A DNA stretch of 32,037 bases from Bacteroidetes/Chlorobi group bacterium MS-B_bin-24. GTDB taxonomy: Bacteria; Bacteroidota; Ignavibacteria; Kapaibacteriales; UBA2268. Position numbers and translations under genes: made by a program. A model generated the notes under the pieces. It did not search any database. It was not told where the DNA came from and saw only the letters and a program-made list of their open reading frames with translations. The stretch spans positions 11,999 through 44,035 of the forward strand of contig RCNO01000019.1 of the NCBI GenBank assembly GCA_003731685.1, written 5' to 3'. Positions 1 to 32,037 of the stretch are shown here, one piece after another (positions within the stretch are counted from its first letter, which is position 1; each line of letters opens with the position of its first letter).

Positions 1-1590
1 GTTGTTGTGCTGAATATGAAGGACGAAGCCACGAAAAAGGGAATTTCCATCGATGAAACACTGATGTCGAAAATCTTTGGGGTTCCAGTGGTTAAAATCT
101 CGGCTCTTTACCGAAAAGGCATCAATGAACTTCTGGATGCAATAAGTCTGCAAATTTCCCCTGAAAAAACTTTTCCAATTCCTACAAAATTCACTTTTCA
201 TATTGAAGAATGGATTAACAAAATCGAGAGTACAATCGCATTTTCGAATCCAAACGGATTTAACCCCAGATTTTTTGCAATTAAACTTCTGGAAAATCCT
301 TCGCTTGTGGAAAAATACATCACTACCTACAATTCGGAGTTGGTCGAAAATGCTAAGCGGGACATTATTGAACATCACAAAACAAGCCTTTTTGAAACCT
401 TTGCATACGAACGCCATCATCACAGTATGGAAATCTCGCACAAAACAACAAGATATACATCACGCTCGACTGTTCCATTTGTCGAAAAGCTCGATTTACT
501 GTTTCTTAAACCTGTATCGGGGTATTTCTTTGCTGTTCTTTTCTTTATCTTGTATTTCTTTTTGGTCTTTTGGGTCGGAAATTGGCTTAGTTCATTGCTC
601 GAAATACCACTTTCGAATCTTGGAGATATTATTAGCCCATTAAAAACGAACAGTGCATTTCTTTGGTCAATTGTCGATGGATTGTTTCAAGGCGTTTCGG
701 GTGCGCTTGGAATTGTTTTCCCTTATTTTTTGCCTTTATTGATATTAACCGCCATCCTCGAGGAAAGCGGATATATGGCAAGAATTGCCTTTTTGATGGA
801 CGTTATTTTCCATCAAATTGGATTGCACGGGAAATCGGTGGCTTCTTTTGTTATGGGCTTTGGTTGCACTGTCCCAGCAATCTTTGCAACCAGAATTATT
901 GAAAATCGACGGGACCGTTTGCTCGCCTCGGTTCTGATTAATTTTATCCCTTGTTCTGCTCGCTTGACTGTGATTTTTGCTCTAACTACTGCATTGACAG
1001 GTCCAATTTGGACAATCGTAATTTTCGGATACATTTTGTTGGCAATCGCTGTAACTGCAAAAGTTTTGTCTCTCTTTTTCCCCAAGCCTATTGGCTTGAT
1101 TATGGAAGTTCCACCACTTAGAGTACCCTCGTTATCAATCGTTTTAAGAAAAACCCAATACAAGTTGGTTGAATTCTTTAAAGTTGCTTTCCCTTTTTTA
1201 CTTGTTGGAAGTGTTGTTCTTTCGATTCTCGATTACTTTAATTTCACTGAATTTTTGAATAATATACTTCAGCCCTTAATTACAAATCTTTTAGGATTGC
1301 CAAAAGAACTTGGTTCCACTTTGGTTTTCGGATTTTTAAGAAAAGAACTTGCTGTTTTTATGACCGCACAGGCTTTTGGAGTGACGGACTTAAGACTTCT
1401 CCCCATTACATTGCAACAAGTTATCGTTTACATTGTCTTTTTAGTATTTTACTTGCCATGTGTTTCAACTTCTGCAGTTTTATACAAAGAATTTGGTTTG
1501 AAACATTTGGGGTTAACCGTCCTCATTGGTTTACTACTTTCAACAATTTCAGCTCTTATCTTTAAGTTTATTTTAACAACATTTTTTTAA
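1..1590 (+). CDS. feoB: Ferrous iron transporter FeoB, C-terminal part (5' end outside window)
   Basis: FeoB is an inner-membrane Fe(II) importer with a cytoplasmic N-terminal G domain. The frame is open from base 1, so the gene enters from the left, and roughly the first 150-200 residues, including the G1-G3 motifs, are missing. The visible part begins at the G4 motif (NMKD, residues 5-8 of the visible frame) and a G5-like SALYRKG. A helical linker follows, then a polytopic membrane region with both FeoB gate signatures: GCTVPAI with PCSAR, and later FGFLRKELAVF with PCVSTSAV. The C-terminus is hydrophobic and ends in FILTTFF. The next gene, 95 bases downstream on the same strand, is a DtxR-type metal repressor, so this is probably an iron-homeostasis locus. 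No terminator is visible between the two. Identity is secure; the start cannot be seen. Confidence 0.96.
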   Translation, partial: VVVLNMKDEATKKGISIDETLMSKIFGVPVVKISALYRKGINELLDAISLQISPEKTFPIPTKFTFHIEEWINKIESTIAFSNPNGFNPRFFAIKLLENPSLVEKYITTYNSELVENAKRDIIEHHKTSLFETFAYERHHHSMEISHKTTRYTSRSTVPFVEKLDLLFLKPVSGYFFAVLFFILYFFLVFWVGNWLSSLLEIPLSNLGDIISPLKTNSAFLWSIVDGLFQGVSGALGIVFPYFLPLLILTAILEESGYMARIAFLMDVIFHQIGLHGKSVASFVMGFGCTVPAIFATRIIENRRDRLLASVLINFIPCSARLTVIFALTTALTGPIWTIVIFGYILLAIAVTAKVLSLFFPKPIGLIMEVPPLRVPSLSIVLRKTQYKLVEFFKVAFPFLLVGSVVLSILDYFNFTEFLNNILQPLITNLLGLPKELGSTLVFGFLRKELAVFMTAQAFGVTDLRLLPITLQQVIVYIVFLVFYLPCVSTSAVLYKEFGLKHLGLTVLIGLLLSTISALIFKFILTTFF

Positions 1591-1638
1591 TGTCTAAATA
1601 AATTTTTTTCGTTTTTCATTTTATTTTTTTAATTTACA

Positions 1639-1675
1639 ATTTGAAATTTATTAAAGTTATTTGAAATTATTAAAG
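1639..1675 (+). repeat. Tandem direct repeat upstream of the DtxR-family gene (possible operator)
   Basis: Two near-identical copies lie head to tail: ATTTGAAATTTATTAAAG at 1639-1656 and ATTTGAAATTATTAAAG at 1659-1675. They differ by one T and have a 20-base period. Each copy contains a short dyad (ATTT-G-AAAT). The second copy ends 10 bases before the ATG of the repressor gene and runs into its AAGAAGG ribosome binding site. Position and two-turn periodicity suggest an autoregulatory operator, but this is inference. The sequence does not match the classical DtxR or MntR boxes, and AT-rich DNA makes short repeats cheap. Confidence 0.4.
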
Positions 1676-1685
1676 AAGGCAAAAA

Positions 1686-2342
1686 ATGTTAAGTCAAGCG
1701 ATTCAAGATTATTTAAAAGCAATTTACAAATTGCAAGGAGATGAGCCCGTTTCTACAACCGACCTTTCCAAAGAACTCGGGGTTTCGGGCGCCTCTGTAA
1801 CAGGTATGCTGAAAAGGCTCGCCAATATGGGGCTGGTAGAGTATAACTCCTATCACGGTGCAAAGCTTACCCCTGCAGGCGAAAAAGTTGCACTCGAAAC
1901 AATCAGGTTTCACCGTTTGTTGGAGCTTTATCTTAAAGAAAAACTGAATTATCCTTTGGAAAAAGTTCACGAAGAAGCCTGCCGTTTGGAACATTTCATC
2001 TCCGAAGAATTTGTTGAAAGAATTAGCCAAATATTAGGGGAACCACGATTCGACCCGCACGGGCATCCAATCCCTACAAAGGATGGTAAACTTCCAAGCG
2101 TGGACGAAATTCCCTTAATCGATGCAGAATTAAACAAAGATTATGTTATTAGTCATCTCGATGACGATAATCCCGAACTTTTGAACTACTTAGAATCCCT
2201 TAATTTATTACCTGAAACGCAAATTCAAATTTTGGAAAAAGCACCTTTTTTTGGACCAATCACACTTAAAATTGCTCAAACAAACAAAAAACAAGTTATT
2301 GGCTACGAAGTTGCAAAACGAATTTATTTGAAAAAAGAATAA
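1686..2342 (+). CDS. DtxR/MntR-family metal-dependent transcriptional repressor
   Basis: This 218-residue cytoplasmic regulator probably senses Fe(II) or Mn(II) and represses metal uptake genes. The N-terminal winged helix-turn-helix spans about residues 1-65 (TTDLSKELGVSGASVTGMLK). The metal-binding and dimerization domain spans about 66-140, and a C-terminal SH3/FeoA-like domain spans about 145-218. By alignment from memory with DtxR, H76, E80 and H95 match the ancillary site, and C99, E102 and H103 (in HEEACRLEH) match the primary site. The position of DtxR Met10 is Asp8, as in MntR. Cys99 favours iron-type sensing; Asp8 is manganese-type. AAGAAGG lies just upstream of the chosen ATG. The gene follows feoB and is preceded by a tandem repeat that may be its operator. 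The family is certain; the metal is inferred. Confidence 0.93.
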   Translation: MLSQAIQDYLKAIYKLQGDEPVSTTDLSKELGVSGASVTGMLKRLANMGLVEYNSYHGAKLTPAGEKVALETIRFHRLLELYLKEKLNYPLEKVHEEACRLEHFISEEFVERISQILGEPRFDPHGHPIPTKDGKLPSVDEIPLIDAELNKDYVISHLDDDNPELLNYLESLNLLPETQIQILEKAPFFGPITLKIAQTNKKQVIGYEVAKRIYLKKE

Positions 2343-2351
2343 CTTATCAAA

Positions 2352-4694
2352 ATGAACCAATGCACTCCCGACATTTCGGTCTGTATGATTGTCCGAAATG
2401 AGGAACGGTTTCTGGAAAAATGTCTTCTTTCAGTCCAGCCAATTGCAAAGGAAATTATTATTGTCGACACTGGCTCCACCGACAATACAATCAATATTGC
2501 CTCGAGATTCACCGATAAGATTTACAAAATCGAATGGGATGGTAACTTTGCAAGTGCCCGAAACTATGCACTTTCGAAAGCTCAGTGTCCTGTAATACTT
2601 TCTATCGATGCCGACGAGGAACTACAAAACCCCGAGGCTCTTGTAAATGCTTTGCAGAATTCAGATTCCCAAACGGGCGGGTGGCTAATCAATAGCATCT
2701 CGTTTGCCTCTCGGGCTCAAGGAAGTGGTTTCGACACCTTCGCCACCAAGCTTCTCAGAGTCTTCCTTAATCATCCCGACATCCGATTCGAAGGGATTGT
2801 CCATGAACAAATCCACGAATCAATCCTTAGAAAAGGGCTAAAAATCAAGGATTCAGAAGCAATTTTTATACACTATGGCTATTCTCTTTCCCCAAACGAA
2901 ATGCAAAAGAAGCAATACCGCAACCTTGAGCTTCTATTGAAAGCTTTGGAAAAAGAACCCGATAATGCCTATTTATACTTTCAAACAGCTAAAACTTACC
3001 TTGCATTAAACAAGCTGGCTGATGCCGAAAATTTCATACAAAAGGCTATAGCCTTTGCAAAACTCGAAAGTGCAGTTCGCCCGCAAGCACTAAATTATGG
3101 CGGAATCATAGCTTTCCGCTTTGGCAATTTTGACCTCGCAATTCAAAGAGCGAACGAATCCTTACAGATAATTCCTATTCAATCTTTTGCGAATTTCATT
3201 CTTGGCGAAACATATTCCGCTTTGACAATTTACGATAAAGCCTTGAATCATTATTTAGAAATGGAAAAGGCTTTGATTTCGCCCAATTCACTTGCATTGG
3301 TCGTTGGCGATTATTTCCTTCCTTTCGAAAAATTGTATTTCAGAATTGGTAGATGCTTAATTGGTCTAAACAAATACAAAGATGCCGAAAATTATTTTCG
3401 AAAGGGATTGACAATCAACAAAAATGATTTTGACTGCATTCGAGGTTTAGCAAATGCATTGATTATGCAAGGGAAGTATTCCGAATCCATCTCGATTCTT
3501 GAATCCTTCAAAAAGGATAATCCGCAATATTCAAACGAAATCAACGAGTTTATAAGTAAAATCATCGAATATGAGCAAAAGCAAAGAAGTTTGATTAACC
3601 ACATAACTCAGCCAAAGGGAACAGACGAAGCTCCGCGAGCTGTCCAGCCCATTTCTCCGACAGCACGCCCTTTCGTTTCATTGAGTATGATTGTCAAAAA
3701 CGAAGAAAAACATTTGGCTGGATGTTTGGAAAGCGTCAAGGGAATTGCAGATGAAATCGTCATTGTAGATACAGGCTCAACGGATAGAACAAAGGAAATA
3801 GCCCGACGTTTTGGAGCGAAAATATACGATTTCCCTTGGCAGGACGACTTTTCACTTGCCCGCAACGAGGCTTTGAAGTATTGCACAGGTGAATGGATTA
3901 TCTACCTCGATGCTGATGAACGAATTGTTGAACCTTCGCCCGAAGAACTATTAAACATTCTAAGAAACACCGACAAATCAATTGGCGGATTCTATTGTCT
4001 AATTGAAAGCGAACATTATCAGATGGATGGAAGCACCGAAGTTCACAGAGGTGGCTATCCTCGTATCTTTCGTAATCTTGGCTATCCAAAGGTTAAATTT
4101 ATAGGTAGGGTTCACGAACAAATAGCTCCTTCAATTTTCCAAAATGGGCTTTCAATACAATTTTCGAATATCAAAATACTACACTTAGGATATAATCAAG
4201 GTCGGGAGGTTTTGGAAGCCAAAATCCAAAGAAATTATCGAATGCTTATCCAACATGTAAAGGAAGAACCATTGAACGGTTATGCTTGGTATCAGCTTGG
4301 GCAAACACTCGCACAAATGTCCTTGGCAACCGAAGCGGAACGGGCAATCAGAATGGCTATACAAACGAAGACTCTGTCCAAATCGGTTTTTGCAACTGCT
4401 GCTTCAACTTTGGCTAAAATGGTTGGAAACAAAGGGAAATACGAAGAGGCTCTATATTGGGCAGAGAAATCGCTCGAAACAGTTCCCGACCAGATTTACG
4501 CTTTACATTTGAAAGCTTATGCCCTTTTGTATCTACAAAGATTTGAAGAAGCGGAAGCTACTTTCCACGAAGTTTTGCGCCGACTCGAACAAAAGAAGGG
4601 CATTCCATTAACAGGGTTCGATATTTTAGTTCCCGAAGAGCTCGTCCTAAAAGGGTTACGAATGGCTCAACAAAGAATGAAACCAATAATGTAA
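2352..4694 (+). CDS. Double GT2 glycosyltransferase with interleaved TPR repeats
   Basis: This 780-residue protein contains two GT-A fold family 2 glycosyltransferase domains, each followed by TPR-type helical repeats. The first GT domain starts at about residue 7 (ISVCMIVRNEERFLEKCL) and has VDTGSTD at 38-44 and the DxD motif in DADEE at 86-90. TPR-like repeats fill about 190-410. After a linker the second GT domain begins near residue 440 (SLSMIVKNEEKHL), with VDTGSTD at 472-478 and DAD at 520-522. More TPR-like repeats run from about 630 to 770. Both halves keep the nucleotide-sugar and metal-binding motifs, so both may be active. The half-domain architecture resembles the SunS-like GT2-TPR proteins that glycosylate peptides. 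Acceptor and sugar are unknown. There is no signal peptide, so it is probably cytoplasmic. It starts 9 bases after the DtxR-family stop and may be cotranscribed. Confidence 0.88.
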   Translation: MNQCTPDISVCMIVRNEERFLEKCLLSVQPIAKEIIIVDTGSTDNTINIASRFTDKIYKIEWDGNFASARNYALSKAQCPVILSIDADEELQNPEALVNALQNSDSQTGGWLINSISFASRAQGSGFDTFATKLLRVFLNHPDIRFEGIVHEQIHESILRKGLKIKDSEAIFIHYGYSLSPNEMQKKQYRNLELLLKALEKEPDNAYLYFQTAKTYLALNKLADAENFIQKAIAFAKLESAVRPQALNYGGIIAFRFGNFDLAIQRANESLQIIPIQSFANFILGETYSALTIYDKALNHYLEMEKALISPNSLALVVGDYFLPFEKLYFRIGRCLIGLNKYKDAENYFRKGLTINKNDFDCIRGLANALIMQGKYSESISILESFKKDNPQYSNEINEFISKIIEYEQKQRSLINHITQPKGTDEAPRAVQPISPTARPFVSLSMIVKNEEKHLAGCLESVKGIADEIVIVDTGSTDRTKEIARRFGAKIYDFPWQDDFSLARNEALKYCTGEWIIYLDADERIVEPSPEELLNILRNTDKSIGGFYCLIESEHYQMDGSTEVHRGGYPRIFRNLGYPKVKFIGRVHEQIAPSIFQNGLSIQFSNIKILHLGYNQGREVLEAKIQRNYRMLIQHVKEEPLNGYAWYQLGQTLAQMSLATEAERAIRMAIQTKTLSKSVFATAASTLAKMVGNKGKYEEALYWAEKSLETVPDQIYALHLKAYALLYLQRFEEAEATFHEVLRRLEQKKGIPLTGFDILVPEELVLKGLRMAQQRMKPIM

Positions 4695-4727
4695 ATATTA
4701 AATTTAGTTTATTTTGGCAAAGTTTCG

Positions 4728-4735
4728 TATTTTTG
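4728..4735 (+). promoter_or_regulatory. Candidate Bacteroidota-type -7 element for tRNA-Thr
   Basis: TATTTTTG fits the Bacteroidota -7 consensus TAnnTTTG and ends 10 bases before the first base of the tRNA, a suitable distance for a short leader. The only TTTG upstream (4713-4716) is too close to be a canonical -33 element, so support is partial. Confidence 0.35.
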
Positions 4736-4745
4736 CATTTGATTT

Positions 4746-4818
4746 GCCAACATAGCTCAGCTGGTAGAGCAGCTCACTCGTAATGAGCAGGTCGGCGGTT
4801 CGAATCCGCCTGTTGGCT
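4746..4818 (+). tRNA. tRNA-Thr (anticodon CGT)
   Basis: A full cloverleaf can be folded. The acceptor stem pairs GCCAACA (4746-4752) with TGTTGGC (4811-4817), and the discriminator is T4818. The D arm is GCTC-AGCTGGTA-GAGC. The anticodon stem pairs GCTCA (4772-4776) with TGAGC (4784-4788) around loop CTCGTAA, giving anticodon CGT at 4779-4781, which reads ACG (Thr). The T arm is GGCGG-TTCGAAT-CCGCC (4794-4810). CCA is not encoded. The discriminator base is shared with the stop codon of the convergent gene on the other strand. Confidence 0.97.
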
Positions 4819-6023
4819 CAATAATAAAGATGAATTTGGAACGCCCAACGAGTCGATTTTGCCTCCATTGATTTAAAGAATCTATACTCACAATTTGTTT
4901 CGATATAGGGTATTGGGAAATACTTAAACCCTAAAATTAGTGATTGATTATCCAAGTCCCAACTTGTTCGAGGTGTTATTTCAAGCGTGGTTTTTGCGTT
5001 TTCTATTGCAAGGAACGGCACAAAACCACGAAAAGGCGTAAAATAAATTCTATTTATAAAATTGAGTGTTCGACGATAATCCTTCAAGTTTGAATAAGAA
5101 ATTTCGCTCAGAACCGAAAAAAGTTCGAAGAAATTCAATCCAACAAATGAACTCGAATACACAAAATTCCCATTTTTCAGCAATGAAGAACCAACAAATG
5201 AATAAGTTAGAATATCACTGGAAAATGGCGGATAAAAGACAAATTTCAAATTAAAAGTTGGATTGTGCTTGATAACAATTGGAATATTACCAAAAACAGT
5301 AACTTGCGAAAGAAATCTGGAATCGAACATACCCAAGAAAAAATCAAACATCTCCAAATTTCGATAGGAAAATTCCAATCCGAATTCAGAATATTCGGGC
5401 GGAAACAGACTCGATGTATAATCGACCGAGGCAATTCTTCTATCGAATTTAGTCATATCGCAATCCCGCAATCCAAACGAAGGTTGAAACTTCCCAACTT
5501 GAATTTCGGGAAGATATTCCCCAAGCTTAAAATTCAGCGATGACATCCAATTATCCTGTCCTTGAAAAATTATTGGACCAAGATTATATTGGCAATTCAA
5601 CGAAACCCAATCGGCTGGCTTGAATAAAAAGTAAAACCCGGCTTCCATTGGGAAATACCGTCTTTTCGCAAATTCTGTTTTGTGCGAGCGAACAGATTGA
5701 AAACGAAAGTCCATACCATAAGCAAAGCTTTGAGGAAAGTTCAAGCCAACGAGAGTATCACCAAATTGCAAGTCTTTTGCGTAAGTTTCTTTATCGAAAA
5801 GGTCATAAATTTTTTTTACCCAATCGTTGCCGATTGGAAAATGCGAGCCATCGCGCAGATATTTCCACCCAAAATCTGTTCTTATTCCACCTCCTTGCGG
5901 ATTAACGTGGCATTTTGAACATTTGTTTCCTGTTTGCAACGATAAGTCTGGAGTAGAATAAGCAATGTGCAGGACAAAACAATAAATCAAAACACTCCAA
6001 GATATAATAAATACTTTTTTCAT
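4818..6023 (-). CDS. Outer-membrane beta-barrel-like protein with N-terminal CxxCH haem site
   Basis: This 401-residue protein begins with a signal peptide (about residues 1-23). Close behind comes a single c-type haem motif, CSKCH (C35, C38, H39), in the context CHVNPQGGGIRTDFG. The remainder, about 350 residues, has alternating hydrophobic/polar segments rich in Tyr, Phe and Trp. It ends in the aromatic stretch FQIHLYY, as outer-membrane barrels do. I infer a porin-like barrel with a covalently bound haem at its periplasmic end. I cannot identify the substrate or partner. It starts 2 bases after the stop of a monoheme cytochrome c gene, so the two are almost certainly coexpressed. An electron-transfer or haem-dependent sensing role at the outer membrane is inference. 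The stop codon overlaps the last base of the convergent tRNA gene. Confidence 0.7.
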   Translation of the reverse strand: MKKVFIISWSVLIYCFVLHIAYSTPDLSLQTGNKCSKCHVNPQGGGIRTDFGWKYLRDGSHFPIGNDWVKKIYDLFDKETYAKDLQFGDTLVGLNFPQSFAYGMDFRFQSVRSHKTEFAKRRYFPMEAGFYFLFKPADWVSLNCQYNLGPIIFQGQDNWMSSLNFKLGEYLPEIQVGKFQPSFGLRDCDMTKFDRRIASVDYTSSLFPPEYSEFGLEFSYRNLEMFDFFLGMFDSRFLSQVTVFGNIPIVIKHNPTFNLKFVFYPPFSSDILTYSFVGSSLLKNGNFVYSSSFVGLNFFELFSVLSEISYSNLKDYRRTLNFINRIYFTPFRGFVPFLAIENAKTTLEITPRTSWDLDNQSLILGFKYFPIPYIETNCEYRFFKSMEAKSTRWAFQIHLYY

Positions 6024-6025
6024 AA

Positions 6026-6508
6026 TTACTTATGCGGTGGCAACTTCCCAAGTTTCCTTGCTTTCACAACATCTTCGGATGTTACAGATTTATCAATCCC
6101 ATTTAATTCCCGAAACACATACTCTAAAATCAATGCTATCTCTTCGTCCTTTAAATTTTTGTCTACTTCGGTAGTCATTACACCATAGTAAACTTCGCCA
6201 TTAACAACAATTTTCCCGCTACGGCCAAAAAGCATTCCTCGCAACAGCTCAATTTTATCCCCTTTCTGAACATAATCAGAATTTTTTAGCGGGGGATAAA
6301 CACCTTTAATTCCTTTACCATCCTTTCGATGGCATTTGGAACACTGCTCGATGTATAGTTTCTTCCCTTTCTCTTTATCATAAGAAAATGCGGAAAATAT
6401 GACCAAACCAAAAGTCGCAACAGAAAGCAAAAGCCAGATTAAATTCTTTCTCGATTGCCTATTCAACAATACACGCTTTCTTGTATTTTCGAGAAATGAT
6501 TTTTGCAT
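6026..6508 (-). CDS. Monoheme c-type cytochrome, membrane-anchored or exported
   Basis: This 160-residue protein has one hydrophobic segment near its start (about residues 22-42, KNLIWLLLSVATFG...) and then a class I cytochrome c domain. The haem is attached at CSKCH (C56, C59, H60). M111 in YYGVMTTEVD is the likely distal ligand, followed by the usual C-terminal helix (LKDEEIALILEYV). It is therefore exported and acts in the periplasm or at the inner membrane. The ATG at 6508 lies 50 bases inside the preceding lipoprotein gene and has AAGG upstream. A TTG at 6466 overlaps that gene's end by only 8 bases and would give a more typical signal peptide, so the start is uncertain. The partner gene for the haem-barrel protein follows after 2 bases. 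Confidence 0.88.
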   Translation of the reverse strand: MQKSFLENTRKRVLLNRQSRKNLIWLLLSVATFGLVIFSAFSYDKEKGKKLYIEQCSKCHRKDGKGIKGVYPPLKNSDYVQKGDKIELLRGMLFGRSGKIVVNGEVYYGVMTTEVDKNLKDEEIALILEYVFRELNGIDKSVTSEDVVKARKLGKLPPHK

Positions 6509-8312
6509 CTCTTTCTGCCTTTTCAATATCAGGATAACCCCAAAGAACAACTTTATATTTCACTGCTCCATTGTCATATAATCGGACATAATACGACTTG
6601 AAACCATTTTTTTCCCAATTCTCCACCTTTTTTTCCGCCAGCTCTTCGCTTTCAACAGTGTCGACAACAATCGTATATGGATATACAGAAGGCAAAAGCC
6701 AACGAATCTCGACTCTTCTGTTCATCCAAGAAGTTCTTTCGTCATCCTCCTCCATAAACAGCGGATTACTGTTGCCAATCCCTTTGATTTTGATTTGCGA
6801 GGGATTTACACCATTGCTGACCAAAATCCTTTTCACAGAATTAGCCCGAGCGAGGGAAAGCTCGACGGGGTTCTTCATTGATTCGCTCAAACCTGCATTG
6901 CCAATCAGTTCGAGAGAGGAATTCTTACTGCTCCGAAGCAAATTTGTCAAATTGTTCAGCACAGGCAAAAAGGAACTCGAGACGCTTGTGTCGTTTTCGT
7001 TGAAAAGTGCTACTGCTTGGTAATTAATGTAGAACATTCGCTCCTTCAAAGGATAAGAAATAACATCGGAAACATCGTAATAATTTGAATAGGCTCTCAA
7101 TTTCAACAGAACATCGGAGCAGTTACTTGCGTTGTAATTAAATGGGAAGGTGATTGTATAACTATACTTCTTCGATAACAAGATTTCACGAAGGACATCG
7201 ACAATCCTATTAAAATCCCAAGGCAAGTGGTAAAAAATTCCGCCAGTCTTCAAACATAAATATTTATACGCCAAAATAGAAACTTCGTTCCCCAGTCCAA
7301 CGACATAAATTTCGGCTTTCTTGCTGTTTGCTTTTTTTATTACATCATCCAAAAGCACATTAATCGAAGAATTGTCCATCTGATTTGTAAGCATCACAAT
7401 AGCAGTATTCTCATCTTCGACTACATCATCCAGCAAATCGTAAAGTGTTCTATGAACTGCACTAAGTTCAACTTTTGGAGAGAAAACAAGATTTCCCAGT
7501 TCCCAATATGCTTTGTCGAAGCTTTCCAATGGCAATAAAGTATTTCGCTGGACGCCAAAAACCGAAATTGAAAGCTTATCGAAAGACTCGAGAAATTTTA
7601 ATCCATTGACAAGTTGCTCCTTTATATCGGGCAGGAAATTAATAATAGAATAATCAATAAGCACGAAAAGGTTTAACTTTTTGCCATAAGTCAATTCCTT
7701 TGGAAAAGCATAAACATAGGATTTCAAGCCCAACTTTGGACATTCCTGAACGGCTTCCAATTTAATATCGCTGGAATACTTGTATAAATCATATATCAAA
7801 TTACCAGCAGTATCCAGTATTCCAAAGTTAATAGAACAAGAGTCAAGATTGTTGGAAAAAGACACTCTGAAAATTTTTAATTGAACGGCTTTATCAAATG
7901 AATTCGACACGAAACCACTTAAAAATTTTGTTTTGACATTATTCTTTATGCCTTTCAAATCGATTGTTCCGAGTGGTCCTCTTTGAATTGGTGTCTTTTG
8001 CTCTTCTTTTGTTTCTTTTGGTCGAACAAGAACGTAAACCGATTGAACTAAACTCTCCCCTTTATCATTGTATGCTGTAACATCAACTCTGGTTGAATTA
8101 AAGGGTTTGAGCAAAAAAGAATCAACAGGATTGAATTCCCTTTCTACGCTTGGCAACTTCACATACGAAGCATTCGCAAACTTCCAGTGAATCCAAACAC
8201 TGTCCCCTTGTTCAATTTCCTGTAATTCTGAAATTCTCTCGACTGTGATTTTTGGGGAAACACAGGAAATAACCAAAGCAGAAACAAAAAGAATTAAAAA
8301 TAGTTTTTTCAT
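6459..8312 (-). CDS. Lipoprotein with VWA-like, OmpA-like and SPOR-like regions
   Basis: This 617-residue predicted outer-membrane or periplasmic lipoprotein has a signal peptide ending in lipobox VISC (C17). This start gives a clean lipoprotein signal and lies 4 bases after the ClpB-like stop; an upstream in-frame ATG at 8345 does not. Residues about 24-97 look like an Ig-like domain. A von Willebrand A-like domain spans about 213-390 (LFVLIDYSIINF, AIVMLTNQMDNSS, AEIYVVGLG). Its MIDAS is DYSII rather than DxSxS, so metal binding is doubtful. An OmpA-like domain follows at about 440-545 (ELSLARANSVKRIL, ending NRRVEIRWL). A SPOR-like module occupies the last 70 residues or so. The last two regions point to peptidoglycan contact. 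It is probably a scaffold tying the outer membrane to the wall, in the same unit as the cytochromes. Confidence 0.8.
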   Translation of the reverse strand: MKKLFLILFVSALVISCVSPKITVERISELQEIEQGDSVWIHWKFANASYVKLPSVEREFNPVDSFLLKPFNSTRVDVTAYNDKGESLVQSVYVLVRPKETKEEQKTPIQRGPLGTIDLKGIKNNVKTKFLSGFVSNSFDKAVQLKIFRVSFSNNLDSCSINFGILDTAGNLIYDLYKYSSDIKLEAVQECPKLGLKSYVYAFPKELTYGKKLNLFVLIDYSIINFLPDIKEQLVNGLKFLESFDKLSISVFGVQRNTLLPLESFDKAYWELGNLVFSPKVELSAVHRTLYDLLDDVVEDENTAIVMLTNQMDNSSINVLLDDVIKKANSKKAEIYVVGLGNEVSILAYKYLCLKTGGIFYHLPWDFNRIVDVLREILLSKKYSYTITFPFNYNASNCSDVLLKLRAYSNYYDVSDVISYPLKERMFYINYQAVALFNENDTSVSSSFLPVLNNLTNLLRSSKNSSLELIGNAGLSESMKNPVELSLARANSVKRILVSNGVNPSQIKIKGIGNSNPLFMEEDDERTSWMNRRVEIRWLLPSVYPYTIVVDTVESEELAEKKVENWEKNGFKSYYVRLYDNGAVKYKVVLWGYPDIEKAERDAKIISRKYKKACIVE

Positions 8313-8316
8313 AGAC

Positions 8317-9636
8317 TCAGGATTTGGAAAATACAAATTCCCCATTCATTGAACTTATGCGTATTTTATCGCCCGAAACAAATTTGCCTTCGAGAATCAA
8401 CAGGGCAAGCTTATCGACTATATAATGCTGGATAGCACGTTTTAAAGGTCGGGCTCCAAATTGTGGGTCGAAACCAATCGAGGCAAGCAACTCCATAGCC
8501 TTGTCGTCCAATTCAAAATCAATTCCGCGTTCTTTCGATTTTTCTCGAACTTTGTTTAGTTGCAAAATTGCTATCTGGAATATTTCTTCCTTCGTTAATG
8601 GCTTGAAGACAATAATATCATCGATACGGTTTAAGAATTCGGGTCTCAGCCGTTTTTTAAGCAGTTCAAAAACTTCGTCTTTGAGCCTATCCATAATTTC
8701 TTGGCGGTTTTCGGGCGTAATGTACGACAGTCGCTCTTGAATGAGTTCTGTCCCAAGATTCGAGGTCATTATAATAATTGTGTTTTTAAAATTAACAACA
8801 CGACCCTTGCTATCAGTTAGTCTTCCATCGTCAAGTACCTGCAAAAGGATATTGAATACATCGGGATGTGCTTTTTCGATTTCATCGAGCAGAACAACTG
8901 AATACGGTCGCCTTCGAACAGATTCCGTAAGTTGCCCCCCTTCTTCGTAACCCACATATCCCGGTGGTGCTCCAATCAGACGAGAAACGCTAAACTTCTC
9001 CATATACTCGCTCATATCGATTCGAACCATAGCGTTCTCGTCATCGAAAAGGAATTCGGCTAAAGCACGGGCAAGTTCGGTTTTACCAACACCAGTACTA
9101 CCAAGAAAAATGAAGGAGCCAATAGGACGATTAACATCTTGCAAACCAACACGGGAACGCCGAATAGCATTCGCTACCGCTCGAACTGCTTCCTCTTGGT
9201 CGACCAGCCTTTGATGTATCCTCTCCTCCATCCTCAACAATTTAGTCCTTTCGCTTTCCAGCATTCTTTGGACGGGAATCCCAGTCCACTTGGAAACAAT
9301 CTCGGCAATATCTTCGGCATCGACTTCTTCTTTGAGCATTTTGCCTTCGCGTTGCAATTCCTGAAGTTGGCTATTCACTTCGTTCAACTTTTTTTGCAAT
9401 TCGTGTATCAATCCATAACGAATTTCAGCAACTTTGGCAAGATTTCCTTGACGTTCGTATTCATCTGCTTGCAACCGAAGATTTTCGATTTGCGACTTAT
9501 ATTCCCGTATTTGCTGAATCAGTCTTTTCTCCTGCTCCCATCGTGCTCGAAGTTTATCCCTTTGCGACTTTAGCTCTTCGAGTTCCTTTTCGATTTCAAT
9601 TAACCTTTGCTTTGTTGCAACAATTGTATCATCCAT
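8317..9636 (-). CDS. Stand-alone C-terminal half of ClpB (partial M domain plus second AAA+ module)
   Basis: Full-length ClpB is an AAA+ disaggregase of about 860 residues. This gene encodes only 439. It starts inside the coiled-coil middle domain (residues 1-105) and then carries a complete second nucleotide-binding domain: Walker A GSTGVGKT (179-186), pore loop GYVGY (226-230), Walker B VVLLDE (247-252), sensor-1 region IIIMTSN, arginine-finger region RPEFLNRID and sensor-2 GARPLKRAI. All ATPase motifs are intact, so it may be a functional single-ring ATPase. It lacks the N-domain, the first AAA+ ring and the first part of the M domain. The break is not a window effect: an in-frame TGA lies at 9643-9645, two codons before the ATG, and the DNA beyond is an AT-rich spacer with the terminator of the next unit. 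It heads the operon with the lipoprotein and two haem proteins. A decaying remnant is the alternative. Confidence 0.9.
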   Translation of the reverse strand: MDDTIVATKQRLIEIEKELEELKSQRDKLRARWEQEKRLIQQIREYKSQIENLRLQADEYERQGNLAKVAEIRYGLIHELQKKLNEVNSQLQELQREGKMLKEEVDAEDIAEIVSKWTGIPVQRMLESERTKLLRMEERIHQRLVDQEEAVRAVANAIRRSRVGLQDVNRPIGSFIFLGSTGVGKTELARALAEFLFDDENAMVRIDMSEYMEKFSVSRLIGAPPGYVGYEEGGQLTESVRRRPYSVVLLDEIEKAHPDVFNILLQVLDDGRLTDSKGRVVNFKNTIIIMTSNLGTELIQERLSYITPENRQEIMDRLKDEVFELLKKRLRPEFLNRIDDIIVFKPLTKEEIFQIAILQLNKVREKSKERGIDFELDDKAMELLASIGFDPQFGARPLKRAIQHYIVDKLALLILEGKFVSGDKIRISSMNGEFVFSKS

Positions 9637-9715
9637 AGTTTTTCAAATATTATCACACAGATAAAAACTAAAATATGAAAAAAATTTTAAAATAGTAATT
9701 CTTTTATACTTTTTT

Positions 9716-9751
9716 AAAAACAAAAAAGGGAAGCAACTCGGCTTCCCTTTT
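9716..9751 (-). terminator. Rho-independent terminator after the small lipoprotein gene
   Basis: A perfect 11-bp stem pairs AAAAGGGAAGC (9724-9734) with GCTTCCCTTTT (9741-9751) around a 6-base loop. On the minus strand it is followed by TTTTTTGTTTTT. It ends the 9772-10446 gene and insulates it from the ClpB-fragment operon, which must therefore have its own promoter within 9637-9715. Confidence 0.9.
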
Positions 9752-9771
9752 ATGAGCATAAAAACAATCAA

Positions 9772-10446
9772 CTATTTCTCTTCTAAATCTATTTTTTGAC
9801 CATTATCGAGTTCAATATACATTGGACGCCAAGTAACTAAAATGGAACGGGGATTTTCCTCCAAAGATTTAATCAAAAATTGCTCATTTTGATTATTTTC
9901 TTCTAATCTGAAAGTCGATTGGAATTGAGTAAATTGTCCAGCCTTAATTGTTTGGTCAACATTAATCCTGTATGCACGAATCAATTGGTTGCTGGTTGTG
10001 AAAAATTGGAGATAACCATAAATTTTCTTAATATCATTTTTCGAAATGTTTGAAATAGTGTAAGTAAATACATTGAATTTCGAGCCATCAATTTCAATAG
10101 GCTTCCAACCATCATAACGAAAACGAGAATAACAAACAATAGCGTTCGTAGCTAAGTTGATATAACTTTGCCTGCGACGCAAAGTCCTTTCTTGGTCAAT
10201 AATTTCCTTAATCGACTTATTAAATAATGAGTCCACAAAATTGCTATATCGAGCCACACCTGAACTGAAAAGGTCGATTTCTTCGGCAGTGAGCAAGCTG
10301 TCCTTCTTTACTTTCTCGACCAATTCAAAGAAGTTCTGTGCAGTCAATTTTTCGTTAAGTAATGGCGAGGGCTTCGTCTTTTGGCAACCAACAGAAGCAA
10401 CCAAAAACGCAATTAAAAAAACAATAATAAAAGATTTGGAACGCAT
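9772..10446 (-). CDS. Small lipoprotein of unknown function
   Basis: This 224-residue protein starts with a lipoprotein signal (MRSKSFIIVFLIAFLVASVGC, cysteine at residue 21), so it should be anchored in the cell envelope. The mature part is helical and charged at first (TAQNFFELVEKVKKDSLLTA) and then looks beta-rich, with the phrase GWKPIEIDGSKFNVFTYTI. I do not recognise a family. An in-frame ATG at 10470 would add eight residues ahead of the signal; the inner ATG gives the normal signal. It lies 48 bases after the proline dehydrogenase stop on the same strand and is followed by a strong terminator, so it may be the last gene of that unit. Confidence 0.75.
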   Translation of the reverse strand: MRSKSFIIVFLIAFLVASVGCQKTKPSPLLNEKLTAQNFFELVEKVKKDSLLTAEEIDLFSSGVARYSNFVDSLFNKSIKEIIDQERTLRRRQSYINLATNAIVCYSRFRYDGWKPIEIDGSKFNVFTYTISNISKNDIKKIYGYLQFFTTSNQLIRAYRINVDQTIKAGQFTQFQSTFRLEENNQNEQFLIKSLEENPRSILVTWRPMYIELDNGQKIDLEEK

Positions 10447-10494
10447 ATTTTTTCCCAAAATATGAAACATAAAAAGGTAAAATTAAGAAAAAAA

Positions 10495-11397
10495 TCAATT
10501 CTTGATAAATATAGCTTTGAAAATGTATCCTGCAATATCTGGATTTTCTTTCAATCGCCGAGTTGAATAACCATACCAATCTTTGCCGAAAGGAACATAA
10601 ACACGTAGCCGATGCCCCGAACGAAGCAACTCGTTTCGCCTTTCCTCTCGCACACCCAGTAGCATCTGGAACTCGTAGTCTTCCCTATTCAACTTACGCT
10701 CTTTTATCAAACCCAAAGCATAGTCGATTAAAATATCATCATGGGTTGCTATTGCTGGATACAAACCCAAGTCGAGGATTAATTTCAAAAGCTTTTTATA
10801 GTTCTCTCGAATACCTTGCTTGTCCTGAATTGCAATGGAAGGAGACTCTCTGTAAATTCCTTTGCATAAACGAATCGAAGGCTTATATTCAGCAAGATTT
10901 TTAATGTCTTGCTCGCTTCTGTAAAGATATGCCTGAATAACAATCCCAACGTTTTGATAACCTTCGCCACGCAACTTTTTAAAGAGTTCGAAAGTTTTGT
11001 CCGTGTAAGGCGAGTTCTCCATATCCAACCGAACGAAAATGCCTAAATTTTTCGCTCGGTCAACAAGTTCCTTGATATTCTCATAAGCAAAGTCAAAATC
11101 AATATCCAAACCCAAAGAGGTCGGTTTCACCGATAAATACGACTCGAGTTTGTTCGAATAAATCGCTTCGAGAACTTTGTGGCACATCGATCTTTCGTGC
11201 AAAGCCATTTCTTTTGTTGTAACAAATTCCCCCAGAACATCGATGGTCGACATTCCGCCAAGTTCCATCAATTGTTTGGTTACTCTAACAGCATCTTCAA
11301 GCTCTTCGCCAGCAATATACTTACTCGACACTTTTCGAATAATATCTTTGGGAACCAAAGGCATTGTTTTGATAATTAACTGATTTAACCACTCCAT
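10495..11397 (-). CDS. Proline dehydrogenase (monofunctional PRODH)
   Basis: This 300-residue FAD enzyme oxidises proline to pyrroline-5-carboxylate and passes electrons to quinone, the first step of proline catabolism. The TIM-barrel family motifs are present in order: RLDMENS, IVIQAYL, RLCKGIYRE, AIATHD, YEFQMLLGVR, and near the end RVYVPFGKDWYGYSTRRLKENP, which contains the conserved arginines for the proline carboxylate. Length matches stand-alone bacterial PRODH of the PutB/PruB type, not the large bifunctional PutA. No pyrroline-5-carboxylate dehydrogenase gene is nearby. AAGGAAGG precedes the ATG by about 7 bases, a strong Shine-Dalgarno for this genome. The gene lies just past the terminator of the secreted protease gene. 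Confidence 0.93.
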   Translation of the reverse strand: MEWLNQLIIKTMPLVPKDIIRKVSSKYIAGEELEDAVRVTKQLMELGGMSTIDVLGEFVTTKEMALHERSMCHKVLEAIYSNKLESYLSVKPTSLGLDIDFDFAYENIKELVDRAKNLGIFVRLDMENSPYTDKTFELFKKLRGEGYQNVGIVIQAYLYRSEQDIKNLAEYKPSIRLCKGIYRESPSIAIQDKQGIRENYKKLLKLILDLGLYPAIATHDDILIDYALGLIKERKLNREDYEFQMLLGVREERRNELLRSGHRLRVYVPFGKDWYGYSTRRLKENPDIAGYIFKAIFIKN

Positions 11398-11413
11398 CGT
11401 TTCACCTTCCTTT

Positions 11414-11450
11414 TAAAAAAGTAAAGATGCAAATAAATTGCATCTTTACT
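11414..11450 (-). terminator. Rho-independent terminator after the metalloprotease gene
   Basis: A perfect 13-bp stem pairs AGTAAAGATGCAA (11420-11432) with TTGCATCTTTACT (11438-11450) around loop ATAAA. On the minus strand it is followed by a run of T. It separates the protease gene from proline dehydrogenase. Confidence 0.9.
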
Positions 11451-11483
11451 AATCTAATTATTTTTTAACATTAATTAGGCATT

Positions 11484-13985
11484 TTATCTAATCAAAATAG
11501 TAGTTCCAACATATCTACCTTCATCAAATTGCAAAATTAAGAACAAAATACCTTGATAAGCATTATTAATTTTTATAACACGCAAGTTGTTGCTAAATGG
11601 GATATTGCTTAAATAATCAGCAAAAATTTGCCTTCCTAACAAGTCGTAGATACTAATTCTTGGATTTTTAGGAAGTAAGGAGTTGTCAACTTCAAAAGTT
11701 ATTTCATTATCTACGGGATTGAATTTTACATTAAAAATGTAACCATTTGTTGCTAAATCTTCGAACGGCACTTCTCCAACAGCTTGGCAGGAATCTATCG
11801 AAAAGACAGAATCACTTCGGGCTAAAGTTGTCTCGGAAAAAGTTGGTTTAATACGCACAAGACAACGATTTGAAATCTTGTTTGGTATCTTCCAAATAAA
11901 TGCACCAAGCTTTGCATCAATATTACCAAGAGCAAGCTTTCGCCAGTTGGCTCCTTCATCGGTTGAGTATTCCAATTGAATTTTATTTATGTATGAACTT
12001 TCCCATTTGACTGTATATCCTGCGCCAACACACATCACCTCGCCACCCTTTGGATATATAATTTTTCCATTAGGGACTCCTATCTTAAAAATAGGACTTT
12101 CGGAAACAATTTTGCCGTCTTTTGATTTAACACGGAATTTGCATTCGTCCGACTGAATTTGCGGGGCAGTCATTTCGTAATATTTATTCAAATAATCTTC
12201 GGCTAATGTTGTAAAGTTCTTGCCACCGTCGGTCGAAAATTGCACAGTAAATATATCGACCAGAGTTGCTTCCCAAGAAAGAGCAACTGTTTCGCCCTGT
12301 GCAAATTCATCATTTTCCTTGGGGGATTGAACAGTAATGGTTTTGGGCATAATCGAAAACGGACGCATTGAAGTGTCGGCAACGTTTGGATTGCCTTTAT
12401 CACGAATGTAAATTAACCCCCTCGTTGTCTTTATATTTGGAAGTTGCCAGTAGTAAATCGAATCGGTGGCAGGAACATTATCGGCTAACAAAGACCAATT
12501 TGCACCATTGTCGCTGGAGAAGAAAATCGTAAGGTAATTAACTTTTGCCGAAGTCCAACGAATCGGCAAAACCTCTTCCGCAATATATGTTTTATCACCA
12601 AGCGGATTCAACAATGAAATGTACGGAGATGAAGCTTGTTTAACACAACTCGACCTTTCGGCAGCAGAGCGAGCCAATGGTAACTCTCTGGGATGGAAAA
12701 TCAATTGGACAGAATGAGTAGAATTTGTTAAATGGCAATAGCTCATTATCGTACCGGGTCTTGGAATTGGATTTCCAGTTTTTATACACGCATCGCCAAC
12801 ACCATAGGTTTGCCCAGTAACACAAGTGTCTATCATATTTGGCTGCCAGTAGCAATTATGTGTGTGGGGCAAACTAAAATTATGCCCCATTTCATGGGTG
12901 GCAACATTCACATCCCAAGTGTAGTTCAAAGTTGGATATGTTGCATTGCCACGTATGCCAAGCACACAATAGCCCCAGTCTCTATTGCAAAGGCTGCCAT
13001 AATAAGGGGTTCCACCAAAAGAAATACCAGCAACAATTTCATTTGCAGGTTGGCTTGCAAGATTAGCAAACAAAACAGTTAAAGCCCTATCAATTGTTTT
13101 GCCTTTCCAAATGCTAGGCATTTTCTGTAACTTTTCCGATAGGTTAGCTGTCCCTGTATACGGGTCTTCCCAAGAATCTTCCCAAACAACGACATAGCCA
13201 ATATAAAGCCGAACATTGAAAAATTCTTGGTAAATTTTCGAGGATTGTGCAATAACAGCAGTAATATAAGCAATTGCGGGCTGGGAGCTCCCAAAAATCG
13301 AAAAGAAATCGTAAGTACCTTCGCAGGCAAGCTTCACTTCGAGCAAAGGCTTGCTGGCAAGTGGAACATCATCCTTGTAATATTTAATATAATCATCAAG
13401 TTCGTTTGAATTCCCAGAGTAATCTTCGGTGTAACAAGAAAAAATTTTGTTCTCATTAAGAACTTGCGAATTGGAAACTGTAAGAATGTGATTCCCTTCT
13501 TTCGAATCTTTTTGTGGTGAAATTGTATAAACAATCCCTGATTCTGTCTGCATTGTCCCAATTAACCCAAATTCAGTAAAGTTCATAAAAACAAAAGAAT
13601 TTTCCTGCCCAGAAATTTTCCCCGAAAGGCACATTAAAATTGGTGCTTTTGTTCGAATTAATCCATTCTTTGTACCACGATAAAACTCGGTATTTTGGTC
13701 AAAAGGAATATCAGCTTTCTCCAAAACCAAATCAACTACTTGTGATTGAACGAATGGGAAATTCATAATTTTCACTTTCTCATAATCTGCGGTGAAAACT
13801 TCTCGGGCAACTGAAGGAACAATTTGAAATGTAACATTTGGATAGGCTGTTAAAGTCCTATCGCTGGACACATTTCGAAAAAGTGACTTCGAATCAATTA
13901 CTAAGTCCTTTGAATAAACATTAGAAATTACTAATCCAATGAGAACAAAGGAAAATAATAATTTGGTTAAAGAAAAACTTTTCAT
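11484..13985 (-). CDS. Secreted metzincin-type (reprolysin-like) metalloprotease with T9SS sorting domain
   Basis: This 833-residue exported protein has a signal peptide (MKSFSLTKLLFSFVLIGLV...). The ATG at 13985 has GAGG upstream; an ATG five codons earlier is less likely. The zinc site is HEMGHNFSLPH (H364, E365, H368, H374), with Met-turn TIMSYCH about 50 residues later. The metzincin glycine at position 8 of HExxHxxGxxH is serine here. After the protease domain come three roughly 85-residue Ig-like repeats, each with a phrase of the type FSSDNGANWSLL, FSTDGGKNFTTL or YSTDEGANWRKL. The last 80 residues form a T9SS C-terminal sorting domain (VKFNPVDNEITFEV, ISIYDLLGRQIF). It should be secreted or attached at the cell surface and degrade proteins. 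It forms its own unit, ended by a terminator. Confidence 0.9.
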   Translation of the reverse strand: MKSFSLTKLLFSFVLIGLVISNVYSKDLVIDSKSLFRNVSSDRTLTAYPNVTFQIVPSVAREVFTADYEKVKIMNFPFVQSQVVDLVLEKADIPFDQNTEFYRGTKNGLIRTKAPILMCLSGKISGQENSFVFMNFTEFGLIGTMQTESGIVYTISPQKDSKEGNHILTVSNSQVLNENKIFSCYTEDYSGNSNELDDYIKYYKDDVPLASKPLLEVKLACEGTYDFFSIFGSSQPAIAYITAVIAQSSKIYQEFFNVRLYIGYVVVWEDSWEDPYTGTANLSEKLQKMPSIWKGKTIDRALTVLFANLASQPANEIVAGISFGGTPYYGSLCNRDWGYCVLGIRGNATYPTLNYTWDVNVATHEMGHNFSLPHTHNCYWQPNMIDTCVTGQTYGVGDACIKTGNPIPRPGTIMSYCHLTNSTHSVQLIFHPRELPLARSAAERSSCVKQASSPYISLLNPLGDKTYIAEEVLPIRWTSAKVNYLTIFFSSDNGANWSLLADNVPATDSIYYWQLPNIKTTRGLIYIRDKGNPNVADTSMRPFSIMPKTITVQSPKENDEFAQGETVALSWEATLVDIFTVQFSTDGGKNFTTLAEDYLNKYYEMTAPQIQSDECKFRVKSKDGKIVSESPIFKIGVPNGKIIYPKGGEVMCVGAGYTVKWESSYINKIQLEYSTDEGANWRKLALGNIDAKLGAFIWKIPNKISNRCLVRIKPTFSETTLARSDSVFSIDSCQAVGEVPFEDLATNGYIFNVKFNPVDNEITFEVDNSLLPKNPRISIYDLLGRQIFADYLSNIPFSNNLRVIKINNAYQGILFLILQFDEGRYVGTTILIR

Positions 13986-14028
13986 TTTAAACCTCAACAT
14001 TCAACAAACATATATAGACAAAAAAATT

Positions 14029-14036
14029 CAAATTTA
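14029..14036 (-). promoter_or_regulatory. Candidate -7 element for the metalloprotease gene
   Basis: On the minus strand, TAAATTTG fits TAnnTTTG and lies about 44 bases before the protease ATG, just past the mtgA stop. I see no -33 TTTG at the usual distance, so this is weak. Confidence 0.25.
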
Positions 14037-14049
14037 GTTACAAAAAAGT

Positions 14050-14736
14050 TTACTTAGGTATGACGACTGAATTCATTCTTCCTTGTATGAAAGCCACTCG
14101 TTTTTCAATATAAGGTGTTGGTGCAATTGGACTCCAACGCCGTGGATTAGGCAACACTGCTGCAAGCAAAGCCGATTCTCTTTGTGTTAGTTCAGAAGCA
14201 TTCTTGTGAAAAAAAACTTCCGCTGCTGCTTGAACGCCATAAATTCCCTCTCCAAATTCAATTATGTTAACATATACTTCGATAATCCGTTTTTTCCCCC
14301 AAATGTACTCAATCAAAACTGTAAAGTATGCTTCGAGTGCTTTTCGAACGTAATTTCTGCCGTGCCAAAGGAAAGCATTTTTTGCAGTCTGCATCGAAAT
14401 AGTAGAGGCACCACGCAGTTTCTGTCCCTTTCGCAATTCATTGTAGCGGCGAGCAGCTTTTATTGCTTCCCAATCGAAACCTTTGTGGAACATAAACTTT
14501 GCATCCTCGGCAGAAACAACTGCCCGAAACACATTTTTTGAAATCTTTTCGTAAGGAACCCACTCTTTCCTAATCCCAATATTTTTCCCTTCGAACCAGC
14601 CTTCGAATTGTCGGATAATCATTATAGGAGTAATTGGTGGAGGAACAAATTTGTAAACAACAACAATTGCAATACTCGAGACTAAAAAATATAAGATAAC
14701 CTTGCCAAAGAACTTTAAAATCCTAAATACTATCAT
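14050..14736 (-). CDS. mtgA: Monofunctional peptidoglycan glycosyltransferase MtgA
   Basis: This 228-residue GT51 enzyme polymerises lipid II into glycan strands at the outer face of the inner membrane. One N-terminal membrane anchor (about residues 8-28) precedes the domain. The family motifs are in order: SAEDAKF with catalytic E77, the GASTISMQTAKNAFL block (109-123), and KRIIEVYVNIIEFG, whose E153 is the second conserved glutamate. The later block ESALLAAVLPNPRRWSP is also present. There is no transpeptidase domain and the length is normal for MtgA. Its ATG overlaps the stop of the nuclease-like lipoprotein gene (TAATG), so translation is probably coupled. Confidence is high. Confidence 0.95.
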   Translation of the reverse strand: MIVFRILKFFGKVILYFLVSSIAIVVVYKFVPPPITPIMIIRQFEGWFEGKNIGIRKEWVPYEKISKNVFRAVVSAEDAKFMFHKGFDWEAIKAARRYNELRKGQKLRGASTISMQTAKNAFLWHGRNYVRKALEAYFTVLIEYIWGKKRIIEVYVNIIEFGEGIYGVQAAAEVFFHKNASELTQRESALLAAVLPNPRRWSPIAPTPYIEKRVAFIQGRMNSVVIPK

Positions 14737-15227
14737 TACTTTTCTGGTGCTGCTAATCCATTCACTTTCAACAAGGAATCATAACGCATACCATCGACGA
14801 TGGTAATTCTCAAAAGTCGCCCGTAAATATCAAGATTTGGTTCTTTAAAATCCCGTAGCAGTTGTACTTTTTTGTTTAACAATATTTGTTTGGCAAAATC
14901 TTTTGCTTTAAATCCAAGTGCGAGAGCAGAATCTTCCGAAATCCCTGCTTTCCTTGCTTGGTCGGAAAGTCTATCCCCTTTTCGAGTTTCGAAGCAATCT
15001 ACATACAGAACTCGCACTTTCCATTTTTGGTTCTTATAGTAAATTCCAAACGTATCGCCATCGGAAATTTCAATTACTGTTGTTTGCAGAACAGCCTCGG
15101 TCGGAGTTTCATTTTCGTTCGTCGTAGGAGTATTTTCGCTACAAGAATAAAGAATAATTAAAAGAATTAAAAGCAAAAAGTTCGCTATTCGATAAGTGAA
15201 AATTTCTTTTTTCAAATGCTTTGCCAT
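14736..15227 (-). CDS. Staphylococcal nuclease-like (thermonuclease family) lipoprotein
   Basis: This 163-residue protein has a lipoprotein signal with lipobox LYSC (C29), a low-complexity Asn/Thr/Glu linker (30-44), and an SNase-fold domain. The nuclease active-site residues appear conserved: D56 (SDGDTF), R72 (KVRVLYVD), D77, E80 (CFETR) and R137 (YGRLL). These match Asp21, Arg35, Asp40, Glu43 and Arg87 of staphylococcal nuclease. It should be an envelope-anchored, Ca-dependent nuclease that degrades DNA or RNA outside the cytoplasm. The protein stops at NGLAAPEK, so the final helix of the fold is short or missing. It begins 3 bases after smc and overlaps mtgA by one base. Confidence 0.88.
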   Translation of the reverse strand: MAKHLKKEIFTYRIANFLLLILLIILYSCSENTPTTNENETPTEAVLQTTVIEISDGDTFGIYYKNQKWKVRVLYVDCFETRKGDRLSDQARKAGISEDSALALGFKAKDFAKQILLNKKVQLLRDFKEPNLDIYGRLLRITIVDGMRYDSLLKVNGLAAPEK

Positions 15228-15230
15228 ATT

Positions 15231-18200
15231 CTACTCCACAAGTTTAACAGACAAAACTTTCGAAACCCCATCTTCTGCCATAGTAATGCCATAAAGAACA
15301 TTTGCAAATTCCATAGTTCTTTTGTTATGGGTAATCAGAATAAATTGAACATCGGAAAACTTCCGCAAAAGATTCAAAAACCTATCCACATTTGCATCAT
15401 CCAAAGGAGCATCGACTTCGTCGAGAACACAAAACGGCGAAGGCTTGACCAAATATAAGGCAAATAGAAGCGACAACACGGTCAAAGTCTTTTCTCCTTG
15501 CGAAAGTGTGTCAATCGAGTTTATCTTCTTCCCCGCAGGTTTAACCCGAATCTCCACATCCGATTCAAGCGGGTCATTCCTATCAATTACAAGTTCGGCA
15601 AAACTATCGCCACCGAATAACTCCGCGAAAACTTTCGAAAAATTTGGATTAATCTGGTCAAAAGCGGTCAAAAACCTTTCCACCGCTGTCCGGTTAATCT
15701 CATCGAGAGCCTCTTTCAAAGAGTTTTCGGAGTTTGTCAAATCTTCAATCTGTTTTCGATACAGTTCTAACCTTTGCTTCTGCTCCTCATATTCCTGCAA
15801 AGCAAGGAAATTAACATTGCCAAGATTCACAAGCGATTTCTTTAATCTTTCGATTTCGCCTTCAACTTGCTCGGGCGAAAAACCCTCTTCGAATTCAAAA
15901 CTGACATCATTCAAATTGGTATTGTAAACTTCCAAGGCTTTGGAAAACAATGAACGAATGTTTTCATTTAGCCTTGTAGCCTCTATCTCATTCTGATGAA
16001 TTTTGCTAACAAGCTTATCAATTTTAAATTGCAAATCTTCTTTGAAGGACTGCTGGCGAGTTAGTAAATCTTCGTATTCCTTCTTTCTTTCGAGTAAATA
16101 ATTTTTGCGGTTCCTGACTTCCTTCAATGAATTTTCCAAATCCCCAATTTCTACCTCCAATTCGGAAATTTTTCGAAGAAGTTCTTCCCTATTAATCAAC
16201 AAACTTTGGTGCTCATTTTCGAATTTTTCGATTCTTTGCTGTTGAGTCTTTTTGCCATTTTCAATTCTAAGAATCTCTTTTTCGAGCCCCTCAAGTTCAG
16301 TCTTGATTTTTACAATCCCTTTTTCCTTTTCTCTCAAATGTGATTTCTTCTCCTCGACTAATCTTTGGAAATCCTCGAACTTAGATTTGCTTTCTTTAAC
16401 AACACTTTCAAAATTTGAATATTTTTCCGAAAGAGTTCTTATTTTCTCTTCCACAACTTTCGTCTCGCTCGATAATTTCCCATACTCCTCGATTACTTTC
16501 CGATATTCTTTTTCAAGCGAGTCTCTTTGAAACAACAATTCGCTATGTTTCTTCTCGTGCTTTTGATGAATCAAATTAAAATTATTTATTTTGCTTTCAA
16601 TTTCCAAAATTGTTTTCTTGCCATTTTTGATTGAAGTTGTTATTTGCTCGATTGATGCAGAAATATTCTTCAATTCTTGCTCAATGTCTCCTAAGTCTTT
16701 GATTAAACCCTCACGCTTCTTCTCCAACTTTTTGATACTATCCCTTTTACCAATATTAATACCTTCCCTTTTATGAATAGAGCCACGTTTGTGTATATAT
16801 TTTCCCCAAACAAGTTCACCCGATAGTGTTACAACGCAAGGAACAGAATACTTACGAGATATTTCTAACGCATCTTCGTAATCACGCACAACCACGCTAT
16901 CGCCATAAATAGCAAAGAAAATGTTTCGAATCTTGTTATTGACTTCGGGCAATTCCCAAACGAAACCAATTATTTTTGGGTCGGAAAACTTTGCTGTGAT
17001 TTCAAAATTTTCGGGAATTTTGTTCAAAGGAACGAAAAAGCACTTCCCAATGCCACTTTCGGTTAAGATTTTATAAGCATCGGCAATGTCTGTTTCGTCG
17101 TCAACAAGCACAATGTTTTTGAACTGCCCAAGAAGTGAATCGTATGCTATTCGATACTTCTCGTCGATGGAAATGACTTCGGAAAGCAAAGAAAATTTCC
17201 TGTTTTCCTTCCAATTAGTTTCCTTAATAAGAAATTTTGTACTTTCATCAGTATCTTCAACAGAATTTAAAAATTCAAGAGTTACCTGCGTCTCCTTCAA
17301 TGCAATTTTCAGCTCGTTTTCCCTTTGCTTGGTTTGTTCAAAAAGGTTTTTCTTTTCGTTTAGCAAATTTTCAAGTTCGCTAAGTCTTTTGTCCGCCTCG
17401 CTTTTTTGCGAACTTAACTCATTAATTTTGTCTTCGCTCGTTTTTTTCTCAGCAGTTACACTTTCTATCTCCTTTGCAATCCTTTCCTGTTCTTTTTCAA
17501 TTTTTGCTTTGTTCTGAACTAATTGTTCAAGCGTAGCACTCAACCTGTTGTAATTGAGTTTTTCAAATTTAAGTTCGTTCTCTAAACCAACTGACTCCGC
17601 TCTTGATTTGTCAAACTCTGCTTGTTTTTCAAGAAGTTGTTGGTTCCAAGAATCAACTTCAACCTTCAAACTTTCGAAGCCGTCAATCAAATCCCTTAAT
17701 GTTTTAGTTTTATTCTCTTTTAGTTCAATTAGTTCCTTCAGTGTTTTTTGATAACGGGAAATCAGAACTTCTGCTTCTTTTCGGTCTTCTGCTATTTTAT
17801 TCAAAGTTGAGTCAATGGAATTAATTTTTTCCTTCAAAACACCAATGCGATTTCTTTTCTCAGTAAAATCTTGGTAAAGCACGCTCTCTTCCGAACGAAC
17901 CTCTTCGATTTCCTCTTCCAGCTTAGTTATCTTTTCTTCGAGTTCCTTGATTTCGCCAACAATTTCGTTATACAACGAGACTTGCTTTTCCTTTTCTTCC
18001 AAATTCAATTTGTTTTCTTGTTCAATTTGTTCAAGACTTCGATTGTAGTTTTTGAATTGATAATACCACAGCTTCAGTTCCAATTCTTTTAGTTCTGTTT
18101 GAATCTGATTAAATCGACGAGTCTTCGACGCTTGACGAGACAATGACTTTACTTGCTGTTCAATCTCGTTAACAATATCGTAAATTCTTTGCAAATCATT

Positions 18201-18755
18201 TCTGACGGAATCCATCCTTTTCAGTGTCTCTTTCTTCCTTAGCTTAAACTTTGCTACCCCGACGGCTTCTTCCAAAAGTCGGCGCCTTTCTTCTACACTG
18301 CCGTTCAACAAATTTTCCATCATCTTTAACTCTATAATCGAATAAGAGTTGTGGCCAATTCCCGTATCCAAAAACAAATCGACAATATCTTTCAAACGGC
18401 ATTGAGTATTGTTGATGAGATATTCACTTTGCCCGTCTCTATAAAGACGTCGTGTAACAGTAACTTCATTAAATTGCGTTGGCAAAACATTTTTGTCATT
18501 TATGAAAGTAATCGAAACTTCTGCCATTCCTAGTGGTTTTTTGGTCGAAGAGCCGTTGAAAATAACATTTTCCATTACTTCGCTGCGAAGAAGCGAAGTC
18601 TTTTGTTCTCCAAGAACCCACCGAATTGAATCGACAATATTCGTTTTCCCGCAACCGTTCGGACCAACAATTGCGGTAATTCCTTTCGTAAAATTAAATA
18701 CCGTTCGGTTCGCAAAAGATTTAAACCCTACTAATTCAATTCGCGACAGAAACAT
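15231..18755 (-). CDS. smc: Chromosome segregation protein SMC
   Basis: This 1174-residue condensin ATPase has full SMC length. It has an N-terminal ABC half with Walker A GPNGCGKT (31-38), a long coiled coil, a hinge at about 515-665, a second coiled coil, and a C-terminal half with signature TLSQGEKTLTVLSLLFAL (about 1080) and Walker B PFCVLDEVDAPLDDANV (about 1113). The signature has Gln where most bacterial SMCs have Gly (LSGGEK). The hinge lacks the paired glycines common there, having HKRGSIHKREG instead. Both are variants compatible with function. It acts on the nucleoid, normally with ScpA and ScpB, which are not in the window. It is the first gene of a three-gene unit with the nuclease lipoprotein and mtgA. 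A TAACTTTG promoter element lies about 25 bases upstream. Confidence 0.97.
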   Translation of the reverse strand: MFLSRIELVGFKSFANRTVFNFTKGITAIVGPNGCGKTNIVDSIRWVLGEQKTSLLRSEVMENVIFNGSSTKKPLGMAEVSITFINDKNVLPTQFNEVTVTRRLYRDGQSEYLINNTQCRLKDIVDLFLDTGIGHNSYSIIELKMMENLLNGSVEERRRLLEEAVGVAKFKLRKKETLKRMDSVRNDLQRIYDIVNEIEQQVKSLSRQASKTRRFNQIQTELKELELKLWYYQFKNYNRSLEQIEQENKLNLEEKEKQVSLYNEIVGEIKELEEKITKLEEEIEEVRSEESVLYQDFTEKRNRIGVLKEKINSIDSTLNKIAEDRKEAEVLISRYQKTLKELIELKENKTKTLRDLIDGFESLKVEVDSWNQQLLEKQAEFDKSRAESVGLENELKFEKLNYNRLSATLEQLVQNKAKIEKEQERIAKEIESVTAEKKTSEDKINELSSQKSEADKRLSELENLLNEKKNLFEQTKQRENELKIALKETQVTLEFLNSVEDTDESTKFLIKETNWKENRKFSLLSEVISIDEKYRIAYDSLLGQFKNIVLVDDETDIADAYKILTESGIGKCFFVPLNKIPENFEITAKFSDPKIIGFVWELPEVNNKIRNIFFAIYGDSVVVRDYEDALEISRKYSVPCVVTLSGELVWGKYIHKRGSIHKREGINIGKRDSIKKLEKKREGLIKDLGDIEQELKNISASIEQITTSIKNGKKTILEIESKINNFNLIHQKHEKKHSELLFQRDSLEKEYRKVIEEYGKLSSETKVVEEKIRTLSEKYSNFESVVKESKSKFEDFQRLVEEKKSHLREKEKGIVKIKTELEGLEKEILRIENGKKTQQQRIEKFENEHQSLLINREELLRKISELEVEIGDLENSLKEVRNRKNYLLERKKEYEDLLTRQQSFKEDLQFKIDKLVSKIHQNEIEATRLNENIRSLFSKALEVYNTNLNDVSFEFEEGFSPEQVEGEIERLKKSLVNLGNVNFLALQEYEEQKQRLELYRKQIEDLTNSENSLKEALDEINRTAVERFLTAFDQINPNFSKVFAELFGGDSFAELVIDRNDPLESDVEIRVKPAGKKINSIDTLSQGEKTLTVLSLLFALYLVKPSPFCVLDEVDAPLDDANVDRFLNLLRKFSDVQFILITHNKRTMEFANVLYGITMAEDGVSKVLSVKLVE

Positions 18756-18779
18756 AAAATTATTAGTCAGTGTAAACTA

Positions 18780-18806
18780 CAAAGTTAAAAAAAAAGAGCG
18801 AGGCAA
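18780..18806 (-). promoter_or_regulatory. Candidate Bacteroidota-type promoter for smc-nuclease-mtgA
   Basis: On the minus strand TAACTTTG (18787-18780) fits the -7 consensus TAnnTTTG, and a TTG (18806-18804) lies 16 bases upstream, slightly short of the usual -33 spacing. The element lies 24 bases before the smc ATG. This is the best promoter candidate in the window, by pattern only. Confidence 0.4.
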
Positions 18807-18893
18807 TTATTCCATTAGTCAGTCCTCAATTGTGTTGTAATAATTTAAATCCTGTTTCGTTAGAAAATCCGTAAAATTTATTTGGAGGTAAAA

Positions 18894-20432
18894 ATGAAAA
18901 AGCAGTATTTTAGAATTGGCATTATTTCTGTTTCAACAATTGCACTTATCGCTATCTTATACTTCACATTATTTAAAGGGCAAATATTTGCACAGCCCCA
19001 AATTGGAGCCAACAAGCCACCAATCGAGATGAACCCAACCATTAAAGCATTGAACGACGCATACCAAAACGCAGCTAATGCAGTAATAGAAAGCGTTGTA
19101 AATATACGCGTCAAACTCAAACAGAATCAAAAAGGTGGAACTTTCAGATTCTTCCCTTTCGACGAAAATGACCCATTTTTCAAGGATTGGCAAGATTTCT
19201 TTAAGCATTTCCAAGATGAAGACGAATCGGAATTATCCGCAGCGGGAAGTGGAGTGTTCATTACTTCCGATGGTTACATTGTTACAAACAATCATGTCGT
19301 CGAGAATGCCGACGAAATTAGAATTATGACCTTTGATAAGAAAGAATACAAGGCAAAAATTATCGGAACGGACAAACTGACCGATTTGGCTGTCATCAAA
19401 GTTGATGGCGATGGATTCAAGCCTGTTCATTTTGCAAACAGTGATGAAATCAAAATCGGTGAAATAGTTATTGCAGTAGGAAATCCTTTAGGCTTATCTT
19501 CAACTGTAACTTCAGGAATCGTAAGTGCATTAGGGCGAGGTGGATTAAACTTGATTCGACCTAAGGTCGGCTCCCGTGGCAATCCGGCAATCGAGAACTT
19601 TATACAAACTGATGCACCAATTAATCCAGGAAATAGTGGTGGCGGATTATTTAACTTAAACGGCAGCCTTGTTGGCATTAATACTGCAATTGCCACTCGA
19701 ACGGGAACCTATATTGGCTATGGCTTTGCTATTCCTTCAAACCTTGTCAAGCGAGTTGCCTCCGAAATAATCAAGAAAGGGAAATTCGAACGAGCATACC
19801 TTGGAGTTTACATTAAATCTGTTGACCAAGTTCTTGCCAAAGCCCTCGGAATGAAAGATGTCAAAGGAGCTATCGTAAATCAAATTGAAAAAGGAAGTCC
19901 AGCCGAAAAAGCAAGTATTCAAATTAGTGACGTAATTCTTGAAGTGGATGGAAAGAAAATTGAATCATCCAACGATTTGCAATTAGAAATTGCCAAACGT
20001 GCTCCGGGCGAAGTAGTCGAACTGACAATCCTCCGCGGCAAAGAGCAAATCAAGAAAAAGGTTAAACTCGAAGCGCGTGACTCCTTCGTTGCCGAAAAAA
20101 CTGGTTCCGAAGATATCGAAGAACCCAAGCCCGGCGAACCAACTAATATCGAAAAACTTGGCTTGGTTGTTACGCCTTTGGACGACAAAATCAAATCTGA
20201 ATTCGATGTCAAAAATGGTGTTTACTTAAAAAATGTTACCAAACGCTCTTTAATCAATGAACGTGGTCTTTTACCAAACGGGGTCATCCTCAAAGTCGAT
20301 GGTCAGGATATAAATTCGGTCAAAGAACTCAAAAAAATTATCGACTCGAAAAAGCCCGGCGATGCAGTGCTTTTCCAAATTAAATACAAGGACGTAACAA
20401 GCTTGGTCGCAGTCGAAATTCCTGAAAAGTAA
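18894..20432 (+). CDS. DegP/HtrA periplasmic serine protease with two PDZ domains
   Basis: This 512-residue protease of the HtrA family cleaves misfolded envelope proteins. It has an N-terminal hydrophobic segment (about 8-27), which is either a signal peptide cut near IFAQPQ or an anchor. The trypsin-like domain carries the triad H134 (TNNHVV), D164 (TDLAVI) and S248 (PGNSGGG). PDZ1 is at about 290-375 (AYLGVYIKSV...GAIVNQIEKGSPAEKA) and PDZ2 at about 425-510 (GVYLKNVTKRS). A short Glu/Pro linker (EDIEEPKPGEP) separates them. The start is set by GGAGGT at 18884-18889; a TTG four codons upstream lies within that site. It is a single-gene unit ending in a terminator. It may be stress-controlled, but no such promoter is evident. 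Confidence 0.95.
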   Translation: MKKQYFRIGIISVSTIALIAILYFTLFKGQIFAQPQIGANKPPIEMNPTIKALNDAYQNAANAVIESVVNIRVKLKQNQKGGTFRFFPFDENDPFFKDWQDFFKHFQDEDESELSAAGSGVFITSDGYIVTNNHVVENADEIRIMTFDKKEYKAKIIGTDKLTDLAVIKVDGDGFKPVHFANSDEIKIGEIVIAVGNPLGLSSTVTSGIVSALGRGGLNLIRPKVGSRGNPAIENFIQTDAPINPGNSGGGLFNLNGSLVGINTAIATRTGTYIGYGFAIPSNLVKRVASEIIKKGKFERAYLGVYIKSVDQVLAKALGMKDVKGAIVNQIEKGSPAEKASIQISDVILEVDGKKIESSNDLQLEIAKRAPGEVVELTILRGKEQIKKKVKLEARDSFVAEKTGSEDIEEPKPGEPTNIEKLGLVVTPLDDKIKSEFDVKNGVYLKNVTKRSLINERGLLPNGVILKVDGQDINSVKELKKIIDSKKPGDAVLFQIKYKDVTSLVAVEIPEK

Positions 20433-20489
20433 ACAGGATAAGATTAACTCTGAAAAACACAAACAATTTTGGAAGTTTTATAAAATTTG

Positions 20490-20524
20490 GGGTTGTCTTA
20501 AATTGAACAGACAGCCCTTTCTAT
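20490..20524 (+). terminator. Rho-independent terminator after the DegP/HtrA gene
   Basis: A 9-bp stem with one G-U pair joins GGGTTGTCT (20490-20498) to AGACAGCCC (20509-20517) around a 10-base loop, followed by TTTCTATT. The T run is modest but the position, 57 bases past the stop, is right. Confidence 0.65.
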
Positions 20525-20615
20525 TACCCATAAAACAAATGCACTTTACCATAACTCTTTGTGACCATCAAATACAAAATTCACTACAATAGCAAGCCAG
20601 CCCGTTTTTTTTACT

Positions 20616-20623
20616 TAATTTTG
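20616..20623 (+). promoter_or_regulatory. Candidate -7 element for metG
   Basis: TAATTTTG fits TAnnTTTG and ends 25 bases before the metG ATG. It sits in a 15-base string, CTTAATTTTGTTTTT (20614-20628), that occurs identically upstream of the RRM gene at 31417-31431. I see no clear -33 TTTG. Confidence 0.4.
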
Positions 20624-20648
20624 TTTTTTTGTTAAAATCAAAAAATAA

Positions 20649-22856
20649 ATGAGTAGTAAAGATAACGAAAGGTATTTGATTACCTCGGCACTTCCTTATG
20701 CCAATGGTTATATTCATCTTGGACATTGTGCAGGAGCCTATCTCCCAGCGGACATCTACGTCAGATTCCTTCGTTTAAAAGGTAAACGCACTCTTTGGGT
20801 CTGTGGCTCCGATGAACACGGCGTTGCAATAACCATAGCAGCGGAAAAAGAAGGGAAATCGCCAAAAGAAATTATCGATAAATATCACGAAGCGAATAAA
20901 TCCGCCTTCGACCGATTCGGGATGAGCTTCGACATTTTCAGTAGAACATCACTGCCCATTCATCACGAAACGGCGAGGGAATTTTTCGCCGACTTTTTGA
21001 AAAAAGGTTACTTAATCGCAAAGGAAGAGGAACAATTCTTCGACCCCGTTGCCCAAATGTTCCTTCCCGACCGCTATGTCGAAGGCGTTTGTCCAAATTG
21101 TGGCTACAACAAAGCCCGTGGCGACCAGTGCGAAAATTGCGGTGCCTACTACAACCAATTAGATTTGATTTCCCCAAAAAGCTTAATAACAGGACAAAAA
21201 CCAATCGTCAAAAAAACTACTCACTGGTTCTTTCGCTTCGACCTTTTTCAAAACTTTATGGAAGACTACATTGAACAACACGCAAGCCACTGGAAAGAGA
21301 ATGTTGCTCAGCAAAGCCGAAGCTGGCTTAAGCAGGGAATGAAAGAGCGAGCCATCACACGAGACCTTTCTTGGGGCGTTTCCATCGAAGGAATCGAAGG
21401 CATCGACCCCGAAAAGGCAAAAGGCAAGGTTATGTATGTTTGGTTCGAAGCCGTCCTTGGCTACATTTCTGCAACCAAGCATCTGATGAATGAACTTAAA
21501 GCCAAAAAACTGGAACTGCACGAAGACTGGGATAACTGGTGGAAAAACCCTACAACGCATTACATTGCTTTCATTGGGAAAGACAATATCGTATTTCACA
21601 CTCTGCTTTTCCCAACAATGCTTTATGCCCGAAACGATGGCTTCATTCTGCCCGAAAATGTCCCTGCAAACGAATTTTTGAACTTGGAAGGCGAAAAATT
21701 CTCGAAGTCGAGGCATTGGACAATCGATTTGATTGAATTTCTTTCCGATTTTCCCTATACCTCGTCGATTGATGCTTTAAGATATGCACTTGCTTGCAAT
21801 TTGCCCGAAACAAAGGATGCAGACTTTTCGTGGAAAGACTTCCAAACCCGGAACAACAGCGAATTGGCTGGCATTTTTGGAAATTTCATTAACCGAGTCG
21901 TTCAATTTATCTCAAAATATTTCGAAGGAAAAATTCCAGAGCTACCAGAAAAATATAAAGACCTTCCCGACGAATGGAAAATTGCTTTCTATTCGTATTA
22001 CAACGAGGAAAGCCTTGATCCAAGTAAATTCACAACTTTAAAAAGGAACGAAATTGAACTAATCAAAGGCGTAGCAAGTTCACAAAAGAATGCTACAAAT
22101 CTTATTTTTAATTTCAGATTACGGGATGCCGTATCCGAAATAATGAATGCAAGCCGTTCAGCAAATAAATACTTCAACGATGAGCAACCTTGGAAAACAT
22201 ACAAGGAAAAACCCGAAGAATGTGCAAAGACATTGTTCATTTGTTCCCAACTGCTTTATTCCTTTGCCATTTTATTCTCGCCGATAATCCCTTTCACAAC
22301 AAGGAAAATATTCGAGGCTTTGTCGCTGGAACCAATCACGGGAGAACCAAACTTTGGATTTGGAGGCGATGACGTCTGGTCAAATGCATTTGAATTTCAT
22401 TTAAAATCGAGAAGTAAAATCGGCAATCCCGGAATCCTTTTCCCGTTAATCGAAGACAAAATTATCGAAAAGCAAATCAGCAAACTCGGTAAATCGCCCG
22501 AGCAAATTTTCGAAGAGGAAAAGAAAAATATGATTTCCTACGAATATTTTTCGAAAATACAATTAAAGACAGCTAAAATACTCGAAGCCGAAAAAATCAA
22601 AAAGTCAAAGAAACTGGTTAAGCTTATTATTGATATTGGGGACGAGCGACGGCAAATTGTTGCAGGCATAGGGGAACACTATTCACCCGAAGCACTTGTT
22701 GGAAAAACAATTGTTGTGGTTACAAACCTTGAACCGGCAAAACTTATGGGAGTTGAATCCGAGGGTATGTTGCTCGCAGCCAGCACCGAAGACGGCTCGA
22801 AACTTACTTTAATCACAACACTTGCAGATATTCCACCCGGCTCAAGGGTTAAATAA
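20649..22856 (+). CDS. metG: Methionyl-tRNA synthetase with C-terminal tRNA-binding domain
   Basis: This 735-residue cytoplasmic enzyme charges tRNA-Met. The Rossmann catalytic core has the HIGH-type motif HLGH (23-26) and KMSKS-type KFSKS (350-354). A zinc knuckle with four cysteines lies between them (C148, C151, C161, C164), which places it in the zinc-containing E. coli-like class. The helical anticodon-binding domain follows. The last 110 residues or so (from YEYFSKIQLKTAKIL, ending ADIPPGSRVK) are an EMAP-II/Trbp111-like tRNA-binding dimerization domain. No Shine-Dalgarno is visible before the ATG. The gene converges on the PrkA-like gene with only 9 bases between stops, and no terminator hairpin is visible there. 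Confidence 0.97.
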   Translation: MSSKDNERYLITSALPYANGYIHLGHCAGAYLPADIYVRFLRLKGKRTLWVCGSDEHGVAITIAAEKEGKSPKEIIDKYHEANKSAFDRFGMSFDIFSRTSLPIHHETAREFFADFLKKGYLIAKEEEQFFDPVAQMFLPDRYVEGVCPNCGYNKARGDQCENCGAYYNQLDLISPKSLITGQKPIVKKTTHWFFRFDLFQNFMEDYIEQHASHWKENVAQQSRSWLKQGMKERAITRDLSWGVSIEGIEGIDPEKAKGKVMYVWFEAVLGYISATKHLMNELKAKKLELHEDWDNWWKNPTTHYIAFIGKDNIVFHTLLFPTMLYARNDGFILPENVPANEFLNLEGEKFSKSRHWTIDLIEFLSDFPYTSSIDALRYALACNLPETKDADFSWKDFQTRNNSELAGIFGNFINRVVQFISKYFEGKIPELPEKYKDLPDEWKIAFYSYYNEESLDPSKFTTLKRNEIELIKGVASSQKNATNLIFNFRLRDAVSEIMNASRSANKYFNDEQPWKTYKEKPEECAKTLFICSQLLYSFAILFSPIIPFTTRKIFEALSLEPITGEPNFGFGGDDVWSNAFEFHLKSRSKIGNPGILFPLIEDKIIEKQISKLGKSPEQIFEEEKKNMISYEYFSKIQLKTAKILEAEKIKKSKKLVKLIIDIGDERRQIVAGIGEHYSPEALVGKTIVVVTNLEPAKLMGVESEGMLLAASTEDGSKLTLITTLADIPPGSRVK

Positions 22857-22865
22857 AAGCTAATT

Positions 22866-25175
22866 TCAATACTTTTTGTCCAACTGGTGTTCCAGAAGAT
22901 ATTCAACAATTTGAATAGCTCCTTCGGTTGTGTATGAATACTTTTGAGTCAAATTTTCAACAAGAAACTTTATGCTCCTTTTAATTGTTTCGTCATACTT
23001 GTCGAAGCCGGGTGTGTTGTATTCTTTTAACGCAGATTTAAAATTAATGTTGCTCGAAAAAGGAGCAAGAGCATTTTCTTTTAAGTTATTTGTAAATCGC
23101 TGATACAACTCCTTAAATTGCTGTGTTTCGGTAATTTTCTTGCCGTAAAGATTAATCTCTTGGGACAATGTGGTATTGACATAAATATGTTGGGTCTCTT
23201 TCCTAAACTTTTTCATCTCGAAAGTAGTGGCATCGTCGCCAAGAATAGCCTTTTCAAAATTTCGGAAAAATTCTTCGCTGACCTGAATCTCATCGTTTGT
23301 ATATGGCGAGCGGATTGTTTCTCCTATGTCGAAATTCACAGCAAAAAGGTAATTGACAATTTGACTTTCAATCTCTTCCTTGTTAAAAAAGTATATCGAT
23401 TCCTTAACTTCTTGTGTGATAGTGTAATCGTAATCATTTGCAAGTACAACGATTAAATCCTGTGGAACTTCTTTAAATTCTGGAACATCTACCGAAGTGA
23501 AGAAATCGACAATCATTTCCATTGTAACCAAATTAACCTCGTTTTGATGTTTTTCGAGGAAATCACCAAAAAGTTGCAGTGATTGGCGACCTGAAATGCC
23601 TTTGAAACCATCGGATTCGGAGGCTTTAAGAATGGATTTTTGCAAGGATGAATCAATCTTCTTAACATCGCTATCTTCTATCCATCGTGGCAGTTCGTTC
23701 GAAAAGATTAAAATTTTAAGATGCAAATAGGACTTATCCAAAAACTTATCATATTTTAATGGGTCGGGAATCCATTTCCTCAACGACTCATTGTTTTTAT
23801 CCAATCGGGTTGCGACGATTAGTTTGGCAAAAAGTTCAAGGGTATGGGGCAAAAACTTCTGGAAAACTACTTCGCCAAATTTGTTTTTAAGAATTTGAAT
23901 TTCGGTCTTGTAATCGAGCACATAAGGAATTCTAACATAAATTATTCTATCTCGGAAGGATTGAACATCGATAAATTTTGCTTTGTCTTCGGGATTTACC
24001 AAGCCAATAAACAGTGATTTGATATGCTCTTCGATAAGTCCAACCTTATGAACTCCATCGCTTATAATCCCATGCAAACGGAAAAGCCTTTCCAAGTTCC
24101 TTTCTTTAATGTCCATCAAAGCATAAACGCCGTTGTTCGTGAATGAAAGGTCGGAAAACACAAAATCTATATTATCGGTGCGAAGCAATGTCCTCAAATA
24201 ATCCTCAATAAACTGATTCCTGAATGGTTCAACAACAAGCGGGTCGCTGGGATTGAACACGCTAACGCCAACTCCAAACAATCGGCGGAATACAGAACGC
24301 CGAGCATAAATCATTTTGAACACTTCCAATGGATTTTTCAACCTGTCGAGCAAAACATTGTAAATCGACTGACAAATGTTGCAAGGCATTTCTTTGAAAA
24401 CCCACTCGTATTCCTTGTCCTCAAAAAGTTTTCGTTTGAATTTTTTGTCTTTGATGACTTTATCCAACAATTCGTGCCTCAAGTTCTTTGGAATTTGAAG
24501 AATTGGGTGGTCGTGGCGAGGGCAGGAAAAGTCAATAGATTTCCGCTTCTTAATGTCTTCGGAAATCAACCGCTGTTCTAACGCCACATTATTTGTTTCG
24601 TCAGTAAAAACATTGAACAGGTCACCTTGTTTCATTGCATCCTGAATTACTTCTGTGTTGATTCGCCAGTAGGTTTTGAACATAATACCATCGTCAGACC
24701 TTCCGTATTCCTCGACTTTACTAATCAGATTGTTTAGAAATGTTGATTTTCCACTTCCCGGCGGTCCTTCGAAAAGAATCAAATGGTTTTGGATTGTTCT
24801 TTTTTTGAAAGACTTAACCAAATCGATGAAGCGTTCAGAAAAGATTGGGTCTGCGTAAAAGGGATTTTCGCAGTTCACAGCAAGAAGATTATCGATGTTA
24901 TACTTGTTGAAAAACGCACCGCTAATTTCACTATCGGCTTTCTCTTCTTTGACATAAGAAAAAACCATATCGTAAAAGAACTGAAAAATGTCGCGCAAAT
25001 AAAGCGAGGGATTTTCGGAAATCATCTCGAGAAAACTCTCGAAAGGAATTGGCTTGCGAACACTTGTTTCCACTCTGAACTGCTTTTCGAAAAACTCTTG
25101 CAAAACCCCTTTCATTTCCAAATCCATTTTAACAACAAAGCAATTTGCTAAATATTTTTCGTTTAACAAAACCAT
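22866..25175 (-). CDS. Divergent PrkA-like P-loop protein (serine protein kinase family, tentative)
   Basis: This 769-residue cytoplasmic protein has a clear P-loop, EGPPGSGKS (Walker A 137-144), in the PrkA-type setting NHLILFEGPPGSGKSTFLNN. Later features match the order in PrkA/YeaG: a CPRHDHPILQIP block, a CNICQSIYNVLL block (together a possible C-H-C-C metal site), FGVGVSVFNPSDP, the ISDGVHKVGLIEEHIKSLFIG block, and a region resembling FIDVQSFRDRIIYVRIPYVLDY. PrkA proteins are AAA+ proteins reported to have kinase or protease-like activity in stress physiology. The usual YeaH/SpoVR partners are not beside it. It is longer and more diverged than PrkA, so the exact activity is open. An ATG at 25127 (MDLEMKGVL) is an equally plausible start; neither start has a Shine-Dalgarno. 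It lies downstream of the terminator of the S41 protease gene. Confidence 0.65.
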   Translation of the reverse strand: MVLLNEKYLANCFVVKMDLEMKGVLQEFFEKQFRVETSVRKPIPFESFLEMISENPSLYLRDIFQFFYDMVFSYVKEEKADSEISGAFFNKYNIDNLLAVNCENPFYADPIFSERFIDLVKSFKKRTIQNHLILFEGPPGSGKSTFLNNLISKVEEYGRSDDGIMFKTYWRINTEVIQDAMKQGDLFNVFTDETNNVALEQRLISEDIKKRKSIDFSCPRHDHPILQIPKNLRHELLDKVIKDKKFKRKLFEDKEYEWVFKEMPCNICQSIYNVLLDRLKNPLEVFKMIYARRSVFRRLFGVGVSVFNPSDPLVVEPFRNQFIEDYLRTLLRTDNIDFVFSDLSFTNNGVYALMDIKERNLERLFRLHGIISDGVHKVGLIEEHIKSLFIGLVNPEDKAKFIDVQSFRDRIIYVRIPYVLDYKTEIQILKNKFGEVVFQKFLPHTLELFAKLIVATRLDKNNESLRKWIPDPLKYDKFLDKSYLHLKILIFSNELPRWIEDSDVKKIDSSLQKSILKASESDGFKGISGRQSLQLFGDFLEKHQNEVNLVTMEMIVDFFTSVDVPEFKEVPQDLIVVLANDYDYTITQEVKESIYFFNKEEIESQIVNYLFAVNFDIGETIRSPYTNDEIQVSEEFFRNFEKAILGDDATTFEMKKFRKETQHIYVNTTLSQEINLYGKKITETQQFKELYQRFTNNLKENALAPFSSNINFKSALKEYNTPGFDKYDETIKRSIKFLVENLTQKYSYTTEGAIQIVEYLLEHQLDKKY

Positions 25176-25258
25176 TCGGAATGAATTAAAAGGGAAAATT
25201 CATCTACTCAAAAGTTTCCGTAATCTTCTGCGAATTTTTCGGTTGATTAAATGACCGT

Positions 25259-25292
25259 AAAAAAACAAAAGTGCCAGTCCAAAGACTGGCAC
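25259..25292 (-). terminator. Rho-independent terminator after the S41 protease gene
   Basis: A perfect 9-bp stem pairs GTGCCAGTC (25271-25279) with GACTGGCAC (25284-25292) around loop CAAA. On the minus strand it is followed by TTTTGTTTTTTT. It closes the unit ending with the CtpA-type gene. Confidence 0.92.
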
Positions 25293-25318
25293 AAATTAAT
25301 TAACCAACCTAATATTTT

Positions 25319-26971
25319 CTATTTCAATTTAGCAATTTTAATTGCTTCGGGGAAAAGTTCCAATGCTTTTTTGAATTGATTATCGACGGTGAAAAGAATT
25401 TCCAAGAATTGTTCTCGGGTCCAAACACTCCGAGCAAGTTGAGCTTTCAAATATACACCAATATATTCTTTATCGGTATTCCAATCGCTATCCTTCACTT
25501 CAATTTTCTTTTCTTCGACGAACTTACGGAATTGATTTAAAATTTGCTCCGAAATGACATAATTTGCTTTGAAATCTTTAAAATCTTTATATTGGTTGCG
25601 AATTCTTTCGACTTCTTTCTTCAAAGACTTGTCGATGAATTCGAAGAACAAATTCTGGCTACGAATAGTTGCGGTCATCCTCGTAATCGTGTCCGACTTA
25701 ATAATGTAATCAGGTGTTATTCCCCCGCCGCCAAAAACCACTCTTTTCGAGCGAGTGTAATAAATCGGAAGCGAATCAATATTAATTCTATCTTTCGCAT
25801 TCTTTATTGTATCATTCATCCTCTTAACTTGCGAGATTATTTTATTATAAGCATCGTAGATGTACGAGCCTTCTTCGAGTTCCAGCCTGCCAACCAAATG
25901 ACGATACTTGTCTTTATCCTTGTAGGGACGTTGAATGCATCTGCCCGATGGAGTATAATACTTTGCAATGGTTAATCGAAATGCAGAACCATCACCAAGG
26001 TCGTATTGTCGTTGAACCAAACCTTTGCCAAAAGAAGTTTCGCCAACAATCAGCCCACGGTCTAAATCCTGTATTGCGCCCGAAACGATTTCGCTCGCCG
26101 ACGCCGAACCTGAATTAATCAAGACAATTAATGGCAAATTTGCATACACCGAAGCACCGCTGGAAATGTATACCTCATCGAATTCGGGGAGCCTTCCTTT
26201 GGTATAGACAATTGTATCGCCAGCACGGATAAATTCTTCTGCCATAAGGAAAGCTTGGTTCAAGTATCCGCCGGGATTTCCACGAAGGTCTAACACCAAC
26301 TTCTTCATTCCCATTTGAGTGAGCTTTTCCAACGCCTGAACAAGTTCATTGTGGGTAGTAGCTGCGAACCGATTCACAACAATAACCCCGATGTCAGTTC
26401 CATCGACCATAAAGGCTGCTTCGACAGTATTCAGGGGAATCTTGTCCCGCACAATGCGAAAATGAAGTAGTTCTTTGACACCTTCCCGTTTTATGTCTAC
26501 TTCGACTACTGTTCCCTTGGGTCCTTTCAGCTTTTTGGGCACATCCGTGCGAGAGAGACCAATTGCACTTTCGCCGTCGATTTTAACAATTTTATCCCCA
26601 GAACGAATACCCAGAGCCTCGCTTGGTCCTCCCGGTATTGGCGAAACAATGACTATTGTATCGTTTATTATATCGAATTCGACACCAATTCCTTCGAAAC
26701 TCCCCTGAAAATCTTCGTTAACCCGTTTCATTTCCTCGGCAGAGATGTATACGCTGTGGACATCGAGCTCGCTCAACAGCCCCTTGATTGCAGCTTCGGT
26801 AAGTTTTTGGGTATCGACCGGCTCCAAATAATTCTTTGCCGCAATATTTAAAACTTTATCTATTTTCTTTATTTGCTGGAAGATATTGTCCGTGGAAATC
26901 AAGGGAGAAAAATACATCCCAGCTACAACACCAAAAACTACTGCTACGAAAATTGTTATTGCTCTTCTCAT
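25319..26971 (-). CDS. Carboxy-terminal processing protease, S41 family (CtpA-type)
   Basis: This 550-residue periplasmic protease has an N-terminal signal/anchor (RRAITIFVAVVFGVVAGMYF). A helical segment follows, then a PDZ domain at about 90-175 (GIGVEFDIINDTIVIVSPIP, with the DKIVKIDG loop) and the S41 catalytic domain. The Ser-Lys dyad is S291 in NSGSASASEI and K316 in GETSFGKGLVQ. The conserved LDLRGNPGG block is at about 228-235. A C-terminal extension of about 180 residues after the RCIQRPY motif is helical and charged. It trims C-termini of exported proteins or wall enzymes. The unit ends with a strong terminator; the T9SS cargo gene is 60 bases upstream on the same strand. Confidence 0.95.
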   Translation of the reverse strand: MRRAITIFVAVVFGVVAGMYFSPLISTDNIFQQIKKIDKVLNIAAKNYLEPVDTQKLTEAAIKGLLSELDVHSVYISAEEMKRVNEDFQGSFEGIGVEFDIINDTIVIVSPIPGGPSEALGIRSGDKIVKIDGESAIGLSRTDVPKKLKGPKGTVVEVDIKREGVKELLHFRIVRDKIPLNTVEAAFMVDGTDIGVIVVNRFAATTHNELVQALEKLTQMGMKKLVLDLRGNPGGYLNQAFLMAEEFIRAGDTIVYTKGRLPEFDEVYISSGASVYANLPLIVLINSGSASASEIVSGAIQDLDRGLIVGETSFGKGLVQRQYDLGDGSAFRLTIAKYYTPSGRCIQRPYKDKDKYRHLVGRLELEEGSYIYDAYNKIISQVKRMNDTIKNAKDRINIDSLPIYYTRSKRVVFGGGGITPDYIIKSDTITRMTATIRSQNLFFEFIDKSLKKEVERIRNQYKDFKDFKANYVISEQILNQFRKFVEEKKIEVKDSDWNTDKEYIGVYLKAQLARSVWTREQFLEILFTVDNQFKKALELFPEAIKIAKLK

Positions 26972-27031
26972 CTTTCTTTACAATTTATAAAATGCTTAAA
27001 ACGAAATTTATGAAAAAATATTAATCCGAAA

Positions 27032-30019
27032 TTAGAATTTTTCAAAATTTGTTCTTTTTATCAGTCCCCCTTCGAATTTCATTATCAGAGAATACATCCC
27101 GGGAGATGGATTCCGTAGGTCTAATTCGAGCAGACCCATACCTTTTTCAAAAACTTTTTCGAATAACAATCTGCCTAAAATGTCAAAAATTTGTATTTGG
27201 CAAGCCAAATCGGACAATGGCGAAGTATCGACATAAAGAATATCAGTCACAGGGATTGGATAAACTTGAACAGAACCACTTTGGTTAGTTCTCGAAGTTA
27301 TTTTGCTCGATAACGGAACGTTGCAATTGGAATTCGTGGTTAAGTCAATTGTTTTGCCAGCGCCCACAAAGGGGATTTTCATTGAGATACAAAAAGGTGT
27401 ATATTCTATTACAAGCGTATCGACTATATTCCCCGAGGTTAAAGGATTAAAACAATAGCGAAAATCGATCTTACCCCGTGGGGGGATTACAATTGGTAAA
27501 GAACTCGGAGCAACACTGAATTCCAAGTTCCGCAGGAAATAAGCCCTATCAATAATCAAAAGATTTCGGCCATTGTTAAACAAAGGTAGCTCGGCACAGG
27601 CAATATCGCCCAAGAAACAACTCCCAATCTGAACAGGAGATTCAAAATCCCGTGCAAACGATAAAGTAAAGCCGGGTATTTCTTTTTCATACTCAATTTT
27701 GTTCCCAGCTAAATCCTCCGAAACTATCTTTATATAAGCATCTTTCCGAAAATCAATGATTCTTATATTAATCTTTGCTTTTCGTGGAAATTCGTTGATT
27801 ATATCTGTTTCGCAATTCAACTTTTCGGTTATTTCAACACTCTTCAAACCTTTATCGAAAGAGAGTGAATCGGCAACAATAATTTCTATAGTTTGCATAC
27901 AACTATCGGAAGAGAAAAGAACTTTTGGTGGAAACTTATCGGTAGCAAAAGTAACATTAACTGCCGCTACTAGAATCTGAGCGCATTCGTTTTCGATAAC
28001 CAGAGTATCCACAATAATTGTATCGCTTGGAAATGTAAAGCAGAACTGAAAATTCACTTTTTGCGAAGGTTCCACAGATTGTGGCGAAAAGTTTTTGGGG
28101 AAAATTTTTGTGTTTTTTAGATACAAGGCATTTAAATTCTGCGGAAATAGTCCAAAATTAACAATCGGCAAATCGAAGCAAAAATCCTTGCCTGTCGCTG
28201 TTTCACCGGAAATAGAAATAACTTCCCCGGGTTGTTTGCCCTCGACCCCGAGCGTAAACCCACGAATCCATTCAACAAGCAATTGGCTTACAAGATTCAT
28301 TGTATCAACAACATAAACACCGTAGCGGCCATCTTTGAATTTTTCCGACAAACGAAAGGCAAATTTAATCGTATCGGAGCGGTTTTCCATCTGGTAAAGT
28401 TCAGCATTGAACAGCAAAGAGTCGACGACTACAAAATCCCGAAGCGCTGCATCTCTGGGTCTGTTTTTATATGCAATTCCTTTGCTCACAAAGCAAGTAT
28501 CTACCTTCAAAGTTGTAATTTGTGGCTCAAGATAATTCAAAATAAGATAATTGCTTCCACCAATGTAGCCATAAGAATTCGCACCACCATAGCCGTAAAT
28601 TAGCACACCAAATCCCGTGTCTGCCTTTATGTAGTGAACACCATCGCTAACCCGAATTGTTGCGTAAACATATTCACTACTGGGAACATCTTTAATATCT
28701 GCCAGTGCAAGCGAAGAATTGTCGATTCGCAAACTCTGCCAAGAAACTTTTGGTATAATTATGGAAATATATTGCTCTTGATAAACTTTCCCATAATCAC
28801 CAAAATCATATTCATAAGCTTGTGAATTAATAACCCTATACTCATCCATATATTGTTCAACTGGAGGCATAATTGCAAAAAACGGGTCGCCAAGAGAGGT
28901 TCCACCTGAACCACAAGTTTTCTTAAAAACTCCAACCAAAATTGGCTTGTTCGAAGCAATGTAATAAGGTCTATTGAGATTACCCTCGTAAAAGCCACCT
29001 TGCTTAAGAGTTGCAACTCTAACACCATCGATATAAATATCAGTATTATCTTCGGCTGCCAGCACGCGGAAAAGATTGTTACCCAACGAGGATTCGTTGG
29101 ATGACTTCGCTAATGGAATAACAATTGAATTTTTGCCCCAAGTAGAGACGGGCGGCAGTTGCTCAATTAAAATATCTCTCGATGGATTACTGGTTTGTTT
29201 TTTTGTGGAAATTGGCACTGTTGCCCGCTGATGACCCGAGAAAACTGCAATTGGCTTAGATGCAACAATTTCGGTTCCTGTTAAATCATTATTTTGATAT
29301 GCATAGGTAATGCTTGCCTGTACGAGATAAACATCTCCACGATTCATAAATACTTGCTGATACTGGAAACCCTTTCCGAAAGTTTCGCAAGCAGGATAAA
29401 TCGAAACATAAGTGCTATCTTCAGTAGCAACAATTGCAAATTGGGATGGGGTGCTACTCCCTTCAATCGTCGTGGGAAAACCAAATGAGCCATCGGAATT
29501 ATATGATAAGATAAAGTATCTTTTACCCAAAACATCAGTAGGTAAAACCATAAAAGCATCAGATGTCTTAACTGCTTGGTTCAACGCATAAACAGAAACT
29601 TCTTTTTCTGTTGTTATATGAAATGAATTTGGACTTATTCTCTCATTTTGGCAATCTTTATTATTTTGTTCGACGATTATACCGCTTAGATTAAATCCTT
29701 TCAATTCGAAATAATAGCTTGGGACACTGAAAATATGCATTTTCGATGGGTCGGTAATTTCAAATTCATAGACAAATGGAACTCCTTCTTGGTCCTTATA
29801 CTCTATTTTCCCTCGTGTTGGCTCTTGCGAGGCTATAAATATATACAACGAATCGCCGTATTTCAACTTAGGGTCTGGAGCGTAGTAATTATTATGATAA
29901 TTTGGAAGGAAGGTGAGCCAAAAGTCTGTTCCACGACTGTCTTTTACAATATCTATTTTCGAAATTAAATGGCTAAAATTTGCCAAAAAAATGATGAAAA
30001 AGAGTAATAATCTCTTCAT
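27032..30019 (-). CDS. Large secreted IgGFc-binding-like protein with T9SS sorting domain
   Basis: This 995-residue exported protein begins MKRLLLFFIIFLANF. GGAGGA lies 7 bases before this ATG, which decides the start over an ATG twelve codons upstream. The mature N-terminal part, about residues 30-490, resembles the IgGFc-binding protein N-terminal domain: GTDFWLTFLPN, VSVYALN, AFMVLPTDVLGKRYFILSYN, ATEDSTYVSIYP, VFSGHQRATVP, ILIEQLPPVSTWGK and GYGGANSYGY. Two later regions resemble choice-of-anchor or ASPM/HYDIN-type Ig folds (FCFDLPIVNFGLFPQNL; IACAELPLFNNGRNLLIIDRAY). The final 80 residues are a T9SS sorting domain (VQVYPIPVTDILYVD, IQIFDILGRLLFEKV). It is probably cell-surface or extracellular and may be an adhesin; its ligand is unknown. 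Confidence 0.82.
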   Translation of the reverse strand: MKRLLLFFIIFLANFSHLISKIDIVKDSRGTDFWLTFLPNYHNNYYAPDPKLKYGDSLYIFIASQEPTRGKIEYKDQEGVPFVYEFEITDPSKMHIFSVPSYYFELKGFNLSGIIVEQNNKDCQNERISPNSFHITTEKEVSVYALNQAVKTSDAFMVLPTDVLGKRYFILSYNSDGSFGFPTTIEGSSTPSQFAIVATEDSTYVSIYPACETFGKGFQYQQVFMNRGDVYLVQASITYAYQNNDLTGTEIVASKPIAVFSGHQRATVPISTKKQTSNPSRDILIEQLPPVSTWGKNSIVIPLAKSSNESSLGNNLFRVLAAEDNTDIYIDGVRVATLKQGGFYEGNLNRPYYIASNKPILVGVFKKTCGSGGTSLGDPFFAIMPPVEQYMDEYRVINSQAYEYDFGDYGKVYQEQYISIIIPKVSWQSLRIDNSSLALADIKDVPSSEYVYATIRVSDGVHYIKADTGFGVLIYGYGGANSYGYIGGSNYLILNYLEPQITTLKVDTCFVSKGIAYKNRPRDAALRDFVVVDSLLFNAELYQMENRSDTIKFAFRLSEKFKDGRYGVYVVDTMNLVSQLLVEWIRGFTLGVEGKQPGEVISISGETATGKDFCFDLPIVNFGLFPQNLNALYLKNTKIFPKNFSPQSVEPSQKVNFQFCFTFPSDTIIVDTLVIENECAQILVAAVNVTFATDKFPPKVLFSSDSCMQTIEIIVADSLSFDKGLKSVEITEKLNCETDIINEFPRKAKINIRIIDFRKDAYIKIVSEDLAGNKIEYEKEIPGFTLSFARDFESPVQIGSCFLGDIACAELPLFNNGRNLLIIDRAYFLRNLEFSVAPSSLPIVIPPRGKIDFRYCFNPLTSGNIVDTLVIEYTPFCISMKIPFVGAGKTIDLTTNSNCNVPLSSKITSRTNQSGSVQVYPIPVTDILYVDTSPLSDLACQIQIFDILGRLLFEKVFEKGMGLLELDLRNPSPGMYSLIMKFEGGLIKRTNFEKF

Positions 30020-30069
30020 ACAAAAATCCTCCAAAACGAAAAATAAATAACACAATTAAAATAGTAAAG

Positions 30070-30705
30070 TTACACTAAATCTTTATAATGGTCACAAAAT
30101 GAATGAATGGGACATATATCGCATTTCGGATTGCGACTTGTACAAAATTTTCGACCGTGTGCAATCAATAGATGAGTGAACACTACCCATTTATCCTTTG
30201 GCACAATTTCTATCAATTGAAATTCTATTTTTTCGGGGTTCTTTGTATTCACCAAGCCCAAACGATTTGTAATTCTAATCACATGTGTATCGACAACGAT
30301 GCCCGGTTTGTCGAATGAATGCGAAAGAATCACATTTGCTGTCTTGCGGCCTACCCCCGGCAACTTCAAAAGTGTTTCAATTTCCGAAGGGACTTGTCCA
30401 TTGAATTCCTTCTCGATAATCCGTGAACATTCGATTATATGCTTGGCTTTCGACTTGTAATATCCAGTAGAAAAAATCAACTTTTCCAATTCTTCGGGTC
30501 GAAGATTTGCAAAATCCCGTGGAGTTTTGTAATTCGAAAACAATTCCTTTGTTACGATGTTCACTCTTTCGTCTGTGCATTGTGCCGAAAGTATCGTCGC
30601 CACAAGTAATTCAAATGGATTGGAATGATTCAATCGGATTCGTGCATCAGGAAATTCTTTTTCCAAAATAGAGATAATTTTTTTTACTTTTGCTTTCGTG
30701 TTCAT
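30070..30705 (-). CDS. nth: Endonuclease III (DNA glycosylase/AP lyase)
   Basis: This 211-residue base-excision repair enzyme removes oxidised pyrimidines and nicks the abasic site. The helix-hairpin-helix LPGVGRKTANVI carries catalytic K121, and D139 lies in VVDTHVIR. The [4Fe-4S] cluster ligands C188, C195, C198 and C204 have the canonical C-x6-C-x2-C-x5-C spacing. Length is that of E. coli Nth. Its ATG overlaps the TGA of the upstream glycosyltransferase gene by 4 bases, so translation is probably coupled. The large T9SS cargo gene starts 50 bases downstream. Confidence 0.97.
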   Translation of the reverse strand: MNTKAKVKKIISILEKEFPDARIRLNHSNPFELLVATILSAQCTDERVNIVTKELFSNYKTPRDFANLRPEELEKLIFSTGYYKSKAKHIIECSRIIEKEFNGQVPSEIETLLKLPGVGRKTANVILSHSFDKPGIVVDTHVIRITNRLGLVNTKNPEKIEFQLIEIVPKDKWVVFTHLLIAHGRKFCTSRNPKCDICPIHSFCDHYKDLV

Positions 30706-31331
30706 AACATCAAATCTTTTGTAATAGAACTTTCGTGGTCACGATGATAAATGTAAGTTGGAAAATCTACTTTTTTGATAACAAGTTTTTCCCTTCGGGC
30801 TAATTCGAATAGTCGAGCATCTTCGGCATATTCGAGTTTGGGAATACCTCCAAGACGAGCAAGTGAGGTTCTTCGAATAAAGAAGGTTCCGCCAACCACA
30901 CACTGCTCCAAGGGAATCAATTTCTTTGGGTTATGCAAATCGGGAACTAAATTCGACCCAATAACCCTAAACCCACCATACAAGAAATCAATAAACGGAT
31001 TCTCAACCAAAATTCTTTTCCGAAAGAGCAAATGGTCGACCTCATATTCATCATCTGAATCCAGAAAAGTAACATACCTACCGTTTGCAAGTTTTAAACC
31101 TGTTTCCCTTGCAAACGCAGAGCCACGATTGCTTTGATAAACAAAAGAGAAGCGGGAATCGGTTCTACACAACGAAACAGAATATTCAAAAGTCTTGTCG
31201 TTGCTCCCATCGTCAACAATAATCGCTTCCCATTGCTTTTCGCTTTGCCGAAGCAATGATTCTATCGCCCTTTGAACCAATCCATATCTGTTAAATGTAG
31301 TAATAATAACACTAAAAAAAGGGATTTCCAT
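30702..31331 (-). CDS. Family 2 glycosyltransferase
   Basis: This 209-residue GT-A fold enzyme transfers a sugar from a nucleotide sugar. Motifs are SVIITTFNRYGLVQRAIESL at the start, IIVDDGSND (38-45), and the metal-binding DSD at 91-93 (FLDSDDEYE). An acceptor-side block VVGGTFFIRRTSL precedes YAEDARLF, whose ED is the likely catalytic-base region. An in-frame ATG at 31388 would add a hydrophobic 19-residue leader, unusual for this family, so the inner ATG is preferred without a Shine-Dalgarno to decide. It is coupled to nth by an ATGA overlap. Donor, acceptor and pathway cannot be told; no other polysaccharide genes are adjacent. Confidence 0.9.
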   Translation of the reverse strand: MEIPFFSVIITTFNRYGLVQRAIESLLRQSEKQWEAIIVDDGSNDKTFEYSVSLCRTDSRFSFVYQSNRGSAFARETGLKLANGRYVTFLDSDDEYEVDHLLFRKRILVENPFIDFLYGGFRVIGSNLVPDLHNPKKLIPLEQCVVGGTFFIRRTSLARLGGIPKLEYAEDARLFELARREKLVIKKVDFPTYIYHRDHESSITKDLML

Positions 31332-31418
31332 TGCAAAACGAAAATTTATAAAAACTAAAATAAAAAAAGATTTTAAAAATTTTTTCATAATTATAATTAT
31401 TTTGTAAATAAATTTTCT

Positions 31419-31426
31419 TAATTTTG
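31419..31426 (+). promoter_or_regulatory. Candidate -7 element for the RRM gene
   Basis: TAATTTTG fits TAnnTTTG and lies in the same 15-base string as the metG element. TTTG at 31401-31404 is 14 bases upstream, short of the usual spacing. If used, it leaves a leader of roughly 75 bases before the ATG at 31509. Confidence 0.35.
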
Positions 31427-31508
31427 TTTTTGAATTCCTTCCTTTAATTTCTTTCGAAGTTAAAGAGGGGATTTGAGGTTTTATTATTAACTATTTGAGG
31501 TTCTTTTT

Positions 31509-31808
31509 ATGAATATCTATGTTGGAAATCTCAGTTTCTCGACCACACAAGAGGAACTCGAGAATCTCTTTTCCCAGTACGGGGAAGTCGAATCTGTTCG
31601 TATAGTACGCGATCGCCAAACAGGACGTTCGCGTGGCTTCGGTTTTGTCGAAATGAACGCTGAGCAAGGCAAAGTTGCAATTCAAGAGCTGAACGGCAAG
31701 GAATTTGGTGGCAGAAACATTTTGGTCAACGAGGCGATACAACAAGAAAGACCACAGCGGAATTTTTCGCGCTCGAGCAATTCTCGAAATTACCAAGACA
31801 AATATTAA
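31509..31808 (+). CDS. Small RRM RNA-binding protein
   Basis: This 99-residue protein is a single RNA recognition motif with a short basic Ser/Asn/Arg-rich tail (RPQRNFSRSSNSRNY). RNP2 is IYVGNL (3-8) and RNP1 is RGFGFVEM (42-49), both with the aromatic residues that stack on RNA bases. Such proteins are common in Bacteroidota and cyanobacteria and are often linked to cold or RNA-turnover control. GAGG stands 8 bases before the ATG. It is a single-gene unit with a strong terminator downstream. Targets are unknown. Confidence 0.95.
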   Translation: MNIYVGNLSFSTTQEELENLFSQYGEVESVRIVRDRQTGRSRGFGFVEMNAEQGKVAIQELNGKEFGGRNILVNEAIQQERPQRNFSRSSNSRNYQDKY

Positions 31809-31838
31809 TAAAGTTCTTGGGTACCCACACGCGACTTT

Positions 31839-31866
31839 GGGGAGGCAACCAGCCTCCCTTTTTTTT
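31839..31866 (+). terminator. Rho-independent terminator after the RRM gene
   Basis: A GC-rich stem pairs GGGAGGC (31840-31846) with GCCTCCC (31852-31858) around loop AACCA, followed by eight T. It lies 31 bases past the RRM stop. Confidence 0.95.
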
Positions 31867-32037
31867 ATTCTTCAAAAAACGCTTCAAAAGTAAATTCGTT
31901 CGACAAAGCACTAAACTTGCCTAACGAAATTAATCATTTAAACCCGAATTATGCATTAGAGATATCCAAAGGGAAAAAAAATTATCGATATTTTCAACGC
32001 AAACAATGCTGATATTAATCTTAATCTTCCCCACGGA
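31867..32037. other. Right-edge region without a confident gene
   Basis: No start codon opens a convincing reading frame. On the plus strand one frame reads on from the terminator (NSFDKALNLPNEINHLNPNY, then ALEISKGK) to a run of eight A at 31973-31981. One base less there would let it continue in another frame to IIDIFNANNADINLN at the window edge. On the minus strand two short open frames come in from the edge and stop within 110 bases. A frameshifted remnant, the end of a minus-strand gene, or plain spacer are all possible. Confidence 0.3.

Follow-up and report, generated by a model that had tools for sequence, protein, structure and literature searches.

A probable two-gene ClpB disaggregase divided at the M-domain distal loop in Kapaibacteriales

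ClpB/Hsp104 is the model two-ring AAA+ machine, and it is treated as one polypeptide per subunit. Human Skd3 (CLPB) carries one ClpB-type AAA+ ring and has no first ring. One ClpB report (PMC3887210) describes how the M domain's distal loop, which links helix 1 to helix 2, contacts NBD2, a contact that is suggested to be autoinhibitory, and how the A428W variant no longer cooperates with DnaK. In addition, a second report (PMC4239642) describes NBD1-M and NBD2 as fragments that can be produced separately, and it cites a study according to whose title ClpB chaperone activity does not require covalent linkage (Beinker et al. 2005). In the literature that we searched, judged by titles and abstract openings among the matches listed, we found no description of a natural split ClpB.

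Our analysis concerns a window (the whole stretch of DNA analysed) of 32,037 nucleotides from Bacteroidetes/Chlorobi group bacterium MS-B_bin-24 (assembly GCA_003731685.1, contig RCNO01000019.1, positions 11,999 to 44,035), and coordinates below refer to it unless another locus is named. It contains a gene for the C-terminal half of ClpB, hereafter the C-half, with the following features:

8317..9636, (-) strand: clpB C-half gene, 439 aa, ATG start (open reading frame, alignments, TIGR03346, and Pfam)
9724..9751, (-) strand: intrinsic terminator-like hairpin that belongs to the upstream gene (one found against a shuffle mean of 0.1)
9349..9633, (-) strand: M-domain helix 2 (residues 2-63) and helix 3 (residues 66-96) in an AlphaFold2 model (mean pLDDT 83.4)
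9079..9102, (-) strand: NBD2 Walker A, GSTGVGKT, residues 179-186, K185 invariant in 47/47 (C-half alignment)
8881..8895, (-) strand: NBD2 Walker B, VLLDE, residues 248-252, E252 invariant in 47/47 (C-half alignment)
8626..8628, (-) strand: NBD2 arginine finger R337, invariant in 47/47 (C-half alignment)
8449..8457, (-) strand: NBD2 sensor 2, GAR, residues 394-396, R396 invariant in 47/47 (C-half alignment)

The C-half product comprises the M domain from helix 2 onward, NBD2, and the D2-small domain. Pfam matched AAA_2 and ClpB_D2-small, and found neither Clp_N nor a first ring. The protein aligns with residues 434-847 of Escherichia coli ClpB, leaving its last 11 residues outside the alignment, and with residues 428-840 of Thermus thermophilus ClpB. 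Walker A and B, sensor 1, the arginine finger, sensor 2, and the pore-loop tyrosine are invariant in 47 aligned C-halves, that of the window included. In the AlphaFold2 model, the N terminus coincides with the start of helix 2, the helix beginning at residue 2. An in-frame TGA lies two codons 5' of the ATG, and the terminator-like hairpin of the upstream gene indicates that the C-half has its own upstream region. These results uphold much of an earlier, sequence-only reading, which had described part of an M domain joined to a full second ring with intact ATPase motifs, the absence of the N domain and first ring, the stop codon and the foreign terminator, and a gene not cut by the edge of the window. 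The gene is real and intact. As a separate observation, a threonine occupies residue 8 (9613-9615), at the start of helix 2, in 41/47 split proteins; the same position in 21 full-length ClpBs holds threonine in 4 and serine in 9. This threonine is perhaps a new helix N-cap.

The gene had also been called stand-alone, a description that did not survive inspection of the genome, because the complementary N-terminal half (N-half) is encoded there as a separate gene. When this draft of 109 contigs was searched with AAA_lid_9, the lid of the first ring, three places were found, one with an 865-aa frame and two, on different contigs, with a 499-aa open frame. Within the latter, the N-half runs for 440 aa from its ATG to a normal stop, sits on contigs other than that of the C-half, and comprises the N domain, the first ring (NBD1), and M-domain helix 1. 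The two copies of the N-half stretch (genome G000, contigs C4 and C24; loci L224 and L225) share 11,501 aligned bases with one mismatch and one ambiguous base; this is probably assembly redundancy, the alternative being a recent duplication.

The two halves complement each other closely. N-half residues 1-433 align with E. coli ClpB 1-433 and C-half residues 5-428 with 434-847, and the two alignments abut end to end. Against TIGR03346, the NCBI (NCBIfam) ClpB model of 853 positions, the N-half matches positions 1-428 with 682.0 bits and the C-half positions 430-852 with 635.3 bits. Their sum, 1317.3 bits, exceeds the cut-off of 1232.1 bits, which was set for one protein, while each half alone falls below it. 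This exposes an annotation gap, in that neither half passes the ClpB model; a 2007 survey by Gupta and Lorenzini (PMC1887533) bears on this gap. The N domain, NBD1, M domain, and NBD2 are thus all present, spread over two genes, and the best PDB sequence matches of both products are ClpB, not ClpC or ClpA. A search of the genome with the C-half recovered, apart from the query gene, only the 865-aa gene and a single short match of low score, with no full-length ClpB seen in that search. The 865-aa gene is a ClpC by its best PDB match (945 bits, versus 756 for ClpB); it scores 972.6 bits against the ClpB cut-off of 1232.1 and is 53% identical to the C-half. An HSP70/DnaK gene is present in the same genome.

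Across the order, the halves tend to occur together. We sampled 60 genomes, the window's own and 59 relatives, from 10 families of one order. Both halves were found in 52/60 and neither in 4/60 (G005, G029, G030, and G036, the last a 100% complete genome), with the N-half only in 3/60 (G014, G026, and G034) and the C-half only in 1/60 (G033), a tally that was read by eye and drew on matches listed down to an E value of about 1e-3 in the C-half search. A broken or frameshifted half was scored as present if one or more of its pieces, at 59% identity or above, lay outside the ClpC frame; contig-broken or frameshifted halves occur, for example, in G010, G011, G014, G017, G031, G037, G046, and G054. 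Counted singly, the C-half is found in 53/60 genomes and the N-half in 55/60, and their joint occurrence is significant (Fisher p = 0.0003). Distances among N-halves and among C-halves are correlated over 47 pairs (Mantel r = 0.756, 0/1000 permutations), a figure to which shared species history also contributes. Searches with both halves returned full-length ClpB in 0/60 genomes of the order, so the relatives with an undivided gene, which the sequence-only reading had named as the sign of an artefact or a recent pseudogene, were not encountered.

There are exceptions to this pairing. The C-half occurs without the N-half in G136, a 100% complete genome, and in G099, which counts against tight coupling. 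Among the matches listed for families f15, f22, and f36, four genomes have the N-half only (G218, G223, G283, and G319) and three the C-half only (G226, G208, and G369). Among the one-half genomes, many are drafts in fragments, although the case of G136 is hard to set aside. The single half in about a dozen of the genomes sampled, along with a complete ATPase domain in each half, could be understood if each half worked alone, the C-half as a single-ring unfoldase in the manner of human Skd3/CLPB and the N-half as a separate ATPase. We regard this as unlikely. It accords poorly with the predominance of genomes that have both halves (52/60) or neither (4/60), and it would leave no full-length ClpB to do the job of ClpB. 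The repurposed single-ring unfoldase of the sequence-only reading is disfavoured, since a partner half with the first ring is encoded and catalytic residues are kept in both.

The physical separation of the halves is not a product of assembly. An artefact or binning error near position 9640 might be suspected of a 109-contig draft in which the N-half appears in two near-identical stretches, and a misassembled join had been flagged at that place. Yet, in all four of the genus's other species the match to the C-half begins at residue 1, with frames 440-456 aa long; one of these species has a single-contig genome in which the halves lie 71 kb apart. Moreover, the same gene boundary recurs in independent genomes, among them the single-contig G002, G045, G037, G196, G289, G272, and G236. 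The halves are separate genes in nine single-contig genomes: on the circle, their distances in these seven are 71 kb (G002, same genus), 785, 324, 82, 249, 96, and 1644 kb, whereas they are 22 kb apart in G280 and 2061 kb apart along the contig in G313, a value not corrected for circularity. Separate and distant half genes in single-contig genomes exclude a chimeric assembly, and we give an artefact practically no credence.

Catalytic residues are retained on both sides of the split. Scored by alignment-column checks, 47/47 pairs showed no variation at ten catalytic or pore residues, four in the first ring (K212, E279, R331, and R332 of the N-half) and six in the second (K185, Y227, E252, N293, R337, and R396 of the C-half). 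The NBD1 pore-loop residue 251 is phenylalanine in 34 and tyrosine in 13. Within the genus, orthologues gave pN of 0.06-0.15 versus pS of 0.72-0.92, with synonymous sites near saturation, and both halves are under purifying selection there. These observations speak to the suggestion that the C-half is a pseudogene or a remnant in decay, retained because it heads an operon. The gene is shorter than a textbook ClpB and stands first in its run, and single relatives have irregular copies. The C-half of G010 has one internal stop, and that of the single-contig G037 lies in two overlapping frames (L223:4687-6046) with a frameshift inside NBD2, each of them either damage or a sequence error; the genus mates of G037, G053 and G213, have the C-half in one frame. 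In G216, none of ATG, GTG, or TTG stands where the C-half (L209:2399-3736) should begin, unlike in its family mates, which points to a frameshift there or a sequence error. Against decay, the frame is open and the catalytic residues are kept in sampled members of every one of the order's 10 families and of 7 families besides, and purifying selection acts within the genus. A remnant is accordingly very improbable.

The chain is cut at one precise place. In all split forms examined, the break falls in the M-domain loop that joins helix 1 to helix 2. Over 47 pairs, the N-half ends 0-12 residues past the equivalent of E. coli residue 433, and in the C-half frame 3-12 residues come ahead of the conserved T-x-x-R-L of helix 2. 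A full-length relative, modelled with a mean pLDDT of 78.2, has helix 1 at residues 412-432, a turn at 433-436, and helix 2 at 437-494, and the break maps between its residues 434 and 439. That the two parts abut exactly might recall halves rejoined after transcription or translation, through a split intein or RNA trans-splicing. But each half has its own stop, and ATG opens 46/47 N-halves (GTG in that of G028) and 46/47 C-halves, giving a usual start codon in 47/47 and 46/47, respectively. Furthermore, with 0-12 residues after helix 1 and 3-12 before the conserved part of helix 2, there is no room for an intein, and rejoining has little to recommend it as an explanation.

Sequence conservation extends right up to the cut. 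Both helix sequences of the M coiled coil are kept, and helices 2-3 are modelled in the single-chain model of the C-half. When 47 split proteins were compared with 21 full-length ones, sets that differ in make-up, mean pairwise identity was 0.75 versus 0.72 for helix 1, in the same register, and 0.49 versus 0.46 for the start of helix 2, dropping to 0.06 and 0.11 in the tails beyond the break. Helix 1 is as conserved as in full-length ClpB and hence not a useless dangling helix. This is a further difficulty for halves that work alone, in which helices 1 and 2 would each be without a partner helix.

Our results reveal two complementary intact genes with one cut site, whose halves are mostly kept together across the order, and a split that is old and conserved. 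On the evidence of sequence, these genes very probably encode a divided ClpB (Hsp100) disaggregase that reassembles non-covalently into a two-tier disaggregase. Gene 1 encodes the N domain, NBD1, and M helix 1, and gene 2 encodes NBD2 with the remainder of the M domain. The two polypeptides would hold together non-covalently, with helix 1 of the N-half packed against helix 2 of the C-half, for which the artificially divided Thermus ClpB offers a precedent of non-covalent assembly. Six copies of each chain could then form a two-tier ATPase ring that would thread aggregated proteins, working with DnaK. The halves are unlinked in most genomes, and co-expression from different places would therefore be needed. 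We looked for a shared heat-shock operator in upstream stretches of up to 250 bp, from 47 genes for each half and from 21 full-length genes, and found no CIRCE-like site (at most 4 mismatches).

In the window, the C-half heads a run of genes on the same strand:

6459..8312, (-) strand: OmpA-domain lipoprotein, 617 aa, 4 bp 3' of the C-half stop (lipoprotein by signal sequence, by eye)
6026..6550, (-) strand: cytochrome c, 174 aa, same gene run (Pfam)
4818..6023, (-) strand: 401-aa protein with a CxxCH haem-binding motif and no Pfam match (sequence)

The association of the C-half with an envelope and haem operon was confirmed in part. An OmpA-lipoprotein-like gene lies 3' of the C-half, the same truncated gene, in 15/27 loci and in at least one sampled member of 9/10 families of the order. 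Outside the genus, these lipoprotein-like genes are only 24-29% identical, and across the 27 loci none was detected in f13 or f3. The two haem genes adjoin the C-half here, but beside it they were detected within the genus only. Linkage to the lipoprotein is thus real, though secondary. The C-half is also divergent from plsY-gpsA in 15/27 loci of the group formed by f13 and the window's own order, and in 0/9 of f1. Elsewhere in the window, an 838-aa reprolysin-like metallopeptidase (11484-14000, (-) strand) has a weak match to a type IX secretion tail.

Both split and full-length forms occur beyond the order. In 197 genomes of the class, among the matches listed, split frames occur in the window's own order and in f13, f15, f19, and f22. 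Full-length frames occur among the matches listed in f12, f14, f16, f18 (which we take to be Melioribacter-like), f20, f21, f23-f25, and f28-f30, and also in f11, f26, and f27. In 198 genomes of the phylum, among the matches listed, f36 has the C-half in 41/43 (frames of 440-565 aa) and the N-half in 42/43, and both halves occur in f34 (2/2) and f49 (4/4). Families f36 and f34 look to us like green sulfur bacteria, presumably Chlorobiaceae and a Chloroherpeton-like group, respectively. Chlorobaculum tepidum, from what looks like the same family as f36, is represented in Swiss-Prot by a pair of short ClpB entries, each about 440 aa long and designated "probable ClpB", which are not known to be treated as halves of one machine; these probably reflect the same split as the one described here. 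In a scan of named genomes, 80 loci were kept, of which, among the matches listed, only L085 and L086 have the split form; the other 78 have a full-length frame, a frame without the N domain (L097 and L163), or one cut at a contig end. The ClpB frames of L097 and L163, both from Prevotella, are 737 and 755 aa long, and their match begins at N-half residue 159, so the N domain seems absent.

The surroundings of full-length genes suggest what preceded the split. A dnaK gene lies upstream of full-length clpB in eight families of the class, with no or only short open reading frames between them in f12, f14, f16, f21, f23, f25, and f29 and two larger ones in f24. It is also near clpB in the outgroup f31, and HSP70 was confirmed by Pfam for f12, f16, f24, and f31. 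In the flanks looked at, dnaK was not seen beside clpB of f18, f20, f28, and f30. Unlike many full-length relatives, none of the C-halves examined has dnaK beside it. These gene neighbourhoods suggest that a full-length clpB beside dnaK was the ancestral state.

The gene was probably divided more than once. On a 93-row tree from a quick search with SH-aLRT support only, the split label requires 4 changes, 2 of which are forced by well-supported branches. A single clade for all split rows was rejected (p-AU = 0.019), whereas one for the split rows of the window's class only was not (p = 0.302), and two or more independent fissions are therefore likely. In f22 (L206-L209), the halves are co-oriented with five opposite-strand genes between them, as in an interrupted gene; the gap is about 5.8 kb in 3/4 genomes looked at, while in G074 two additional genes bring it to 7.6 kb. 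By eye, the intervening genes are a TPR/histidine kinase, a glycosyltransferase, an epimerase, a methyltransferase, and a membrane protein. Counting against separate origins, the C-half is near gpsA-plsY both in the group of f13 and the window's order (15/27) and in f36 (2/2), where gpsA and plsY were confirmed by Pfam, although the pair lies on opposite sides of the C-half in the two groups. This shared vicinity, seen in distant groups (L186:7001-9257 in f36; L085, L213, and L285), hints at an older common location of the C-half.

Two further observations concern full-length genes. Longer distal loops resembling the tails of split halves occur in full-length L173 and L174 (f20) and L176 (f23), and are shown for L174 and L176; such long-loop ClpBs may be a pre-fission step or a re-fusion. 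An apparent tandem split in G197 (f18) was rejected, because in this single-contig genome clpB (L172:3964-6587) is broken at M helix 1 by a one-base frameshift close to an A-run, which may be a sequencing error, and the site offers a TTG but no ATG; the genome was labelled "tandem" and left out of the split count.

Position of the cut invites a tentative proposal about control, which we put forward as possible rather than probable. ClpB may have undergone fission more than once and always at the M-domain distal loop, yielding a hetero-oligomer with altered control, either de-repressed or tuned by subunit exchange, and with independent supply of the two rings. If so, the regulatory contact between the distal loop and NBD2 would fall between two separate chains. 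A428 is kept in 46/47 N-halves and E432 in 47/47, and PDB titles include an E. coli ClpB E432A structure alongside one of the hyperactive mutant Y503D. A natural two-chain ClpB, cut at one precise loop over deep evolutionary time, makes open questions testable, including the need for covalent coupling of the rings and the role of the distal loop in repression and in coupling to DnaK.

Compared with known systems, the split ClpB shares with ClpB/Hsp104 (TIGR03346; E. coli and T. thermophilus) the same domains in the same order, the motifs of both rings, the M helices, and, when summed, the family score. It differs in being two genes and two polypeptides, in a chain that is open at the distal loop, and in the lack of dnaK beside the C-halves examined. 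Human CLPB/Skd3 is reported to be a protein disaggregase, and the split C-half likewise has a ClpB-type ring; unlike Skd3, which carries an ankyrin domain and lacks a partner half, the C-half has M-domain helices and a partner gene. Artificially divided T. thermophilus ClpB, like the natural form, consists of two chains with one AAA+ ring each. The laboratory NBD1-M construct (residues 141-534 in PMC4239642), however, retains the M domain with NBD1, while the natural cut leaves NBD1 with helix 1 alone and places the remaining M domain on the NBD2 chain.
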